Assembly (NCBI GenBank): GCA_021808525.1 | Contig: JAKBBK010000007.1 | Coordinates: forward strand, 16,335 to 80,334 | Length of the DNA: 64,000 nt | Reading direction: 5' to 3' | From: Pseudomonadota bacterium | GTDB lineage: Bacteria; Pseudomonadota; Gammaproteobacteria; Burkholderiales; Burkholderiaceae_C | Part shown: piece by piece, positions 1 to 64,000 of the stretch | How positions within the stretch are numbered: the first letter of the stretch is position 1 | Layout: every line of letters begins with the position of its first letter | Position numbers and translations under genes: made by a program | The notes under the pieces: model-generated | What the model was told of the DNA's origin: nothing | Databases searched by the model: none | The model's input: the letters and a program-made list of their open reading frames with translations, nothing else

Positions 1-1
1 C

Positions 2-733
2 TGGCTGGCACGCCAGGGTCGCATCGAGGAGGCCGAGCGCATCGTCGCGGAACTCGAGCGCCGCGTCATGGCCGAGGGGCACGCGAGCTTGCCCGAGCCC
101 GAGGTCCAGGGCCGCGAGGTCTCGGGCACCGGCAGCTTCGGCGAGATCTTCTCGCCCACCTACCTGCGCCGCACGGTGATCATGTCCATTTTCAACATGG
201 CGCAGGTCGTGGGCTTCTACGGCTTCGCCGCCTGGGTGCCCTCGCTGCTGATCAGCCGCGGCGTGCACGTGACCACCAGCCTGCAGTACGCCTTCATCAT
301 CGCCATCGCCAACCCCTTCGGCCCGCTGCTGGGCATGCTGTTCGCCGACCGCGTCGAGCGCAAGACCCAGATCTGCATCGCGCTGGTGCTCATGGCCCTG
401 GCCATCGCGCTGTTCGCGCAGGCCAGCGAGCCGGCCGTGCTGATCGGGCTGGGGGTGTTGTTCACGCTGTCGTCGAACGTCATGTCCTTCGCGTACCACG
501 GCTACCAGTCGGAGGTGTTCCCGACCCGCATCCGTGCCCGCGCGGTGGGCTTCGTGTACGCCTGGAGCCGCATCGCCGCGGCCTTCGCCGGCCTGGCCAT
601 CGGCATCCTGCTGCACGGCTGGGGCGTGCCTGGCGTGGCCACCTTCATCGCCATCTCCATGGCCGTGGGCTTCGCGATGATCCTGCTGGGGCCGGCCACC
701 CGCGGCCGTTCGCTGGAATCCATCAACGAGTAA
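2..733 (+). CDS. MFS transporter, C-terminal part (5' end outside window)
   Basis: Frame is open from base 2 (WLARQGRIEEAERIVAELERRVMAEG...) through the 68..733 ORF; multiple TM segments, FADRVERK-type MFS loop and C-terminal PATRGRSLE motif. Confidence 0.85.
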   Translation, partial: WLARQGRIEEAERIVAELERRVMAEGHASLPEPEVQGREVSGTGSFGEIFSPTYLRRTVIMSIFNMAQVVGFYGFAAWVPSLLISRGVHVTTSLQYAFIIAIANPFGPLLGMLFADRVERKTQICIALVLMALAIALFAQASEPAVLIGLGVLFTLSSNVMSFAYHGYQSEVFPTRIRARAVGFVYAWSRIAAAFAGLAIGILLHGWGVPGVATFIAISMAVGFAMILLGPATRGRSLESINE

Positions 734-806
734 GGCTGGAAGCCCCGGCGCTTCGCGGGGCCGCGGCGGGGCCCCGCGGCGCCCCGCCGCCTCGGGCGCG
801 CGCCCT

Positions 807-1487
807 TCAATCGCCGCCGACCAGCGCGGCGACGAATTCGCGCAACAACTGCAGCCGGCCCGTGAAAAAATGGTCCGCGCCCGGCACCACGAACACCGGA
901 TGCGCCGGCTCGCGCGACCACTCCATCAAGGCGCGCAGCGGCGCGCGCTCGTCGAGTTCGCCGTGCACCAGCCAGGCGCCGGGCACCGCCGCGGGTTCGT
1001 AGCTGCGCCAGTCCTGCACCTGGCCCACCGGCATGCCGGCCAGCAGTACGTGCAGCGCCGGATCGCCGGCCGCGGCCATCCTCGCCGCAACGTGCGACTG
1101 CACGTATGCCCCGAAGGAAAACCCCATCAAGGCCAGCGGCAGGCCGGGGTGCTCGGCGCGCGCCTGCGCGGCCAGGGCCAGCAGGTCCTCGGTTTCCCCC
1201 GCGCCATGGTCGTGGCGGCCTTCGCTGGCTCCCACCCCGCGGAAATTCGGCCGCAGCGCCAGCCAGCCCTGGTCGCGCAGGGCGTGCGCGAGCACATGCG
1301 GCACCTTGTGGCGGGCACTGCCTCCGAGCAGGGGTTGCGGGTGCGCCACCAGGGCGACGCCCCGCGGCTGCCGAGCCGGCGGGTCGAGCAGGATCTCGAT
1401 GCGCCCGGCCGCCCCCGCGCCCCAGACGGTACGAGTGGCCGATGGCGGCGCGGCGCGGCGCGGGCTGGATTCGGAGGGCACGGGCAT
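807..1487 (-). CDS. alpha/beta hydrolase
   Basis: 226 aa; VALVAHPQPLLGG, RPNFRGVGASEG, GFSFGAYV nucleophile elbow, HGELDE, PGADHFF. Confidence 0.85.
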   Translation of the reverse strand: MPVPSESSPRRAAPPSATRTVWGAGAAGRIEILLDPPARQPRGVALVAHPQPLLGGSARHKVPHVLAHALRDQGWLALRPNFRGVGASEGRHDHGAGETEDLLALAAQARAEHPGLPLALMGFSFGAYVQSHVAARMAAAGDPALHVLLAGMPVGQVQDWRSYEPAAVPGAWLVHGELDERAPLRALMEWSREPAHPVFVVPGADHFFTGRLQLLREFVAALVGGD

Positions 1488-1563
1488 GACGAGAAAGGAC
1501 GGCGGGGCGCTTGCGCTACCCTATGCGGCAACACCATAGGGTATTGCAAAGCCGTCGCCGCCG

Positions 1564-1752
1564 ATGAATCCCGCGCTCTCCCGTTTTCGCTATGTCATCG
1601 CCGCCGCCGTGGGCGTGGGCGCCGCGCTGGTCGTGGACTGGCTGTTCGTGCCCCCCGGCTGGCGCCTGCTGCTCGGGCTGGGCATGAGCCTGTCGCTGGG
1701 CTTCGCCGGGGTGTTCTTCGCGGCCATGACCGACCCCCGGCTGCGCCGCTGA
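1564..1752 (+). CDS. small two-TM membrane protein, unknown function
   Basis: 62 aa ORF with two hydrophobic segments between two well-supported genes. Confidence 0.5.
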   Translation: MNPALSRFRYVIAAAVGVGAALVVDWLFVPPGWRLLLGLGMSLSLGFAGVFFAAMTDPRLRR

Positions 1753-1769
1753 CCCGGAGGCCCGCCGGC

Positions 1770-3669
1770 TCAGGCGCCCACCGGGGTCCAGGTCAGCTCC
1801 AGGAACACGCCCAGCGGCTGGGTCTCGTAGCCGTAGTTGGTCTGGTAGTGGCGGTCGAACAGGTTGTCCACCCGCAGGCGCCAGCTCCACTCGCGGGTGA
1901 TGTTGCGCCCGGCGCTCAGGTCGACCACCGCGTAGGACCCGAGGGTGGTGGCGCCGAAGGGGTCGTAGCGCGGACCCGAATAATGCACTTCCGAGCCCAG
2001 CAGCAGGCCCCCCACCTCGCGCTGCAGGCCGGCATTGGCCAGGGTGTGCGGCACCAGCGGGATGGTCGCGCCCCCCGCTCCGGCAGAGGTGTTGACCGGA
2101 TCCTGCAGGGTCAGGTTGCCGTGCCAGCGCCAGTCTCCACGAGACCCGCGCAGGCTCAGCTCCAGTCCCCGCGTGCGCGTGCTGTCGAGGTTCTGGAACT
2201 GGCCGATGAAATTCACCGGGTCCACGGTCGCGTAGGCCCACTGATCGGTGGCCATGGTCTGGAACAGCGTGGCGCGCAGGTACTGCGCGCCACGCGCCCA
2301 TTGCAACCCGGCCTCGACCGAATGCGCCCTCTCGGGCTTCAGCGCGGGGTTGGGAATGGTGCCGAACATGCCCGGCACCTGGTAGTACAGATAGCCCAGC
2401 GGAGGCGCGTTGAAGGCCGTGGACGCATCGGCCAGCAGCTTGAAGCCGCCGCCCACCGGACGCCCCCAGCCCAGGTAGGCGGTGTCCTGCCCGGAAAACC
2501 CGCCGACCTCGTCATGGCGCAGGTTCAGCTGAACTTCGTTGCCGGCCAGCGTGCCGTCGAGGCCGGCGAACACCGCGTTGGCGTGGCGGCTGACCGAGGG
2601 AATGCCGCCGCTGCCGTCGCTGTCGATGGACTGGCGCTGCAGGTCCAGCCCGCCGGTGGCGGTCCACGCGGAGTTCAGGCGCACGACGTTGCGCCACTCC
2701 AGCTGGTCGATGCGCGTGCGATAGTCCGCCGCATAGGCGCCGCCGAAGCTGCTGCGCGTGGTCTGCTCCGACAGGCTCAGGTGCGAGGTCCAGGCCTGGG
2801 TGAAGCGGTCGTCGGAATGCAGCCCGAACAGGCTCTGGTGCGTGCTGCCGCCGACGGTGCCGTTGTCATAGGTGTAGCGCCCCAGGCTGTCGTAGGCCAG
2901 CAGGCCCAGCTCGTGCCCCGGCGCGAGCTTGTGGCGAATGGACAGGTTCGCGGTGTTGTTGCGGTAGCCGTCGGAGGCATCGGGCAGGCCCGATTGCAAC
3001 GGGTCCTGCGAGGGGATGCCCTGCGTGGTGTAGCGGCTGAAACCGCCTTGCAGCTCGGTGCGCCCCACGCTGGCGTCGGCCTCGACGGAGGTGCTCGCCG
3101 TGCCCTGGCTGCCGCCGCCCACCGACACGCTGGCATGCGGCCCGGAGCCCGCGCCTCGGGTGGTGATCAGCACCACGCCCCCCACCGCGCCGGAGCCGTA
3201 GATCGCCGAGACATTGCCGCGAATCACCTCGACGCGCTCGATCTGCCGGGTCTGCAGGTTGCTGAGGTAGGCATTGCCGGTGGAGTCCTGCGCGTTCATC
3301 GGCACGCCGTCGAGCAGCACCAGCACATTGGGGCCGCTGAAGCCCCGGATGAACACATTGCCGCTCTGGCCCGGCCCCCCCGCGCTGGTGATCTGCACGC
3401 CCACGACCTGGCGCAGCAGGCTGCCCAGGTTGTGCGCGCCCGAGGCCTCGATGTCCTCGCGCGTGAGCACGCTCACGCTGGGCAGCGCGGCGCTCAGGGG
3501 CTGCGCGTAGGTCGAGGCCGACACGACCACCGGCGGCAGCACGACGGCAGGCTGGGCCTGGGCGCCGGCCCAGGCGCATGCGCCCAGCAGCGCGAGCAGG
3601 CGCGGGCGCGCGGACAAGCCGCCGGCGGCGGCACGGAACTTCGGGAAACGATGGCGACGATGGCCCATG
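1770..3669 (-). CDS. btuB: TonB-dependent outer-membrane receptor, probably vitamin B12 (BtuB-like)
   Basis: Plug domain (VVVSASTYAQPLSAALPSVSVLTREDIEASGAHNLGSLLRQVVGVQI, FIRGFSGPNVLVLLDGVPMN, IERVEVIRGNVSAIYGSGAVGGVV) and C-terminal barrel strand; cobalamin riboswitch directly upstream. Start set at MGHRRHRF (3669), because the longer ORF runs through the riboswitch. Confidence 0.85.
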
Positions 3670-3794
3670 ACGGACGACTCCAGGAGCAAGCACGTCCCGC
3701 GCCTCCCGCACGGGGTCTTGAACGCTGGAGCTCGCGCGCGGCATGCCGCGGCACGCGTGCCCGGCACGACTCCACCTACCGACCCCGGACGGCG

Positions 3795-4005
3795 AAGCCC
3801 CAACGTGTCGGCCGGTATCCGGGCTGGCGGCATGCCCGGACGGCCTTCCCGGGCGAACCCAGTGGCCTGCTTGTCCGGGCTCGGAACCAGGTTCCGGGCC
3901 GTTGACCGTTGCGGGGGCAGCACAGGCCGGGAGCGGCAGCGCCGGACTCCTCCTGTTTCCCGTTTAACGTGGCATCGCGAACGCGACGCCAGCGCACCAA
4001 CGCGA
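3795..4005 (-). promoter_or_regulatory. cobalamin (adenosylcobalamin) riboswitch
   Basis: Minus strand reads GGGAAACAGGAGG...CTGCCCCCGCAACGGT...GAGCCCGGAC...GCCACTGGGTTCGCCCGGGAAGGC...AGCCCGGATACCGGCC, the conserved core of the cobalamin riboswitch (B12 box GCCACTG). Confidence 0.93.
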
Positions 4006-4095
4006 CGAAGTCTAGCAGCGGTACGTCGGCCGCCCCGGCGAAGACATGCAGCGAATTGACGATGAGGTCCGGGCTCTCTTAGACTTCAATGCGTC

Positions 4096-4165
4096 CATGG
4101 CGATGGAGTTCGCCATTCACAATCGCCCCGCATCACACGGGGGCTGATGACTCCTACCGGACGCC
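4096..4165 (+). promoter_or_regulatory. fluoride (crcB) riboswitch
   Basis: GGCGATGGAGTTCGCC ... GGGGGCTGATGACTCCTAC matches the fluoride riboswitch consensus; crcB lies about 135 nt downstream. Confidence 0.92.
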
Positions 4166-4298
4166 GCGCAATGCGGCGGCAGCCAACCATGGAGGAGTCG
4201 AACCCACCCCTGTTCCCCACGCATGCCGCACGAGCCGGCTCCGCGCCGTGGCTCGCATACGTCCGCCCTTTCGGCGATTCTCGATCGAGATCCTCGAC

Positions 4299-4676
4299 AT
4301 GACCTACGTGTTCATCGCCATCTTCGCCATCCTCGGCGCCTTCGCGCGCTACGGCCAGACCCTGCTCGTGCAGGGCGTACTGGGCCGCGGCTTTCCCTTC
4401 GCGACCCTGTCGATCAACGTGCTGGGCTCCTTTCTCATGGGCTTCCTGTTCTTCCTCACCCTGGAGCGGGTGAACCTGCCCCCGGCGCTGCGCACCGGCA
4501 TCCTGACCGGCGGCCTGGGCGCCTACACCACCTTCTCCACCTTCTCCCTGGAGACCCTCAACCTCCTGGAAGGCGGAGAATGGACCAGGGCGGTGCTGTA
4601 CGTCGCCGCATCGGTGCTGCTTTCGATCGCCGCGGTGATCCTCGGCGCCTACCTGTCTCGCAACCTGGGAGCCTGA
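4299..4676 (+). CDS. crcB: CrcB/FEX fluoride channel
   Basis: 125 aa from MTYVFIAIFAILGAFARYG; GRGFPFATLSINVLGSFLMGF and TGGLGAYTTFSTFSLE are CrcB hallmarks. Start trimmed from the 4089 ORF, which includes the riboswitch. Confidence 0.95.
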   Translation: MTYVFIAIFAILGAFARYGQTLLVQGVLGRGFPFATLSINVLGSFLMGFLFFLTLERVNLPPALRTGILTGGLGAYTTFSTFSLETLNLLEGGEWTRAVLYVAASVLLSIAAVILGAYLSRNLGA

Positions 4677-4678
4677 GC

Positions 4679-4993
4679 ATGAAGGACGTGACCATCGCCC
4701 GCATCTACATCAAGGAAGGCGACAAGGTGCAGGGCCACAACCTGATGCAGCAGATCTTTCGCCTGCTGCACGAGGAGCACAAGGTGCACGGGGTCACCGT
4801 GTTCCGCGGCATCGCGGGCTTCGGCAGCCACGGCGAGGTGCATGCCGACGACCTGCTGCGCCTGGCCGTGCACCTGCCCCTGGTGCTGGAGTTCTACGAT
4901 TCGCCCGAAGTGGTGGCCGACGTGCTGCCCCGCATCCAGCAGATGGTGCCGGCCGGGCACATCGTGTCCTGGCAGGCGCGCTGCGGAGCCTGA
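4679..4993 (+). CDS. DUF190 family protein
   Basis: 104 aa; IYIKEGDKVQGHNLMQQIFRLLHEEHKVHGVTVFRGIAGFG is DUF190-like; couples to crcB. Confidence 0.85.
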   Translation: MKDVTIARIYIKEGDKVQGHNLMQQIFRLLHEEHKVHGVTVFRGIAGFGSHGEVHADDLLRLAVHLPLVLEFYDSPEVVADVLPRIQQMVPAGHIVSWQARCGA

Positions 4994-4998
4994 ACCGC

Positions 4999-6270
4999 AT
5001 GGAGCCCTCGCCGCGGGAATCGGAGCAGGAGCACCGGCAGTCACCGGGCCGCTGGCTCAACGCCACGGTGGCCGGCGCCGGCATCACCAGCGCGCTGGGA
5101 GACTTCTGCTACGAGACCACCACCGTCATGCTGCCCGGTTTCCTGGCCGCGCTGGGCCTGCCCGCCAGCGCGCTGGGCACCATCGAGGGCCTGGCCGACG
5201 CGGTGGCCAGTTTCACGCGCATGGGCGCGGGGCATGCCGCCGACCGGCTCGGCCACCGCAAGCTGCTGGTGGTGCTGGGCTACGCGATGACCCCGCTGGG
5301 CCAGGCGCTGATCGCGCTGGCGGCCGGCTGGCCGCTGATCCTGCTCGGGCGCCTGGTGTCCTGGTTCGGCAAGGGCCTGCGCGGGCCGCTGCGCGACGCC
5401 ATCGTGATCCAGGCGGTGCAGCCCCACACCAAGGGTCGGGCCTTCGGATTTCACCGCGCGGCGGACACCGTGGGCGCGGTGCTCGGCCCCCTTCTGGGCG
5501 TGGCCCTGCTCGGCTGGGCGCAGCGCCTGCACTGGCACGGCACGACCGCTCCGTTCCGCCTGGTGCTGTGGCTGTCGATCCTGCCCGGCCTGCTGGCCGT
5601 GCTGGCCTTCGTGCTGCTGGTGCGCGACCCGATGCACTCGCCGAACCCCCGGGCGAGTTTCCTGGGCTCGCTGCGCGAACTGCCCCCCGGCTTCCGGCGC
5701 TACCTCGGAGCCGTCGGGCTGTTCGGCGCCGGGGACTTCTCGGCCTCGCTGCTGATCCTGGCCGCGACCACCTTGCTGGCGCCCTCGCTGGGCATGCTGC
5801 GCGCGGCGCAGGTGGCCGGGCTGCTGTACGTGTGGCGCAACATCGTGCAGGTCGTGGCCTCCTACCCCATCGGCTGGCTGGCCGACCGTTTCGGCCACAT
5901 GCGCCTGCTGCGCGCGGGCTATGCACTGGGGGTCGCCACCGCCCTGCTCGCCGCCCTGGCCTTCGGGATGCATGCGCATGGCATGGTGCTGCTGGGCACG
6001 CTGTTCCTGCTCTCCGGCCTGTACGTGGCGATCGAGGAAGCGCTGGAGCCCACGGTGAGCGCGGAAATGCTGCGCGCCGAGGGCCTGGTCACCGGATATG
6101 CCGCCCTGGGCACGGTCAACGGGGTCGCGCGCCTGGTCTCCAGCAGCCTGGTCGGCCTGGTGTGGACGGCCGCCTCGGCGGCACTGGCCTTCGGGCTGGC
6201 CGCCCTGCTCATGGCCGGCGGCACCGCGGCGCTGCTGCGCGAGGCCGGCGCTCCGCGTCGCCAGGCTTGA
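4999..6270 (+). CDS. MFS transporter in the fluoride-riboswitch operon
   Basis: 423 aa; MFS loops (GHAADRLGHRK, FGKGLRGPLRDAIV, GWLADRFGHMRLL); 5 nt downstream of the DUF190 gene. Confidence 0.85.
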   Translation: MEPSPRESEQEHRQSPGRWLNATVAGAGITSALGDFCYETTTVMLPGFLAALGLPASALGTIEGLADAVASFTRMGAGHAADRLGHRKLLVVLGYAMTPLGQALIALAAGWPLILLGRLVSWFGKGLRGPLRDAIVIQAVQPHTKGRAFGFHRAADTVGAVLGPLLGVALLGWAQRLHWHGTTAPFRLVLWLSILPGLLAVLAFVLLVRDPMHSPNPRASFLGSLRELPPGFRRYLGAVGLFGAGDFSASLLILAATTLLAPSLGMLRAAQVAGLLYVWRNIVQVVASYPIGWLADRFGHMRLLRAGYALGVATALLAALAFGMHAHGMVLLGTLFLLSGLYVAIEEALEPTVSAEMLRAEGLVTGYAALGTVNGVARLVSSSLVGLVWTAASAALAFGLAALLMAGGTAALLREAGAPRRQA

Positions 6271-6542
6271 ACCTGGCGTCCTCGGCGCCGCAACTGCGCG
6301 AGCCGGGCAGCAGGTCCCGGTCGACCAGGCGGATCTCGATGTCCGGGGATGCCCGCCGGACACGATAGTCAGGCAGCCGCAAGGGGCTTGCAGTTGGCAC
6401 GACCATTTCACCTGCCGTGACGCCGCCTGCCGTGACGCCGCGACCGAGCGGGACGCGCCCCGCCGACGCGTGCAGTGCACGGCCGGAGCCGCGGGCCGCG
6501 TGCCGGCCCGTCCGGAACGATGACCCGCAGGAGCGATGAACC

Positions 6543-7217
6543 ATGCAGATCCCCCAAGCCGCGACCGATGCGCTGGATGCACTGCGCAACACCGTGCGGG
6601 CCATGTTCGGCCCCGACCTGGTCGCCCACGACTTCGGCCACATCGAGCGCGTCGAACGCAACGCCGCGCGACTGCTGGAAGCCGAGGCGGCCGACCGCTT
6701 CGTCGTCGGCGCGGCATGCCTGCTGCACGACCTGCACCGCATCCTCGAGCGCGACCGCGGTCACCACGTGGCGCCCGAGCAGGCCGACGCCGAGGTGCAT
6801 CGGCTGCTCACCGCGCAGGCCGTGGACGAAGCGACCATCCAGCATGTCTGCGCCTGCATCCACGCCACCGAGCGCTATCGCTGTGCCGGCGATCTCATCG
6901 ATGCGTCGGCGATGAGCGTGGAGCAGCGCATCGTGCGCGATGCCGACATGCTCGACGCCCTGGGCGCCATCGGCATCGCCCGCGCCTTCATGTTCGGGGG
7001 CCGACTGGGCGAACCGCTCTGGGTCGCCGGACCGGTCGGCGGCAGTTTCCGGCACGGACGCGCCACCTCGGTGGTGCACCATTTCCACGAGAAGCTGCTC
7101 GGGCTGCATGGAGAAATGCTCACCGACATGGGCCGGCGCATCGCCCTGGAACGCACCCGCCGCATGCGTGAATATCTGGATGCGCTGCGGGAAGAACTCG
7201 GCCTGAGCTCGTTCTGA
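6543..7217 (+). CDS. HD-domain phosphohydrolase, copy 1
   Basis: VAHDFGHIERVERNAARLLEAE...ACLLHDLHR...DADMLDALG HD signature; close paralog of 10468..11151. Confidence 0.85.
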   Translation: MQIPQAATDALDALRNTVRAMFGPDLVAHDFGHIERVERNAARLLEAEAADRFVVGAACLLHDLHRILERDRGHHVAPEQADAEVHRLLTAQAVDEATIQHVCACIHATERYRCAGDLIDASAMSVEQRIVRDADMLDALGAIGIARAFMFGGRLGEPLWVAGPVGGSFRHGRATSVVHHFHEKLLGLHGEMLTDMGRRIALERTRRMREYLDALREELGLSSF

Positions 7218-7262
7218 TCTCCGGGGCGGGCCGGGCGCGGCGCGGCCCGGCCCTCGGTGCGT

Positions 7263-7779
7263 TCAGAGAAAAAACGCGGGCCCCGCGGACAGGATTTCCT
7301 GATGGTGCACGACCACGCTGTCCCGGTCGATGAGGATCACCGAGAAGCCCGGCGCGTCATGCAAACCAGGTACGTCGGTCGAACGGGTGACCAGGTCGAG
7401 CGCCACTTGATGATTGGTGGACTTGCAGCAGGAATCGCCCCTGCTCGGTATCGACGGCCTGCTGCAGAAAACCGTCAGCCTGCGAGTGCTCGGGCGGCAG
7501 CGCCTGCACCAGCACCGATCGGGCATCGTGATTGCCGGCCAGGAAGCGGCAGGGCATGGGCAGGCCCGCCGCCAGGTCCGCCGCCAGGTCCGCCAGTTGG
7601 CGATAGGCCTGGATCGTTGCTCCCTCCGCCAGATCCCCCGTGAACAGGCACAGGCGCGCATCGGCGTGCTCGTGGCGGATGGTGTGGATCGCGGCGGCGA
7701 GACGGTCCCTGGGCGAGGACCCGAAGAGCAGGCGATCGTCGCCAGTCAGGTGGATGTCGCTGATCTGCGGAATCTTCAC
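7263..7779 (-). pseudogene. metallophosphoesterase (3',5'-cyclic nucleotide PDE/CpdA-like), internally deleted and frameshifted
   Basis: VKIPQISDIHLTGD...LCLFTGDLAEG...FLAGNHD reads well up to GRFLLQ, then homology resumes in another frame as STNHQVALDLVTRSTDVPGLHDAPGFSVILIDRDSVVVHH; the GHxH metal-binding block is missing. Break near 7425. Confidence 0.75.
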
Positions 7780-7931
7780 GGTGGGACGTGGGCATGGCGG
7801 CCGTGCGAAAGGCATGGACTTGTGCCGGCCCTGCACCCGATTCTGCACCAACCCGCAACCCAGCCTGCAAGTCGGGCTTATCCCCGTACGTCTGCACGGG
7901 GTTGCCACGCGGCGCCATCATGGGCGCCACC

Positions 7932-8555
7932 ATGAGATCGCACCCAAGCAGCTCTCCATCTGCCGCCCCGATCGGTGAGACATCGGCCCAAGTCTCGGCT
8001 TACTGCCAGCTCTTTCCCTTCGAACATGAACGCGTCGCGCCGTTGCTGGCCGCGTTGGCCAGCGGTGACGATATCCACTCCAGATCCACCTCGACGTGCC
8101 ATCTGGCCGCCAGCGGCATCGTTGTGCAGTCCGGGCGCTTGCTGACCATCTACCACCCCTACCTTCGTCGATGGATTCAACCTGGTGGACACCTTGAGGC
8201 GGAGGAGGCCCCGGAGCAGGCGGCGCTGCGCGAAACCGCGGAGGAGACGGGCGTATCCGTGCGCCTGCACCCGTGGCACGCAGCCCATCGCTGCCCGGTA
8301 GACATCGACGTCCACCTTATCCCGGCCAACCCTCGCCGAAGGGAGGGCGCCCACCTGCATTTCGATTTCCGATATCTACGGATCTGCACATCCGCACCAA
8401 CCGGTACTGCAGAGCTAGAGACCCGTTGGCTCGACCGCGCGCAGATCAAAGAGCAGGGCATTCGCAATGCTTATGGACAAACTCGGCGAACTCAGCCTTC
8501 CGGATCTATTTATTTGAAAAATCAGAACATCGAGAAGAATACCCTACACGCATGA
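7932..8555 (+). CDS. Nudix hydrolase
   Basis: Nudix box GGHLEAEEAPEQAALRETAEETGV fits GX5EX7REUXEEXGU. Confidence 0.88.
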   Translation: MRSHPSSSPSAAPIGETSAQVSAYCQLFPFEHERVAPLLAALASGDDIHSRSTSTCHLAASGIVVQSGRLLTIYHPYLRRWIQPGGHLEAEEAPEQAALRETAEETGVSVRLHPWHAAHRCPVDIDVHLIPANPRRREGAHLHFDFRYLRICTSAPTGTAELETRWLDRAQIKEQGIRNAYGQTRRTQPSGSIYLKNQNIEKNTLHA

Positions 8556-8559
8556 GAAC

Positions 8560-9666
8560 ATGACGTTCTTTGACACGCTATTCCCTGACGTCAGAACAAC
8601 GCGCCCGTCCATTGCGATCGTCACGCACGCAGTCCCAGGCACTGACGATTTCATTCATGACATTCAAAAGAAATTTCGTATCGCATGCTTCATTCCAAAA
8701 CCAAATTCCATCCATGCAGCAACGCTCCGGCGCATTGAATCGTGCACTCCGGTGCTTTGCTATACGCGCCACATGATTCAAGACAATCACGAGACTTTCG
8801 CGCAAAAAATCGAAGACATGACGGGCGGCGAATCGCTCGCCGTGATGGATACAGGAGGCTACTTTTGCCCGTTGCTCCATACCCTTCGACGGCGGCTGGG
8901 GAGGCGGTTCCTCGGCGTCGTCGAGGACACGGAAAACGGCCACCAGCGTTACGAAACACTTGTTCGCGGAGCCAAGGGCGAAAATATTCCGTGCCCCATC
9001 GTCTCCGCAGCGCGAAGTCCGCTCAAGGCGCCAGAGGATCATCTTGTCGGGCAAGCGATCGCATTCTCCGCTGACGCGCTACTGCGAGAATGCGGCCAGA
9101 TCATGGCCGGTAAACTCGCTTGCGTCTTCGGTTACGGCAAAATCGGATCCAGTCTTGCCGAAAACTTGCGCCAGAGAGGCGCCCTGATGACAGTCATCGA
9201 CATCAATCCGGCCCGTCAAGCTCTTGCACTCGCTCATGGCTACAAATGCCCAAGGCACTCGGAACATCTTGAGGAAAGCCAACTGATTTTCAGCGCGACT
9301 GGCTGCCGCGCTCTTCGTCGACGCGACCTTCAACGACTACGCCCGGGTTGTTACATATTTACAGCAACCTCGGGCGACGATGAGATTGAAGATTACAGAG
9401 ATCTCCTTGGGGATTGCGCCCCTACGAATCACCCAAAAATAAGCGCACTCGGAAACAAACGGAGTGTCTTTATATGCAATAACGGAAACTCTGCAAACTT
9501 CATGCACGGCGGAGTCGTTGGGCCCTTCATCAAACTCGTTCAGGCGGAGCTCGTGTATGCCGCTGCCACGATCGCAGGCTTCAAGACTGGACGGATCACC
9601 GAAGTGGACCATGAAATCCGATGCATGATTGCGCAACGCTGGCTGGACTTCTATGCCCATCCCTGA
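8560..9666 (+). CDS. divergent S-adenosylhomocysteine hydrolase-like NAD-binding protein
   Basis: MDTGGYFCPLLH..., GVVEDTENGHQRYE (compare AHCY TEETTTGVHR), GKLACVFGYGKIGSSLAENLRQRGALMTVIDINPARQALALAHGY Rossmann motif, GNSANFMHGGVVGPFIKLVQAEL. Confidence 0.65.
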   Translation: MTFFDTLFPDVRTTRPSIAIVTHAVPGTDDFIHDIQKKFRIACFIPKPNSIHAATLRRIESCTPVLCYTRHMIQDNHETFAQKIEDMTGGESLAVMDTGGYFCPLLHTLRRRLGRRFLGVVEDTENGHQRYETLVRGAKGENIPCPIVSAARSPLKAPEDHLVGQAIAFSADALLRECGQIMAGKLACVFGYGKIGSSLAENLRQRGALMTVIDINPARQALALAHGYKCPRHSEHLEESQLIFSATGCRALRRRDLQRLRPGCYIFTATSGDDEIEDYRDLLGDCAPTNHPKISALGNKRSVFICNNGNSANFMHGGVVGPFIKLVQAELVYAAATIAGFKTGRITEVDHEIRCMIAQRWLDFYAHP

Positions 9667-10477
9667 GGATTCGCCGCGCGGATCTGCAAGCGAGAGGTTC
9701 GACGCTTTCGGTTTTGATTTGGCCCGCCATGACGCAACCATGCGATTCCTGAACCTTTATTTCGAGTATTGGCATCGTGTTTCCGCTGAAGGCCTGGAGA
9801 AGATTCCACAAGGACCGATGATTGCCTACGGGAATCATGCCGGTTTCAATTTGCTCGATGCGCTGATGCTGATGGTCGCAGCAAGGCAGCACGCCCCGTG
9901 CAGACGGCCGCTTCGCCTGCTGCATCACATCGGCATCGAAAAGATGCCGCTGATCGGATATTTCATGCAGCAACGCCTCGGTGCCGTGATCGGGCACCCC
10001 GCAAATGCCGATTACATCCTGGGAAAAGGAGAAGCCATCCTGACGTATCCGGAGGGAGGCTATAGCACCAGCCGCCCCTTCACCTCACGCCGCAGTCTTT
10101 CAGCGCTCGACCATTTTGGCGCCGGATTCTTGCGCCTGGCCGCACGAACGGGAGCATGGCTGCTGCCCGTCGCCACGGTGGGCTGCGAGGAGGCCATCCC
10201 GACGCTTGCGCTCTCGCGACGCCTCGGCCGCCACTTCAAGTTCGACCAATCGCTTTATCCGGTCGTGCCGCAAAGCGCCGTGACCCTGCTGCCCAGCTTG
10301 CTCGGCGTCCCGCTGCACCACTTCCACTTTCTCATGGGGTTCCCCTCGCATATCCGAATCCGCGTGGGCACTCCGTGGAAGCTGGGTCCGAATGCAGATA
10401 TCGAGGCGGCACGCCAGTCGTCTTACCACGCACTTGCAGGCATGGTGGCTTGCCTGGCGAACGAACCATGCCCTTGA
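9653..10477 (+). CDS. lysophospholipid acyltransferase-like protein (PlsC superfamily)
   Basis: AYGNHAGFNLLDAL (NHxxxxD-like block I), KMPLIGYFMQQRLGAVIGHP, LTYPEGGYSTSRPF (PEG block). Start uncertain (9629 or 9653); overlaps the upstream gene. Confidence 0.72.
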   Translation: MPIPEDSPRGSASERFDAFGFDLARHDATMRFLNLYFEYWHRVSAEGLEKIPQGPMIAYGNHAGFNLLDALMLMVAARQHAPCRRPLRLLHHIGIEKMPLIGYFMQQRLGAVIGHPANADYILGKGEAILTYPEGGYSTSRPFTSRRSLSALDHFGAGFLRLAARTGAWLLPVATVGCEEAIPTLALSRRLGRHFKFDQSLYPVVPQSAVTLLPSLLGVPLHHFHFLMGFPSHIRIRVGTPWKLGPNADIEAARQSSYHALAGMVACLANEPCP

Positions 10478-11151
10478 CTCGAGGCACCGCCCATACGCTC
10501 GAAGCGCTCGAGGCGCTTCGCACAAACGTGCACGCGATGTTCGGCCACGGCGTGGTGGCCCACGACTTCGCGCACATCGAACGGGTCGAGCGCAACGCCG
10601 CACACCTGCTCGAGATCGAAGCCGGCGACCCTTTCGTCGTCGGCGCAGCCTGCCTGCTGCACGACCTGCACCGCATCCTGGAGCGAGACCTCGGCCACCA
10701 TGTCGCGCCCGAGCAGGCCGATGCCCAAGTGCGCAGACGCCTGGACGAGCAAGGCGTCGACACGACGACCATCGACCATGTATGCGACTGCATCCATGCC
10801 ACCGAGCGCTATCGCTGTGCTGGTGACCTTATCGATGCGGCGTCGATGAGCGCCGAGCAGCGCATCGTGCGCGACGCCGACATGCTCGATGCGCTGGGCG
10901 CCGTGGGCATCGCGCGCGCCTTCATGTTCGGCGGCCGCCTGGGCGAACCTCTGTGGGCGACCGAACCGATCAGCGACACGTTCCAGCCCGGCCACACTGC
11001 GTCGATCGTGCACCACTTCCACGAGAAACTGCTGCATCTGCATCGGGAGATGCTCACCGACGAAGGCCGACGGATCGCCATCGAGCGCACGCGCTTGATG
11101 CACCACTACCTCGATGCACTGCGCAAGGAACCGGACTCCAATTTGCCCTGA
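10468..11151 (+). CDS. HD-domain phosphohydrolase, copy 2
   Basis: 227 aa near-duplicate of 6543..7217 (shared ADMLDALGxxGIARAFMFGGRLGEPLW); overlaps the stop of the upstream gene. Confidence 0.85.
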   Translation: MPLTRGTAHTLEALEALRTNVHAMFGHGVVAHDFAHIERVERNAAHLLEIEAGDPFVVGAACLLHDLHRILERDLGHHVAPEQADAQVRRRLDEQGVDTTTIDHVCDCIHATERYRCAGDLIDAASMSAEQRIVRDADMLDALGAVGIARAFMFGGRLGEPLWATEPISDTFQPGHTASIVHHFHEKLLHLHREMLTDEGRRIAIERTRLMHHYLDALRKEPDSNLP

Positions 11152-11205
11152 CCGCGCAGGATCCGTCGCCACGACGCCTCAATCCGCGGGGAATAGTACG
11201 TCGCA

Positions 11206-11243
11206 AAAGAAAACAGGCACCGACGATTTCTCGTAAGTGCCTG
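11206..11243 (-). terminator. intrinsic terminator downstream of tRNA-Arg
   Basis: Minus strand CAGGCAC-loop-GTGCCTG followed by TTTTCTTTT. Confidence 0.75.
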
Positions 11244-11260
11244 ATTTCTTTCAGCTATTT

Positions 11261-11337
11261 TGGTGCGCCCGGCAGGATTCGAACCCACGACCCCTTGGTT
11301 CGTAGCCAAGTACTCTATCCAACTGAGCTACGGGCGC
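11261..11337 (-). tRNA. tRNA-Arg (anticodon ACG)
   Basis: Minus strand GCGCCCGTAGCTCAGTTGGATAGAGTACTTGGCTACGAACCAAGGGGTCGTGGGTTCGAATCCTGCCGGGCGCACCA; full cloverleaf, loop CTACGAA, encoded CCA. Confidence 0.97.
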
Positions 11338-11457
11338 AGCGAAAGAAAAAGTATACACGCAAATTTCAGCGTTTGAACAGCCCCCCGCGCACATGCGTGG
11401 CGCGGGCTTCGCGCGCCGGGTGCCCGCGGCGGGGTGGGCAGGCGACAATGCGCCCCC

Positions 11458-12948
11458 ATGTCCCTCGCGCGCGCCTTTTCCCTGAGCCTGTTGCTGCTGG
11501 CGGCCAGCCGTGTGCTGGGGGTGCTGCGCGACGCGGTCGTGGCCACCCACTTCGGGCTCAGCGGCCACGCGGACGCGGCCCTGGTGGCCCTGTCCTACCC
11601 CGATTTCACCATTTCCCTGCTGTGGGGCGCGGCGGTGCCGGCGGTCATGGTGCCGCGCATGGCGGGGCGACCGCCGGGGGAGATCGCGGCCGAGGCGGCG
11701 CGCTGGTCGCGCCTGGCGCTGACGGCCTTCGTGGTGGCGGGCCTTGCGAGCTGGTGGCTGCGCCTGCCCCTGCTGCGGCTGCTGGCACCGGGCCTGCACG
11801 GGGCGGACGCGCTGCTGGCCGCGCGCACCCTGGGCCTGGGCGCGCTGGTGGCGCTGCCCGCGGGGGCCCTGACCATGGTGGGCGCGGCCGCGCTGCAGTC
11901 ACAGGGGCGCCTGCAATGGCAATACGCCGGCAATGTGGTGTTCAACCTGGCCCTGATCGCCGGGCTGCTCCTGGCCGCGCGCCTGCAGGCCTTCGGCTGG
12001 GTGGCCGGGGGCATTGCCGCCGCCTCGCTGGCGCGCCTGGGCATGATGCGCGGCGTGGTCTCGCGCCTGGGGCGCCCCGCGGTCGGCGCGCCCCGCTGGC
12101 CGGACCGCGCCGGCCTGCAGGCCGCCCTGCTGGCGCTGGTGGCCTCGGGCCTGACCGTGCTGTACACCCTGGCGGCGCGCAGCTTCGCTTCCAGCACCGG
12201 TGCCGGCCAGCTCGGCGTGTTCCAGTATGCGCAACGGGTCGGGGAGCTGCCGCTGCACACCGTGTTCGCCGTGGCCGCGGCCCTGGCGCTGGCGCGCCTG
12301 TCGGCGGCGGAAGCGGCCGGGGACCGCGCGGGGGCGCTGGAGCGCGGGCGCCAGTGGATGCGCTCCATGCTGCGCGTGGCACTGGTGCTGGGTGCCTGCG
12401 GCATGCTGGCCGCGCCGCTGGCGGTGCGCCTGGTGTTCGGCTGGGGGCGCATGGATCCCCAGGGCCAGGCCGAGCTGCTGCGCGCCATGCGCTGGATCCT
12501 CGCCCTGATGCCCTTGCAGGCGGCGCAGCTGGTGCTGGCCGCGCGCCTGAACAGCCACCGCCGCATCGCCGACCAGGTGCTGGGCTACGGCTGCGGGCTG
12601 CTGGCGCTGTTCGCGCTGGGCTGGCTGCTGCCGGCGCTGTGGTGGCGTGCGCTGGCGGCCTACGGTGCCGCCTACCTGGTGGCCGCCGGGGTGCTCTGGC
12701 TGCGCCTGGCCCGGCGCAACGGCGATACCGAGGCGAGCAATGCGCGCCTGCTGGCCCTGGCCACGCCCGCGCTGGTGGCGCTGGCCCTGCTGCTGGGTGC
12801 CTGGCCCGCGCTTTCCTGGGGCACCATGCTGCTGCAGGCGCTGCTGGCCCTCGCCACCCTGGCCGCGGGTGCCTGGTTCCTCCTGCGCAAGGATGCCCTG
12901 GGGGAAATCCTGGGGCGCTCGCTGGCGCGCCGTTACACTCATTCGTGA
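11458..12948 (+). CDS. MurJ/MviN-family lipid-linked glycan flippase
   Basis: ASRVLGVLRDAVVATHFG start, ~14 hydrophobic segments, FQYAQRVGELPLHTV motif. Confidence 0.82.
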   Translation: MSLARAFSLSLLLLAASRVLGVLRDAVVATHFGLSGHADAALVALSYPDFTISLLWGAAVPAVMVPRMAGRPPGEIAAEAARWSRLALTAFVVAGLASWWLRLPLLRLLAPGLHGADALLAARTLGLGALVALPAGALTMVGAAALQSQGRLQWQYAGNVVFNLALIAGLLLAARLQAFGWVAGGIAAASLARLGMMRGVVSRLGRPAVGAPRWPDRAGLQAALLALVASGLTVLYTLAARSFASSTGAGQLGVFQYAQRVGELPLHTVFAVAAALALARLSAAEAAGDRAGALERGRQWMRSMLRVALVLGACGMLAAPLAVRLVFGWGRMDPQGQAELLRAMRWILALMPLQAAQLVLAARLNSHRRIADQVLGYGCGLLALFALGWLLPALWWRALAAYGAAYLVAAGVLWLRLARRNGDTEASNARLLALATPALVALALLLGAWPALSWGTMLLQALLALATLAAGAWFLLRKDALGEILGRSLARRYTHS

Positions 12949-12950
12949 CC

Positions 12951-13778
12951 ATGGACTGGATCCAGATCACCAATCTCCCCGAGTTCGCCGCCTTCGCCGC
13001 CGAGTGCGGCGTGGCGCGCATCATGGTCGACCTCGAGCGCCTCGGCAAGCACGAGCGCCAGGGCGGCCTGGGCACCTTCATTTCCGACCACCGTCCGGAA
13101 GACGTCGCCGTGGTGCGCGCGGCCGCACCCGGCGCGCACCTGATGGTGCGCATCAACCCCTGGCATGCGCAGAGCCCGGCCGAGGTGGAACATGCGGTGC
13201 GCCACGGGGCCGACAGCGTGATGCTGCCCATGTTCGAGCAGCCGCAGGCGCTGCGCGATTGCGCGCGGGCCCTGGCAGGCCGCGCCGACCTGGTGGCGCT
13301 GCTGGAGACCCGGGGCGCGCTCGACAGCCTGGAGGCCTGGGCGGACACCGAGGGCCTGGGCGAGATCTACGTCGGGCTCAACGACCTGCACCGGCAGCTG
13401 GGGTGCCGTTTCATGTTCGAGCCGCTGGCCGACGGCACCGTCGAGCGCGTGGCGGGGGCGGCGCGGGCGCGGGGGCTGCGCTTCGGCTTCGGCGGCATCG
13501 CGCGCCTGGACGAAGGCCTGCTGCCGGGCCGGGTGGTGCTGGCCGAGCACCTGCGCCTGGGTTCGGGCAGCGTGATCCTGTCGCGCACCTTCAATCGCGA
13601 ATGGATCGAGTTTCCGGACAGCGACTGGCGCAGCGTGTACCGCGAGCAGCTGGGCCGGCTGCGGCATTGCGAGTCGGTGCTGCGCGCTCGCAGCGCCGAG
13701 GAAATCGAGAGCGACCGGCTGCTGGCCTGCGACCTCATCCACAAGGCGGCGCTGGCCCTGGGTTCCGCGAGGGCCTGA
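12951..13778 (+). CDS. HpcH/HpaI aldolase-family protein
   Basis: VARIMVDLERLGK, ADSVMLPMFEQPQALR, ALLETRGALDSL, IYVGLNDLHRQLG characteristic of HpaI/citrate lyase fold. Confidence 0.82.
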   Translation: MDWIQITNLPEFAAFAAECGVARIMVDLERLGKHERQGGLGTFISDHRPEDVAVVRAAAPGAHLMVRINPWHAQSPAEVEHAVRHGADSVMLPMFEQPQALRDCARALAGRADLVALLETRGALDSLEAWADTEGLGEIYVGLNDLHRQLGCRFMFEPLADGTVERVAGAARARGLRFGFGGIARLDEGLLPGRVVLAEHLRLGSGSVILSRTFNREWIEFPDSDWRSVYREQLGRLRHCESVLRARSAEEIESDRLLACDLIHKAALALGSARA

Positions 13779-14335
13779 TGCTCAAGCGGGGCTTCGACCT
13801 CCTGCTGGCGGCGCTGGCGCTGCTGCTGCTGGCCCTGCCCATGCTGGCCGTGGCACTGGCCGTGTGGCTGGACAGCGGGCGCCCGGTGCTGTTCGCCCAG
13901 GCGCGGGTGGGCCGCGGCGGCCGGCTGTTCCGCCTGTACAAGTTCCGCTCCATGGTGGTCGACGCCGAGGCGCGCGGCCCGCAGCGCACGGCCAGCGGCG
14001 ACCCGCGCATCACCCGCGTGGGCCGCTGGCTGCGGCGCAGCAGCCTGGACGAGCTGCCGCAGTTGTTCAACGTGCTGCGCGGGGACATGAGCCTGGTGGG
14101 CCCGCGTCCCGACGTGCCGGCGCAACAGGCCGACTATGGCGCCGAGGACTGGGCGCTGCGCTGCCGCGTGCGCCCCGGCATCACCGGGCTGGCGCAGGCC
14201 CTGTACCGTTCGCGCGCCACGCCCGCGCAGCGCCTGCAGGCCGACCTGGACTATGCCCGCCGACCGGGGCTGGCGCGCGACCTGCGCATCCTGGGGCTGA
14301 CGGTGCTGCAGCTGTGGCGCGGAAGCGGCAACTAA
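13778..14335 (+). CDS. small monotopic phosphoglycosyl transferase (PglC/WbaP C-domain type)
   Basis: KRGFDLLLAALALL, RLYKFRSMVVDAE, RRSSLDELPQLFNVLRGDMSLVGPRP; TGATG overlap with upstream gene. Confidence 0.93.
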   Translation: MLKRGFDLLLAALALLLLALPMLAVALAVWLDSGRPVLFAQARVGRGGRLFRLYKFRSMVVDAEARGPQRTASGDPRITRVGRWLRRSSLDELPQLFNVLRGDMSLVGPRPDVPAQQADYGAEDWALRCRVRPGITGLAQALYRSRATPAQRLQADLDYARRPGLARDLRILGLTVLQLWRGSGN

Positions 14336-14420
14336 CGCGGCTTTGACCCGGGGCTGCGCGACGCGCCACGGTCGGCCCCGGCTGCGGCGACAATACGGGT
14401 TTTGCGTCCGATTCCTACCC

Positions 14421-16226
14421 ATGTGCGGCATCTACGGCTATTTCGACCGCGTCGGCGGTGAACTCGACGCGCGCGCCCTGCAGGCCATGGATGCCTCGCT
14501 GCGCCACCGCGGACCCGACGACACCGGCGCGTGGACCATGCCCGGCGCCGCCGTGGGCAACCGCCGGCTGTCGATCATCGACCTCGAAGGCGGGCACCAG
14601 CCTTTCGTGTCCGACGACGGGCGCATCGCCCTGGTGCAGAACGGGGAGATCTTCAACCACGTCGAGCTGCGGCGCGAGCTGCAGCGCGAGGGTGTGCGCT
14701 TCGCCAGCGACCACAGCGACACCGAGGTGCTGCTGCGCCTGTACGAGCGCGAGGGGCTGGACTTCCTGCCGCGGCTCAACGGCATGTTCGCCTTCGCCGT
14801 GCTCGATCGGCGCGATCCCGAGCGGCCCTGCCTGCACCTGGTGCGCGACCGCATCGGCGTCAAGCCGCTGTACCTGCACGACGACGGCACGCGGCTGCTG
14901 TTCGGCTCGGAGATCAAGGCCCTGCTGGCGGCCCTGCCGGCGCGCCCGCGCCTGGACCTGCCGGCGCTGCAGCATTACCTGGCCTTCAACTACGTGCCGC
15001 CGCCCTGGACCCTGTTCGACGGCGTGCGCCACCTGGAGCCGGGCTGCGTGCTCAGCGTGGAACCCCGCGGAACGCGCCAGCGGCGCTGGTGGAACCTGGC
15101 CGAGCAGCAGCCCGCGCAGCAGGAGTTCGGCGCCTGGCAGGAGCAGTTCCTGGGCCTGCTGGACGATGCCGTGCGCCTGCGCCTGCGCGCCGACGTGCCC
15201 TTCGGCGCCTTCCTGTCGGGGGGCGTGGACTCCAGCACCGTGGTGGCGCTGATGGCGCGCCACGTGCGCGAACCGGTTCGCAGCTTCTGCATCGGCTTCG
15301 ACGACGCGCGCTTCGACGAGTCGCCCTTCGCGCGCGAGGCGGCGCGCCGTTTCGGCACCCGGCATCACGAGCGCATCGTGCAACCCGACCTGCTCGACGC
15401 CTGGCCCAGTGCCCTGTGGCACTGCGACCAGCCCCATGGCGACGCCTCCTTCCTGCCCACGCTGGAGGTGGCGCGCCTGGCGGCGCAGGAAGTCAAGGTG
15501 GTGCTCACGGGCGACGGCGGCGACGAGTTGTTCGCCGGCTACGACAAGTACGCCGCCCTGCTGGCCGACCCGGCGCTGCAGGCCCTGGACGACGAGGCCT
15601 TCGCCCGCACCCTGGTCGAGCGCACGGGGCTGTTCGGCGCGCAGGGCCGCTCGCAACTGCTGCAGCCCTGGCTGCAGCAGCGCCTGCGCGACGTGGACAG
15701 CGTGCACGACGTGGCCCTGCCCTGGCTGCGCCAGGCGGGGCATTTCGACCGGGTGAACCAGATGCTGTTCCTGGACATGATGCTGCTGCTGCCGGGCAAC
15801 AACCTGGTCAAGCCGGATCGCATGGGCATGGCCGTGTCCCTGGAGGCGCGCACGCCCTTCCTGGACTGGCGCATGATGGAACTGGCCTTTCGCAGCCCCG
15901 GCACCACCAAGCTGGTCGACGGCGACAAGAAGCACTGGTTCAAGCGCGCGGTGCAGCCGCTGATCGGCGAGGAGCTGGCGATGCGCCGCAAGCAGATGTT
16001 CACGGTGCCCATCGGTGAATGGTTCCGCGGGCCGCGCAAGGCCTGGCTGCACGAGCTGCTGTTCGCCGAGGACGCGCTGGCCGCGCGGCTGTTCCAGCCG
16101 GCGCGCCTGCGCCAGTTGTTCGAGCAGCATGTGGAGGGCAGCGCCAACCACACCCGCGAGTTGCGCGCGCTGGCGGCGCTGGAGATCTGGGCGCGGCGCT
16201 TCCAGCCGGAGCTCGACCCGGCATGA
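14421..16226 (+). CDS. asnB: asparagine synthase (glutamine-hydrolysing)
   Basis: MCGIYGYFDR N-terminal Cys amidotransferase; FLSGGVDSSTVVALMA PP-loop. Confidence 0.94.
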   Translation: MCGIYGYFDRVGGELDARALQAMDASLRHRGPDDTGAWTMPGAAVGNRRLSIIDLEGGHQPFVSDDGRIALVQNGEIFNHVELRRELQREGVRFASDHSDTEVLLRLYEREGLDFLPRLNGMFAFAVLDRRDPERPCLHLVRDRIGVKPLYLHDDGTRLLFGSEIKALLAALPARPRLDLPALQHYLAFNYVPPPWTLFDGVRHLEPGCVLSVEPRGTRQRRWWNLAEQQPAQQEFGAWQEQFLGLLDDAVRLRLRADVPFGAFLSGGVDSSTVVALMARHVREPVRSFCIGFDDARFDESPFAREAARRFGTRHHERIVQPDLLDAWPSALWHCDQPHGDASFLPTLEVARLAAQEVKVVLTGDGGDELFAGYDKYAALLADPALQALDDEAFARTLVERTGLFGAQGRSQLLQPWLQQRLRDVDSVHDVALPWLRQAGHFDRVNQMLFLDMMLLLPGNNLVKPDRMGMAVSLEARTPFLDWRMMELAFRSPGTTKLVDGDKKHWFKRAVQPLIGEELAMRRKQMFTVPIGEWFRGPRKAWLHELLFAEDALAARLFQPARLRQLFEQHVEGSANHTRELRALAALEIWARRFQPELDPA

Positions 16227-17488
16227 ACCCGGCCCGACGCCTGCTGGCGGTGGCCTATGGCGGCGGCCACGTGGCCATGCTGCTGCCCGTGCTGGGCGAG
16301 CTGCGGCGCAGGCATCCCCACTGGAACATCCAGTTCCTGGCGCTGACCACGGCCCGGCGCGCCGCCCGCGCGGCGGGCTGGGACAGCCTGGGCTACGAAT
16401 CGCTGCTGACACTGCTGGAGCCGCAGGAGCGCGAACAGGCGCTGCGCCTGGGCCGCGAGCTGCAAGCCGGCAACAGCCATCCCGACATCGCGCCTTCCGA
16501 GACCGTGGCCTACCTGGGGATCAACGCCTGGTCGCTGCGGCGCCAGCTGGGCGAGCAGGAGGCGGCGCGAGTGCTGGCCGAGCGCGGGCGCCACGGCTTC
16601 CACCCCCGCGAGTTCCTGGAACGGGTGTTGCGCGCGCTGCGCCCGGAGTTGCTGCTCACGACCAATTCGCCGCGCAGCGAGCAGGCGGCGCTGGAGGCCG
16701 CGCAGGCCCTGGGCATCCCCAGCCTGGCGCTGCTGGACCTGTTCGCCCAGCCCGGCGATCCCTTCGCGGCGCGGCGCCAGCGGCCGGACCGCGTGTGCGT
16801 GCTGGCCGACGCCGTGCGCGACAACCTGCTGGCCGCGGGCTGGGAGGCCGAGCGCATCGTGGTCACCGGCAACCCGGCCTTCGACGCCCTGCAGGAGCCG
16901 CGGCTGCACGAGCAGGCCGGCGCCCTGCGCCGGCGCTGGGCACAGCGCTGGGGGCGCGAACCCGGCCGGCTGGTGCTGGTGGCCACGCAGCCCGAGGCGC
17001 AGGCACATCCGGGCTCGCCGTGGCCGGCCGGGGATGCGCTGGCGCTGGCCATGGAGGCCAGTGCCCGGGCCTGGGTGGAACAGCGCCCCGAGGCCTCGCT
17101 GGTGGTGCGCCACCATCCGAACCACTGGCACCGGGCACGGCGCGCGCCGGACACGGCGCAGGTGCATTTCAGCGTTCCCGCGGACGAAGCCATCGAGCCC
17201 CTGGTGCTCGCGGCCGATGCCGTGGTGGTGCAGACCACCACCGTGGGCCTGCAGGCGGCCGTGGCCGCTCGCCCTGTGCTCTCGCTGCAATGCTCGCCCG
17301 GGGCCCTGCGCGGGCTGGACTACGCCAGCCTGGGCGTGGCGCGCGGGGTGGCCAGCCTGGAAGATCTGCCGCGCGCGCTGGACGAGACCCTGGCGAAGCC
17401 CCCTGGGCCCACCGCCTGGGCCCGACCGGCGGCCGCCGCGCCGGCGGTCGCCGACCAGGCCGAACGACTCCTGAACCCGGGATCATGA
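16223..17488 (+). CDS. GT-B-fold glycosyltransferase / UDP-GlcNAc 2-epimerase-like protein
   Basis: GGGHVAMLLPVLGELRRRHP N-domain, VTGNPAFDAL, VVRHHPNHW, VVVQTTTVGLQAAVAARPVLSL C-domain motifs; in glycan cluster. Confidence 0.6.
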   Translation: MNPARRLLAVAYGGGHVAMLLPVLGELRRRHPHWNIQFLALTTARRAARAAGWDSLGYESLLTLLEPQEREQALRLGRELQAGNSHPDIAPSETVAYLGINAWSLRRQLGEQEAARVLAERGRHGFHPREFLERVLRALRPELLLTTNSPRSEQAALEAAQALGIPSLALLDLFAQPGDPFAARRQRPDRVCVLADAVRDNLLAAGWEAERIVVTGNPAFDALQEPRLHEQAGALRRRWAQRWGREPGRLVLVATQPEAQAHPGSPWPAGDALALAMEASARAWVEQRPEASLVVRHHPNHWHRARRAPDTAQVHFSVPADEAIEPLVLAADAVVVQTTTVGLQAAVAARPVLSLQCSPGALRGLDYASLGVARGVASLEDLPRALDETLAKPPGPTAWARPAAAAPAVADQAERLLNPGS

Positions 17489-18192
17489 AGACCATCGCCA
17501 CCATCTGTGCCCGCGGCGGCAGCAAGGGCCTGCCCGGCAAGAACATCCGCCCGCTGCGCGGGCGCCCGCTGATCGTGCACAGCATCGCCTTCGCGCTGGA
17601 GCACCCGGCCATCGACGCGGTGTGCGTGTCCACCGACGACGAGCGCATCGCCCGGGTGGCGCGCGAGGCGGGCGCCGAGGTACCCTACCTGCGCCCTCCG
17701 GAGCTGGCGCGCGACGACAGCCCCAAGCTTCCGGTGATCGAGCATCTGCTGCAATTCCTGCAGCGCGAACAGGGCCGTGCCTACGACCGCGTGGTCGACC
17801 TGCAGCCCACCTCCCCGCTGCGCATCCCGCAGGACCTCGACGCCTGCCTGCGGCGCGCCGAGGAGCCCGACCAGCCCGGCCTGGTACTCACCGCCTACGA
17901 CAGCGGCTTCAACCCGTATTTCAACCTGGTCGAGCTGCAGGGCGACGGCAGCGTGCTGGTGAGCAAGGGCGGCGGGCTGGCCACGCGCCAGGCGGCGCCA
18001 CCGGTGTGGGCCCTCAACGGTTCCATCTACGTGTGGCGCCGCGCCGCGTTGTCGCAGGCGGCACGCGAGGGCATGTGGAGCGTGCGCGTGGCCGCCCATA
18101 TCATGCCCGCATCGCGCTCGGTGGACATCGATACCGCCGAGGATTTCGCGGCGGCCGAACGCGCCGTACCCGAAGGATCCCCCTCACCATGA
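17485..18192 (+). CDS. neuA: CMP-nonulosonate (acylneuraminate) cytidylyltransferase
   Basis: IATICARGGSKGLPGKNIRPLRGRPLI, DLQPTSPLR, NGSIYVWRR, SVDIDTAEDF. Confidence 0.92.
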   Translation: MKTIATICARGGSKGLPGKNIRPLRGRPLIVHSIAFALEHPAIDAVCVSTDDERIARVAREAGAEVPYLRPPELARDDSPKLPVIEHLLQFLQREQGRAYDRVVDLQPTSPLRIPQDLDACLRRAEEPDQPGLVLTAYDSGFNPYFNLVELQGDGSVLVSKGGGLATRQAAPPVWALNGSIYVWRRAALSQAAREGMWSVRVAAHIMPASRSVDIDTAEDFAAAERAVPEGSPSP

Positions 18193-19289
18193 ACCGGCCC
18201 CATGTGTTCGTCATCGCGGAGGCCGGGGTCAACCACAACGGCCGCCTGGACCTGGCGCTGGGCCTGGTGGACGCCGCGGCCGCGGCGGGCGCCGACGCGG
18301 TCAAGTTCCAGACCTTTCGCGCCGAGGACCTGGCCACCCCCGGGGCCGCCACGGCCAGCTACCAGAAGCAGCAGACGGGCCACGACGATCAGCTGGCGAT
18401 GCTGCGCGCGCTGGAGCTGAGCCACGAGCAGTTCCAGGCCGTCGCGGCGCGCTGCCGGGAGCGCGGCATCGAGTTCATGTCCACGCCGTTTTCGGAGCAG
18501 GCGGTGGACCAGCTGGTCGAGCTCGGCGTGCGCCGGCTCAAGCTGCCTTCGGGAGAGATCACCAACCGCCCGCTGCTGCGCAAGGCGGCGCAGGCGCGCC
18601 TGCCCCTGCTGATGTCCACGGGCATGGCCACGCTGGACGAGGTGCGCGAGGCGGTGGAGTGGGTGCGCGAGGTCTGGCTGCGCGGCAGCGCCCCGCGCCC
18701 CGCGCAACCGTTAGCCGCGCCGCTGGTGCTGCTGCATTGCACGTCGGCCTACCCGGCCCCCGACGAGGCGCTGAACCTGCTGGCGCTGCGCCAGCTGGGC
18801 CAGGTCTGCGGCATGCCGGTGGGCTATTCGGACCACAGCCTGGGCAACACCGCGGCGCTGGCCTCGGTGGCCCTGGGGGCCGTGGTGATCGAGAAGCACA
18901 TCACGCTGGACCGCCGGCTGCCCGGCCCCGACCATGCCGCCTCCAGCGAGGCCGCCGAGTTCGCCGCCCTGGTGCGCGACATACGGCGCCTGCAGGACAT
19001 GCTGGGCGACGGCATCAAGGCCCCGCGGGAGCAGGAGATGGACGTGCGCCAGGTGGCGCGGCGCAGCGTGGTGCTGGCCTGCGCGCTGCGCGCGGGCAGT
19101 GAACTCGCGCTCGAGCACCTGCAGCTGCGGCGTCCGGGCCACGGCATCGCCCCGCGCGAACTCGACGCGCTGATCGGGCGCCGCCTGCGCCGCGACGTCG
19201 CCGCCGGGCAACTGCTGGCCTGGGACGACCTGCACGCCGTGCGCGAGGACCCGGACGGCGCGGACGACGATGTCGACGACCATGCCTGA
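18189..19289 (+). CDS. neuB: nonulosonate synthase (NeuB/LegI family) with SAF domain
   Basis: VIAEAGVNHNGRLDLA, KFQTFRAEDL, FMSTPFSEQAVD, LPSGEITNRPLL, GYSDHSLGN, EKHITLDRRLPGPDHAAS. Confidence 0.95.
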   Translation: MNRPHVFVIAEAGVNHNGRLDLALGLVDAAAAAGADAVKFQTFRAEDLATPGAATASYQKQQTGHDDQLAMLRALELSHEQFQAVAARCRERGIEFMSTPFSEQAVDQLVELGVRRLKLPSGEITNRPLLRKAAQARLPLLMSTGMATLDEVREAVEWVREVWLRGSAPRPAQPLAAPLVLLHCTSAYPAPDEALNLLALRQLGQVCGMPVGYSDHSLGNTAALASVALGAVVIEKHITLDRRLPGPDHAASSEAAEFAALVRDIRRLQDMLGDGIKAPREQEMDVRQVARRSVVLACALRAGSELALEHLQLRRPGHGIAPRELDALIGRRLRRDVAAGQLLAWDDLHAVREDPDGADDDVDDHA

Positions 19290-20427
19290 GCCCCGGCGCA
19301 TCCTCTACCTCAGCGGCACCCGTGCCGACTTCGGGTTGATGCGAGCCTGCCTGCGGCGCATCGCGGCGCACCCGCGCCTGCGTCTGCGCCTGGCGGTGAC
19401 GGGCATGCACCTGTGCCCCGAGTTCGGGCACACGGTGGACGAAATCGAATCCAGCGGCCTGCCCATCGCCGCGCGCATCGCGACCGACGTCGCAGCGCGC
19501 GACGGCGCGGGCATGGCGCGCGCGGTGGCGCAGACCCTGCTGGGCGTGACGGCGGAACTGCAGCGCGAACCCTGCGACGCCCTGCTGCTGCTGGGCGACC
19601 GCGGGGAGATGCTGGCCGGTGCCACGGCCGCGCTGCATTTGGGGGTTCCCGTGGTGCACCTGCACGGGGGCGAGCGCTCGGGCACCGTGGACGAGCCGAT
19701 GCGCCACGCCATCTCCAAGCTGGCGACCTACCATTTCGCGGCCACGGCCGAATCGCGCGAGCGCCTGCTCGCCATGGGCGAGCCCCCCGAGCGGGTGTTC
19801 GTGGTGGGCGCCCCGGGGCTGGACGACATCGCCCGGCACGCGCTCGCTCCCCGCGAGCAGACCCTGCGGGCACTGGGCATCGACCCGGCGCGGGAATTCG
19901 TGCTGGTGGTGTTCCACCCGGTGGTGCAACAGGCCTCCCAGGCCGGGGAGCAGACCCGCGAGCTGCTCGCCGGCCTGCGCGCGGCCGGGGGCGGGCGGGA
20001 TTTCGAGGTACTCTGGCTGGCTCCGAACGCGGATGCCGGCTCGGCGCATATCGAGGCCGCGCTGCGGGCTCCCGGGCCGGGCTGGCACCGCATCACCCAT
20101 CTGCCGCGGGCCCGGTACCTGGACGCGCTGGCCCACGCCCGGGCGCTGGCGGGCAATTCCTCCTCGGGCATCATCGAGGCGGCGAGTTTCGGCACGCCGG
20201 TGCTGGACGTGGGGCTGCGCCAGCACCTGCGCGAACGCAACCCCGGGGTCCTGCACGCGCGGGCGCGGGCCGCGGACATCGCCGAGGCGCTGGCGCACCT
20301 GCTCCGCGCGCCGCGCCCCTCCGCGCATAATGTCTACGGCGACGGCCATGCCGGCGAGCGCATCGCGCGACTGCTCGCCGACATCGATCTGCACCCGGGC
20401 CTGTTGAACAAGACCCTGGCCTACTGA
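19270..20427 (+). CDS. neuC: UDP-N-acetylsugar 2-epimerase, hydrolysing (NeuC/LegG family)
   Basis: YLSGTRADFGLMR, LLGDRGEMLAGA, HLHGGERSGTVDEPMRHAISKLATYHFAAT, GNSSSGIIEAASFG. Confidence 0.93.
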   Translation: MSTTMPEPRRILYLSGTRADFGLMRACLRRIAAHPRLRLRLAVTGMHLCPEFGHTVDEIESSGLPIAARIATDVAARDGAGMARAVAQTLLGVTAELQREPCDALLLLGDRGEMLAGATAALHLGVPVVHLHGGERSGTVDEPMRHAISKLATYHFAATAESRERLLAMGEPPERVFVVGAPGLDDIARHALAPREQTLRALGIDPAREFVLVVFHPVVQQASQAGEQTRELLAGLRAAGGGRDFEVLWLAPNADAGSAHIEAALRAPGPGWHRITHLPRARYLDALAHARALAGNSSSGIIEAASFGTPVLDVGLRQHLRERNPGVLHARARAADIAEALAHLLRAPRPSAHNVYGDGHAGERIARLLADIDLHPGLLNKTLAY

Positions 20428-20435
20428 AACCCGCC

Positions 20436-21131
20436 GTGACCGCCTCCTTCCCTTCCCTCCGCGCCCCCGCCGCCGCGCCGGGCGACGCGCCGGTGCTGGT
20501 GGTGTTCGGCGCCGGCGGCCACGGCCGCGTGGCCGCCGATGCCGCGCTGGCCAGCAGGGCCTGGAGCGCGGTGCTGGCCTGCGACCGGCGCGAGCAACTG
20601 TGGGGCAGCGAGCTGCTGCCCGGCCTGCGGGTGCTGGCTCCGGGCGCCTTGCGTGAACTGCCGCGCCCCTGGGGTCTGCATGTGGCCATCGGGGACAACG
20701 CCTCGCGTCGGCGCGAGGCACGCTCGCTGCTGCTCGACGAGGCGCGCGCGGCCTTCCTGGCCAGCGTGGTGCACCCGCTGGCCGCGCTGTCGCCCAGCGC
20801 CCAGCTCGGGCCGGGCTGCCTGCTGGCCGCGCATTGCGTGGTCGGCCCGCTGGCGCTGCTGGGTGAAGGGGTGATCGTCAACCACACGGCGGTGGTGGAC
20901 CACGACTGCACGGTGGGGGCCTGGGCCCACGTGGCGCCGGGTGCGCGCCTGGGCGGCGCGGCGCGCGTGGGCGCCGGCGCGCTGCTGGGCTCGGGCTGCA
21001 GCCTGCTGCCCGGCTTGCGCGTGGGCGACAACAGCGTGCTGGGCGCCGGCGCGGTGGCCCTGCGGGACCTTCCCGACTCCGAGCGCTGGGCCGGCGTTCC
21101 GGCGCGGCCCTTGCATCGCGCCCCCGTCTGA
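20436..21131 (+). CDS. sugar O/N-acetyltransferase, NeuD/PglD (LegH) family
   Basis: VVFGAGGHGRVAADA N-terminal motif; left-handed beta-helix hexapeptides (GEGVIVNHTAVVDHDCTVGAWAHVAPGARLGG). Confidence 0.9.
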   Translation: MTASFPSLRAPAAAPGDAPVLVVFGAGGHGRVAADAALASRAWSAVLACDRREQLWGSELLPGLRVLAPGALRELPRPWGLHVAIGDNASRRREARSLLLDEARAAFLASVVHPLAALSPSAQLGPGCLLAAHCVVGPLALLGEGVIVNHTAVVDHDCTVGAWAHVAPGARLGGAARVGAGALLGSGCSLLPGLRVGDNSVLGAGAVALRDLPDSERWAGVPARPLHRAPV

Positions 21132-21158
21132 AACCTCCGTGCCCTCCTCCTTCCGGCC

Positions 21159-22658
21159 ATGAGTCCCCAACGTTTCGAATCCCTGCTGGTCGCGCCCGAC
21201 ACCTCGCTGCTGCAGGCCATGTCGCGCCTGGACGCCACCGCCCAGGGCGTGCTGCTGGTGGTCGACGCCTCGCGGCGCCTGTTGCGCACCATCACCGACG
21301 GCGACCTGCGCCGGGCCACGCTGGCCGGGGCCTCGCCGCGGGCGGCGCTGGGCTCGCTGCCCGGCGGGCCGGCGCAGACCGTGGGGCTCGGCGCCTCCAT
21401 GCACGACGTGCTGCAGCTCATGGACGCGCGGCGCATCGACCACGTTCCGGTACTCGACGACGACGGGCGGGTGGTGGACCTGGTCACTCGGCGCGAACTC
21501 TCGCGACGCACCTACCTGTCGGCGCCGCACCTGGGGGACGACGAGGCCTCGCTGGTGCGCGAGGCCTTCGAATCCAACTGGATCGCGCCGCTGGGCCCGC
21601 ATGTGGACGCCTTCGAGCGCGAGCTGGCCGACTACGTCGGCGTGGGCCACGCGGCGGCCACCAGCTCCGGCACCGCGGCATTGCACCTGGGCCTGCGCCT
21701 GCTCGGCGTGGGTCCCGGCGACGCGGTGCTGTGTTCCAGCCTGACCTTCGTGGCCAGCGCCAATCCCATTCGCCAGCTCGGTGCGGTCCCGGTGTTCGTC
21801 GACTCCGAGCCCGAGGGCTGGAGCATGTCGCCCGAGGCCTTGCGCACGGCGCTGTCGCAGCTCGGGGCCGAAGGCCTGCGGCCCAAGGCCGCGGTGGTGG
21901 TGAACCTGTACGGCCAGAGCGCGCGCATGGACGAGTTGATTCCGCTGCTCGACGAGGCCGGCGTGCCCATGCTGGAGGATGCCGCGGAGTCGCTGGGAGC
22001 GACCCTGGGCGGGCGCGCCAGTGGCAGTTTCGGGCGCCTGGCGCTGTTCTCCTTCAACGGCAACAAGATCATCACCACCTCCGGCGGCGGCATGCTGGTG
22101 GGCGAGGACCCGGGCCTGATCGCGCATGCGCGCAAGCTGTCGACCCAGGCCCGCGAGCCGGCGCGGCACTACGAACACGTGGAGGACGGCTACAACTACC
22201 GGCTCAGCAACGTGCTGGCGGGCATCGGCCGCGGCCAGCTGCGCGTGCTCGACCAGCGCGTGCGCCGGCGCCGCGAGATCTTCGCGTTCTACGCGCGCGA
22301 ACTCGCCGCCGTCCAGGGGCTGCGCTGGATGGTCGAGCCGCAAGGCCACGTGGGCACGCGCTGGCTGTCGGCCTTCACGCTGGACCTGCCCGAGGCCTCG
22401 CGGCGCCGCGACGCGCTGCTCGATTTCCTCGAGCGCCACAACGTCGAGGCGCGCCCGGTGTGGAAGCCCATGCACCTGCAGCCGCTGTACGCCGGCAGCC
22501 GCTACTTCCCGCATGCGCCGGGCGAGGACGTATCGCGGGCCCTGTTCGAGGGCGGCGTGTGCCTGCCCTCGGGCTCCAACATGGACGATACGCAACTGGC
22601 CCATGTGTGCGAGCTGCTGCTGCGCGGCCTGCAACTCGTCGCCGGTGGCTCGCGATGA
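21159..22658 (+). CDS. CBS-domain pair fused to DegT/DnrJ/EryC1 aminotransferase (LegC/PglE-like)
   Basis: N-terminal SLLQAMSRLDATAQGVLLVVDASRRLLRTITDGDLRR...IDHVPVLDDDGRVVDLVTRREL (CBS pair), then GTAALHLGLRLL, DAAESLGATLGG, FSFNGNKIITTSGGGML (PLP lysine). Confidence 0.9.
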   Translation: MSPQRFESLLVAPDTSLLQAMSRLDATAQGVLLVVDASRRLLRTITDGDLRRATLAGASPRAALGSLPGGPAQTVGLGASMHDVLQLMDARRIDHVPVLDDDGRVVDLVTRRELSRRTYLSAPHLGDDEASLVREAFESNWIAPLGPHVDAFERELADYVGVGHAAATSSGTAALHLGLRLLGVGPGDAVLCSSLTFVASANPIRQLGAVPVFVDSEPEGWSMSPEALRTALSQLGAEGLRPKAAVVVNLYGQSARMDELIPLLDEAGVPMLEDAAESLGATLGGRASGSFGRLALFSFNGNKIITTSGGGMLVGEDPGLIAHARKLSTQAREPARHYEHVEDGYNYRLSNVLAGIGRGQLRVLDQRVRRRREIFAFYARELAAVQGLRWMVEPQGHVGTRWLSAFTLDLPEASRRRDALLDFLERHNVEARPVWKPMHLQPLYAGSRYFPHAPGEDVSRALFEGGVCLPSGSNMDDTQLAHVCELLLRGLQLVAGGSR

Positions 22659-24520
22659 GCCGGCTGGGGGATGCCTGGCGTCGCACCGGGGCGGCGGCCG
22701 TGCTGGACGCGGAACTGGTCGCGCTGGCCTGGGTCGCGGCCTTCGTGTTCCGGTTCAGCCTGCTGCGCAACAACGCGCCGGCCAATGTCATGCACATCGT
22801 GGCCGTCACGCTGCCCATGGCGGTGCTGGCCTGGGGCGCGGCGCTGGGATGGTTCGGCATCTACCGCAGCGCCTGGCGCCACGCCAGCCTGCCCGACGTA
22901 TGGCGCCTGGTGCGCGCCTGCGCGGTGGCCGCGCTGGCGCTGGCGGCTCTGCTGCTGGTCATCCGCGTGCCCAATTTCCCGCGCTCCATCGTGCTCATCC
23001 ATCCGCTGCTGGCGGGCGGCGCGCTGCTGGCGCTGCGCCTGGCGCAGCGCCAGCTCGCCGAGCGCAGCCACCGCGGCGCTCCGGGAGAGGCCAGGCCGCT
23101 GCTGCTGCTGGGCAGCGTGGACGACGCGGCGCCCGCCTTGCAAAGCCTGCGCGCCACGCGCCTGTGGCGGGCGGTGGCGGTGTACAGCCCGCTGGAGGCG
23201 GAAGCCGGCGCGCGCCTGCAGGACATTCCCGTGCTCGGCCCGCCGCGCGCGCTGGCCGAGGTGGCGCGCGAATTCGGCGCCCAGCATGCGCTGGTGGCGG
23301 GCAGCGCCGGCTCGGCCACGCGCCGGCTGCTGCTCGAAAAGGCCAGTGGAGCCCGCCTGGCGCTGCTCACGCTGCCGCGCGCCGACGACTGGCTGCAGCA
23401 GGGCGCGGCCTCGGCGGTGCCGCGCAACCTGGAGCTCGATGACCTGCTGGGTCGCGCCGCGGTGCAGCTCGACGTGCGCGGCCTGTCGGACCTGCTGGCC
23501 GGCCAATGCGTGCTGGTGACCGGCGCGGGCGGCTCCATCGGTTCGGAACTGTGCCGCCAGATCGCGCGCTTCGGGGTCGGCCGGCTGGTGTGCCTGGACA
23601 TGTCCGAGTTCGCCATCTACCAGCTCGAGCAGGAGCTGCGCGCGCGCCACCCGGACATGCCGGCCGTGTTCCTCACCGCCAACGTGCGCGACGCCACGCG
23701 CCTGCGCGTGCTGTTCGAGCGCCAGCGCCCGGCCGTGGTGTTCCACGCCGCGGCCTACAAGCATGTGCCGCTGATGGAGCAGGACAACGCGATCGAGGCG
23801 CTGCGCACCAATGTGCTGGGCACCATCCACTCGGCGCGCGCCGCCGCGCTCAGCGGGGCGCGGCGCTTCGTGCTCGTGTCCACCGACAAGGCGGTGAACC
23901 CGACCAATGTGATGGGCGCCAGCAAGCGCCTGGCCGAGCGCGCGCTGCAGGTGCTGGCGCACGAGCATCCCGGCACGCGCATGGTGGCGGTGCGATTCGG
24001 CAATGTGCTGGGCTCCAGCGGCAGCGTGGTGCCGCGCTTCGCGCAGCAGATCGCCGCCGGCGGTCCGGTCACGGTCACCCACCCGGACATCGTGCGCTAT
24101 TTCATGACCATCCCCGAGGCCGCGCAGCTGGTGCTGCAGGCCGCGCTGATGGGCGACAGCGGCCAGATCTACGTGCTCGACATGGGCGAGCCGGTGCGCA
24201 TCGTCGAGCTGGCTCGGCTGATGATCCGGCTGTCCGGGCGCGACGAGGACGAAATCCCCGTGGTGTTCACGGGACTTCGTCCGGGCGAGAAACTGTACGA
24301 GGAACTGCTGGCCGACGACGAGACCACGCTGCCCACGCCGCACCCGAAGCTGCGCGTGGCGCGCCACAGCGACGTAGAGGGGCCGCGCGTGGACCTCGAG
24401 GAACTGCAACGGCGCATCGCCATCGGCGGCGAGGAGCCCGAAGCCGCGGCGGTGAAGCAGCTGCTGGCGTCCCTGGTGCCGGAATACCGACCGCAACTTG
24501 CTCCGGAGGGCAATGCATGA
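22655..24520 (+). CDS. membrane UDP-sugar 4,6-dehydratase (PglF/WbpM/CapD family)
   Basis: N-terminal TM segments, LVTGAGGSIGSELCRQIARFG, HAAAYKHVPLMEQ, VSTDKAVNPTNVMGASKR, TGLRPGEKLYEELL. Confidence 0.93.
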   Translation: MSRLGDAWRRTGAAAVLDAELVALAWVAAFVFRFSLLRNNAPANVMHIVAVTLPMAVLAWGAALGWFGIYRSAWRHASLPDVWRLVRACAVAALALAALLLVIRVPNFPRSIVLIHPLLAGGALLALRLAQRQLAERSHRGAPGEARPLLLLGSVDDAAPALQSLRATRLWRAVAVYSPLEAEAGARLQDIPVLGPPRALAEVAREFGAQHALVAGSAGSATRRLLLEKASGARLALLTLPRADDWLQQGAASAVPRNLELDDLLGRAAVQLDVRGLSDLLAGQCVLVTGAGGSIGSELCRQIARFGVGRLVCLDMSEFAIYQLEQELRARHPDMPAVFLTANVRDATRLRVLFERQRPAVVFHAAAYKHVPLMEQDNAIEALRTNVLGTIHSARAAALSGARRFVLVSTDKAVNPTNVMGASKRLAERALQVLAHEHPGTRMVAVRFGNVLGSSGSVVPRFAQQIAAGGPVTVTHPDIVRYFMTIPEAAQLVLQAALMGDSGQIYVLDMGEPVRIVELARLMIRLSGRDEDEIPVVFTGLRPGEKLYEELLADDETTLPTPHPKLRVARHSDVEGPRVDLEELQRRIAIGGEEPEAAAVKQLLASLVPEYRPQLAPEGNA

Positions 24521-25215
24521 ATGGCAGCGCGCAATACGTGCTGGAGGCGCGCGACGTGCGCAAGCGCTACGCCGGCGGACCGCAGACCGTGGAAGTGCTG
24601 GCCGGCGCCTCGCTGCGCCTGCAGGCGGGCCAGTCGCTGGCCATCACGGGGGCCTCGGGCTCCGGCAAGAGCACCCTGCTGCACCTGCTGGGCGGACTCG
24701 ACCTGGCGGACGCCGGACACATCGAGGTCTGCGGCGCGAGCTGGGCCGGCATGTCGCCGGCGCAGCAGGGCCAGTGGCGCAACCGGCATGTCGGATTCGT
24801 GTACCAGTTCCACCACCTGCTGCCCGAGTTCAGCGCCCTGGACAACGTGATGATGCCCCTGCGCATTCGCCGCGTCGCGGCCGCGCAGGCGCAGCAGCGG
24901 GCGAGCGCGCTGCTGGAGCAGGTGGGCCTGGCCTCGCGCCTGCGCCACCGCCCGGCCGAGCTCTCCGGGGGCGAGCGCCAGCGCGTGGCCCTGGCGCGCG
25001 CGCTGGTCACCCAGCCGGCGCTGCTGCTGGCCGACGAGCCGACCGGCAACCTCGATGCCGAGTCCGCCGACGTGGTGTTCCGCCTGATCGAGACCATGGC
25101 GCGCGAGCATGGCAGCGCGATGGTGCTGGTCACGCACGACGCGGCCCTGGCCGCGCGCTGCGGCCGCGCGCTGCACCTGCAGCACGGCATGCTGCACGAG
25201 GCCACGCAGGCCTGA
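24517..25215 (+). CDS. lolD: lipoprotein-releasing ABC transporter ATPase
   Basis: GASGSGKSTLLHLLGGLD, FVYQFHHLLPEFSALDNVMMPL, LSGGERQRVALARAL. Confidence 0.92.
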   Translation: MNGSAQYVLEARDVRKRYAGGPQTVEVLAGASLRLQAGQSLAITGASGSGKSTLLHLLGGLDLADAGHIEVCGASWAGMSPAQQGQWRNRHVGFVYQFHHLLPEFSALDNVMMPLRIRRVAAAQAQQRASALLEQVGLASRLRHRPAELSGGERQRVALARALVTQPALLLADEPTGNLDAESADVVFRLIETMAREHGSAMVLVTHDAALAARCGRALHLQHGMLHEATQA

Positions 25216-25225
25216 TCAGGCCCGA

Positions 25226-27850
25226 TCAGGCCTGCGCGCGCAGGTAATCGCCGGCGCAGCGCAGCAGATGGTCCAGCGCCGACTGGGCCATGGCGTCGTC
25301 GGCGTCGGGGCCGGCGGCCATCCAGTCGCGGAACATCGCGTACAACTCGGCGTAGGCCATGGACAGCGGGTGCTGCGCGCCCAGGCCCGAGGCCCGCAGC
25401 CAGCGCCCCACCGGGCCTTCGGAGGGCTCGCGGCTCATGATCAGCGGCGGCTTGGGCTCCGGATAGTGACGCGCGATCAGCAGGTCGGTGTCCAGCGCCA
25501 CCAGTTGCTCGGCCACGCAGCTGAGCAGCCCGGCCTGGCGCGGCGCGCGCCGCGGCTGCCAGCCGGCCAGCCAGGTCTCGAATTCCGGCGCGGGCATGGG
25601 GCGGGCGATGCCCCAGCCCTGGGCCTGCGGCACGCGCAACGCGCGCAGGGCATCGACGATGTCGGGCGTCTCCGCCCCCTCGGCCACGAAATCCACCCCC
25701 AGGCCGCGCGCCAGCTGGGCCAGGCTCTGCACGAAGCGCAGGTCCTGCGGGTTGTCGGCCAGGCCGCGGATGAAGCCCTGGTCCAGCTTGATGATGTCGA
25801 TGGGCAGTTCCTTCACCCGCAGCAGCGAGGAGTAGGCACTGCCCACATCGTCCAGCGCGATGCGACAGCCGAAGGCGCGCAGCGCGCTCAGCGTGTCCTG
25901 CGCGCTGGCGAAGGAGAGAAAGTCGTTGTGCTCGAGCAGTTCCAGCACCATGCGCTGCGGCGGCAGGCCGCTGCTGGCGGCCACCTCGCGAACCGTGTCC
26001 AGCGCCTCGCCGGAGGCCAGCAGCAGAGGATCGATGTTGACCGCCACGGTGAGCTCGGCGCCGCATTCACGCTGCCAGCGCAGCGCGTCCTCGGCGGCCT
26101 GGCGCAGCACGGCCACGGTCATCGCCACCAGGCCGTCGCGTCCGAGCTGGTGGATGAAGTCCAGCGGCCCGATCAGGCGCCCGTGGCCGTCGTCCAGTCG
26201 CGCCAACGCCTCCACCTCGACCACGCGGGAACTGTTCATGTCCACCACCGGCTGGTAGTGCACGCGCAGCCCGCCATGGCCGAAACGCTCGCGCACCAGG
26301 CGCAGGTGCTGGTAGTGGTCGCGGTCCACCTCGGGCTGGTACAGGCGCCAGAAGGGCGCATCGCTGCCGCGTGGCTGGCGCTTGATCGCGTACAGCGCCT
26401 GGTCGGCGTGGCGCAGCAACTCGTCGGGGTCGCTCGAATCCTCGGGGTAGACGGTCAGGCCCAGGCTGGCGCGGATCTGCAGCACGCTGTCCCCGGGAGG
26501 CAGGGTCACCGGCTCGACGATGCACTGGCGAATGCGCGTGAGCATGGGCTCCAGGTCCTCGCGCGCCACCATGCCCTGCATGACCAGCACGATCTCGTCG
26601 CCGCCCAGGCGCGCCACCATGTCGGAGGAGCGCACGGCCTCGACCAGGCGCGCCGCCACGGTGCGCAGCAAGGCGTCGCCGGCGGCGTGCCCGTGGTTGT
26701 CGTTGATCTGCTTGAAGTCGTCGAAGTCCAGGATGCCCACGGCGACGAAACCACCCTGCGCATCGGCCTGGGCCAGCAGATCCTGCAGGCGCGAGCGCAG
26801 GCCGCGGCGATTGAGCAGGCCGGTCAGCGGATCGTGCTCGGCCAGCCAGGAGATGTGGTGGTGCTCCTGCTGCAGGCGGCGACGCAGGTCGAAGGCGTCC
26901 AGCGCGTGCCCGAGCAGGCGCGCGACCCGCTCCAGCAATTCCAGCACGGCGGGGGTGAACACCCCCGCGCGCCCGGACGCCACGCCGAGCAGCGCCCAGC
27001 GATGGCCGCCGCGCGGAATCGGCACCATGGCCACCGCGCGCATGCCCAGGCGCCGCAGGCTCTCGCGGTACTGCCCCAGCCCGACGTCGGCCAGGTAATC
27101 GTTGCTGTACTGCAGCGTGCGGCTGTTCCAGGCACGCGCGGCCAGGCTGCGCTCGGACTGATCCCCCAGCACATTGGGTCGGTACCAGTCCTCGCCGACA
27201 TGCGCGCTGCCGGCCTGGGCCAGCAGGTCCACGAAACCCTGCTGCCCGGCGCGCCCGATCAGCACGGCCTGGAACAAGCCGGAGTCGGCCAGGCGCTCGC
27301 AGGCCCTTTGCAGCATGTCACCCAGGTCGCCGGCCGAAAGCACCAGCTCCTCCTCGGCCAGCAGCGCTCGGTACAGGCCCTGCGTGGTCTCGTGCTCGCG
27401 CTGCTGCTCGCGGCGCCGCGTGACGTCCTCGAGCAGGCCCAGGTAGTAGCGCGGGCGGGCGCGCGCGGAGCCTCCCGCCGGCAACGGAGACAGTTGCAGC
27501 GAGACCCAGGTCTCGCTGCCGTCGCCGCCCCGGTTGCACAGCTCCACCTGGCAGGAGCGCGCCTCGGCCAGCGCGGCGCGTACTTCCTGCAGGGCCGGCT
27601 GCTCGCCCGCCTCGCCCTGCAGGAAGCGGGCGCGCGCGCCCAGCGCATGCTCCGCGCTGGTGCCGATGAGCCGGCAATAGGCGGGGTTCACGTACAGCAG
27701 CGGGAAATCCCCCTCGCGTGCGTCGGCGATCATCACGCCCAGGCTCATCGCCTCGAGCACGGCGCGCCAGCCGGCCGCGCCCGGCACGTCCCAGGCGGCG
27801 GGCTCGGACTTCGACGTTGAATGCGCGGGCGCTTGCATGGCGCACAGCAT
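25226..27850 (-). CDS. PAS-GAF-GGDEF-EAL cyclic-di-GMP turnover protein
   Basis: ARLGGDEIVLV (GGDEI), VEVEALARL (EAL), ALDDVGSAYSSLLRVKELPIDIIKLDQGFI, EGAET. Confidence 0.92.
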   Translation of the reverse strand: MLCAMQAPAHSTSKSEPAAWDVPGAAGWRAVLEAMSLGVMIADAREGDFPLLYVNPAYCRLIGTSAEHALGARARFLQGEAGEQPALQEVRAALAEARSCQVELCNRGGDGSETWVSLQLSPLPAGGSARARPRYYLGLLEDVTRRREQQREHETTQGLYRALLAEEELVLSAGDLGDMLQRACERLADSGLFQAVLIGRAGQQGFVDLLAQAGSAHVGEDWYRPNVLGDQSERSLAARAWNSRTLQYSNDYLADVGLGQYRESLRRLGMRAVAMVPIPRGGHRWALLGVASGRAGVFTPAVLELLERVARLLGHALDAFDLRRRLQQEHHHISWLAEHDPLTGLLNRRGLRSRLQDLLAQADAQGGFVAVGILDFDDFKQINDNHGHAAGDALLRTVAARLVEAVRSSDMVARLGGDEIVLVMQGMVAREDLEPMLTRIRQCIVEPVTLPPGDSVLQIRASLGLTVYPEDSSDPDELLRHADQALYAIKRQPRGSDAPFWRLYQPEVDRDHYQHLRLVRERFGHGGLRVHYQPVVDMNSSRVVEVEALARLDDGHGRLIGPLDFIHQLGRDGLVAMTVAVLRQAAEDALRWQRECGAELTVAVNIDPLLLASGEALDTVREVAASSGLPPQRMVLELLEHNDFLSFASAQDTLSALRAFGCRIALDDVGSAYSSLLRVKELPIDIIKLDQGFIRGLADNPQDLRFVQSLAQLARGLGVDFVAEGAETPDIVDALRALRVPQAQGWGIARPMPAPEFETWLAGWQPRRAPRQAGLLSCVAEQLVALDTDLLIARHYPEPKPPLIMSREPSEGPVGRWLRASGLGAQHPLSMAYAELYAMFRDWMAAGPDADDAMAQSALDHLLRCAGDYLRAQA

Positions 27851-27902
27851 AGCCTGCCCCGGGCGACGGCGGCTGCGCCCGACGCCACCGGCCTGACGGG
27901 GA

Positions 27903-29624
27903 TCAGGCCTGCTCGAGCGCCTCCAGCACCATGCGCGCGCTGCTGCGCCCCTGCCAGGTGTTGGCCTCCAGGCGCCAGGCCACGCGGGAGCGCTCCGGCA
28001 GGAACTCGCTGCGATTCCACGCCACCAGCTCGCGCAGCGCGGAGCCTCGCTGCCCGACGGGGCGCACGCGGGCGCGCAGATGACCGTTGCCGAACTGGCT
28101 TTGCTGCACCACCTCGATGTCGCTGGCGAACACGGGCGGCGCGAATCCCTGGCCCCAGACCTGCTCCTGCAGCAGCGAGGCCACCTCCACGTCGAACCAT
28201 TCGGCCTCGAGCTCGCCGTCCACCTCCAGCTGGCGCGCGAGCAACTCGGGGGACAGCCATTGCGCGGCCACGGCCTCGAAGGCCGCGGCGAAGCGCTCGA
28301 AGCCGTCGGCCGCGATGCTGCACCCGGAAGCCGCGGCGTGCCCCCCGAAACGCAGCAGCAGGCCGGGCTCGCGCTTGGACATCAGGTCCAGGGCGTCGCG
28401 CAGGTGAAAACCCGGGATGGCGCGCCCCGAGCCGCGCAGCAGCCCGTCGCCTCCGGGGGCGAACACGAAGGTGGGGCGATGATGGAGTTCCTTGAGCCTG
28501 CCGGCCACGATACCCACCACGCCCTCGTGCCATTCGGGGGAGTACAGGCAGATGCTGGCGCGGCGCCCGCCCTCCGGCGCGGCCTGCAGGGTCTGCAGCG
28601 CCTCCTGGGCCTGCTCGCGCATGCGTTGCTCGATGCCCCGGCGCTCGCGGTTGATGGCGTCCAGGCTGTGCGCCAGTTGCAGTGCCTGCTCGGGATCGTC
28701 GGTGCTCAGGCACTCGATGCCCACCGTCATGTCGGCCAGGCGCCCCGCCGCGTTGATGCGCGGGCCGAGCGCGAAGCCCAGGTCGAAGCAGGCCGCGCGC
28801 GCGGGCTCGCGCCCGGTGGCGGCGAACAGCGCGCGCAGCCCAGGCTGCAATCGCCCTTCGCGCATGCGCCGCAGCCCCTGGGCCACCAGCAGGCGGTTGT
28901 TGGCGTCCAGGCGCACCACGTCGGCCACGGTGCCCAGGGCCACCAGGTCCAGCAGGCTGTCCAGGCGGGGCTGGCTGGCCGCGTCGAAGGCGCCACGGCC
29001 GCGCAACTCGGCCCGCAGGGCCAGCAGCACGTAGAACATCACCCCCACGCCGGCCAGGTTCTTGCTCGGGAAAGGGCAGCCGGGCTGGTTGGGGTTGACG
29101 ATCACGTCCGCTTGCGGAAGCTGCGCCGCCGGCAGGTGGTGGTCGGTGATCAGCACGCGCATGCCCAGCTCGTGGGCGCGACGCACGCCGTCGATGCTGG
29201 CGATGCCGTTGTCGACGGTGATGATCCAGTGCGGACGCCCCTGCGGGCGCTGCGCGACCAGGTCCACCACGGCGGGCGAAAGGCCGTAGCCGGTGGTGAA
29301 ACGGTTGGGCACCACGTAATCCACCCGCGCGCCCAGCATGCGCAGCCCGCGCAAGGCGACCGCGCAGGCGGTGGCGCCGTCGCAGTCGTAGTCGGCCACC
29401 ACGCACAGGCTCTCGCCCCCCGCGATGGCGTCGGCCAGCGCGCGCGCCGCGGCGTCGGCATGCAGCAGCAAGGCCGGCGACAGCAGCGAATTCATCTGAG
29501 GCTGCGCCTGCTCGGGCTCGCTCACGCCGCGCCCGGCCAGCAGCCGGGCCAGCAGCGGATGCAGGCCGGCGCTTTGCAGGCGGTGGACGTTGCGGGGAGA
29601 GGGGTCGCGAAGGATGAAGCGCAT
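27903..29624 (-). CDS. recJ: single-stranded-DNA-specific exonuclease RecJ
   Basis: VVADYDCDGATACAVALRGL, ITVDNGIAS, LITDHHLP, LGPRINAAGRL, GGHAAASGCSI. Start trimmed to MRFILRDPS. Confidence 0.94.
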   Translation of the reverse strand: MRFILRDPSPRNVHRLQSAGLHPLLARLLAGRGVSEPEQAQPQMNSLLSPALLLHADAAARALADAIAGGESLCVVADYDCDGATACAVALRGLRMLGARVDYVVPNRFTTGYGLSPAVVDLVAQRPQGRPHWIITVDNGIASIDGVRRAHELGMRVLITDHHLPAAQLPQADVIVNPNQPGCPFPSKNLAGVGVMFYVLLALRAELRGRGAFDAASQPRLDSLLDLVALGTVADVVRLDANNRLLVAQGLRRMREGRLQPGLRALFAATGREPARAACFDLGFALGPRINAAGRLADMTVGIECLSTDDPEQALQLAHSLDAINRERRGIEQRMREQAQEALQTLQAAPEGGRRASICLYSPEWHEGVVGIVAGRLKELHHRPTFVFAPGGDGLLRGSGRAIPGFHLRDALDLMSKREPGLLLRFGGHAAASGCSIAADGFERFAAAFEAVAAQWLSPELLARQLEVDGELEAEWFDVEVASLLQEQVWGQGFAPPVFASDIEVVQQSQFGNGHLRARVRPVGQRGSALRELVAWNRSEFLPERSRVAWRLEANTWQGRSSARMVLEALEQA

Positions 29625-29679
29625 GCCGGGTCGGGAAGGAAGCGTCGGGTTGGGGACCTCGGGTTTCGGGGCCCCGCCC

Positions 29680-30801
29680 TCACAGGGGGTCCAGCCAGCC
29701 GCGCGCCGCGGCGTCGCGCCAGAAATGCCAGGAGCGCGAGGCGCGCAGTTCCAGGTCCACCCAGGAGCGGGAACCGGCCAGGACCAGGCGCACCGCCGCA
29801 TGTTCGCGCAGCGCGGCGCTCAGGCGCCCGGCCGCCTGTTCATCGAGTTCCGCGCAGGCCTGCGGCGCTCGCAGCGCATCGTGGCTGCGCAATTGCAGCA
29901 CGTGCAGGGAATGCGGATGGCGCGACGCGCTCAAGGCGGGAAGCCCGTCGGCCAATGCGCCCAGCCATGCGCAGCCGGCTTCGCGCCAGGCCGCGCGCTC
30001 GGACTCGTCCAGCAGGAAGGGATTGCTGGGCGCCGTGGGCAGCACCCCGCAGCCGTGCAGCCACAGGGTGTTCACCTCCGGCAGCCCGGCGGCGCGCCGG
30101 GCCTCGTTCACCGGATGGGAGGCCCACACCATCTGGATTTCGGTGAGCAGGCGGCGCCAGGGTGCGGCGGCCGGGCCGCCCGGCATCCAGCTGGCCGCAT
30201 TGCGGCCGACCGCGCGCAGCGGGTCCGCCGTGAGCACCTGTTCCAGCGAAGGGTGGGACACAAGCCAGCAACCCGGGTGCGACGCGTGCATGTCCCAGGA
30301 CGCCTCCTGGAGCAGGGGCAGCACGGCCTGCAGCAGGGCCTGCGCGTGTTGGGCGTCGAGCGCGAGTTGCGCCGGATCGGCCAGTTGCAGGCTGTCGCGC
30401 CCGAGCACGAGATGCGCGGGCAAGGCCAGCGCCCAGGCCCGCGCGCCCGGCTGCAGGCCCGCTCCGGCCGCGGCCAGCGCCCCCCAGGGGGCCTGTTGCT
30501 CGTGAGAACCCCCAGGGCCGGGCTGCTCCGAGCTCGCCCCCCGTGGGGGTCGAGAAAACTCGGGGCGGCCCTGCGTTTTCTCGTGAGCTTGCACTTCCGG
30601 CTCGTCCAGCCCGAGCGCTCGGCGCATCCAGCGCTCGGCGGGGCTCAGCCACGCGGCCTGCGCGTCTTCGCGCAGGGGCTCGCGGGTCGCGACATGGGCC
30701 ATGCGCAAGGCGCGCAGCAGTCGTGGAAGGGCGCCGCCCTGCACGGCCTGGCCCCAGGCCTCGGCGTCCAGCGCGGCGGTGTCGATCAACAGGGTGTGCA
30801 T
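29680..30801 (-). CDS. RpfE-type / phosphoglycerate mutase-like conserved protein next to recJ
   Basis: NTLWLHGCGVLP, GLPEVNTLW motifs; neighbourhood with recJ as in Xanthomonas rpf region. Start uncertain (30828 or MHTLLIDTAALDAE at 30801). Confidence 0.6.
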   Translation of the reverse strand: MHTLLIDTAALDAEAWGQAVQGGALPRLLRALRMAHVATREPLREDAQAAWLSPAERWMRRALGLDEPEVQAHEKTQGRPEFSRPPRGASSEQPGPGGSHEQQAPWGALAAAGAGLQPGARAWALALPAHLVLGRDSLQLADPAQLALDAQHAQALLQAVLPLLQEASWDMHASHPGCWLVSHPSLEQVLTADPLRAVGRNAASWMPGGPAAAPWRRLLTEIQMVWASHPVNEARRAAGLPEVNTLWLHGCGVLPTAPSNPFLLDESERAAWREAGCAWLGALADGLPALSASRHPHSLHVLQLRSHDALRAPQACAELDEQAAGRLSAALREHAAVRLVLAGSRSWVDLELRASRSWHFWRDAAARGWLDPL

Positions 30802-30859
30802 GCCTGCATTATCGGCTGCAGGCCGCATGGGACCGGCGCCCGCCGGTCCGAGGCCGGGC

Positions 30860-31099
30860 CTACAGGGTGCGGGAGTTCAGCGCACGTGCGCGCTGCAGCA
30901 TCGCCAGCAGCGCGCGCAGGGCCTCGCGCACCGGCTGGCCGGTGACGCTGGCCGGGCGCAGCGCCTGCCCGGCGTTGCCGCGCGGGGCATCCGGCAGCCA
31001 CACGCCGCGGCGCAGGGGAATCGATGCCGCGGGCGCGCAGGCCTGGGCGGGACGGGGAAACAGGGGGCTTGCGGAACGGGTTTGCATGATGTGCCTCAT
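30860..31099 (-). CDS. small hypothetical protein
   Basis: 79 aa ORF in intergenic space preceded by a TAGGG-N4-CCCTA palindrome; no recognised domain. Confidence 0.35.
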   Translation of the reverse strand: MRHIMQTRSASPLFPRPAQACAPAASIPLRRGVWLPDAPRGNAGQALRPASVTGQPVREALRALLAMLQRARALNSRTL

Positions 31100-31203
31100 G
31101 GTTTACCCGAATCATAGGGTAATCCCTAGACGCCAGGGTCCCGAAAAATGCCGCAACGCAGCAATCCCCTGTCGAAAGTCGTCTCATCCGTCCCGAAAAC
31201 CCT

Positions 31204-32010
31204 TCAAAGCAACTCGGTCATGCGCGCGGCGGCTTCCTGCAGCGCGGGCAGATGCTCCAGCATCTGCGCCAGGGACATGCGGGCCACCGGCGCGTGCACG
31301 GCCATGGCCGCGCGGGTCTCGCCGGAGCGGTCGCGCACCGGCACGGCCACGGCGACGAGGCCGGGAATGAACTCCTCGTTGTCCACCGAGTAGCCCCGCT
31401 CGGCGATGCGTTCGCAGTCCCCGCGCAAGGCCGCGGCATCGGTCAGGGTGTTGGGAGTGAGGGAACGCAGGGTGAGCTGGCCCAGCACCCGCGCACGACG
31501 CTCGCGGCTCATGGAGGCCAGGAACAACTTGCCGCTGGCGGTGCAATGCAAGGGGACGTGCACGCCCACGTCGAGGGTCAGGCGCCAGGGCCACGGCGCC
31601 TCCACGCGGTCGAGGTACATCACCTCCACGCCGTCCAGGGTGGTGAAGTTGCAGGTCTCGCCCACGCGCTCGACCAGGTCCGTGAGCACGGCGTGGCGCA
31701 GTCCGCGCACCGTCGAGTGCGACAGGGAGTCGAAGGCCAGCTTGCGCAGCGCCGGGCCCACGGCGAAGTGGCGCTCGTCGATGTCCCGCACGATGTAGCC
31801 CAGTTCCAGCAACTGGTTGCACAGGCGATGGGCCGTGGCCTTGGGCAGGCCCAGCGCCTGCGCCAGCTCGGCCAGGCTGAGGGCACGCCCCGCATCCGCG
31901 ATGAAGGACAGCAGGCGCAGGCTGCGCTCGGCCGACGAACTCGTGGAGCCGCTGTCGGAGCCTTCCTGGGCCTGGGCGGAGCGTGCGGAAATGACAGTTG
32001 TCTCGGACAT
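31204..32010 (-). CDS. IclR-family transcriptional regulator
   Basis: LSLAELAQALGLPKATAHRLCNQLLELGYI wHTH, C-terminal effector domain TASGKLFLA, RGYSVDNEEFIPGLVAVAVPV. Confidence 0.94.
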   Translation of the reverse strand: MSETTVISARSAQAQEGSDSGSTSSSAERSLRLLSFIADAGRALSLAELAQALGLPKATAHRLCNQLLELGYIVRDIDERHFAVGPALRKLAFDSLSHSTVRGLRHAVLTDLVERVGETCNFTTLDGVEVMYLDRVEAPWPWRLTLDVGVHVPLHCTASGKLFLASMSRERRARVLGQLTLRSLTPNTLTDAAALRGDCERIAERGYSVDNEEFIPGLVAVAVPVRDRSGETRAAMAVHAPVARMSLAQMLEHLPALQEAAARMTELL

Positions 32011-32027
32011 GTCGAAAAAGTGTTTTT

Positions 32028-32042
32028 GAAACGTTGCGTTCC
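32028..32042. promoter_or_regulatory. candidate IclR-type operator between the divergent iclR and GMC genes
   Basis: Imperfect inverted repeat GAAACG-TTG-CGTTCC just upstream of the regulator start. Confidence 0.4.
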
Positions 32043-32140
32043 ACTTTTAACCAAACTACCATGCCAACCAGAGGGTCTGGCGAGATCCGGCGTGCTCCCT
32101 TCGCGGGCGGGCCCACAACAAGGCATCGAGGAGCGGGTGG

Positions 32141-33748
32141 ATGGCTGAGCAGTTCGACTACATCGTAGTAGGCGCGGGTTCCGCGGGCTCGACGCTGGCG
32201 GGCAGGCTGAGCGAGGATCCCCACACGCGGGTGCTGTTGCTCGAGGCCGGACCGGCCGACCGCTCCTTCTGGATCCACCTGCCCATCGGCTACGGCAAGA
32301 CCATGTGGAGCAAGCGCTACAACTGGTGCTTCCACACCGACCCCGACCCGAACATGAACGGGCGGCGCATCTACTGGCCGCGGGGCAAGACCCTGGGGGG
32401 ATCGAGTTCGATCAACGGCCTGATCTACATCCGTGGCCAGCGGGAAGACTACGAGCATTGGGCGAAACTGGGCAACGAAGGTTGGGGCTACGACCAGGTG
32501 TTGCCGTACTTCATCCGGAGCGAGCACAACCAGCGCGGAGCCAGCACCTATCACGGCGGCAGCGGCCCGCTCAAGGTCTCCGACGTCGGTGCGCGCCACG
32601 AACTGATCGAGGCCTTCATCGAGGGCGCGGCGCAACAGGGCGTGCCGCGTACGGAGGACTTCAACGGCGCGCGCCAGGAAGGGGCCGGCTACTACCAGCT
32701 CACCACCTGGCGCGGCTGGCGTTGCAGCGCCGCCAAGGCCTACCTCGCGCCGGCACGCTCGCGCCCCAACCTGCGCGTGCTCACCCAGGCGCAGGCCACC
32801 TCGCTGATCCTGGAGCGAGATCGTGCGGTGGGGGTGCGCTACATGCGTCACGGGCGCATGTGCGAGGCGCGCTGCGAGGGCGAGGTGCTGCTCAGCGCGG
32901 GCGCGCTGCTGTCGCCGCAGTTGCTGCAGTTGTCGGGCATCGGGCCCGCGGAGCATTTGCGCAGCCTGGGCATCCCGGTGGCGGTGGACCTGCCGGGGGT
33001 CGGCGAGAACCTGCAGGATCATCTGCAGATGCGACTGATCTTCGAGTGCACCCGCCCCATCACCACCAACGATCAGTTGCGCAGCCTGTACGGGCGCACC
33101 CGCCTGGGCCTGCAGTGGCTGTTCGCGCGCAGCGGTCCCCTGGCCGTGGGCATCAACCAGGGGGGCTGTTTCATGCGCGCGCTGCCGGAGGAGTCGGCCA
33201 CGCCGGACATCCAGTTCCACGTGGCCACGCTGTCGGCCGACATGGCGGGCGGCGCGGTCCACCCCTTCTCGGGTTTCACGCTGTCGGTGTGTCAGCTGCG
33301 CCCCGAGTCGCGAGGCCGGGTGCGCATCCGCAGCACCGACCCCTTCGAGCCTCCGTCGATGCAGCCCAACTACCTGGCCACCGACCTGGACCGCCGCACC
33401 GCCGTGGCCGCGCTGCGCGCGGCGCGTTCCATCGCCAGCGCGCCGGCCATGCGCCCCTACGTCAAGCGCGAGGTCAAGCCGGGGCCGCAGGTGGAGGACG
33501 ACGCCTCGCTGCTCGAGTTCTGCCGCGACAACGGCGCCACCATCTTCCACCCCAGCGGCACCTGCCGCATGGGCGCGGACCGGCTGGCCGTGGTCGACGC
33601 ACGCCTGCGCGTGCACGGCCTGCGCGGCCTGCGGGTGGTCGATTGCTCGGCCATGCCCACGCTGGTGTCGGGCAACACCAATGCCCCGGCGATCATGATG
33701 GCCGAGAAGGCCGTGGACATGATCCGCGCGGACGCGGCACGCGGCTGA
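32141..33748 (+). CDS. GMC-family FAD oxidoreductase (choline dehydrogenase-like)
   Basis: YIVVGAGSAGSTLAGRLSEDP, WPRGKTLGGSSSINGLIYIRGQ, HPSGTCRMG, NAPAIMMAEKAVDMI. Confidence 0.93.
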   Translation: MAEQFDYIVVGAGSAGSTLAGRLSEDPHTRVLLLEAGPADRSFWIHLPIGYGKTMWSKRYNWCFHTDPDPNMNGRRIYWPRGKTLGGSSSINGLIYIRGQREDYEHWAKLGNEGWGYDQVLPYFIRSEHNQRGASTYHGGSGPLKVSDVGARHELIEAFIEGAAQQGVPRTEDFNGARQEGAGYYQLTTWRGWRCSAAKAYLAPARSRPNLRVLTQAQATSLILERDRAVGVRYMRHGRMCEARCEGEVLLSAGALLSPQLLQLSGIGPAEHLRSLGIPVAVDLPGVGENLQDHLQMRLIFECTRPITTNDQLRSLYGRTRLGLQWLFARSGPLAVGINQGGCFMRALPEESATPDIQFHVATLSADMAGGAVHPFSGFTLSVCQLRPESRGRVRIRSTDPFEPPSMQPNYLATDLDRRTAVAALRAARSIASAPAMRPYVKREVKPGPQVEDDASLLEFCRDNGATIFHPSGTCRMGADRLAVVDARLRVHGLRGLRVVDCSAMPTLVSGNTNAPAIMMAEKAVDMIRADAARG

Positions 33749-33895
33749 GCCGGCGAGCCGGCGCAAGACCGGCTCGACTCCGTAACATTCTCTTGCAATT
33801 CGGCGGCGGCGCCTGTCGCGGATGCGCACATGCATCCCGTTATCGCTCCCAATGCATGCAGATTGTTCCGATTGCACACCTTGCGGAGTCCCTTC

Positions 33896-34231
33896 ATGAA
33901 CCGACGCATCCTTCCCACCCCGGCCCTGCTGTGCGCACTCGCGCTGGGCGCGCTCGCCCCCGCTGCCCATGCAGCCGGCTCCTGGGAGCGCGCGCATCCG
34001 CGCCGCGACCAGGTGATCGACCGCACCCAGCATCTGAATGCACGCATTCGCCACGAACGCCACGAAGGCGAGCTCACGGCGGCGCAGGCGCGCAACCTGC
34101 ACGCCCAGGTACGCAACACGCGCCTGGAACAACGTTCCATGGCCCGCAGCAACGGCGGCTACCTCACCAAGGCGCAACAGGCGGGCCTGAACCAGCAGGA
34201 GAGCGCCATCAGCCGTCAGGTGGGGCGATGA
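33896..34231 (+). CDS. small exported protein
   Basis: Signal peptide MNRRILPTPALLCALALGALAPAAHAA; basic helical mature part. Confidence 0.65.
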   Translation: MNRRILPTPALLCALALGALAPAAHAAGSWERAHPRRDQVIDRTQHLNARIRHERHEGELTAAQARNLHAQVRNTRLEQRSMARSNGGYLTKAQQAGLNQQESAISRQVGR

Positions 34232-34380
34232 ACCCGCGCCGCGGACTCCGACGCCTGCTCGGCGCGGTGCTGGCCGCCGCGCTGCTGCTCAGCCTCGGCG
34301 GCTGCTACGTGCTCGTGCCCGGCCCCGGCTACTACGGCTATCGCCCCGGGCCCTGGCACCGGGGTGACGACGACCGCTGA
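34228..34380 (+). CDS. very small lipoprotein (50 aa)
   Basis: Overlaps upstream stop; lipobox LLLSLGGC, then YVLVPGPGYYGYRPG. Confidence 0.55.
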   Translation: MNPRRGLRRLLGAVLAAALLLSLGGCYVLVPGPGYYGYRPGPWHRGDDDR

Positions 34381-34405
34381 GCCCCGAGCCTGCGCGCCTT
34401 GAGCC

Positions 34406-34437
34406 CCCGAACGCCCGAACGCCCGAACGCCCGAACG
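34406..34437. repeat. octamer tandem repeat (CCCGAACG)x4
   Basis: cccgaacg repeated four times in direct succession. Confidence 0.9.
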
Positions 34438-34476
34438 CGCCTCCGATTCCCCGATTCCCAACAACACGGTCCCACG

Positions 34477-34764
34477 ATGAGCAAGCTCCCGAATTTCTCC
34501 TCGCGCGCCCTGCGCCGCGCCGTCGCCGCCGCCACCCTGCTGGGCCTGGGCCTGGCCGCGGGTGTCGCCTACGCCGATCTGGATGATCATCCGCACCTGG
34601 TCGCGGCCGACCGCGCGGCCTACCAGGCCATGATGCAACTGCGCGTGGCCAACAACGGCCCGGCGGCCTTCGGCGGCCATCGAGACCGCGCGATGCGCCT
34701 GCTGGCCCAGGCGCGCCGGGAAATCCACGAATCCGCGCGTTTCGCGGATCACCATCGTGATTGA
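34477..34764 (+). CDS. small exported protein with HPHL...FGGHR repeat domain
   Basis: Signal peptide then DDHPHLVAADRAAYQAMMQLRVANNGPAAFGGHRDRAMRLLAQARREIHESARFADHHRD. Confidence 0.65.
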   Translation: MSKLPNFSSRALRRAVAAATLLGLGLAAGVAYADLDDHPHLVAADRAAYQAMMQLRVANNGPAAFGGHRDRAMRLLAQARREIHESARFADHHRD

Positions 34765-35077
34765 GCGCGCCCGCGCCTGCAGGCGCCTGGCCGCGCCCTG
34801 GCTGCTGCTTGCGGCGGGCGCCGGCCTGGGCGGCTGCGTGCAGGCTCCGCCCGTGCAGCGCCCGCCGGTGGTGGTCGAGCGCCCGCGCTCGCCGCTGGAC
34901 GGGCACCCCCATCTGATCGCGGCGATGCAGGCCATCGATGCGCAGATCGCCCAGCTGCGCGCCGCGCGCAATGGCGACGACGGCTTCGGCGGGCACCGCG
35001 GCCGCGCGATCCAGCTGGCGCTGCAGGCGCGCGCGGAGGTGTACCGCGCGGCCGTGTTCGCCGACCGCCACCGCTAA
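34757..35077 (+). CDS. small lipoprotein, paralog of the preceding protein
   Basis: Lipobox GAGLGGC; DGHPHLIAAMQAIDAQIAQLRAARNGDDGFGGHRGRAIQLALQARAEVYRAAVFADRHR. Confidence 0.65.
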   Translation: MIERARACRRLAAPWLLLAAGAGLGGCVQAPPVQRPPVVVERPRSPLDGHPHLIAAMQAIDAQIAQLRAARNGDDGFGGHRGRAIQLALQARAEVYRAAVFADRHR

Positions 35078-35096
35078 CAGGCTGTTAAGCGCCGGC

Positions 35097-35128
35097 CGAA
35101 AAAAAGCCTCGCATCGCTGCGAGGCTTG
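35097..35128 (-). terminator. intrinsic terminator of cspA
   Basis: Minus strand AAGCCTCGCAGCGATGCGAGGCTT followed by a run of T. Confidence 0.85.
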
Positions 35129-35170
35129 CTTGCGCGGGTCGGGCCGGGCCCGACCCTGGGGTTGCGCCCC

Positions 35171-35383
35171 TCAGACGGCGCGGATGTTCGTGGCCTGCGG
35201 GCCCTTGGGGCCGCTCTTGACCTCGAACTGCACGTTGGCGCCTTCGGCCAGGGTGCGGAAGCCGCCGTCGTTGCGGATTTCGCTGTGGTGCGCGAACAGG
35301 TCCTTGCCACCATCGCTGGGAGCGATGAAGCCGAAGCCCTTGCCGTCGTTGAACCACTTCACGATGCCGGTCTGGATAGTCAT
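35171..35383 (-). CDS. cspA: cold-shock protein
   Basis: [36 protein letters not shown], 70 aa CSD with RNP motifs. Confidence 0.97.
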
Positions 35384-35791
35384 GGTGTTTCCTTGGAAAT
35401 GAAAGATGGACAAACGCACTCCGGACGCGACAACCGCGTACGGAGACAGAAACACTCAAGAACTATCAGCGGGGGGTGGGGCTGAAGCGAGCCGCTCGCG
35501 AAACTGGGCCCTGGGAAGGCCGGCGGGGCTGCAGACGAGACCTTGGAAGAACGGCCTTGTGCGAATCTATCCGGCGGATTGTAGCAGGTTCGCGGCCGAC
35601 GTGCGCATTCGCTCCGCGGGTGGCGGGCCGATGTTGCGCCGCGACCGCCGTGGATGCCCGCATTTCTCTCGAATGGGCATGGACGCGCGATTTTTTTTCG
35701 CATTCCGCTCCGCGCAACCACCAATCCGACAAAAAACTCCGGGCCGGGCCAAGCAGAATTTCTGCACGAACAGACCTCTGCGAACCCTGTC

Positions 35792-37012
35792 ATGCTCAAC
35801 GCACTCGCCACACCGCGCCCCGCGCAGGCCGCCGAAGCAGGCGCCCCCGATGCGCGCCGCCCCGCCACCCAGACCTTCCTGACCCACGCCGCGCGCAGCA
35901 AGGCCTTCCACGGCTTCGTCAACCCGCCGATCTACCGCGGCTCCACGGTGCTGTTCGACACCATGGACGACCTGGTCCACGGCCGCGGGGAATTCACCTA
36001 CGGACGCAAGGGCAACCCCAGCACCCGGGCCCTGGAGGGCGCCTGGACCGAACTGGCCGGCGCGGCCGGCACCATCCTGTGCGGCTCGGGCCTGGCCGCG
36101 ATCACCACGGCGCTGCTCAGCGTGGCCCGGGCCGGCGACCACCTGCTGGTGGTCGACACCGTGTACGGCCCCGTGCGCGCCTTGTGCGACGGCCTGCTCG
36201 AGCGCTTCGGCGTCGCCGTCAGCTACTTCCCCCCGGACCCCGGAGCCGACTTCGAGCAGGCATTCCGCGACAACACGGTGGCCGTCTACCTGGAGTCCCC
36301 CGGCTCCCTGACCATGGAGATCCAGGATGTGCCGGGCCTCGCGGCCATCGCGCATGCTCGCGGAGCCTGCGTGCTCATGGACAATACCTGGTCCACGCCG
36401 ATTCTTTTTGACGCCCATGCGACGGGCGTGGATATTTCCATCGAAGCGGGAACCAAATACCTGGGCGGCGCCTCGGATCTGTTGCTGGGAGTGGCCAGCG
36501 CGAATTCCGCCTATTGGCCCCGATTGCAGGATACGCACAGAATGATGGGGTGCATCGCCGGCCCCGAGGATGTATTCCTGGCCCTGCGCGGATTCCGCAC
36601 CCTCGATTTGCGCATCCGGGAATCCGGCAAGCGCGCCCTGGAGATCGCCCACTGGCTGCGATCCAGGCCCGGGGTGCGCGCCGTGCTGCACCCGGCCCTC
36701 GAACAGAGCCCGGGGCATGGCTACTGGAAACGCGACTATCATGGCGCCAGCGGCCTGTTCTCGGTGATACTCGATCCAGTATCAAGGCAAAGCCTCGCGC
36801 GCATGCTGGACGGTTTGCGTCTATTCGGCATGGGATATTCCTGGGGCGGATTCGAAAGCCTGGTGACTCCCATCGACCATGACCTCGTGCGCACCGCGAA
36901 ACCCTGGCCGCATACCGGCCCGACCCTGCGTTTGTATATCGGCCTGGAAGATGTCGACGATTTGAAGCAGGACCTGTCGGACGGTTTTGCGAGACTGGCC
37001 GGAAAACCATGA
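35792..37012 (+). CDS. metC: cystathionine beta-lyase (Cys/Met metabolism PLP enzyme)
   Basis: YGRKGNPSTRALEGAWTELAGA, LMDNTWSTPILFDAHATGVDISIEAGTKYLGGASDLLLG. Confidence 0.9.
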   Translation: MLNALATPRPAQAAEAGAPDARRPATQTFLTHAARSKAFHGFVNPPIYRGSTVLFDTMDDLVHGRGEFTYGRKGNPSTRALEGAWTELAGAAGTILCGSGLAAITTALLSVARAGDHLLVVDTVYGPVRALCDGLLERFGVAVSYFPPDPGADFEQAFRDNTVAVYLESPGSLTMEIQDVPGLAAIAHARGACVLMDNTWSTPILFDAHATGVDISIEAGTKYLGGASDLLLGVASANSAYWPRLQDTHRMMGCIAGPEDVFLALRGFRTLDLRIRESGKRALEIAHWLRSRPGVRAVLHPALEQSPGHGYWKRDYHGASGLFSVILDPVSRQSLARMLDGLRLFGMGYSWGGFESLVTPIDHDLVRTAKPWPHTGPTLRLYIGLEDVDDLKQDLSDGFARLAGKP

Positions 37013-37043
37013 CCCGAGCATTATCAACACACGGAGAGACACG

Positions 37044-37892
37044 ATGAAAAAATCCCAGGAAACTCGCACCGACGCCGCCTCGCGGGCGGCAGAGCCCGCC
37101 CTGCCCGGCCGCCGCAGCCTGCTGGGCGCGGCGGCCGTCGGCGCACTCGGACTGGTGGCCCTGCCGGCCTTCGCCGACCCCGCCGGGCTGTGGAAGCGCA
37201 TCCAGGCCCGCAAGGAACTGCTGGTCGGACTGGAAGGCACCTACCCGCCCTTCAACTACGTCGACAAGCACGGCGAGCTCACGGGCTTCGAGGTCGACTT
37301 CGCCAAGGCCCTGGCCGCCCACATGGGCCTGAGCGCGAAGTTCGTGCCCACGCCCTGGTCGGGCATGCTGGCCGGGCTGGACTCGGCCCGCTTCGACGTG
37401 GTGATCAACCAGGTCACGATCACTCCCGAGCGCCAGAAGAAATACCTGTTCAGCCAGCCCTACACCGTCTCGGGCGCGCAGATCCTGGTGCGCAAGGGCG
37501 ACCAGAACAAGTACGACACCATCGCCAGCCTGGACGGCCGCGTCGTGGGCGTGGGACTGGGCAGCAACTACGAGTCCTGGCTGAAGCAGAACGCGCCCAA
37601 GGTGCGCATCCAGACCTACTCGGGCATCAACACCGCCTTGCAGGACCTGGAGATCGGCCGCGTCGACGCCATCATCAACGACCGCCTGGAGTCCGCCTAC
37701 CTGCTCAAGCACACCGACGGGCGCGTGGTGGCCGCGGGCCAGCCCTTCTCCAAGCAGTACTCGGGCATCGCGATGCGTCAGGGGCACCCCCAGTTGCAGG
37801 CGCATGTCGACGCGGCCCTGGCGGCCCTGCGCAAGGACGGCCAGCTCGCTGCGATCTCGAACAAGTGGTTCGGCATGGACATCACCCGCTGA
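37044..37892 (+). CDS. amino-acid (cystine-type) ABC transporter substrate-binding protein
   Basis: LLVGLEGTYPPFNYVDKHGELTGFEVDFAKALAAHMG, signal with RRSLLGAAAVGALGLVALPAFA. Confidence 0.88.
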   Translation: MKKSQETRTDAASRAAEPALPGRRSLLGAAAVGALGLVALPAFADPAGLWKRIQARKELLVGLEGTYPPFNYVDKHGELTGFEVDFAKALAAHMGLSAKFVPTPWSGMLAGLDSARFDVVINQVTITPERQKKYLFSQPYTVSGAQILVRKGDQNKYDTIASLDGRVVGVGLGSNYESWLKQNAPKVRIQTYSGINTALQDLEIGRVDAIINDRLESAYLLKHTDGRVVAAGQPFSKQYSGIAMRQGHPQLQAHVDAALAALRKDGQLAAISNKWFGMDITR

Positions 37893-37895
37893 ACC

Positions 37896-38564
37896 ATGAG
37901 TTCCAGCCTGGAACTGGTCTGGGAATCCCTCCCCATGCTGGCCCAGGGGGCCGGCTACACCATCGTGCTCAGCGTGGGGAGCATGGCCATCGGCCTGGTC
38001 ATCGGGCTGGCCGTGGCCCTGGCGCGGCTGTACCCGGTGCCGGTGCTGAGCCGGCTGGCCTCCTTTTTCGTGTCCTTCATCCGGGGCACGCCGCTGCTGG
38101 TGCAGTTGTTCCTCATCTACTACGGGCTGGGGCAACTGGGCCTGCGGCTCGACCCCATCTCCTCGGCCTTCCTGGGCTTCAGCCTGAACATCGGCGGCTA
38201 CACCTCGGAGATCCTCCGCTCGGCCATTCTCTCCGTGGACCACGGCCAGTGGGAGGCCGCCCAGTCCATCGGCATGTCCCAGCCGCTGACCCTTCGGCGG
38301 GTCATCCTGCCCCAGGCCGCGCGGGTGGCCATGGCGCCGCTGGGCAACAGTTTCATCAGCCTGGTCAAGGACACCTCGCTGGCCGCGACCATCCAGGTTC
38401 CCGAGCTGTTCCGGCAGGCGCAGTTGATCACGGCGCGCACCTTCCAGGTGTTCACCATGTACGTGTCCGCCGCCGCGATCTACTGGCTGCTGTCCAGCAT
38501 GCTGGCCCGGGGCCAGACCCGGCTCGAGGCGAGATTCTCCGCCCACGTGCGGCGCAGCAGGTAG
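37896..38564 (+). CDS. amino-acid ABC transporter permease
   Basis: SFIRGTPLLVQLFLIYYGLGQLGL, EAAQSIGMSQPLTLRRVILPQA EAA loop. Confidence 0.93.
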   Translation: MSSSLELVWESLPMLAQGAGYTIVLSVGSMAIGLVIGLAVALARLYPVPVLSRLASFFVSFIRGTPLLVQLFLIYYGLGQLGLRLDPISSAFLGFSLNIGGYTSEILRSAILSVDHGQWEAAQSIGMSQPLTLRRVILPQAARVAMAPLGNSFISLVKDTSLAATIQVPELFRQAQLITARTFQVFTMYVSAAAIYWLLSSMLARGQTRLEARFSAHVRRSR

Positions 38565-38570
38565 CTCCCC

Positions 38571-39368
38571 ATGCAAGAGACCACGCACGCGACCACGCAA
38601 GCGACCACGCCGGCGACCATGATCGAGGTCCGGGGACTGCGCAAGACCTTCGGGCAAAGCGAGATCCTGCACGGCATCGATCTCGGCGTGCGCAAGGGCG
38701 AAGTGGTGGCCATCATCGGCCCCAGCGGATCCGGCAAGACCTCCCTGCTGCGCTGCCTGAGCTGCCTGGATGAGCCCAGCGGCGGCTCCATCCGGGTCCA
38801 TCAGGTGGTGATCGACGGTGCGATTCCCCTCAAGCGCCAGAAGGCCGCGGTGCGGGAACTGCGTCGGCACGTGGGATTCGTGTTCCAGAACTTCAACCTG
38901 TTTCCCCACCGCACGGCCCTGGAGAACGTCGCCGAGGGCCTGATCTTCGTCAAGCGACAGGCACCCGAGCTCGCGCGGGACAACGCGCGGGCCATGCTCG
39001 CCAAGGTGGGGCTGGAGAACAAGCGCGACATGTACCCTTCCGCGCTCAGCGGAGGCCAGCAGCAGCGCGTGGCCATCGCGCGCGCGTTGGCGATGAACCC
39101 CGACGTGATCCTGTTCGACGAACCCACCTCCGCGCTGGACCCCGAGCTGGTCGGCGAGGTGCTCACGGTGATGCGCGCGCTGGCCGAGGAGCACCGCACG
39201 ATGGTGGTGGTCACGCACGAGATGAACTTCGCCCGGGAGGCGGCCGACCGCACCGTGTTCATGGACGCCGGGTCCATCGTCGAGCAGGGCCCGTCGAGGG
39301 AACTGTTCCTCAACCCCCGGGAAGCGCGCACCCGCAAGTTCCTCGGGCGCCTGATGGAGGGCCGCTGA
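38571..39368 (+). CDS. amino-acid ABC transporter ATPase
   Basis: [37 protein letters not shown]. True start may be MIEVRGLRK (38619). Confidence 0.92.
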
Positions 39369-39381
39369 GGGCCGCGAGACC

Positions 39382-39849
39382 ATGGACAAGTTCGACCGCG
39401 AGATCCTGCGCCAGCTGCAGCGCGACGCCGACCTGCCCATGGCCAGGATCGCCGAGGCCATCGGCATCTCGCCGGCCGCCTGCTGGAGGCGCCTGCAGCG
39501 CCTGCAGGAGGCCGGCGTGGTGCGCGGCAAGGTGGCCCTGCTCGACGACGCCAAGCTCAACGCCGGGGTCACGGTATTCGTGTCCATCCGCACCAGCGAT
39601 CACTCCGCCGCCTGGGTGAAGGCCTTTTCCACCGCGCTGGACGACATCGAGGAAATCGTCGAGATCTACCGCATGAGCGGGGAGGTGGACTACCTGCTGA
39701 AGATCAAGGTGCCGGACATCAAGGCCTACGACGCCATCTACCGCAAGATCATCGAGCGCATGCATTTCCTCGACGTCAGCTCGAGCTTCGCGATGGAACA
39801 GATCAAGTCGACCACGGCGCTGCCCCTGTCCTACCTCGATCTGGAGTAG
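39382..39849 (+). CDS. Lrp/AsnC-family transcriptional regulator
   Basis: MDKFDREILRQLQRDADLPMARIAEAIGISPAACWRRLQRLQEAGVV plus RAM domain. Confidence 0.93.
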   Translation: MDKFDREILRQLQRDADLPMARIAEAIGISPAACWRRLQRLQEAGVVRGKVALLDDAKLNAGVTVFVSIRTSDHSAAWVKAFSTALDDIEEIVEIYRMSGEVDYLLKIKVPDIKAYDAIYRKIIERMHFLDVSSSFAMEQIKSTTALPLSYLDLE

Positions 39850-39907
39850 GCGCCGCGCGCGGACCGCCTCCTCGCCCCTCGCCCCCTCGCCCCCTCGCCT
39901 CATCCCC

Positions 39908-40537
39908 ATGTCCCACGCCTGGTTCGTGCTGGCCGACCTGCTCGGCACCTTCGCCTTCGCGCTCAGCGGCGCCACCGCCTCGATCGAGCGCAGGCTGGAT
40001 CTGTTCGGGGTCGCGGTGGTGGCCTTTCTCACGGCCTGCGGAGGCGGCATCGTGCGCGACCTGTGCCTGGGCTCCACGCCGCCCGTGGCCCTGGTCGAGT
40101 GGCGCTACCTGGCGGTGGCCCTGCTGGCCTGCGCCATGTCCCTGTGGTCGCAGCGCCTGATTCGGCGCCTGCGGCACCCGGTGCTGGTGTTCGACGCCGT
40201 CGGGCTGGGCTTTTTCGCGGTGGCCGGAGCCCACAAGGCCCTGCTGATCACCCGCAACCCCGAGGCGGCCGTCGCGCTGGGGGTCGCCACCGCGGTGGGC
40301 GGAGGCGTGCTGCGCGACGTGCTGCTCAACCGCGTGCCCGTGATCCTGCAGCGCGAGATCTATGCGCTGGCCGCGCTGCTCGGCGCGGGCGTGCAGGTGG
40401 CCGGACAGCGCGCGGGCTGGGCGCCGGACTGGACGCCCTGGGTGGGCGCCTTCAGCTGCGCCCTGCTGCGCTTCCTGGCGATGCGCCGCGGCTGGCGCCT
40501 TCCCCTGTCGCGCGGCGCCGATCGCGCCACATCCTGA
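39908..40537 (+). CDS. TRIC cation channel family (UPF0126) membrane protein
   Basis: LGTFAFALSGATASIERRLDLFG, ACGGGIVRDLCLG, VGGGVLRDVLLNRVPVIL repeated glycine-rich motif. Confidence 0.9.
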   Translation: MSHAWFVLADLLGTFAFALSGATASIERRLDLFGVAVVAFLTACGGGIVRDLCLGSTPPVALVEWRYLAVALLACAMSLWSQRLIRRLRHPVLVFDAVGLGFFAVAGAHKALLITRNPEAAVALGVATAVGGGVLRDVLLNRVPVILQREIYALAALLGAGVQVAGQRAGWAPDWTPWVGAFSCALLRFLAMRRGWRLPLSRGADRATS

Positions 40538-40621
40538 CACAGCGCAGGGAGCGGCCGCATCCTAGGATGGCGGTCGCCGCGGCCGCAGGGGCTCGGCGGC
40601 ATGTTTTCCGCAGGAGCCGCA

Positions 40622-41392
40622 ATGACCCAGCACAACCCGCAAGCCACCGCCGCGCATGGGCGCATGGCGCTGTTCGCCGCGCTCGCGCTCGTGGCCGTGG
40701 CGCTCGCCGGCTCGGTGGGCTGGCTGCTCGGACGCCAGGGCCCGGCGCCGCGCGAGGGCCTTCCCGTGCTGTTCAAGGCGCCGGAATTCCGCGGATTGAT
40801 CAACCAGAACGGGATCCAGTTGTCCTCGGCCCATTTCCGCGGCAAGGCGCTGGTGGTGACCTTCCTGTTTCCCTATTGCAATACCTTCTGCCCGGTGGTG
40901 GCGGCGCACCTGGTGGGTTTCGAGAACCTGCTGGCTTCCACGCCGCTGGCCGGACGGGTCGACGTGGTGGCCTTCGACGTCGACCCCGGCGACACCGGCC
41001 CGCGGCAGATGCGCGACTTCCTGCGCGAATACGGCTGGAATCCGGCGAATCCCCGCTGGCAGTTCCTGACCGGCAGGCCGACCCAGATCCGACGCGTGGT
41101 CTCCGGGGGCTACCACGTGGACTACCAGAAGGTGCCGGATTCGCCCCCCGCCGCTTCGGGCCCCGCCCCCACGCAAGCCTCGCCGGCACTGGCCGTGGCC
41201 GGAAGCGACCCGCAGCCCATCGTGGCCAATCCCCTGGCGACGCGGGCCGACGTCGACTACGACATCACCCATGAGGACGTGATGATGATCGTCGATCCCC
41301 AAGGCCGGGTGCGCAAGATCTACGACCAGGCCGATGCGGTGGGCAAGATGCGCCTGCTGCGCGATGTGCGCGCGGCGCTGGGCGCGCCCTGA
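40622..41392 (+). CDS. SCO1/SenC-family copper/cytochrome oxidase assembly protein
   Basis: N-terminal TM; FPYCNTFCPVV CxxxC motif; DITHEDVMMIVDPQGRV distal His. Confidence 0.85.
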   Translation: MTQHNPQATAAHGRMALFAALALVAVALAGSVGWLLGRQGPAPREGLPVLFKAPEFRGLINQNGIQLSSAHFRGKALVVTFLFPYCNTFCPVVAAHLVGFENLLASTPLAGRVDVVAFDVDPGDTGPRQMRDFLREYGWNPANPRWQFLTGRPTQIRRVVSGGYHVDYQKVPDSPPAASGPAPTQASPALAVAGSDPQPIVANPLATRADVDYDITHEDVMMIVDPQGRVRKIYDQADAVGKMRLLRDVRAALGAP

Positions 41393-41408
41393 GCCTGGCG
41401 GCCCGGCT

Positions 41409-42779
41409 TCACTGCAGCATGAAGGTCTGGTATTCGAGCCTGCGAAACAGACCCTGCAGCAGGAACAGGCCGAAGAACAGGGTGCACAGGATGGACACGG
41501 CGAAACCGTAGCCGTAGTAGTCCGATCCCAGGTGAATCGACAGCAGGCTCAGGCTGAAGTTCAGCAACGCCAGTGCAGCGGTGATCATGACCACCTCCCT
41601 GCGCCGGTCGAGGTAATAGAACACGTTGAGCACGGCCAGCAGCATGACCTGGAAGCTCGCGGCCACCGCCTGCACCATGTAGAGCGGGGTGTACAGCTCG
41701 CTGATGCCGATGAGCCGGAAGATCGAGGGCACGAAGGTGTAGAGCGACAGCAGGGTCAGCGCCTGCACCTTCAGGATCTGGTAGAGCCCGTCCCGCACCA
41801 CGTCCTGCATGCGCTCCCGAAATCCCACGATGGCGCCCAGGGTGCCGCCGCTGCGCACGGTCTTGTAGAACTCGTCGTACCACTCGACGAAGTCGGTCTC
41901 GAACTTGACCAGGAACACGGCCATGCCGGGAATCACCGACAGATAGGCCAGGAAGACCGGCAGGTCGTAGATGGTCGACGCGCGCAGCGCGCCGATGATC
42001 GGGCGGGAGGTCCCGGGATCGAACCAGAACACCAGCTTGTCGATCCAGATTCCCAGGTTGTAGAGGGTTCCCCCGAGCAGCAGCGCGGTGTACATGCGCC
42101 CGGGCCGGAAACACTCGAGGCTCAAGGGGGACTGCACCGGGAAATTGCGCAGCACCAGCCAGAGCATCACCCCCCACATGAGGAACTGCCCGCCCAGGAA
42201 TCCCGCCAGCAGTCCATCGATGCCCCAGGGCCGCCCGATGGACGCGAAGGCCACCGAGGCCCCGTAGCCCAGCGCATACAGGAGCACGATGATGCGGTAG
42301 TTCTTGAGCCCGGACAGGAAGGCCGTGGTGATCCACAGATTGCACAGCAAGGTGAATCCCAGGACGATCCAGACCCGGTAGAACGCATCCACGCCCTGGA
42401 AGGCCAGCAGCGAAACGGCCAGCCCGAAGGCTCCCGCCACCGCGGTGGTGACCAGCATGACGCCCAGGTAGGCCCCCCCGATCAGATCCTTGCGATTCTC
42501 GAACAGGCGATCGGCCACCCAGCGGGTGAAACCCAGCTGCAGCCCGCCGCTGAGCACCAGCGAGCCCATGATCAGATAGGTGACGGTGACCTGGAACTGC
42601 GTGATCATGCGCCCCGGGGTGACCACGCCCAGGGAGATGATGCCGGTGGCCATCAGCCCCAGGATGGAGAACACCCAGGGCCCGGAGCTGATGATGGAGG
42701 CGTACAGGTAGGCCCGCAGCAGCCCGAGGTAGGACTGGGAGCGCAGGAGCTTGCGGAGTTCGAATCCGATTCCGGCCAT
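41409..42779 (-). CDS. pelG: Pel polysaccharide membrane protein PelG
   Basis: MAGIGFELRKLL start; multiple TM segments; last gene of pel operon order. Confidence 0.93.
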   Translation of the reverse strand: MAGIGFELRKLLRSQSYLGLLRAYLYASIISSGPWVFSILGLMATGIISLGVVTPGRMITQFQVTVTYLIMGSLVLSGGLQLGFTRWVADRLFENRKDLIGGAYLGVMLVTTAVAGAFGLAVSLLAFQGVDAFYRVWIVLGFTLLCNLWITTAFLSGLKNYRIIVLLYALGYGASVAFASIGRPWGIDGLLAGFLGGQFLMWGVMLWLVLRNFPVQSPLSLECFRPGRMYTALLLGGTLYNLGIWIDKLVFWFDPGTSRPIIGALRASTIYDLPVFLAYLSVIPGMAVFLVKFETDFVEWYDEFYKTVRSGGTLGAIVGFRERMQDVVRDGLYQILKVQALTLLSLYTFVPSIFRLIGISELYTPLYMVQAVAASFQVMLLAVLNVFYYLDRRREVVMITAALALLNFSLSLLSIHLGSDYYGYGFAVSILCTLFFGLFLLQGLFRRLEYQTFMLQ

Positions 42780-42792
42780 CGTGTCTCCCGGC

Positions 42793-44499
42793 TCAGCCGG
42801 CCTCGGGCCATGCGGTGTCGGGCGCGCCGATGTCGAGGTCCAGGGCCTCGAAGGTGTCGGATGCCTCGGCCTCGTCGGCTTCGTCCGGCATCGGCTCGCC
42901 GCGCAGCACCGTGGCCAGCGCCCCCACCTGGTCGCGCTGTCCGGAGGCCCGCGCCACGCTTCGCTCGAGGGCATCCTGGTAGACCGAGCGGTACAGATCG
43001 AACATCAGATCCTGCGTGTAGTAGCGCTCCACGCGCGCCACGGCGGCGGCGCTGGCCGCGCGCCAGCGCTGGGCATCGCCCAGCAGCGCCGCGCATTCCA
43101 CGCCCAGCGACTGCGCGTCGGCGATGCCCACGAGCTGCCCGGCGGCTCCCAGCGCCTCGTCCTCCGGCCCGAGGCCCAGCAGCAGCTGGCGGCACGAACC
43201 CACGTCCGTGGTCACCGCGGGCACCCCGGCCGCGAATCCCTCCAGCAGCACCAGGGGCAAGCCCTCGCTGATGGACGAGAGCACGACCAGCCCCACCTTC
43301 GGCAGCAGCTCCGCGGTGCGCTGGAAGCCGAGAAAGCGCAGGTGCTCGCCGAGTTGCAGGCTCTCCGCCAGCTCCCGGCACTCGCGCACGTAGTCCGGAT
43401 CCTCGTCCTGCGGGCCGGCGATCCAGCCCTCGATGGTCGGCAGCCGGTTGCGCGCCACGCGCACGGCGCGAATGAAGGTCTTCACATCCTTGATGGGCAC
43501 GACCCGCCCGATCAGGCACATGACCTGGGGCACCTGCTCCGGGCGCGCGGCCCGCGCGCCCGCGTAGGCCTTCAGGTCGATGCCGTTGGGAATGGAGCAG
43601 GTGGTCGCCGGATCCGCGCCGTCGGCGATCTGCCGGATGCGATTGGCCTCGTACAAGGACACCACCGGATCGGCGCTGTCGTAGCACATGCGGCCCAGGG
43701 ACTCGAACAGGCGAATCCACAGTTGGCGCAAATATCCGGCGTCGCCTGCGTTGCGCTCCAGCATGGGGGTGTTGTCGCTGATCCAGGTCGAGGAGAACAG
43801 CTCGATGCGTCGTTCCTTGGTGTAGATCCCATGCTCCGACAGGATCAGGGGCTTGTCGTGCATGCGCGAGAGGATGGCGCCCAGATAGCCCGCATAGCCC
43901 GTGGACACGCTGTGGTAGACGGTGGCCGCGGGCAGCGTGCGCGCCAGTTCGGCCAGGGTCCAGATCGGCGTGTGCATGGTCCGCACGGTCCAGAAATAGT
44001 CCACGAAGGAAGGGTCCGTGCAGCGCGACTCGTACTCGCTGGCGATGTAGGACCAGGAGTCGCCCGAGTGCAGGAAATAGGCCAGGTCCAGCTTGTCGCC
44101 CATGGCCTCCAGGCTGCGGCGAAGCAGCTCCGAGCGGCTGTCGCGATCCTGGCCTTCGCGCAGCAGGACATGCAGGCTGTCCACCAGGTCCGCGGTGCCT
44201 GGATCACCCCGCCGCTGGACCGGCGGCGGCAGCAGGGTCTGGCTGAACAGGTAATGGTGGGTGATCGCCACCACGTTGTCCGGAACCTCGTAGCGTGGCT
44301 TGCCGTAGTCCTGTTCGCGCGCGCCGATGAACACGATGTGGAAGCGCAGGTGCGCGAAGCCGCGAACCATCTGGTGCACCCAGCTCGACACCCCGCCGGC
44401 CACGTAGGGGTAGGTGCCCTCCAGCAGCAGCATGACATCGACCAGGCTGGGCGCCTCGTAGCCCTGCGGCTGGGTATCGACGAAATCCACCCGACTCAT
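42793..44499 (-). CDS. pelF: Pel polysaccharide glycosyltransferase PelF (GT4)
   Basis: VMLLLEGTYPYVAGGVSSWVHQMVRGF, ILSEHGIYTKERRIEL, IGRVVPIKDVKTFI, SSISEGLPLVLLEGFAAGVP. Confidence 0.96.
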   Translation of the reverse strand: MSRVDFVDTQPQGYEAPSLVDVMLLLEGTYPYVAGGVSSWVHQMVRGFAHLRFHIVFIGAREQDYGKPRYEVPDNVVAITHHYLFSQTLLPPPVQRRGDPGTADLVDSLHVLLREGQDRDSRSELLRRSLEAMGDKLDLAYFLHSGDSWSYIASEYESRCTDPSFVDYFWTVRTMHTPIWTLAELARTLPAATVYHSVSTGYAGYLGAILSRMHDKPLILSEHGIYTKERRIELFSSTWISDNTPMLERNAGDAGYLRQLWIRLFESLGRMCYDSADPVVSLYEANRIRQIADGADPATTCSIPNGIDLKAYAGARAARPEQVPQVMCLIGRVVPIKDVKTFIRAVRVARNRLPTIEGWIAGPQDEDPDYVRECRELAESLQLGEHLRFLGFQRTAELLPKVGLVVLSSISEGLPLVLLEGFAAGVPAVTTDVGSCRQLLLGLGPEDEALGAAGQLVGIADAQSLGVECAALLGDAQRWRAASAAAVARVERYYTQDLMFDLYRSVYQDALERSVARASGQRDQVGALATVLRGEPMPDEADEAEASDTFEALDLDIGAPDTAWPEAG

Positions 44500-45596
44500 G
44501 TTCTCGCGCCTTCGTTCCAGGAAGCATCCCGATCGCCCGCGGGCACCGTCGGCGCCGGGACGCCGCCCGCGCGGCCTTTCCAGAGCCTGACCACCGGTCG
44601 CAGGCGCGGCGCGACCTGGGAAACGTCCAGGGGCCGCAGACTGTTTGCGACTTGATCGTAGCGCCTGGCCATCCACTCGATTTCCGCCGCGTAGGGTCGC
44701 CACAGCGTGGGAGCCGCGCCCTGCGCGGCGAGCTCATCCAGGGCGGCCCTGGCCGCATCCATGCGCTGCGTGGCCAGCGAAAGCCGCAGCACCATCAGGC
44801 GCAGCCCGGTGTCGCGTGGCATCGCCCGCAGCGCCAGCTCGCAGTGCTCGAGGGCCTGCTCCAGCGCGAACACCCGCAGGTCTCCCTGGGCGAGCCCCTG
44901 GTAGATGAACTCCATGTGCATCTCCGCGACCCGCCGGGCGGTGCGCCCGAGCTGATCCGGGGGGGCGCCCACGGCCTGGGCCTGTCGCAGCTCGCGCGTG
45001 GCCGCCTGCAAGGCATCGGTGAGCCGATGCTCCCATTCGCTGCCGATGCCATAGGCCAGCAGGCGGATCTCCTCGTTGGGGTCGCTGAGCAGATGGCGCA
45101 TCACCGGCAGCGCCAGCCGAGGCGGCATCTCGCGCAGGGCCAGCACCGCGCGAATGCGTCGCTGCGCGGGCTGGCTCTGGTCGCGAGCGATGCTGGCCAT
45201 CTGGCCCGCCGGCATCTCCTGGCGCATCGCCTCGTCCGGCTGCGCGATGGAAAACACATCCAGACGCGGCGCCGAGCGCAAGGCCTCCGGCTGGAGCTCT
45301 CGCATGGGTCGCGCATGCGCGACCCGCATGGCGACGAGCAGCCCCGGAGCGCCGACCACGGGCATGAACAGGGCCGGCAGCCCGAGCAGGCCGAGCGCGA
45401 GGCCGCGCGGCTCGCGGCTCGAGGCGGGCAGCCAGGGGAACAGGGCCAGCGCCATGAGCAGCGCCGCCACGACATGCAGCACCCAGAACACCAGGATCGG
45501 CTCGGCGACAGTCCCATGGAGCAGGACCCCCAAGGCCCCGGCATCCAGTGCCAGGGACAGGGGCAGCAGCCAGGTCAGCCGCTTCGAGGCCGTCAA
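44496..45596 (-). CDS. pelE: Pel polysaccharide protein PelE
   Basis: Position between pelD and pelF; N-terminal TM pair then helical repeats; TTG start LTASKRL overlaps pelD stop. Confidence 0.85.
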   Translation of the reverse strand: MTASKRLTWLLPLSLALDAGALGVLLHGTVAEPILVFWVLHVVAALLMALALFPWLPASSREPRGLALGLLGLPALFMPVVGAPGLLVAMRVAHARPMRELQPEALRSAPRLDVFSIAQPDEAMRQEMPAGQMASIARDQSQPAQRRIRAVLALREMPPRLALPVMRHLLSDPNEEIRLLAYGIGSEWEHRLTDALQAATRELRQAQAVGAPPDQLGRTARRVAEMHMEFIYQGLAQGDLRVFALEQALEHCELALRAMPRDTGLRLMVLRLSLATQRMDAARAALDELAAQGAAPTLWRPYAAEIEWMARRYDQVANSLRPLDVSQVAPRLRPVVRLWKGRAGGVPAPTVPAGDRDASWNEGART

Positions 45597-47092
45597 CGCA
45601 CTTCCCCTGGCCGCGGGCGCGGCTCGGCCGGCGGGGCTTCGGTGACGGAGGACTCGAGCACCGATTCCACCATGCCCCGCAGCTGGCCCAGGCCCTCCAC
45701 GCCCTGCACCTGCATCACTTCCAGGCTCAGGGCGTCGAGTTGCGGCCAGTTGTCGCGCGTCGCGATCTGCCGCAGCAGCTCGAGCATGTCGCGCCGGTAC
45801 TGGGCGAGCGCGGCGGCGCTGTACAGGGGAAGCAGCACGACCAGCACCACACTCGTCGTCTCGCCCCCGAAGGTCCAGGTGGAACTGTTCAGCGGCTGGT
45901 TGGCGGAGAACTCCGAAAGCTCCTCGGGGCCCAGCCAGTCGGCCCCCTTCCAGACCGCGCAATAGCTGCGCAGGCGAGACTGCAGGTGCAGGCGACTGAG
46001 TTGCGCCCATTCCTGCTGCAGACCGATCGGCGCCTGCTCCCAGGCGGCACGGAATTCGGCCACGCCCGACTCGAGCAGCGAGAAATCGAGGTAGGAGGCG
46101 CACAGCACCTGCAACCTCTGCAGGTTCTGCTCCTCGAAGGACATGAAGGGCATCGAATGCACCGCCAACAGCGCATCGGCCTCGCCCTTCTCGCCCAGGC
46201 GAAGGGGTGCCGCGAAAACCCACACGCTCTGCCCCGCGTCGCTGGCTCGTTCCTGCGCGACGTGCACGGCTTCACGGGTCTGCAGCGCGCGCTGGATCAG
46301 CGGATGGCCCGCGTCGAAGGCGGGCAGATCCTGGCCCAGCGCGTGCCCCAGGCGCCAGTGCGCGGCCACCGCGGCGCGACCGCGTCCGCGCCGCGGCTCC
46401 AGCACGTACACGCCGGCCTCGAGCAATCTGCACGACTGGCTGAGCAGCAGCAGGAAGGCGTCGGGATCCGGCAGCGGGCGCTGCGCATGAGCGCCCGGGC
46501 GCGGCGGCTTGCCGATGGAAAACGCGAAAATCCTGCGCAAGTCCAGCAGCGCGTCGCGCAAGGTGACCGGGCGGTCGATCAGTTCCTGTTCCAGCGCGGC
46601 CAGGGACTCCTTGACGATGAACAGACGTCGCTTCGTGCGCTCCAGTCTCGCCCCGAGGTCGACGGCCAGGGCCCGCTGCAGGGATTCCCGCCGAAGCATC
46701 ACGCTGCCGAACTCGCCGAGCACCAGGGTCACCAGCACGCCCCCGAGAAAGAACTCGGACGGGAAGGCGGCCACCATGGGCACGCCGAACAGGCGCGGCC
46801 CCAGGCGCCAGAAGGCCGCGTACAGCCCCGCCCCCACCACTCCCGCTGCGGCTCCGTAGCGAACCGCGACCAGCCAGGGACCCAGCCAGATCCAGGGGAA
46901 GGCCGCGTGCAGGCCCAGCGGGTCGCCGGGCCTGAACCTCCAACTCAGCGCGAGGATGACCGTCGGCAGCAGCACCCGCTCGATGGTGGCGAGCCACGAC
47001 CACGAACCGGCACCGCGCCCCGCCGCCAGCCAGGCATCCCTGCGGCGCAAGGTCCGCAACGTGAACGCGCGCAGCATCGCGCCGATCCCCAT
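45593..47092 (-). CDS. pelD: Pel polysaccharide c-di-GMP receptor-type protein PelD
   Basis: 4 TM, GAF-like region (VWVFAAPLRLGEKGEADALLAVHSMPFMSFEEQNLQRLQ), degenerate C-terminal domain; operon position. Confidence 0.9.
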   Translation of the reverse strand: MGIGAMLRAFTLRTLRRRDAWLAAGRGAGSWSWLATIERVLLPTVILALSWRFRPGDPLGLHAAFPWIWLGPWLVAVRYGAAAGVVGAGLYAAFWRLGPRLFGVPMVAAFPSEFFLGGVLVTLVLGEFGSVMLRRESLQRALAVDLGARLERTKRRLFIVKESLAALEQELIDRPVTLRDALLDLRRIFAFSIGKPPRPGAHAQRPLPDPDAFLLLLSQSCRLLEAGVYVLEPRRGRGRAAVAAHWRLGHALGQDLPAFDAGHPLIQRALQTREAVHVAQERASDAGQSVWVFAAPLRLGEKGEADALLAVHSMPFMSFEEQNLQRLQVLCASYLDFSLLESGVAEFRAAWEQAPIGLQQEWAQLSRLHLQSRLRSYCAVWKGADWLGPEELSEFSANQPLNSSTWTFGGETTSVVLVVLLPLYSAAALAQYRRDMLELLRQIATRDNWPQLDALSLEVMQVQGVEGLGQLRGMVESVLESSVTEAPPAEPRPRPGEVR

Positions 47093-47112
47093 GGGGCCGC
47101 TGCGGCGCAGGC

Positions 47113-47694
47113 TCACGGCGCGGAATGCTGTGGCCGCGCCGCGTCGGCCGCGACGCGCAGCCCCTTCAGCAGCGCCTGGATCTGCGCCTGGCCCACGGCG
47201 GCCAGCGCCTGATAGCCCCAACCCGAGCGCGCGCCGCTGGCGCTCCACACCACGCGGCCGTCGGCCACGTCACGCAACTCCAGCACCACGCCCACGGCGG
47301 GCTCGCTGTCCACGCCGGTCTTGTAGCGCCATTCGGTCACGCTGCCGCCCAGCGCATAGCGCGCGCCCTGGCGCCGTGCCCACTGCAGGGCCTGCCGCGG
47401 ACTCGGGGCCGGCGCGGCGCTCAGCAGATCGGTCTCCGGCTGTGGATAGCTCAGCACCTGGCGCAGCCCTTGCTGACGCAGCAGGGACACGGTGATCGCC
47501 TGCGCGCGCTGCGCGGCCAGCGGCACGTCGGTCAGGTTGGCGAAGGGCAGCACGGCCAGCCTGTCCCCCGCGCCCAGCATGGGAGATGCCGAGGACACGG
47601 TGGCGACGGCACAGCCGCCCAGGAGCAGCAGGGCCGGCAGGGCCAGCATGGCCAGCCAAGCGAGCGGGCGGCGGAGCAAGAGGGTTCGTGACAT
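47113..47694 (-). CDS. pelC: Pel polysaccharide outer-membrane lipoprotein PelC
   Basis: Lipobox LLLLGGC; AVLPFANLTDVPLAAQRAQAIT; WRYKTGVDSEPAVGVVLELRD. Confidence 0.9.
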   Translation of the reverse strand: MSRTLLLRRPLAWLAMLALPALLLLGGCAVATVSSASPMLGAGDRLAVLPFANLTDVPLAAQRAQAITVSLLRQQGLRQVLSYPQPETDLLSAAPAPSPRQALQWARRQGARYALGGSVTEWRYKTGVDSEPAVGVVLELRDVADGRVVWSASGARSGWGYQALAAVGQAQIQALLKGLRVAADAARPQHSAP

Positions 47695-47726
47695 GACAAT
47701 CTCCGGACGTTGGCAAAACAAGATAT

Positions 47727-50700
47727 CTAGGGACCAAACCACATGCGGTACTGCAGGGTCCATTGCAGGCTCTGGCCCGAGGCATCGCGCAGGCGCTGGT
47801 AGCCCAGGGCGAGCTGATCCCCGCCCAGCAGCGGTCCGCGCAGGCCGACATCCACGTTGCGGGTCAGGCCCAAGGTACGTGATTGCAGCAGGTCGAGTTC
47901 ACCATAAGGCATCCAGCGCCCGGCATAGCCCCGCGCATGGTCCATGCCCAGGCCGATCCCGACCCCGAAGGCGCTGTCGCTGATGGGCATGAACAAGCTC
48001 GCGTCCGGTACCGCTGCGCCGGGAACCAGCCCGGCGTAGGCCGGCAGGCGCAGCCCGGCCACCGTGCTGAAGTCCTGCTGGTAGCCCAGGAGCTTGAGCT
48101 CCACGTCGGGCTCGCCCAGCCGCAGTCGCAGGCCGATCTGGGCCTGCAGCGCGCGGCCGCTGCCCAGCGCCTGGCCCGAGCGCGTGCGGTAGCGCATGCC
48201 GGCCGCCGTGAGGCTGGCGTACATGCGCCCGAAGTCGCGCTGCAGGCGCAGTTGCAGGCGGTCGCGCGCGCCCGCCACCAGCAGCGCGGCGGATTCGTCG
48301 GCGACGGCGTTGCGCTCGATCTGGATGCGGCTGTCGATGGCCCAGGGCAGGCGCGCCGAGGCTTCGAGCTTCCACCCCTGCGCCAGGCCCACGGCGCGGT
48401 TGCGGGTCCAGCTCAGTCCCAGGCTGCGGTGCCCACCCCGCCAGCGCAGGCCCAGGCTCGCGTCACTCCACCATCCCGGCAGGCCCACCAGGGTCGACGC
48501 ATCGGCGCTGCCCAGGGTCTGGCGCGCGGCGTCGAGGTCCAGGCTCCAGTGGCGGTCCGCCTGCCAGTGCAGGCTGGCCCGGGGGCCGCGACGCACCACG
48601 CTGCCCAGGCGCAGGTCCTGCCATTGCAGGTCCGCCGTGCTGGCCAGCGCGAGTTCACGCGCCGCGGTCTGCGCCTGCAGTGCACGCAGCTGCGGGGAAT
48701 CCTGCCCGGAACGCGCCGCCCGCTCCAGCACGGCCTGGGCGAGGCGCAGCGAGCGCCCCGCCTGGCCGGCTGCCTGCTCGGCCTGCACAAGATCCGGCGC
48801 CTGCAGTGCGGCGGCGCCTGTGCCGCGCAGATCCCTCGCGATGGCCGGGGCGTCCCGAGCCCCCAGGTCGAGTTGCAACCGCAGGGACTGACGCGCGGCC
48901 GCCGACAACGCCTGGTGCGCCAGCCACCAGCGCGCCGCCGAGCGGGTGTCGAGGCCCGCCAGCCAGTCGGCGATGGCCGCGTCGGCGCGCTCGCGCTGCT
49001 TGGGGCTGAGCGTGCCACGCTGCAGGCGCGAGCGCAGCGCGGCGAGCAGGCTCTGCTGCCCTGACGCGCCCACGTAGCGGCGCGAAAGGCGCAGTCGCGC
49101 GATCAGCTCGCCCAACCCGGCATCGGCTGGGGCGGGAGCTCCGCGCGGTGCCTGCGCCGGGCGGCGCAGCAGCTCCCAGGCACGGCCCCAGGCCAGAGCG
49201 GCGCGGCGCGCGTCGCCGAACTGTTCCCACAAGTCACCATAGTCCAGCAGCCACAGCGCATCCGAGGCATGGGCCGGGTACAGGCGCTGCGCGTAGCCCA
49301 GCGCCTCGCGCGTGTCTCCCAGGGCCTGCGCCGCCGCCAGCGAAACCTCCAGGCCCTCGGCGCTTGCGCGCAACGCCGGGGCGAAGCCCGGGAAATGCCG
49401 GCGCAGGCAGGCGCGATCGCCACTGTCGATGCAGATCCACAGCAGGGCGATCTCGTAGCCGCGGTCGCCGGGGGCCAGGCGCAGGGCCTGCTCCTGGTCG
49501 GCCAGGGCGAAGCGCCAACGCCCCAGCGCCTGCCAGACCTGGGCGCGCGCCGCGTACATGTCGGCTCGCCGGGACAGCTGCGCCCACACCGCGCTGTCGC
49601 CCACCTGCTCCTGCCATTGCCGCAGCCCCTGCGCACTGGGCTTGCGCTGCAGCAGCTGCAACCACAGCAGGGCCAGTTCGCGGCTCGGGGCGCGGGCCCA
49701 GGCCTGGCGCAGCAGCGCCAGCGCGGCCGGCACGCCGCGGCTGCGCCGGGTCAGCAGGATCAGGCGCTCGACCTGATAGGCGCCGAGTTCGCCGCGCATG
49801 GAGCCATCGGCCCACACCGAGGCATAGGCCTGCTCGGACCGGGCATCGCGTCCGAGATCCCAGGCCAGGTCCCCCAGCAGGCGCTGGTGCGCCGCGCGCA
49901 GGCTCGCCGGGCCCGGCAGCGAAGGGGTCGAGGCCAGGACCTCGAGGGCGGCGTGGAAACGACCGTCCTGCACCAGGGCGTTCGCGTAGTCGATGCTCGC
50001 GCGCAGATCCAGCTTGCCGCGACGGGCCGCCTCGGCGTAGACCTGCAGGGAGCGTCGGACCTCCCCCATATTGCCCAGCAGCCATGCCAGTGCGGGAAGC
50101 AGGCGGGGATGCGAGCGCGCGCCGCGGCGCAGCACCCGCACGGCGCCTTGCGCATGCCCGGCCGACTCCAGGGTCTGCGCGTAGCGCAGCCAGTCCTGCT
50201 CGCTCAGGGGGCCGTGGGCGGCGCGTTCGCGCCAGTACAGCTCGAGGCCGGCCCCCGCATGCTGTCCCAGCGCGAGCCGGTATACCTGCGCCAGCGCGAG
50301 CTCCGAGTAGTGCCTGCGCAGCAATTGCATCCATTGCCCGAGCGCCGCATCGGGATGCCCGCTCCATTCCAGGACTTGCGCCCGGCGCCTCTGCCACCGA
50401 GGGTCCGCGGGGGTGGCGACCAGCGCCGCGTCCGCGACGCGCAGCGCCTGGCCCGGGTGCCCCGAACCCAGGAGCACCTGCCAGGCCAGCTCGCGCCGCG
50501 ACGCGTTCATCTGGCGCGCCAGCACGGCGGCCGGCTGCTGGACATCGACGCAACGGTGCAACCACTGCATCGCCCTGCCGGGACGGTCCGCGCCCAGTGC
50601 GAGTCGCACCATCATCCAGCGCACGCCGGGCCCGACCTCGGCACGCTCGACCGCGCGCTCGGTCAGGCGCCAGGCCAGCAGGGGCTTGCCCGAGGCCAGC

Positions 50701-51401
50701 AGCACCCGAGCAGCGGACCGGATCAGGCGATCGCGCACCGCGGGGTCGCGCGCGTGCTCGGCGGATGAGAACAGCACGCGGGCCGCCAGCTCGTATCGAC
50801 CCGCGTCGACGAGCAGGGCCCGCGCCTGGCGCGCGCTGGCCGCGTCCAGGGGCAACAGCCGCAGCAGCGACGGCTCCAGCCAGGGCGGCGTGACGCTGGA
50901 GAAACGCCGCGACAACTCCACCGCGGCCTTCCACTGCGCGAAGTCGGCGGGCCGCAAGCCGGCGATCAGGCGCTGGATCGCCGCCCGTGCCTGCCCCATG
51001 GCCGTCGTGTCGCGCGAGGCGACGGCCTGGTCCCAGATGGCCTCCCAGGCGCGCAGGCGCAAGGCATCGACCCGCTCGCCCCGCAGGCCGTCGAGTTCGC
51101 CCAGGGCCTGGCGCGCGCGTCCGACATGCAGGTAGCGCTCGCCGAGCATGGTGCGCAGCGTCGGGTCGCCGGCGCGCAAGGCCGAGAGCTCGCGCAGGTA
51201 GTCGATGGCCAGCGCGTCGTTGCGGGTGCGCGCCAGCAGGGGCAGCAGGGTCCTGCCCGGATAGGCCACCACCAGCAGGGCCACGCACAACAGGGCGAGC
51301 CCGATCAACTCGCCGCGAGGGAAAAGCTGGTTTCGCCGTGGGTCATCCACCCCGACATGCAGGGCATCCGCGGCTGGCGACTGTTTGCGCGGGCTCGGCA
51401 A
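47727..51401 (-). CDS. pelB: Pel polysaccharide TPR/porin PelB
   Basis: 1224 aa; long TPR array and C-terminal beta-barrel ending QSLQWTLQYRMWFGP; operon position. Confidence 0.93.
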   Translation of the reverse strand: MPSPRKQSPAADALHVGVDDPRRNQLFPRGELIGLALLCVALLVVAYPGRTLLPLLARTRNDALAIDYLRELSALRAGDPTLRTMLGERYLHVGRARQALGELDGLRGERVDALRLRAWEAIWDQAVASRDTTAMGQARAAIQRLIAGLRPADFAQWKAAVELSRRFSSVTPPWLEPSLLRLLPLDAASARQARALLVDAGRYELAARVLFSSAEHARDPAVRDRLIRSAARVLLASGKPLLAWRLTERAVERAEVGPGVRWMMVRLALGADRPGRAMQWLHRCVDVQQPAAVLARQMNASRRELAWQVLLGSGHPGQALRVADAALVATPADPRWQRRRAQVLEWSGHPDAALGQWMQLLRRHYSELALAQVYRLALGQHAGAGLELYWRERAAHGPLSEQDWLRYAQTLESAGHAQGAVRVLRRGARSHPRLLPALAWLLGNMGEVRRSLQVYAEAARRGKLDLRASIDYANALVQDGRFHAALEVLASTPSLPGPASLRAAHQRLLGDLAWDLGRDARSEQAYASVWADGSMRGELGAYQVERLILLTRRSRGVPAALALLRQAWARAPSRELALLWLQLLQRKPSAQGLRQWQEQVGDSAVWAQLSRRADMYAARAQVWQALGRWRFALADQEQALRLAPGDRGYEIALLWICIDSGDRACLRRHFPGFAPALRASAEGLEVSLAAAQALGDTREALGYAQRLYPAHASDALWLLDYGDLWEQFGDARRAALAWGRAWELLRRPAQAPRGAPAPADAGLGELIARLRLSRRYVGASGQQSLLAALRSRLQRGTLSPKQRERADAAIADWLAGLDTRSAARWWLAHQALSAAARQSLRLQLDLGARDAPAIARDLRGTGAAALQAPDLVQAEQAAGQAGRSLRLAQAVLERAARSGQDSPQLRALQAQTAARELALASTADLQWQDLRLGSVVRRGPRASLHWQADRHWSLDLDAARQTLGSADASTLVGLPGWWSDASLGLRWRGGHRSLGLSWTRNRAVGLAQGWKLEASARLPWAIDSRIQIERNAVADESAALLVAGARDRLQLRLQRDFGRMYASLTAAGMRYRTRSGQALGSGRALQAQIGLRLRLGEPDVELKLLGYQQDFSTVAGLRLPAYAGLVPGAAVPDASLFMPISDSAFGVGIGLGMDHARGYAGRWMPYGELDLLQSRTLGLTRNVDVGLRGPLLGGDQLALGYQRLRDASGQSLQWTLQYRMWFGP

Positions 51402-51410
51402 TGCGCCCCC

Positions 51411-54284
51411 TCAGGCCCGCCGCAGCAGCAGGTCCAGCGAGGTGCCCTGGCCGTGAACATGCCATTGCTCGCCCTGCCGGCGGGCCGTGACCCCCGGGCT
51501 GGGCGCCAGGGTCCAGCCCGCCGGAAGGCGCAACACCGCCTCGACCGGCACGAAACCCTGCAGGCGCAGGCGCTGGGAACCTGCCTGCGCGGGCTCCCAG
51601 GCCACCACGTCGGCGTTCGCCTCCATCAGCATCGGCCGCGCCGCGGCCGCCGCGCCGACCCGCAGCACGGCATCGCCGGCCAGCACGTGCACGTAGCGCC
51701 GCGATCCATGATGACTCCAGCCCACCACCTGCGCGCAGCCCTCGAGGGCCGGCTCGGCCACGCCGCGGGGCTGCGCCCATTCCCGGATCTGCTCGGCGCC
51801 GCGCAGACGCCAGCCACCGCCCAGGAGGCGCGCCACGGTGGCGCTGCGCCACTGCACCACGCTGCGGGAATACTGCCGCCCCTGAATGGGGTGCACCGCC
51901 TGCGCCAGGGCCCAGCGAAACACCTTGTGCAGGCTTTGCAGGCCGGCCTCGCGGGTGACGATGTAGGGATGGAAGTAGATGTCGATGGGCTTGAGGCGCC
52001 GCGGCAGATCGGTCATCTCGTAGGTTTCGATGGCCCGCTCGAAACCGAAGTAGGGTCCGTGCCAGTCGTGGGTGTAGTCCTCCTCGTTGGAACAGGCCGC
52101 GTAGACCTGGAACCACGAGCCCTTGGGAATGCCCATCGGGCCGACCAGCGAAACACTGGGCGCCGAGCGCGTGATGGTGGCGCCTCCGCCGTTGATGTTG
52201 GCCATGCCCGCGGCATAGGCCATCTCCACCGCCTTCACCGGGGGATTGCAGTCCCCCGGCCACAGCAGCATGTCGCAGGGCTTGCCCGGCGGGCACAGAT
52301 GCTTCTCGATGTAGTCCCTGGCGCCGGTCACGTTGCCGGCGGTGCTGAAACGGTAGTTCGGCAGCGGCAGGTAGTTGCCGACCCCGCCATAGCCCTTGCC
52401 CGTGGGAAAGCGGGCGTGGTAGCGCGAGGCCAGCACCCAGTCGAAGGGATGGGACCAGGTGTGGCTGCCGGCCTCCACCCACGGCAGGGCATACATGCGC
52501 CGCGCCCAGTACTGCGATTGCGAGGCGACCGCCGGGTACAGGCCTTCGCTGCTGACCTCCCCGACGATGATCGAGCCGACGATCGGAATGCGGTACTGCT
52601 CCAGCACTTCGCGCACCAGCACCTGCCCCGCGATCGGGGAGCCGGGGCGCAGGCAGGCATTGGGCCAGCCGTCGCCGTCGAAGTGCGCCATGAGCACGCG
52701 GCGCCCGAAACGCGTGGTCAGGTCGGGCATCGGGTCGTCGGAAACCCGCAGCGCGGCCCGGAAGAACTCGATGGGGTCGATCGACCAGCGGGTGCCGTTG
52801 CCGCCGGGCAGGTTGAACACGCCGAAGGCGCCCAGCGCGTAGCCCCCCCAGGCGGTGATGGCCGCCCCCTGCATGCGCCTGCCCTGGGCGTCCACCGCCG
52901 TCAGCCAGGGCTGCGCATGGGGCCCGGCGTCCACTTCCACCGCGCTGAGCGCATCGACGATGGGCAGGATCTCGCCCGCGGGGGTTCCGGGTGCGCGGCG
53001 GATCTCCAGGGGCCCCGCCAGCGCTCGCTGGCCCACCCGCACTCCGAGTTCGCCGAGAAACTGCGGGTCCAACGCCCCCAGCACGGCCACCGGCACCCCC
53101 TCGTCGCGGGCCCTGCGCAACCAGGCGCCCAGGCCTTGCGGAACCCTGGACGCGTCGGGGTAGAGCACGATGCCGGCCACGCGCCCCGCCAGGGCCTTGT
53201 CGGGCAGAGCCGAGCCCATGTAGCGATAGTCGGGCACCAGGCCCAGATGCTCCAGCGGCATGGCGCCGTACAGGTGGGCGCCCTGCGCCTGGAGCTCCGG
53301 GGCGTCGCCCTGCTCGCAGGAATGCAGCAGCCAGACGCGTCGCGGCACCACCTCGACGCCGCCGACTCCCAGGCTGCTGAGCATGCCGTCGGCCACCCAG
53401 GGAATCAGGCCCTGCTCCGCGATGCGCGCCGCCGTCCGTCGCGCCAGATCACGCTGCGCCACGGCGCAGTAGTCGATGGCGATTCCCGGCAGCGCGAATC
53501 GCTCCCGCATATCCTGGAACCGTGCCATCAGCCAGGCGCGATCGTCCGCGGAAACGTCCACGTAGGCCCGGCTTCGCGGGTCCCAGCCCTGGTACAGGGA
53601 CTCGGCGGCGATGGCGTCGATGGCGGCGGCGAGCCGGGCATCGACGAGCTCGAAACCCCGGTTCAGGATCAGGCGCATGCCGGGAAAGGACCCCACCAAC
53701 TCCTGCAGGGTCTGGCGCAGCGCCTGCTCCTGGCCTTGGCGCTGCGCGGGCGTGCTCGCCGCCAGCTGATAGGAATCCAGCGTGTCGAGAAACAAGCCGC
53801 GGAACCCGGCCTTCCACAACGGAGCCACGATCTGGTCGCGAAGGAATGCCCTCCACCCCGGCGCGGTCTGGTCGATCACCCGCGTGCCCCAGCTGGGATT
53901 GCTCGCCGCCGTCCAGCTGGCCGGCAAGGACTTGAACCGGGGATCCTCGGGGTCGATCTCCCCCACCGACACATAGGCGAAGGGCCGGGTATACGGGCCG
54001 AAGGCGGTGCGCAGATCCTTCGCTTCGGCCAGCGCCGGCTGCGGCTGCACCACCACCCAGTCGAAGGCCCCGAGTTCGTCGAAGGGGATGTCGTCGCCGT
54101 AATAGAACGCCACCGCCGGCCGCTCCTGCGCGGCCGACCGGCCGCCCCCCGAGGAGCTGGTCGTCGCTCCAGGCGCGGCCGACGCGTGCGCCGCGGGCAG
54201 CGTCGCGCACCAGGCCCGGCGGCTCCACGGCAGGGCGGCCGCACAGCCTTGCATCAGGGATCGAAGAAAACGTCTACGTCGCAT
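51411..54284 (-). CDS. pelA: Pel polysaccharide deacetylase/hydrolase PelA
   Basis: VAFYYGDDIPFDELGAFDWVVVQP hydrolase domain, HFDGDGWPN, SHTWSHPFDW deacetylase motif, LLWPGDCNPP. Start MRRRRFLRSL. Confidence 0.96.
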   Translation of the reverse strand: MRRRRFLRSLMQGCAAALPWSRRAWCATLPAAHASAAPGATTSSSGGGRSAAQERPAVAFYYGDDIPFDELGAFDWVVVQPQPALAEAKDLRTAFGPYTRPFAYVSVGEIDPEDPRFKSLPASWTAASNPSWGTRVIDQTAPGWRAFLRDQIVAPLWKAGFRGLFLDTLDSYQLAASTPAQRQGQEQALRQTLQELVGSFPGMRLILNRGFELVDARLAAAIDAIAAESLYQGWDPRSRAYVDVSADDRAWLMARFQDMRERFALPGIAIDYCAVAQRDLARRTAARIAEQGLIPWVADGMLSSLGVGGVEVVPRRVWLLHSCEQGDAPELQAQGAHLYGAMPLEHLGLVPDYRYMGSALPDKALAGRVAGIVLYPDASRVPQGLGAWLRRARDEGVPVAVLGALDPQFLGELGVRVGQRALAGPLEIRRAPGTPAGEILPIVDALSAVEVDAGPHAQPWLTAVDAQGRRMQGAAITAWGGYALGAFGVFNLPGGNGTRWSIDPIEFFRAALRVSDDPMPDLTTRFGRRVLMAHFDGDGWPNACLRPGSPIAGQVLVREVLEQYRIPIVGSIIVGEVSSEGLYPAVASQSQYWARRMYALPWVEAGSHTWSHPFDWVLASRYHARFPTGKGYGGVGNYLPLPNYRFSTAGNVTGARDYIEKHLCPPGKPCDMLLWPGDCNPPVKAVEMAYAAGMANINGGGATITRSAPSVSLVGPMGIPKGSWFQVYAACSNEEDYTHDWHGPYFGFERAIETYEMTDLPRRLKPIDIYFHPYIVTREAGLQSLHKVFRWALAQAVHPIQGRQYSRSVVQWRSATVARLLGGGWRLRGAEQIREWAQPRGVAEPALEGCAQVVGWSHHGSRRYVHVLAGDAVLRVGAAAAARPMLMEANADVVAWEPAQAGSQRLRLQGFVPVEAVLRLPAGWTLAPSPGVTARRQGEQWHVHGQGTSLDLLLRRA

Positions 54285-54467
54285 ACTGGCAGGGGGCGCC
54301 GCGCCGAGGCCCGGACAATCCCGCCATTGTGCAATGACGAGCGGCAATGCGCGGAGTTTCTGTAGCTTAAATCGAACAATCCTCGCCAACTTCGCGGCGC
54401 ACCTGGCTATTCCACGCGGCTGGCGCAATATCGTTCCGGACGCTCTCGCGCGGCATCGCGCCGGCCC

Positions 54468-56045
54468 TCAATACGGCGCGAGCAGTGCATACATGTTGCT
54501 GCGGTATGGCCCGGCGCCCTGCAGCAGCAGCGCCTTGCCGGCGCCGCTCATGCCATGCGCGATCTTGCCGGCATTCACCAGCGTGCGCAGTGCATCGAGC
54601 CGGTCCCCGCTGGTCAACGGCCCCAGGATCAGCGCGACGTCCTTCGCGTGCAGGTTGCCCGCGAGGTCGCCGGCCACCAGCGCGATGGCATTGCTGCGGA
54701 AGGCGTCGGAATTCGCGACCATGCTGGCGACATCCGCAGCCGACAGCCCCTGCCGCACCTTTCCCGCCTGCTGCAAGCTCTGCAGCACATTGAGGCAGTC
54801 CCCGTTGCGCGCATTGCCGATGAGGCTCACGACATCCTGGGCGTCGAGCCCGCCGGCCAGCGCGGGGCTGAGCAAGGCGACTGCATTGGGCCAGAACGGC
54901 TCGGTACCCCCGAGAATGGCCAGCGCACCCTTGGTCGACAGCCCCTGCTTGATGCGCCCGGCCTGGATCAGGCTGCGCAAGGCGTCCAGGCGGTCGCCAC
55001 TGCCCAGCGGGCCCAGGACCGCGGCGACCTGCGCACCATCGAGTCCCGACTGAAGGGCCGGAGCCAGCAGTTGGACTCCGTTGGATCGAAAGGGGTCGAT
55101 GCCGTTCAGCAACTTGACGGCCTGCTCGACGTGCAGGCCGAAGGGCAACTGCCCCTTGCTCTGCGCGTCGCGAAGCATCTGCAGACGGTCGCCTTGGCTG
55201 CTGTTGCCGAGAATCGAGAGCAGGCCCGAGACGTCCGGCGCGGGAGGCGCTGCCGACGCAGGCGCAGGCTTGGCAGCGGCGGTCGCGCTCGCCGGAGATG
55301 GAGCCGGCGCCGGTGCCGCCGGGCTCGGCTTCGCCACAGCACTCGCCAGCACCGGCGTTGCCGCGGCCACCTGGGTCGGTGCCGGAGCATCGGCGCGTGC
55401 TGCGACGGCCCCCGGGTGCGTGGAGCCGGCGGCGGGCGCCGACGCGAGCACTGCCGCCGCCATCGCGACCGGCTTGCGCGATGCCGACGCATGGCGGCCG
55501 AACAGTCCGCCCATCCATGCCGCGCCCGCAGCGACGACGATCAAGCCAGCAGCGCCGAGAGCGACGAGGGGGCTCTTGCCCCTGCCACGCCGACGCGGCC
55601 CACCCGCGGGCCCCGGCTGGGTGCCATCCAGTTCGCCGAGCATGCCGCCGATGTGATCGCACAGCTCGTCAAGCTGGCGGTCGAAATCGTCGAACAGGTC
55701 GATGAATTGGCGATTCGACAACTGGTATTGAAGCGCTCCCGATGCGGGCACGTCCTCGATACGCGCGGGAATGATGATCTTCTTGCTCGCCAGCGAGAGC
55801 TCCTTGGCGATCTCGGCGGAGGCGTTCGCGTTCGCCGAGAACACCAGCACCACCGCACGCGCGCTTTCGATGGCGGCCACGATGCAGGATTGATAGTCCG
55901 ATCCTGGGGGAATGTCGCGCGAACTGATCCAGGCATCGATGCTGCGCGCGCGCAGCCGTTGGTAGATCTTTTCGGCAAGCTTCTTGTCGGCGCTCGAGAA
56001 GGAAATGAAGACTTTCATGGTGTTGTTGTCGTGCGGAGTGATCAT
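54468..56045 (-). CDS. TIR-domain protein: TIR, single TM, Ala/Pro linker, four 65-aa repeats
   Basis: TIR motif KVFISFSSADKKLAEKIYQRLRARSIDAWISSRDIPPGSDYQSCIVAAIESARAVVLVFSANANASAEIAKEL; TM PLVALGAAGLIVVAAGAAWMGGLFG; GDRL-type repeat at residues 285, 350, 415, 480. Confidence 0.9.
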   Translation of the reverse strand: MITPHDNNTMKVFISFSSADKKLAEKIYQRLRARSIDAWISSRDIPPGSDYQSCIVAAIESARAVVLVFSANANASAEIAKELSLASKKIIIPARIEDVPASGALQYQLSNRQFIDLFDDFDRQLDELCDHIGGMLGELDGTQPGPAGGPRRRGRGKSPLVALGAAGLIVVAAGAAWMGGLFGRHASASRKPVAMAAAVLASAPAAGSTHPGAVAARADAPAPTQVAAATPVLASAVAKPSPAAPAPAPSPASATAAAKPAPASAAPPAPDVSGLLSILGNSSQGDRLQMLRDAQSKGQLPFGLHVEQAVKLLNGIDPFRSNGVQLLAPALQSGLDGAQVAAVLGPLGSGDRLDALRSLIQAGRIKQGLSTKGALAILGGTEPFWPNAVALLSPALAGGLDAQDVVSLIGNARNGDCLNVLQSLQQAGKVRQGLSAADVASMVANSDAFRSNAIALVAGDLAGNLHAKDVALILGPLTSGDRLDALRTLVNAGKIAHGMSGAGKALLLQGAGPYRSNMYALLAPY

Positions 56046-57887
56046 TCAGGCCTTGGGCATTTCGAGCTCGTGCGACTTGTGCAGCAGCGCCCAGTCCGCC
56101 TGTTCGCGCAGCGCCTCGATGCCAAGATCGCGCAGGATGCCGCGCAGGTGCGCGCGGCAGCGCGACTTCGCCTCGGCGTGGGGCAGCAGGGCCTGGTACA
56201 GAGCGCGCGCGGTGCCGAAGAGGTCGTGCATGCGCTGATGTTCGCGCACATCGTCGCGATATCCCGCGAACTCGAGGTAACCGGCCAGCAGCCCCGACCA
56301 CGCCGGCAAGAGCCCGAGGGTCACCACCAGCCAGGCCCTGGCCGGCGAATCGCCTCCGCCCAGTCCGTCGACATGGCCCAGCATCCCCGCGAGCACCAGC
56401 AGCGCCAGTCCCACGGCAGCGCGATAGGCCCACTTGGATACAGCCTGGATGCGGTTGACGACGGCTCGCCGGCGCCGCACGCTCTGCGTGAAATAGGCCA
56501 GCTGGTCCTCGAGCCAGGCGTTCAGGACCTCCGACAACGCGCTCTCCGATTCGTCGGGCCCAACCGGAACCAGCCCGGACAGAGCAGTACGCACCCATTG
56601 CAGGGTCGTGCCATGGCGTCTCAGGTAATGCTTCGATACGGGCTCGACGATGCCCCCCGCCACCCAGAAGGTCTGGACCCGAAGGCCCTCGGCGAGTACG
56701 CGCCAGTCGACCGCGCGTTCGTTGGCCTCGGTTCGCCGCAGGACTCTGACCTTCACACCGATCAGGCTCATCAGCCCCAGGTAGACGGCGAGCCAGTACC
56801 AGGCCGTGAAGACATGGGCCCAGGTCTCGAACACGGTGGCCAGCGCCACCGCCAGGATGAATATGTTGCGCACCTGCTTGCGCACATCGTGGATACCGCT
56901 GTTCGCCATGGCGTCGGCGGCCAGGAACCGTGCGTACAAGCTGCCGACCAGCGGCGAGACCCTGGACGTCGAGGCGGCCCGCCACTTGGCGGTGATCGCC
57001 ACCAGCGCCTCGGGCGGCGCAAGGTGCTCGCGCAGGCGCGCGTTGTAGGCGTCGAGTTCCTGCAGGTGCCGCAGTACGGATTCCCGCGGATCGTCAGGCA
57101 GCTTCGGCATCCACTCGCTGTCGCTGAAGGCCCATCGCGGAGCCTGCACGTCCTCCACGCCTGGCGGGCTGGGCTGGCTGCGGCGCCGGGTCGGGAGCCA
57201 GCAGACGATGCCGACCTGCGGTTGATCGAGCAGGCTGGCATCGAGCAGCCGGTCCAGGTGCTCGATGCCGTCGCCGTGTTCGTTGAGCAGGCGGATATCC
57301 CGGCGTGCGCTGACGATCTGGGCCGTCCCGCCGAGGCCGCGTGCAGGCTGACCGTCCCAGGCGGCGATCAGGATCTGGGCCCGACCCGCCAAGTGCAGCC
57401 CGGCCTGCGCGTACTGCAGATCACGCCCCAGTCCGGCTTGCGCGGCGCCCTCGGCGTCCACCCCGGCGACCCATGGCAGGGCACTGACCTGGCGCGCCCT
57501 GGCCAGGAGCGCATGAAATTCGTCGGCGGACTCCGGGAAATCCCGCTCGTACTCGGAGCACGGCAGCGGCAGCACCACGTCGAGGGCCAGTCCGCGTGCG
57601 AGCGCGGCCGCGGCGAACACGCGGTCCGCCCCCTCGGCCAGCGAACTGAGCGCCTGCAGCGGAGTGTGCGGGAGGCGCTCGGCGATGAGATCCAGGACCT
57701 TGCCGATGGCTTCCTGCAGCAGATGAGCGTCGGCCGGATCGCGGTGCCCGGTGACCGCGATCGTGACAGGGATGGCGAAGTCGTCGGCACCCGTGGGGCC
57801 TCTCACGGCAAAGTCGGGCTGTTGCGAGCGCTGCGATTCCATCAAATCGATCAGACTGGCTGGATCGTCGCGCGGGGCATGCGCCAC
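56046..57887 (-). CDS. SLOG-domain (nucleotide-sensor-like) protein fused to multi-TM (SLATT-like) region
   Basis: VTGHRDPADAHLLQEAIGKVLDLI...ALSSLAEGADRVFAAAALARGLALDVVLPLPCSEYERDF (SLOG), then hydrophobic segments IFILAVALATVF, WYWLAVYLGLMSLIGV, AAVGLALLVLAGMLG, AWLVVTLGLLPAWSGLLAGYLEF. Confidence 0.8.
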   Translation of the reverse strand: MAHAPRDDPASLIDLMESQRSQQPDFAVRGPTGADDFAIPVTIAVTGHRDPADAHLLQEAIGKVLDLIAERLPHTPLQALSSLAEGADRVFAAAALARGLALDVVLPLPCSEYERDFPESADEFHALLARARQVSALPWVAGVDAEGAAQAGLGRDLQYAQAGLHLAGRAQILIAAWDGQPARGLGGTAQIVSARRDIRLLNEHGDGIEHLDRLLDASLLDQPQVGIVCWLPTRRRSQPSPPGVEDVQAPRWAFSDSEWMPKLPDDPRESVLRHLQELDAYNARLREHLAPPEALVAITAKWRAASTSRVSPLVGSLYARFLAADAMANSGIHDVRKQVRNIFILAVALATVFETWAHVFTAWYWLAVYLGLMSLIGVKVRVLRRTEANERAVDWRVLAEGLRVQTFWVAGGIVEPVSKHYLRRHGTTLQWVRTALSGLVPVGPDESESALSEVLNAWLEDQLAYFTQSVRRRRAVVNRIQAVSKWAYRAAVGLALLVLAGMLGHVDGLGGGDSPARAWLVVTLGLLPAWSGLLAGYLEFAGYRDDVREHQRMHDLFGTARALYQALLPHAEAKSRCRAHLRGILRDLGIEALREQADWALLHKSHELEMPKA

Positions 57888-58445
57888 CGCCTGCCCGTCG
57901 GCGGCTCTTTCACATCAACGCAACGATCGAAACGGGAGAAATCCTGCCGAGCGCCGCCGAGATTGCGAAACGGTTGCCGCAGCATGGGTGGATGGGCAAA
58001 GTCTACGTGTCGTTACAGGCGCGGTGTCAAGGTGGCTTTCCTATTGTTTCTGTTCGCTACCGAATATCCCGGCTGATTATCCCCGACAACACCCTGGGAA
58101 TTTGTCTTCCGGCGCCGGCATTTCTGGTCAATCTCCAGCGACCGGGGGAGGAGCCTGTGGCCCCTTCGGGTTCATGCTCAGCCCGACTTGAGCATCGCTG
58201 GCTTCAGGCTGCCGTGAGGCTCGATCGGCAACGACCAGGCGCTCAGTCCATGGCCCTTGAACGGGCGGATTTTCTCCTGTTGCTTGAGATGCTTCGGGTC
58301 CGCTCGCGAATCCATCCGACTTTCTCGGAACTGGATTGATTTGAAAGCGGGGATCTTCGGACTTTGGTCCAGTAGCATGGCTGATGGCGCAGTCATGAAG
58401 CTTGGCTTCCAACGCCTGCGGACCGTCCCCACGACATTAGCTAAG

Positions 58446-58464
58446 CTAGGCTAGACTAGCCTAG
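58446..58464. promoter_or_regulatory. perfect palindrome, candidate autoregulatory operator of the phd-vapC module
   Basis: CTAGGCTAG-A-CTAGCCTAG, 9-bp perfect arms, 30 bp upstream of the antitoxin start. Confidence 0.8.
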
Positions 58465-58493
58465 AACATAATGTGTGATTGCCGGGAGACGCC

Positions 58494-58742
58494 ATGCATA
58501 CCGTGAACATGTTCGATGCCAAGTCCTCGCTGTCACGCCTGGTCGACGCCATCGAACAAGGCCGTGAACGGGAGATCGTGATCGCGCGCAACGGACGACC
58601 CGCGGCGAAGCTTGTCGCCGTGGGCGAACCGACGCCGGGAACCCGTCTGGGCGTCGCCAAAGGCCGCTTCGAAGTGCCCGAGGACATCGACGCCCACAAC
58701 GCCGAGGTGGCTCGACGGTTCGGCCTGCCTCCAGCGCCATGA
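58494..58742 (+). CDS. type II antitoxin, Phd/YefM family
   Basis: MHTVNMFDAKSSLSRLVDAIEQGREREIVIARNGRPAAKLVAV. Confidence 0.92.
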   Translation: MHTVNMFDAKSSLSRLVDAIEQGREREIVIARNGRPAAKLVAVGEPTPGTRLGVAKGRFEVPEDIDAHNAEVARRFGLPPAP

Positions 58743-59125
58743 ACCTGCTGCTGGATACCCATGTGGCGCTGTGGGCCATCACCGACAGTCCCAGGCTCAC
58801 GGCTCGCGCGCGAGAGCTGATCGCTTCGCCGCGCTCGTCCATCTGGGTCAGCGCGGCGACCCTCTGGGAGATCACGATCAAGCACGCACTGCATCGCGGC
58901 GACATGCCGGTGTCCGGCCAGGATGCCCTGCGCTACTTCCGCGAGGCTGGCTACCGGCTGCTGCCCATCGAGCCCGAGCATGCCGCCGCGCTCGCGGAGC
59001 TCGCGCCACACCACCAGGACCCCTTCGACCGCATGCTGGTCGCGCAGGCGCTGACCGAGCCGATGCGACTGCTCACGCACGACGCCCTCGTGGCTCGCTA
59101 CAGCGACTCGATCATCGCCGTGTGA
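58739..59125 (+). CDS. vapC: type II toxin, PIN/VapC family
   Basis: MNLLLDTHVALWAI, SAATLWEITIK, HHQDPFDRMLVAQAL acidic residues; 4-nt overlap with antitoxin. Confidence 0.93.
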   Translation: MNLLLDTHVALWAITDSPRLTARARELIASPRSSIWVSAATLWEITIKHALHRGDMPVSGQDALRYFREAGYRLLPIEPEHAAALAELAPHHQDPFDRMLVAQALTEPMRLLTHDALVARYSDSIIAV

Positions 59126-59171
59126 TCAAAACCCTCGCCATGCATGCGGGTATACGGTCGCATCGCACCGC

Positions 59172-59290
59172 CCGTTCCGCCATGCGACCAAGCCCGGGAA
59201 GGTGACCGTGCCGTACCCGAAGAAGGACCAGCCGCTGCCGACCGCGCGCTCGATCATGAAGCAGGCCGGGATCGAATCCCAGGAGACCCG
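59172..59290 (+). pseudogene. hicA remnant (C-terminal piece)
   Basis: Translation from 59175: FRHATKPGKVTVPYPKKDQPLPTARSIMKQAGIE, the HicA C-terminal motif, with no N-terminal half in frame. Confidence 0.7.
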
Positions 59291-59390
59291 ATGCTCTACC
59301 CCGCCTACGTCCACATCGGAGACGACCAGCACGCCCACGGCGTGACCTTCCCCGATTTTCCGGGTTGTTGCTCGGCCGCGGACACGTGCA
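59291..59390 (+). pseudogene. hicB remnant (N-terminal piece)
   Basis: MLYPAYVHIGDDQHAHGVTFPDFPGCCSAAD is a HicB N-terminus; homology ends abruptly near 59390. Confidence 0.7.
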
Positions 59391-59400
59391 TCAATGATGG

Positions 59401-59434
59401 TGGCTCGCCGACCAGGGCGAATCTGGGCACTGGA
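59401..59434. repeat. 34-bp direct repeat, copy A
   Basis: tggctcgccgaccagggcgaatctgggcactgga; 32/34 identical to 60467..60500. Confidence 0.85.
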
Positions 59435-59501
59435 CTCTCACCCTACCAACACATCGCCACCCGGGTGGGATGCACCCGAGTGGCTAACGGTAAAGGTCGC
59501 T

Positions 59502-59522
59502 TGTCAGGACACTGTCCGGACA
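59502..59522. promoter_or_regulatory. tandem TGTC(A/C)GGACA boxes, candidate operator for the DUF1778-GNAT module
   Basis: tgtcaggaca-c-tgtccggaca, 40 bp upstream of antitoxin start. Confidence 0.65.
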
Positions 59523-59562
59523 CATAGAATGAAGGCATCCAAGACAAGACCGAAGGGGTCCC

Positions 59563-59841
59563 ATGAACACCCTGAATCTTTCCAAGACCGAACGCATTGA
59601 CGTTCGTGCAAGCACGCCGGTCAAGCAGCTGCTGCAGGAGGCCGCGCGCGCCTGCCACAAGAACGTCAGTGAGTTCCTGCTCGACGCAGGCGTGACGGCG
59701 GCCGCGCAGACGCTGGCGGATCGTCGCCGGTTCGTGCTCGACGAGGCGCAGTGGCAGGCGTTCCAGGACGCGCTGGATCGTCCAGTGCAAAACAAGCCGC
59801 GCCTGAAGACGTTGCTGCGTGAACCCGGGGTGCTGGGTTGA
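59563..59841 (+). CDS. DUF1778 (TacA-like) antitoxin
   Basis: KTERIDVRASTPVKQLLQEAARACHKNVSEFLLDAGVTAAAQTLADRRRFVLDEAQWQAFQDALDRP. Confidence 0.92.
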   Translation: MNTLNLSKTERIDVRASTPVKQLLQEAARACHKNVSEFLLDAGVTAAAQTLADRRRFVLDEAQWQAFQDALDRPVQNKPRLKTLLREPGVLG

Positions 59842-60341
59842 GCAGTGGCTACGCGCCCGTTCGCAAGCTGCTTGTTACGGATCAGGTCGATGCCTTCGAC
59901 TGCGGCCAGGCCGCGCTGAACCAGTTCCTGCAGCGCTATGCGCTCGTCAATCAGAAGGCCAACAGCGCGCAGACCTACGTCTGCTGCCACGGTGATGTGG
60001 TGGTCGGCTTCTACAGCCTCGCCGTCGGTAGTGTCGATCCGGACACCGCGCCATCAAGAGTGATGAAGGGACTGGCGCGCCACCCGGTACCGGTCATGAT
60101 CCTGGCCCGACTCGCGGTGGACAAGGAGCATCAGCGTAAAGGCCTGGGCCAGGCATTGCTCAAGGACGTGCTGCTGCGCACCGCACAGGCCGCCGACATC
60201 GCCGGCATCCGTTGCCTGCTGGTGCATGCCAAGGATGATACGGCGCGGCTCTGGTACGAGTCCTGGGAATTCGAGCCTAGCCCGACCGATCCTTATCACC
60301 TGTTCCTGATGCTCAAGGATCTCAAGGGCATGTTGAGCTGA
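59838..60341 (+). CDS. GNAT acetyltransferase toxin (TacT/AtaT-like)
   Basis: FDCGQAALNQFLQRYA, VVGFYSLAVG, LARLAVDKEHQRKGLGQALLKDVL; TTG start overlapping antitoxin stop. Confidence 0.92.
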   Translation: MSSGYAPVRKLLVTDQVDAFDCGQAALNQFLQRYALVNQKANSAQTYVCCHGDVVVGFYSLAVGSVDPDTAPSRVMKGLARHPVPVMILARLAVDKEHQRKGLGQALLKDVLLRTAQAADIAGIRCLLVHAKDDTARLWYESWEFEPSPTDPYHLFLMLKDLKGMLS

Positions 60342-60432
60342 GGTGGTGTCTCCACCTCAGAGCCCGACTCTCTCGCGCTGCTCATCCCACAGCGCCGGCG
60401 GATTGACCGCCAGATCGGACGGCGAAATGAAA

Positions 60433-60460
60433 ACGGCCCCTGCATCGCTGCAAGGGCCGT
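60433..60460 (-). terminator. intrinsic terminator (minus strand)
   Basis: ACGGCCC-loop-GGGCCGT with T-rich tract on the minus strand. Confidence 0.65.
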
Positions 60461-60466
60461 CGAATG

Positions 60467-60500
60467 TGGCTCGCCAACCAGGGCGAATCCGGGCACTGGA
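60467..60500. repeat. 34-bp direct repeat, copy B
   Basis: tggctcgccaaccagggcgaatccgggcactgga; see 59401..59434. Confidence 0.85.
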
Positions 60501-60565
60501 GCGTCACGCTCGCTTCAGCGCCCTGAGGCACACGACCGGAACGCCCTTACGCCCTCGCGTCGCGC

Positions 60566-60847
60566 TCAAGCCGCAAGTTCCCGCAAGATCTCCGGATGGC
60601 GCGTTGCAACGATCATCAACGTTTGCGCCGCACCGGACGGCTTGCGTCGGCCCTGCTCCCACTCCTGGAGCGTGCGCACCGATACCCCCATGAGTGCGGC
60701 GAATTTCGACTGCGAGAGTCCCGAGGCAGCTCGCGCCTGGGCAACCGGCGAATGAACGACGGCACCCTGCCCGGCTCGCATCTGCTTGACCGATTCGAGC
60801 AGCTTGTGCCCGAGCTCCTCTCCGGTCATGACGTCACGCTTGGACAT
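60566..60847 (-). CDS. XRE-family HigA-like antitoxin
   Basis: MSKRDVMTGEELGHKLLESVKQM...ARAASGLSQSKFAALMGVSVRTLQEWEQGRRKPSGAAQTLM. Confidence 0.9.
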   Translation of the reverse strand: MSKRDVMTGEELGHKLLESVKQMRAGQGAVVHSPVAQARAASGLSQSKFAALMGVSVRTLQEWEQGRRKPSGAAQTLMIVATRHPEILRELAA

Positions 60848-61152
60848 GGTCGATTTCCTCCTTGATGGCCTTGAGGATGTCGGCGGGAATGGTACCGCGC
60901 ACGGCCTTCGCATAGATGACCAGAAGGAAGATCACGCCGCTTTCCAGTCGGTTCGTAGATCACACGAACTCCGCCGCGCTTGCCAGTGCCCGAGCGGCTC
61001 CACCGTACCTTGCGACATCCGCCCGAACCCGGGATAACGTCACCTGCCAACGGGTTCGTGGCAAGCCACGCGCAGAACTCGCCACGCTCATCCTCGGTCC
61101 AGATCGACTTGGCGTCAGAGCCGAAAAGCGGTGTCTCGACGACGGTGTACAT
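60834..61152 (-). pseudogene. RelE/HigB-type toxin with frameshift
   Basis: MYTVVETPLFGSDAKSIWTEDERGEFCAWLATNPLAGDVIPGSGGCRKVRWSRSGTGKRGGVRVIY then the natural continuation NRLESGVIFLLVIYAKAVRGTIPADILKAIKEEIDHVQA* is in another frame; break near 60955. Confidence 0.8.
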
Positions 61153-61243
61153 GGCACGCATCATACGTCATTGACGTATGCAAACAGCTTTCGGAAGCAA
61201 CATCCATGCGCCAGCCATGGTGATGAGGCGGTCTGGTTGCGCT

Positions 61244-61657
61244 TCAGGAGCGACCTCGACCTGACGCTCCTGCCCCGCGCCCCACTCCCTCAGCGAGAAG
61301 CATTGTGATCAACGTATTGAGCGACGTTCCCTCCGACCGGGCGCGTGCGACCAGCTCTGCATGGAGACTGCGCGGCAACCTCTGCACCAGCTTCACCGGT
61401 TCCGGCGTTTGTCCGTGACGCGTCGGCTTCGGGATGGGCTTGCCCATATCGGCGCGGGCGGACATCCAGGCCGAGAACGCATCGCGACCGTTGGCGATGG
61501 TCTCCTCGATCGTCTCGCCGTCAGACATGCAACCCGGAAGGTCGGGAAACGTGATGATGAATCCGCCGCCATCCTCCTCGGTCAGCGGTTCGACGATGTG
61601 CGGATAGGCCTCGAAGGCATACGGCGCCTCGACATGCGCGATCTTGATGTCGATCAT
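61244..61657 (-). CDS. hicB: HicB-family antitoxin
   Basis: YPHIVEPLTEEDGGGFIITFPDLPGCMSDGETIEETIANGRDAFSAWM. Confidence 0.92.
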   Translation of the reverse strand: MIDIKIAHVEAPYAFEAYPHIVEPLTEEDGGGFIITFPDLPGCMSDGETIEETIANGRDAFSAWMSARADMGKPIPKPTRHGQTPEPVKLVQRLPRSLHAELVARARSEGTSLNTLITMLLAEGVGRGAGASGRGRS

Positions 61658-61899
61658 GGCTGTGACTCCCTCACCTTGTCGCACAGTGCGACGAAATGGC
61701 GGATGTAGATGGGCTTGATCGGGCGATGCGCCGGAATGCAGACATCCTCATCGACGCCGGGGTACGAGAACACATGATGACCGCCACTCTCATTGCGACA
61801 GCTCAACCCCAGGCGCGCTGCGATCGACTTCACCTCATCGATACGCCAATCACGCGGATTGTTGCGCATGCGCTCCAGAGCCTTCTCATGCCTGACCAT
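61654..61899 (-). CDS. hicA: HicA-family mRNA interferase toxin
   Basis: LGLSCRNESGGHHVFSYPG...PAHRPIKPIYIRHFVALCDKV; catalytic His region; overlaps hicB start. Confidence 0.88.
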   Translation of the reverse strand: MVRHEKALERMRNNPRDWRIDEVKSIAARLGLSCRNESGGHHVFSYPGVDEDVCIPAHRPIKPIYIRHFVALCDKVRESQP

Positions 61900-61906
61900 G
61901 CGCGAA

Positions 61907-61926
61907 TAGTATCACCTGCGACACTA
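61907..61926. promoter_or_regulatory. inverted repeat upstream of hicAB, candidate operator
   Basis: TAGTATC-N6-GACACTA (one mismatch) 8 bp from the hicA start codon. Confidence 0.5.
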
Positions 61927-62005
61927 TCTTGCAGAGCGAGGCGAGGCGAGGCGCCACGCCTGCGTGGCGGCAATCAGTCACGTTCGCGTCACGGTGGCGC
62001 CCAAA

Positions 62006-62035
62006 GAAAAGGGCCTCGCATCACTGCAAGGCCCT
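62006..62035 (-). terminator. intrinsic terminator downstream of tRNA-Asn
   Basis: Minus strand AGGGCCT-loop-AGGCCCT then TTTTCTTT. Confidence 0.8.
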
Positions 62036-62042
62036 GAATTTA

Positions 62043-62118
62043 TGGCTCCCCGACCTGGGCTCGAACCAGGGACCTACGGATTAACAGTCCGGCGCTCTAC
62101 CGACTGAGCTATCGGGGA
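62043..62118 (-). tRNA. tRNA-Asn (anticodon GTT)
   Basis: Minus strand TCCCCGATAGCTCAGTCGGTAGAGCGCCGGACTGTTAATCCGTAGGTCCCTGGTTCGAGCCCAGGTCGGGGAGCCA. Confidence 0.97.
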
Positions 62119-62175
62119 ACAAGCCGCTCAGTATAAAGCGAATTTCCCGGGGCCGGCAAGGCCCCGGCGGAAGCT

Positions 62176-62802
62176 TCAGTCCTGCGCCGCCGGCGATGCG
62201 AGCATGCGTTGCACATAGCGCGCGATCAGGTCGACTTCCAGGTTCACCGTGCCGCCCTCGCGCAACTCATGCAGATTGGTGTGCTCGAGGGTGTGGGGAA
62301 TCAGGTTGATGTGGATGCGCGCGCTGCCGCCGGCGCAGTCCTCGACGCGGTTGACGGTCAGGCTCACGCCGTTGACCACCACCGAGCCCTTGTAGGCGAA
62401 AAAGCTCGCCAGCCCGGCCGGGGCGGCCACCACCAGGTGGCGCGACTCTCCCGCCGGCTCGAAGCCCTGCACCCGGCCGACGGCGTCGACGTGGCCGGTC
62501 ACCAGGTGGCCGCCCAGGCGCGTGGACAGGGTCAGCGACTGCTCCAGGTTGAGCAGGCTGCCCTGCCGGTCCAGCCCGCAGGTGCGCCGCAGGCTCTCGG
62601 CGGAAACGTCGAAGCTGAAATGCGCCGGACCCATCTCCACCACGGTCATGCAGGCGCCGCTGCAGCAGATGCTGTCGCCCAGCGCGGCGCCGTCCAGCCA
62701 GCCGGGGGGCGTGGAGACCCTCACGCGCAGGCCCGCCCCCTCTCCGGGCAGCGCCGAGGTGGATTCGATGCGCCCGAGCGCGGTGATGATTCCGGTGAAC
62801 AT
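62176..62802 (-). CDS. ribE: riboflavin synthase, alpha chain
   Basis: MFTGIITALGRI, GDSICCSGACMTVV, GGHLVTGHVDAVG, VNGVSLTVN. Confidence 0.95.
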   Translation of the reverse strand: MFTGIITALGRIESTSALPGEGAGLRVRVSTPPGWLDGAALGDSICCSGACMTVVEMGPAHFSFDVSAESLRRTCGLDRQGSLLNLEQSLTLSTRLGGHLVTGHVDAVGRVQGFEPAGESRHLVVAAPAGLASFFAYKGSVVVNGVSLTVNRVEDCAGGSARIHINLIPHTLEHTNLHELREGGTVNLEVDLIARYVQRMLASPAAQD

Positions 62803-62841
62803 GACAGGCGGCTCCTGGACGGGCTCATTACACTGCGGGGC

Positions 62842-63279
62842 ATGTTAGCGACCACCTCCGCCCCTTGCGATGCATTCGCCAGATTCGTCCTGCCGCTGCG
62901 GGTGTACTGGGAAGACACCGATGCCGGCGGCGTCGTGTACTACGCCAACTACCTCAAGTTCTGCGAGCGCGCCCGCAGCGAATGGCTGCGCAGCCTGGGC
63001 GTGGACCAGCAGCGCCTGGCGCAGACCGAGGGGCTGATGTTCGTGGTCAGCACCGCCGAGGTGCGTTACCTGAGCCCGGCGCGCCTGGACGACGCCTTGC
63101 TGGTGGGCGTGGATTTCGGCGCGCGCGGCGCCGCCAGCCTGGAGTTCGTGCAACAGGTGCGGCGCGACGACCCGGCGCGCACCCTGCTGGCCGAGGCGCG
63201 CGTGCTGGTGGCCTGCGTGCAGGCGCAGAGCTTTCGCCCCCAGCGCATGCCGGAGCTCATCCGGCGCGCAGTGGGCTGA
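62842..63279 (+). CDS. ybgC: Tol-Pal associated acyl-CoA thioesterase
   Basis: LRVYWEDTDAGGVVYYANYLKFCERARSEWLRSLG hotdog-fold motif; followed by tolQ. Confidence 0.93.
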   Translation: MLATTSAPCDAFARFVLPLRVYWEDTDAGGVVYYANYLKFCERARSEWLRSLGVDQQRLAQTEGLMFVVSTAEVRYLSPARLDDALLVGVDFGARGAASLEFVQQVRRDDPARTLLAEARVLVACVQAQSFRPQRMPELIRRAVG

Positions 63280-63420
63280 GGGCCCGCGGCGCCCAGGTCA
63301 GGGCTGCCGCAGCCGCACAGGTGGGAGGCGGCCGCGGGCGCCGAGGCACAATAGAGGGTGCGCGGCGCGCCCCGTCCGGGCTCGACTCCGCGACCCGCCT
63401 TCCCTGACCGTCAATTGCGC

Positions 63421-64000
63421 ATGGACCAGAACTTTTCCATCGTTTCCCTCGTGCTCGGCGCGAGCACCGTCGTGCAGATCGTGCTGGCCCTGCTGCTCTC
63501 GGTATCCCTGGCGAGCTGGACGGTGATCTTCCGCAAGTACTTCTCGGTGAAGGAAGCGCGGGTCAAGACCGACGACTTCGAGCAGGAATTCTGGTCGGGC
63601 ACCAGCCTGAACGACCTGTACCAGGCCGCGGTCGGCGCGGCGCGCCACGGCAGCCCGCTGCAGCGCATCTTCGCCTCGGGCATGCGCGAATTCCTCAAGC
63701 TGCGCGAACGCCGGCTGGATCCGACCACGCTGGTCGACGGCGCACGCCGGGCGATGCGCGCGGCACAGCAACGTGAAATGGACGTGATCGAGTCCAACCT
63801 GTCCTTCCTGGCCTCGGTGGCTTCGGTCTCTCCCTACGTGGGGCTGTTCGGCACGGTGTGGGGCATCATGCATGCCTTCGTCGGCCTGTCCAACCTGCAG
63901 CAGGTCACGCTGGCCACGGTGGCGCCGGGCATCGCCGAGGCGCTGGTGGCCACCGCCATCGGCCTGTTCGCGGCCATTCCCGCGGTCATCGCCTACAACT
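63421..64000 (+). CDS. tolQ: TolQ, partial (3' end outside window)
   Basis: [61 protein letters not shown]. Confidence 0.94.

Follow-up and report, generated by a model that had tools for sequence, protein, structure and literature searches.

Four open reading frames lie in tandem on the plus strand between positions 7932 and 11151 of the window, as we call the whole 64,000-nucleotide stretch of DNA that was analysed, which belongs to a fragmented assembly (144 contigs, about 90% complete). ORF and domain calls identify them, in order, as a Nudix hydrolase (7932..8555; PF00293, E 2e-11), a 368-residue NAD-dependent enzyme resembling adenosylhomocysteinase (hereafter SAHH-like; 8560..9666; PF00670, AdoHcyase_NAD, E 5e-13), a lysophospholipid-type acyltransferase that ends at 10477 and starts at ATG 9653 or TTG 9629 (PF01553, E 7e-10), and an HD-domain phosphohydrolase of the YpgQ/YedJ kind (10468..11151; PF01966, E 2e-4). 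The first three domains score above their Pfam cut-offs and the HD domain just below its own; the HD protein also matches HD proteins in the PDB, including YpgQ and YedJ (E 4e-16 to 2e-23; 5dqv, E 2e-20), and the residues of its H...HD...D metal site (H32, H65-D66 and D138) are invariant. The initial annotation had described a tightly coupled four-gene operon, and this holds: the frames run head to tail, the SAHH-like and acyltransferase genes overlap by 14 nt (with ATG 9653) or 38 nt (with TTG 9629), and the acyltransferase and HD genes overlap by 10 nt. Pairwise dN/dS values of 0.14-0.46 across all four genes indicate that their coding regions are under constraint. A strong hairpin at 11206-11251, to which no strand is assigned (z -4.7), is the probable transcript end of the operon, and a tRNA-Arg (ACG) gene is located beyond it on the minus strand (11261-11337). 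In the upstream flank, a plus-strand paralogue of the operon HD gene (6543-7217) shares 79% DNA identity with it.

The window protein has an intact Nudix box (GX5EX7REX2EEXG), the core of which is conserved among relatives. Comparison with three related genomes (G014, G017 and G009) revealed one extra base near position 8468 that is absent from all three and that puts the last 29 or so Nudix residues out of the family frame; this base could be either a genuine mutation or an assembly error. In the family frame, the Nudix stop would fall at about 8517, roughly 42 nt before the SAHH-like start. The junction of these two genes was placed correctly at first (stop 8555, start 8560), but the 4-nt gap between them is not ancestral, since it is a by-product of the one-base frameshift in the window copy. 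The SAHH-like gene of G017 is likewise broken by a frameshift, and with the altered Nudix C-terminus of the window this suggests that copies of the operon may be decaying.

The same four genes occur in identical order in two further genomes of the window's genus, G014 and G017; in G014 the operon is split over two contigs and is 95-96% identical to that of the window. Within this genus the operon appears to be a mobile cassette, poor in GC, at a tRNA-Arg gene that acts as an integration hotspot. Its genes have GC fractions of 0.606 (Nudix), 0.547 (SAHH-like), 0.606 (acyltransferase) and 0.658 (HD), against 0.701 for the window, and in G014 all four are bracketed by a 104-bp repeat made up of the hairpin and 50 bp of the tRNA-Arg 3' end. 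Repeats of this 3' end were found in G014 (50 bp, 100%), G017 (40 bp, 92%) and G022 (50 bp, 100%), and lie upstream of the operon in the first two; the left (upstream) repeat was not found in the window, and there is no integrase among the four operon genes. Other cargo occupies the same tRNA-Arg site elsewhere, namely a MazEF toxin-antitoxin pair in G018 and a pair encoding an AAA_21 ATPase and an RloB-like protein in G008 and G009. A viral origin was considered and set aside, as the operon had no viral-contig match, and matches in two phage records were just partial and carried an ahcY annotation.

Several relatives retain the HD gene by itself, and in two of these genomes, G022 and G008, the first three genes have been lost and the HD gene kept. 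At the G022 site the operon leader, broken off immediately ahead of the Nudix start, continues directly into the acyltransferase tail, with the junction at a CATGG common to both ends, so that the HD gene is left alone; this site derives from the complete operon by deletion. G008 retains a remnant of the Nudix start followed by the acyltransferase tail and the HD gene, and its junction differs from that of G022. The solo HD genes are under purifying selection (dN/dS 0.21-0.28). Capture of an unrelated HD gene of the genus by the operon is weakened as an explanation by the G022 derivative and by distant partnerships of HD and SAHH-like genes, described below. Among 369 genomes sampled from the class, neither the close Nudix subfamily nor the close HD subfamily was found in any genome other than the window's own.

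With each species represented by one genome, a scan returned 231 relatives of the SAHH-like protein, a kind that several database records label adenosylhomocysteinase or SAH hydrolase. These proteins constitute a family separate from true SahH. In a 55-sequence tree, where several distant rows sit on long branches and are unsure in placement, 12 true SahH proteins are united on a long, fully supported branch, and the window protein, together with Burkholderiales proteins and one from a Spartobacteria MAG, makes up a supported group of seven; the latter grouping suggests transfer across phyla. The AlphaFold2 model of the SAHH-like protein (pLDDT 92) matches SAHH over 353 aligned residues (Foldseek E 3e-19; VIA Z 36.4, rmsd 3.1), with the match stopping at human SAHH residue 405, before the C-terminal tail, and predicts a full SAHH fold with a Rossmann NAD domain.

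Whereas fold and NAD-binding domain liken the protein to SAHH (AhcY/SahH), its residues are only partly those of that enzyme. We compared 39 family members with 12 true SahH sequences, using human SAHH numbering. Equivalents of H55, T157, K186, D190 and N346 are kept in 39/39 members. K186 and D190, the residues of 3'-OH oxidation, correspond to K156 and D160 of the window protein, so the machinery for oxidizing a 3'-hydroxyl is retained. Positions that serve in acid/base catalysis and adenosine binding are replaced in every one of the 39: D131 by I, V, T or M, H301 by Ser, H353 mostly by Pro or Ser, and T57 mostly by Leu or Val. N181 and D182 have likewise become Ala and Arg throughout. The C-terminal tail with K426 and Y430, which completes the NAD site of the neighbouring subunit, is missing from all 39; the aligned rows had been cut down to the region of the match, yet the window protein ends there too. 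The parts for adenosine binding and for the addition of homocysteine or water are thus not kept, and because D131, H301, H353 and the tail are lost, the protein is probably not an SAH hydrolase. The family has new invariants of its own (GGYF, Arg152, Glu125 and Ser271), and our guess from sequence position is that Arg152, in an active-site motif, could bind a phosphate; Arg152 and Glu125 are predicted to take over from the adenosine and homocysteine contacts of SAHH. A paralogue of SAHH engaged in routine SAH recycling was rejected on these residues, on the tree and on a true SahH encoded elsewhere in the window's genome.

Gene neighbourhoods were compared for the best 80 of the 231 relatives, and 39 true SahH loci were handled alike. 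A Nudix homologue adjoins the SAHH-like gene, in the same orientation and mostly immediately downstream, in 71 of these 80 loci, which are top-scoring and Streptomyces-rich and so do not give an unbiased species count, and none was found beside true SahH (0/39); this difference rules out a chance grouping. In one Bacteroidales MAG (L097), the Nudix and SAHH-like parts are fused in a single protein. An HD homologue joins the SAHH-like gene in Herbaspirillum (Nudix-SAHH-HD), Robbsia (SAHH-HD-Nudix), a gammaproteobacterium (L052) and a plasmid of Lactiplantibacillus plantarum (MFS-HD-SAHH), and a Staphylococcus epidermidis plasmid, where the two also adjoin, carries genes for an orotate phosphoribosyltransferase, a hydroxylase, a Nudix protein, a PLP enzyme, an HD protein, an SAHH-like protein and an MFS protein. 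Exporters of the EamA or MFS type accompany relatives in Burkholderiales, where an EamA-like permease is added, as in the Nudix-SAHH-EamA trio of the Paracidovorax type, in Lactiplantibacillus and Staphylococcus, and in genome G387. Streptomyces and other Actinobacteria, for which gene calling was crude, show at least three settings of the locus: one with regulators (XRE-type and ATP-binding proteins) and a DUF218 protein, another with a carbamoyltransferase, a methyltransferase, kinases, an epimerase and a cytidylyltransferase, and a third with glycosyltransferases, a Gfo/Idh-like oxidoreductase and a DegT aminotransferase. Most Actinobacterial pairs adjoin the generic regulators and DUF218 and not clear tailoring genes. 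A Levyibacteriota MAG combines SAHH-like, Nudix and carbamoyltransferase genes, and the Bacteroidales locus has a dCTP deaminase and a deoxynucleoside kinase as neighbours. Taken together, the neighbours of the relatives point to small molecules derived from nucleotides, for which the tailoring and export genes can be exchanged. Recurrence of the genes elsewhere, on which the initial annotation had made its proposal depend, is strong for the Nudix and SAHH-like genes; what is conserved is this pair, frequently joined by an HD gene or an exporter, rather than the full set of four. The same annotation could name no pathway for the combination, and our literature searches likewise found no published pathway with SAHH-like, Nudix and HD proteins, nor any cluster for 6-N-hydroxyaminopurine that corresponds to the S. 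epidermidis plasmid.

OxsA belongs to the biosynthesis of oxetanocin, and several other characterized systems offer parallels to one or another of the operon's genes. OxsA is an HD-domain phosphohydrolase (PMC8177086), as is PenF of Ara-A biosynthesis, which has been compared with YpgQ and YedJ (PMC11592144), the kin of the operon HD protein; YpgQ itself hydrolyses NTPs and dNTPs (PMC8177086). Both OxsA and PenF thus place an HD nucleotide hydrolase in a nucleoside-antibiotic cluster, but the operon HD gene adjoins Nudix and SAHH-like genes. AgmF, an SAHH homologue, is the NAD-dependent nucleoside dehydratase of angustmycin A biosynthesis and does not use SAH (PMC8599513). The window enzyme resembles it as an SAHH homologue in a putative small-molecule cluster and would share its redox-neutral, NAD-dependent sugar elimination. 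AgmF requires H56, D129, K184, D188 and H299 (PMC8599513); by way of SAHH numbering, the equivalents of H56, K184 and D188 are kept here but those of D129 and H299 are lost, so the SAHH-like enzyme may work like AgmF but is not AgmF. Nor do the partners of AgmF (an epimerase, a pyrophosphokinase, a phosphoribohydrolase, a phosphatase and a transferase; PMC8599513) match the operon genes. Herbicidin clusters also contain an SAHH homologue (HcdB/AnmB/Her4; PMC6794829) and, compared by description, are alike in placing it in a nucleoside-antibiotic cluster, but its partners there are radical SAM enzymes, oxidoreductases and methyltransferases. The tgs operon of staphylococci, in which Nudix enzymes take part in 6-thioguanine biosynthesis (PMC7994395), is similarly compact, is plasmid-borne in one strain and yields a nucleobase analogue; in contrast to the present operon it lacks SAHH-like and HD proteins and has sulfur-transfer enzymes and an efflux protein.

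We moderately favour reading the operon as a minimal biosynthetic cassette that moves horizontally and makes a small molecule derived from a nucleotide. The recurrence of the core pair across many bacteria indicates that it probably makes an undescribed nucleoside-like compound, and the grouping of nucleotide hydrolases with the SAHH-like gene across taxa is a trait of nucleoside-antibiotic clusters, in which the SAHH-like enzyme would take the sugar-modifying part. In the pathway that we envisage, the Nudix protein, the HD protein or both would hydrolyse a derivative of a nucleoside triphosphate or diphosphate, giving a (deoxy)nucleoside monophosphate or an intermediate like it. Next, the NAD+-bound SAHH-like enzyme would oxidize the 3'-OH of the sugar through K156 and D160 and so acidify the C4'-H, allowing a 5' substituent (phosphate or hydroxyl) to leave by elimination at C4'-C5', or another change at a sugar carbon. 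Re-reduction of the 3'-ketone by the same enzyme would mean that NAD+ is not consumed, and a likely outcome would be an unusual sugar, such as that of a 4',5'-didehydro nucleoside. The acyltransferase may add an acyl group; in its place, relatives have exporters or carbamoyl-, methyl- or glycosyltransferases. The HD protein may in addition shield the host through hydrolysis of the product in its activated, phosphorylated state. Such an immunity role would explain why the HD gene persists after loss of the others, a pattern that could also reflect a general role in dNTP cleaning. Of the options first raised for the operon, small-molecule biosynthesis with nucleotide chemistry is the best supported, and nucleotide-signal metabolism gained no support. 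Counting against a cassette are the lack of an exporter among the four window genes, the regulator settings in Actinobacteria, the possible decay of the window and G017 copies, and the confinement of the acyltransferase to one genus.

More tentatively, the Nudix and SAHH-like genes, with or without the HD gene, might be the core of widespread, unrecognized mini-clusters found from Streptomyces to lactobacillar plasmids, in which SAH hydrolysis has given way to a nucleotide-specific, NAD-dependent sugar eliminase that yields modified nucleosides, decoration and export enzymes are swapped freely, and the HD gene confers immunity. If so, a Nudix gene adjoining a gene for an SAHH-like protein with K186 and D190 but with Ser for H301 would be a marker pair flagging hundreds of small, unannotated clusters for metabolites of the nucleoside type in Actinomycetota, Pseudomonadota, Bacillota, Verrucomicrobiota and Bacteroidota, among other phyla. 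The SAHH fold would gain a new reaction, and the solo HD genes would offer a testable case of an immunity-like gene outlasting its pathway.

Three other readings were weighed against the biosynthetic cassette. The operon could be a house-cleaning or salvage unit without a secreted product, with the Nudix and HD proteins clearing nucleotides that have been damaged and the SAHH-like enzyme recycling a nucleoside that is unusual or damaged. The cleavage of NTPs and dNTPs by YpgQ, the intact Nudix box and the Bacteroidales neighbours, both enzymes of deoxynucleotide metabolism, agree with this, but we regard it as unlikely: the distribution is patchy and mobile (3 of the 28 genomes of the genus), exporters and tailoring enzymes are associated with relatives, and the close subfamilies of both Nudix and HD go with the SAHH-like gene and are seldom found otherwise. 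Defence systems commonly include enzymes that act on nucleotides, and the operon, GC-poor and mobile, travels in a hotspot that also holds the MazEF and AAA_21/RloB-like pairs; it could accordingly serve in phage defence or competition, either making a modified nucleotide or depleting nucleotides in the cell so that phage replication stops. A known defence system was rejected, since PADLOC gave only a weak, partial match to the Nudix protein and a weak DpdF match to the upstream HD paralogue, and its models fit none of the SAHH-like protein, the acyltransferase and the operon HD protein. With no sensor or effector protein in the operon, and with relatives that adjoin exporters and biosynthetic genes more than defence genes, we hold a defence role to be slightly more doubtful still than house-cleaning. 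Least probable by far is a lipid pathway marked by the acyltransferase, which would make or remodel an unusual membrane lipid with a nucleotide-derived head group. The acyltransferase gene overlaps both of its neighbours and is under purifying selection, but no homologue stands beside the SAHH-like gene in any locus fetched from outside the genus. Its link to the Nudix/SAHH-like unit is confined to those same 3 of 28 genomes, which reduces the modified-lipid biosynthesis once proposed for the operon to a decoration at most.

The tRNA-Arg/MurJ site, at which the operon lies, is a small defence and toxin-antitoxin hotspot in the genus, where the cargo in other genomes consists of either MazEF or a pair made up of an AAA_21 ATPase and an RloB-like protein (locus L176, 3520-4073; L179, from genome G009, 4373-6072; and L178, from genome G008, 6089-7791). 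In genome G022 a deletion within the operon has left a clean scar at CATGG (L174, 6652-6733), fusing the operon leader to the tail of the acyltransferase gene and leaving HD as the only remaining operon gene. When the window was compared with genome G017 (locus L059), dS was 0.13 for the HD gene (10468-11151) but 0.56 for the adjoining acyltransferase gene, a disparity which suggests that recombination has occurred at the tRNA end of the operon.

Upstream of the operon, the window carries a broken gene for an SpdA-like metallophosphatase (7263-7908, minus strand), which lacks approximately 280 bp internally; its counterpart in G008 is an intact, full open reading frame of 315 aa (L178, 3899-4846). 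A second HD gene (6543-7217) is located approximately 3.3 kb upstream of the operon HD gene and shares 79% DNA identity with it. Sequence comparison with genomes G014, G017 and G009 revealed one extra base at approximately position 8468 of the window Nudix gene, thereby placing the last ~29 residues out of frame. The G009 Nudix gene (L179, 6431-7030; 72% DNA identity to that of the window) adjoins the AAA_21/RloB-like pair and is unaccompanied by SAHH-like, acyltransferase or HD genes.

Among distant loci with an SAHH-like gene, two from gammaproteobacteria encode a protein of 446-475 aa directly ahead of it (L052, 2671-4011; L053, 11909-13336), with a methyltransferase close by; the L052 copy had no Pfam match. 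A Staphylococcus epidermidis plasmid cluster (L065, 1298-11469) comprises orotate phosphoribosyltransferase, hydroxylase, Nudix, PLP enzyme, HD, SAHH-like and MFS genes. In a Bacteroidales MAG, a Nudix-SAHH fusion protein is followed by a dCTP deaminase, a deoxynucleoside kinase and a further kinase (L097, 7335-10814).

Follow-up and report, generated by a model that had tools for sequence, protein, structure and literature searches.

Two abutting minus-strand genes in the window (the whole stretch of 64,000 nucleotides that was analysed) encode a SLOG-SLATT membrane protein (gene 1) and a membrane-anchored TIR protein (gene 2). By analogy with known systems, they on balance probably constitute an immune-type two-gene membrane signalling system, in which a TIR-made, NAD-derived nucleotide would be sensed by the SLOG-SLATT effector. 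In the ORF list, gene 1 (57887..56046) and gene 2 (56045..54468) are separated by zero nucleotides; the TGA stop codon of gene 1 (56048-56046) directly precedes the ATG of gene 2 (56045-56043), as the preliminary description had noted and as the sequence confirms. AAGG lies just 5' of this ATG, and the two genes are probably translationally coupled. No promoter or terminator above chance was detected near the pair and no RNA structure at the gene junction (z=+0.8). The features of the locus are as follows.

56046..57887, minus strand: gene for the SLOG-SLATT membrane protein (gene 1); ORF of 613 aa with a GTG start, relatives at 231 loci, AlphaFold2 model
57192..57767, minus strand: N-terminal SLOG Rossmann domain; model, PDB fold matches, and TGHR, LAEGAD, LPLP, WDG, and GGT motifs in 50 sequences
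56175..56954, minus strand: SLATT-type membrane region with four TM helices on long helices; TM prediction, model, family-level profile matches
54468..56045, minus strand: gene for the membrane-anchored TIR protein (gene 2); ORF of 525 aa with an ATG start, TIR_2 E=1.3e-24
55626..56018, minus strand: TIR domain, predicted cytoplasmic; Pfam, model, PDB fold matches, Glu82 codon at 55800-55802
55512..55568, minus strand: single TM helix of the gene 2 protein; residues 160-178, hydropathy 2.15
55230..55511, minus strand: Pro/Ala-rich linker of the gene 2 protein; from the sequence, disordered in the model
54471..55229, minus strand: four helical repeats of 65 aa in tandem, probably located outside the cytoplasm; self-comparison with a period of 65, homologous repeats in locus L132
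54430..58435, no strand: acquired segment missing from the relative G430, whose homology ends at 54429 and restarts at 58436
58479..61899, no strand: toxin-antitoxin (TA) genes, namely Phd-PIN, TacA-GNAT, an MqsA-like HTH gene with its partner, and HicAB; Pfam, context only

Comparison with relatives places the beginning of the conserved portion of gene 1 near 57806, and the true start may therefore be internal to the listed ORF. Profile searches with the gene 1 protein alone gave matches below cut-off for both of its parts (YAcAr, E=0.003; SLATT_4, E=0.095), YAcAr being the sole SLOG family reached at E<=1; the evidence for SLOG and SLATT is family-level and structural. The AlphaFold2 model, computed with 50 family members as input (pLDDT 87, pTM 0.89), shows a Rossmann domain at the N-terminus as well as long helices (residues 285-331, 336-383, 424-476, and 488-544) that bear four TM segments, the number also given by TM prediction. 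Searched as a whole chain against PDB folds, it matched ShosA, DprA, LOG, and Moco carrier protein with probabilities near 1 and E values >0.01 for these SLOG-superfamily proteins. TRPM channels were also among the Foldseek matches (best E 0.007, low whole-chain TM-score), and neither the gene 1 nor the gene 2 protein had a significant sequence match to a solved structure. The five motifs listed above are invariant or nearly so in the 50 family sequences, and together with the model and the fold matches they indicate that the N-terminus belongs to the SLOG superfamily. Where LOG enzymes have their catalytic Glu, all 50 members have V, I, or T. Because this residue is replaced and the pocket motifs are kept, the domain fits a ligand sensor rather than a hydrolase, as judged from the sequences.

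Across the same 50 members, profiles of SLATT_3 (33/50), DUF4231 (26/50), and SLATT_1 (25/50) matched and, where positions were read, the DUF4231/SLATT matches cover the first TM pair. Gene 1 thus carries a SLATT-type TM domain at the family level. An internal duplication of its two TM pairs was undetectable by profile comparison. No PADLOC or NCBIfam model represents the gene 1 family as a system; the PADLOC model for ShosA matches nine of the 50 members. The preliminary description had portrayed gene 1 as a SLOG-type protein with several TM segments that acts as a membrane effector, and this portrayal agrees with the predicted fold, the four TM segments, and the family-level SLATT membership.

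The TIR domain comprises the N-terminal 130 residues of the gene 2 protein, and the AlphaFold2 model is confident solely over residues 10-140, which correspond to it. PDB neighbours of the modelled domain are the SPARTA TIR, TIRs of plant immune receptors, and SARM1. The catalytic Glu82, already pointed out in the preliminary description, is correctly placed and is kept in 39/39 SLOG-adjacent TIR domains, gene 2 included. The domain is followed by the TM helix, with RRRGRGK on its TIR side, the Pro/Ala linker, and four C-terminal repeats of exactly 65 aa each, so that the membrane-anchored TIR protein with repeats described earlier was recovered. Elsewhere in 274 genomes of the class, the repeat has one weak occurrence (L132, E=1e-4), in a protein that is built of such repeats and has a signal-peptide-like start. 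Because of this start, the sequence comparison suggests that the gene 2 repeats are probably located outside the cytoplasm. The gene 2 protein showed no recognisable phage-sensing domain.

A similar topology is predicted for most partners of the gene 1 family. For 38 adjacent TIR proteins the length sufficed for a judgement, and in 31 of them a single TM helix follows the TIR domain. Lys and Arg are more frequent on the side of the TIR domain in 28 of the 31, and in no case are they more frequent on the opposite side. This bias predicts that the TIR domain lies inside and that the variable part at the C-terminus (TPR, WD40, or repeats) lies outside. Membrane anchoring is the rule for the module, which suggests that the partner TIR protein is a transmembrane receptor. 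Such a helix also occurs in 10/17 more distant TIR genes of the same loci and is not exclusive to the partners of the gene 1 family.

The preliminary description had named two grounds for abandoning its reading, namely the lack of a SLOG or TIR fold and the lack of conservation of the pair in other genomes. Structure prediction shows both folds, and the pair recurs. Our scan of GTDB species genomes found gene 1 relatives at 231 loci; the best 80 of these, from other species, were taken for the pairing analysis. A TIR gene read in the same direction lies no more than 1.3 kb away from 40 of these 80 relatives, and two have one on the opposite strand. Genome-wide counts in 30 of the genomes give a TIR_2 background of ~1 per Mb and, since 0.2 Mb of flank was searched, the number expected by chance is a fraction of one. 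The TIR profile used for pairing was seeded partly from the same loci, and a sample was re-checked with Pfam: TIR_2 was above cut-off in 6/6 partners tested (L035, L039, L046, L062, L067, and L076), as well as in the partners of L027, L033, and a Caballeronia plasmid. This plasmid, which was independently annotated, carries a DUF4231 protein gene and then a TIR protein gene. Half of the sampled relatives lack a nearby TIR gene; some of these border a contig end or are accompanied by a different partner. The gene 1 family had no phage record and one match in viral contigs, and the gene 2 TIR protein was not found on plasmids.

Distances among the SLOG domains correlate with those among their TIR partners (r=0.88, a value reached in 0/2000 permutations). 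This is a sign of long association and not of co-evolution proper, because vertical descent contributes; both linkage and correlation could be partly due to vertical co-inheritance. In separate trees, which have long branches and rough support, the gene 1 SLOG and the gene 2 TIR both group with the co-located partners of L035, L037, and L040, and L039 groups with gene 2 in the TIR tree only.

Partners of the gene 1 family include TIR-TPR and TIR-WD40 proteins, TIR-FGE (L024), SIR2-TIR (L030), DUF4062 (L028), nSTAND1 (L070 and L103), and patatin (L025). DUF4062-STAND occupies the place of the TIR gene in L082 (Pfam) and likewise, by eye, in L021 and L029, and genes for TrkA_N-RyR channel-like proteins lie beside the gene 1 family in L034 and L043. 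Work on anti-phage defence showed DUF4062 to be a TIR-like NADase (PMC13174449), and NAD+ is the common substrate of the TIR, SIR2, and DUF4062 folds. By analogy, a constant SLOG-SLATT protein with swappable NAD-using partners is how a nucleotide-gated effector would be expected to look.

The pair is an accessory, acquired unit in a variable spot that is bounded by pelA and tRNA-Asn (62043-62118), since gene 1 is absent from all 27 congeners searched, the site is empty in G430, and G436 carries another, toxin-antitoxin-like pair there (by eye). G430, whose PelA is 88% identical, has ~130 bp between the two ends of homology, and the gene pair is the sole recognisable content of the segment that it lacks. 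pelA lies immediately 3' of the pair and is read in the same direction. A functional link to the pel operon was rejected, given that G430 has pelA without the pair and that no pel genes were seen in the homologue loci read; the operon looks like an incidental neighbour. The TA island that the preliminary description took as support for a defence context is indeed present, but it was rejected as strong defence evidence because relatives carry TA genes at this spot without the pair. The TA genes are weak evidence for defence, and the defence context at the locus is limited to this TA-rich variable spot.

Thoeris with a SIR2-SLOG ThsA (PMC11204291, PMC7272460) likewise combines, in two genes, a TIR enzyme and a SLOG-bearing partner whose SLOG is a nucleotide sensor, which for ThsA senses 3'cADPR (PMC11204291). 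The pair differs in several respects. SIR2 has no match at E<=1 in either protein, the gene 1 model consisting of SLOG and TM helices only; the SLOG is N-terminal, unlike the C-terminal 3'cADPR-sensing domain of ThsA, and has no match to the ThsA-type family; a membrane protein of SLATT type serves as the effector; and the TIR protein is transmembrane. Gene 2 does encode a ThsB-like TIR with the catalytic Glu (PADLOC ThsB, E=8e-8, TIR domain only), and ThsB_TIR (PF08937), which matches several relatives, does not match it. Thoeris with a TM-macro ThsA, which works at the membrane (PMC11204291), shares with the pair a TIR protein and a nucleotide-responsive membrane effector, whereas the sensor of the pair is SLOG, with no macro domain matched in the profile searches of pair or family, and its TM helices are four and SLATT-type. 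The NCBIfam model for ThcB4 of type III Thoeris scored 25.5 bits over the TIR domain only, against >220 required. Nothing relevant on type III Thoeris or ThcB was found in the part of the literature covered, and very recent work may overlap. Judged by the defining features of the two characterised Thoeris types, the pair therefore belongs to neither and is best kept apart from them. Of the earlier label "Thoeris-like", what stands is the analogy, in that the pair probably works like Thoeris; membership falls, given the missing SIR2 and macro domains and a SLOG that the ThsA-type family does not match.

SLATT proteins were predicted to be ADPr-regulated permeability effectors (PMC9503650) and to be encoded beside SMODS, SLOG, and TIR genes (PMC9503650, PMC7159879). 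The pair has the SLATT membrane domain, the nucleotide-signal logic, and the TIR neighbour in common with them and differs in that SLOG and a four-TM SLATT-type region are joined in one protein of ~570 aa, which is paired with a transmembrane TIR. Swarozyc/DUF4062 TIR-like NADases, which correspond to the DUF4062-STAND that replaces TIR in L082, are described as having the phage portal as their trigger, and a membrane partner is unmentioned in that account (PMC13174449).

ShosA (PADLOC model; PDB 8zva) has a SLOG/DprA-like domain in common with gene 1, and neither a TIR partner nor a membrane region of SLATT type is known to us for it. The N-terminus of TRPM channels bears a SLOG-like region. 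TRPM2, TRPM4, and TRPM8 resemble gene 1 in having this nucleotide-binding region on a membrane channel, whereas homology between the membrane parts is unsupported by the fold matches (Foldseek E 0.007 at best). ADPR is reported to occupy the MHR1/2 site of TRPM2 (PMC7438885).

The mechanism that we propose builds on the computed features (domain content, SLOG and TIR folds, TIR Glu, absence of the LOG Glu, pairing, likely topology, and accessory insertion) and, for NAD+ chemistry, ligand, gating, trigger, and anti-phage outcome, on analogy with Thoeris (PMC11204291) and the SLATT predictions (PMC9503650, PMC7159879). It retains the scheme of the preliminary description and adds the receptor topology to it. 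The gene 2 protein would be a single-pass membrane receptor with its TIR domain in the cytoplasm and its repeats outside. The trigger is probably an attack by phage or damage to the envelope; it would bring the TIR domains together, and these would turn NAD+ into a nucleotide of the ADP-ribose type. The gene 1 SLOG would bind this nucleotide as a non-catalytic sensor, upon which the four-helix SLATT region may open or oligomerise, perturbing the membrane and leading to growth stop or cell death.

The gene 2 TIR could instead itself be the executioner through NAD+ depletion, its release being governed by the SLOG-SLATT protein, acting as a regulator or membrane sensor, with no need for a soluble messenger. 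Swarozyc-type TIR-like proteins kill by depleting NAD+ in bulk (PMC13174449). The gene 1 and gene 2 proteins are both predicted to lie in the membrane, where direct contact is possible, and abutting, probably translationally coupled genes suit a complex. We nevertheless think this unlikely: it does not account for the conserved SLOG pocket or the SLATT membrane domain, and a constant SLOG-SLATT protein beside a partner with a variable outer domain is what a variable sensor feeding a common effector predicts. A role for SLOG as a LOG-like enzyme, which would produce or remove a signal by nucleotide hydrolysis, with the membrane part as a mere anchor, would agree with the fold matches, LOG enzymes being members of the SLOG superfamily (PMC9503650). 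It appears most improbable in view of the replaced catalytic Glu in all 50 members and of a four-TM SLATT region that exceeds an anchor.

The pair might also serve non-immune envelope signalling, for example by relaying envelope stress to ion homeostasis or to the adjacent pel polysaccharide operon. The likely extracytoplasmic domain of gene 2, the position directly 5' of pelA, and the channel-like TrkA_N-RyR neighbours in two loci speak for such a role. However, pelA without the pair in G430, the lack of visible pel genes in the homologue loci read, and the absence from 27 congeners, which makes the pair look dispensable, render it decidedly improbable. Within the preferred reading of messenger signalling between TIR and SLOG-SLATT, a more specific pathway is a possibility that we entertain tentatively: a sensor outside the cytoplasm, joined through a single TM helix to a TIR enzyme inside it, an arrangement that recalls Toll-like receptors, would produce a cADPR-type messenger that gates a TRPM2-like, SLOG-controlled channel, and the outer domain (repeats, TPR, WD40, and others) would be swapped between lineages for different envelope or phage cues.

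TIR-SLATT gene neighbourhoods have already been predicted in print (PMC9503650, PMC7159879). No experimental test of the two-gene layout of SLOG-SLATT and transmembrane TIR was found in our partial coverage of the literature, within which the recurrent unit is apparently undescribed experimentally. SLATT as a nucleotide-gated pore has long been a prediction, its ligand left open in the literature covered (PMC9503650, PMC7159879). The compact recurrent unit joins a presumed sensor (SLOG), a presumed pore (SLATT), and a presumed messenger-maker (TIR), which opens this prediction to direct testing. Should the TIR protein prove to be a transmembrane receptor, TIR immunity in bacteria would gain a route from the outside in, whereas the triggers named in the literature covered (phage capsid and phage portal) are encountered in the cytoplasm.

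Some Lysobacterales loci have a small protein gene between the TIR and SLOG genes, and some of these small proteins have signal-peptide-like starts.

In and around the spot that holds the SLOG-SLATT and TIR gene pair, the window has the following features:
47727-54428, minus strand (that of the pair), pelB-like and pelA-like genes, directly downstream of the pair
59400-59444 and 60466-60510, copies of a dispersed repeat
62043-62118, tRNA-Asn gene, adjoining the spot, which is variable and rich in toxin-antitoxin (TA) genes

The tRNA-Asn gene is a plausible hotspot for integration. The dispersed repeat, with the core GGCTCGCCGAACAGGGCGAATCTGGGCACTGG, is located between TA cassettes and also at the empty site of a relative lacking the pair (G430); outside the window, copies are at L127:6126-6168 and at L128:3139-3176, 4152-4191 and 5370-5452, and a search of the window's own genome found only two copies. 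It is possibly a recombination site for the variable spot. On the other flank, the pelB-like gene encodes a PelB barrel (E=8e-45) and the pelA-like gene a GH114 domain, and insertion of the pair may have altered their promoter context.

Loci from other genomes have further genes near TIR or SLOG-SLATT genes or with related repeats (locus-internal positions):
L066:7470-8015, L076:7353-7955, L080:2561-3064 and L098:7587-7997, small-protein genes between the TIR and SLOG-SLATT genes (Lysobacterales)
L034:3495-5228 and L043:4915-7212, genes for TrkA_N-RyR channel-like proteins, immediately 5' of the SLOG-SLATT gene
L132:6676-8214, multi-repeat protein
L033:7255-9021, TPR-S protein near a TIR gene
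L133:1908-3674, TPR-S and guanylate-cyclase protein (Caballeronia plasmid)

Some of the small proteins have a signal-peptide-like start, and the two searched against Pfam (L066 and L098) had no match; they may be a third component. The channel-like products, encoded in loci with TIR genes downstream, are possibly a further nucleotide-responsive membrane component. The L132 protein, for which Pfam gave nothing convincing, has a signal-peptide-like start and is built from many repeats, to which those at the C-terminus of the TIR protein in the window are related. The L033 protein has a TPR-S sensor; its SLOG-like stretch and, at the C-terminus, a region resembling a cyclase were recognised by eye only. 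On the Caballeronia plasmid, a DUF4231-TIR pair and the TPR-S and guanylate-cyclase protein are 3 kb apart.

Follow-up and report, generated by a model that had tools for sequence, protein, structure and literature searches.

Gene content and genomic context of the locus

The window (the whole 64,000-nucleotide stretch analysed here) carries a two-gene operon whose features are collected in Table 1. The TGA of the upstream gene, P0002, immediately precedes the ATG of P0001 (0 bp gap), and it is the latter that contains the tandem repeats of interest. The N-terminal domain of P0001 scores 87.5 bits against the Pfam TIR_2 profile, well over its cut-off of 28, which identifies it as a member of the TIR family, and its Glu82 occupies a WxxxE-type position that holds Glu in 9 of 9 aligned TIR domains. 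P0001 keeps the catalytic-type glutamate of TIR NADases, and enzyme activity is predicted; TIR domains may act as scaffolds rather than enzymes.

Table 1. Features of the operon and its surroundings (window positions)
Feature	Positions	Strand	Basis
P0001, TIR - TM - Ala/Pro linker - repeat protein, 525 aa	54468..56045	-	ORF and translation; Pfam TIR_2, E 1.3e-24
P0001 TIR domain, residues 12-129	55659..56012	-	Pfam TIR_2; E82 at 55800-55802
P0001 single predicted transmembrane (TM) helix, residues 156-183	55497..55580	-	Kyte-Doolittle peak 2.15; RRRGRGK N-terminal flank
P0001 Ala/Pro-rich linker, residues 184-270	55236..55496	-	36 Ala and 17 Pro in 87 residues
Repeat 1, residues 271-335	55041..55235	-	Repeat alignment, structure model
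Repeat 2, residues 336-400	54846..55040	-	Repeat alignment, structure model
Repeat 3, residues 401-465	54651..54845	-	Repeat alignment, structure model
Repeat 4, residues 466-525 (60 aa)	54471..54650	-	Repeat alignment, structure model
P0002, 613 aa, SLOG-like N-terminus and SLATT-like membrane domain	56046..57887	-	Directly upstream of P0001
P0002 SLOG-like domain, ~residues 39-195 (TGHR, SLAEGAD, ILIAAWDG..GGT)	57303..57773	-	Pfam YAcAr E 0.0029; 18-member alignment
P0002 SLATT-like membrane part, hydrophobic segments ~341-383 and 486-538	56274..56867	-	Hydrophobicity; family profiles
4.0-kb segment with the P0001/P0002 pair, 4,006 bp	54430..58435	.	Comparison with congener G002
Phd/PIN	58479-59125		Pfam
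TacA/GNAT	59563-60341		Pfam
Xre/RelE-like	60566-61164		By eye
HicB/HicA-like	61244-61899		By eye

The membrane topology of P0001 was judged from its one hydrophobic segment, the charges of that segment and the N-termini of proteins sharing the repeat. The RRRGRGK flank lies on the TIR side of the helix, which predicts an N-in, C-out orientation. By the positive-inside rule, well established for the orientation of membrane proteins, this charged flank would therefore place the repeats in the periplasm, and with moderate confidence we regard a periplasmic C-terminal domain as most likely.

P0002 looks like a SLOG-SLATT-type membrane protein, the case for which comes from its family since its own scores are weak: alone it matches the Pfam YAcAr SLOG profile with an E-value of 0.0029, below the cut-off, and SLATT_4 with only 0.095. 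YAcAr matches 6 of the 18 family members, and the TGHR, LAEGAD and ILIAxWDG..GGT motifs are conserved across the alignment of 18 homologues. The membrane domain is recognized in 16 of these 18 proteins by the NCBIfam SLATT_1 profile (best E 3.7e-16).

The pair sits within a 4.0-kb segment that is absent from congener G002, where pelA (86% identical) is followed by 127 bp and then by the phd/PIN pair, and neither protein found a match in any of 27 congeners searched. A second congener (G008) holds approximately 1.6 kb of unrelated DNA between pelA and phd/PIN (L094:3013-4660), marking a variable cargo site. The GC content of the segment is slightly lower than that of the window (0.675 versus 0.701); no terminal repeats of at least 8 bp were present at its junctions and no integrase was seen at the segment. 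This pattern fits a cassette acquired horizontally at a variable site, although loss in relatives may also account for it. Directly downstream, on the same strand, lie pelB-like (PelB barrel and TPR) and pelA-like (GH114) genes (47727-54428), while on the other side a probable toxin-antitoxin cluster (58479-62000) ends at a riboflavin-synthase-like gene. Apart from these toxin-antitoxin pairs, no known defence gene was identified in the neighbourhood.

An old array of 65-residue repeats

The repeats fill residues 271-525 of P0001 as four ungapped units with a period of exactly 65 amino acids (65, 65, 65 and 60), the fourth being shortened by the C-terminus. An earlier note, made from the sequence alone, had described four tandem 65-residue repeats at 54471-55235 with GDRL/GDRL/GDCL/GDRL motifs at residues 285, 350, 415 and 480, and the period, the coordinates and the motif positions all proved exact. 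Any two repeats share 21-30 of 60-65 positions (32-50% identity), with BLOSUM62 scores that lie 8.2-11.5 standard deviations above those of composition-preserving shuffles, thereby excluding chance as the source of their likeness. From a by-eye alignment of half-repeats and the predicted structure, each 65-mer can be divided into two half-repeats of ~33 amino acids with two helices apiece, one containing the GDRL motif and the other PFRSN.

At the DNA level the repeats are just 45-54% identical, and only 7-12 of the 21-30 identical residues share a codon. Low DNA identity and differing codons together indicate that the array is old and has been maintained by selection on the protein; on the same grounds a recent tandem duplication or a sequence artefact can be ruled out as the origin of the repeats.

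Predicted fold of the repeats

Searches of Pfam, NCBIfam and PDB sequences returned no match over the P0001 repeats, and no repeat family of established function was clearly hit. The earlier statement that the repeat belongs to no recognized family thus stands at the level of sequence, although its predicted fold resembles that of a named family, DUF4476 (Pfam PF14771), for which we know of no established function. An AlphaFold2 model built with five related sequences (mean pLDDT 92.9, pTM 0.85) contains 16 helices arranged as an alpha-solenoid of eight two-helix half-repeats. The Foldseek comparison proposed in the earlier note was informative in the viral library (BFVD) and not in the PDB. 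Against the latter the best E-value was 7.6e-4 with a TM-score of 0.13, which is meaningless, and VIA gave a best Z of 6.7 to a designed helical repeat; as both methods return generic alpha-solenoids, a specific PDB fold match was dropped. In BFVD several of the top matches are giant-virus proteins, three of those listed being annotated as DUF4476.

To follow up this resemblance we modelled a genuine DUF4476 protein (pLDDT 95.4), the middle half-repeat of which consists of an 8-residue helix, a turn and a 14-residue helix. Both models show ~33-residue two-helix half-repeats (a helix of ~8 residues, a turn, a helix of ~13-14 and a short bridge). Of the 12 best BFVD matches of the repeat model, 10 reappear in the top 34 of the DUF4476 model, DUF4476-annotated giant-virus proteins among them. 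This likeness is judged by secondary-structure pattern and common Foldseek neighbours, and generic helical repeats match too. Several DUF4476 proteins that we fetched begin, by eye, with a signal-peptide-like sequence. On the other hand, DUF4476 is a 91-position domain, whereas P0001 has eight half-repeats in a strict 65-residue double period, and homology between the two is undetectable in sequence. The PF14771 profile matched neither P0001 nor the four other repeat proteins described below at E <= 10, an HMM of 15 DUF4476 segments scored -1.2 bits on P0001 (7 of 200 shuffles did equally well), and the reverse test of a half-repeat HMM against DUF4476 gave nothing significant. Sequence homology to DUF4476 (hhalign, HMM) was rejected, all scores being non-significant and at or near the shuffle level. 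Because the pattern and BFVD neighbours agree but the sequence profiles provide no significant link, we call the repeat DUF4476-like in its modelled fold and not a member of DUF4476.

Distribution of the repeat

The repeat was sought elsewhere by searching whole genomes with a 13-row repeat profile, approximately 400 genomes being sampled at each of the levels of order, class and phylum. Four other carriers came to light, two of which have trypsin-like protease parts: P0003 and P0004 are adjacent proteases with 6 and 3 repeats, respectively, in a genome of the same order (L003:135-3489), P0005, from the same class, is made of repeats only, and P0006, from the same phylum, is cut by the end of its contig. 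Two further matches (L008 and L015) were judged spurious, and by eye belong to biotin-carrier-like and HD-domain-like proteins. No repeat was found in phages, plasmids and viral contigs, a genome-wide peptide-pattern scan using repeats 2 and 4 gave no match, and a search among relatives of G051 and G921 for a larger repeat family yielded no further members. As sampled here the repeat is sparsely distributed.

All four of these proteins have, by eye, signal-peptide-like starts, evidence in favour of the repeat lying outside the cytoplasm. The genome that encodes P0003 and P0004 also has a TIR protein of the same layout as P0001, TIR-TM(154-183)-linker-other domain. In this protein (L011:1498-2643) the linker is again Ala/Pro-rich, and the C-terminal domain resembles, by eye, a discoidin-type beta-sandwich.

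Recurrent pairing of TIR and SLOG-SLATT genes

Among 25 relatives of P0002 from public genomes, twelve have a TIR gene within flanks of up to 5 kb, and a thirteenth (L052) has a sub-threshold TIR. Seven of these TIR genes adjoin the P0002 relative on the same strand within ~210 bp, and the pairing recurs in several phyla. Relatives of the window genome rarely match TIR (7 of 60), and on this informal comparison the association appears to lie far above background. In a separately found genome (G050) the SLOG-SLATT gene adjoins two genes, one for a SIR2-TIR protein (its SIR2 part recognized by eye and from its resemblance to L042) and one for a P-loop NTPase-like protein.

The remaining part of the TIR partners is variable, being TPR, SIR2, FGE-sulfatase or an unassigned TM-linked C-terminus, and none of these operons carries the 65-residue repeat. 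Several of the partners also lack a TM helix, and in those versions the variable part can be cytoplasmic. From this comparison we derive a constant TIR/SLOG-SLATT core with an exchangeable partner domain. At L052:6959-8965 the gene next in line after SLOG-SLATT encodes an FGE-sulfatase domain (E 1.1e-58) together with a TM helix and a degenerate TIR. SLOG homologues also occur in two unusually long ORFs of 937 and 899 amino acids (L050:277-3090 and L048:2820-5519), possibly representing other SLOG fusions. That the repeat might be a ligand-sensing module, one of the roles raised in the earlier note, is plausible, since its relatives have apparent signal peptides and the corresponding slot of TIR partners is filled by TPR, FGE-sulfatase or SIR2 elsewhere.

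Comparison with known systems

Conflict modules that combine TIR with SLOG-SLATT have been predicted by comparative genomics (PMC9503650, PMC7159879). The present locus shares with them a TIR gene adjoining a gene for a SLATT membrane effector and recurrence across phyla, and differs in that the C-terminal part of P0001 is a new repeat connected through a TM helix and an Ala/Pro linker. Thoeris (ThsA/ThsB) likewise comprises two genes, of which one encodes a TIR and the other a nucleotide-binding domain of SLOG-like type, and its TM-macro ThsA is also a membrane effector (PMC11204291). However, P0002 has neither of the ThsA architectures (SIR2-SLOG or TM-macro): no SIR2 or macro domain was found in it with Pfam, NCBIfam or PADLOC, its SLOG domain precedes the SLATT membrane part, and the PADLOC ThsB matches cover the TIR domain only. 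Unlike in Thoeris, the TIR protein is itself membrane-anchored and carries a repeat domain. With Toll-like receptors P0001 would share only a logic, namely a repeat sensor that is probably extracytoplasmic, a single TM helix and a cytoplasmic TIR; the reversed chain order, the unrelated repeat and the bacterial two-gene output make this an analogy. To the best of our knowledge, the bacterial TIR systems studied experimentally so far all detect infection inside the cell.

A proposed mechanism and its alternatives

Taking as observations the domain order, Glu82, the repeats, the fold modelled for them, the operon, the recurring TIR/SLOG-SLATT pairing with its variable TIR partner part and the patchy presence of the pair at a variable site, we propose that P0001 and P0002 constitute a defence (conflict) module of two genes, with the solenoid as the sensor, the TIR domain as the source of a signal and the SLATT part as the component that permeabilizes the membrane. 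We consider the case for this reading evenly balanced. The periplasmic location, the NADase activity, the signal, the trigger and the outcome are the predicted elements of this scheme. P0001 would be an inner-membrane protein with a cytoplasmic TIR domain, a TM helix, a flexible Ala/Pro linker and a DUF4476-like solenoid. Binding of an envelope-associated cue or an invader (phage) component by the solenoid would cluster P0001, whereupon the TIR domains would come together and turn NAD+ into an ADP-ribose-type signal. This signal would be bound by the SLOG domain of P0002, whose SLATT part would oligomerize and permeabilize the inner membrane, leading to cell arrest or death. In its most specific form, which we put forward tentatively as a possibility on the unlikely side, the periplasmic DUF4476-like solenoid of a TIR receptor would detect an incoming phage or damage to the envelope, either ahead of entry or while it is under way, and a dedicated SLOG-SLATT pore would receive the resulting NAD-derived signal. 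P0001 would then be an extracytoplasmic pattern-recognition receptor whose logic is Toll-like, and related operons would carry exchangeable sensors.

The same pair could also operate with a solenoid that is cytoplasmic, or that serves mainly for oligomerization or as a scaffold clustering the TIR domains in the manner of TPR or HEAT arrays, the trigger being sensed elsewhere. Alpha-solenoids often mediate protein-protein contacts, and the TIR-TPR partners in Qipengyuania (L053, L055, L056 and L059) are without a TM helix; in P0001, by contrast, the TM helix is clear, its TIR side is positively charged and the Ala/Pro linker is long, and the other repeat proteins look secreted, so that we find this arrangement doubtful. 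The signal might instead flow in reverse, with TIR as the effector (through NAD+ depletion or as a scaffold) and P0002 as the sensor or signal component. Some TIR proteins, such as those of CBASS and CRISPR-associated TIRs, are nucleotide-activated NAD+-consuming effectors, and SLOG is related to TIR with a suggested action on nucleotides (PMC7159879). We nevertheless judge reversed flow to be rather improbable, because the SLATT class is predicted to be an output effector and the variable, sensor-like part sits in P0001.

A role outside anti-phage defence, in which the pair would signal envelope or cell-wall stress in connection with the neighbouring pel exopolysaccharide genes, would account for the position of the pair directly beside pelA/pelB on the same strand and for its probably periplasmic repeats. 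Yet pelA of G002 adjoins phd/PIN without the pair, and although 15 of 28 genomes of the genus have pelA, no other genome matches the pair. The presence of pelA without the pair in congeners therefore suggests that the pel neighbourhood reflects the insertion site, and leaves such a pel-linked role very improbable.

Significance

With a probable periplasmic sensor and a SLOG-SLATT partner, P0001 would be a candidate, open to experimental test, for a protein that senses infection at the envelope. The finding brings a functionally uncharacterized DUF4476-like fold into a signalling context, and the constant TIR/SLOG-SLATT core with its exchangeable partner domain offers a rule by which further sensors may be found. 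The novelty lies in where the DUF4476-like repeat stands, namely in the variable portion of a TIR protein that has SLOG-SLATT as its partner, and its interest would rise if periplasmic sensing proves true.
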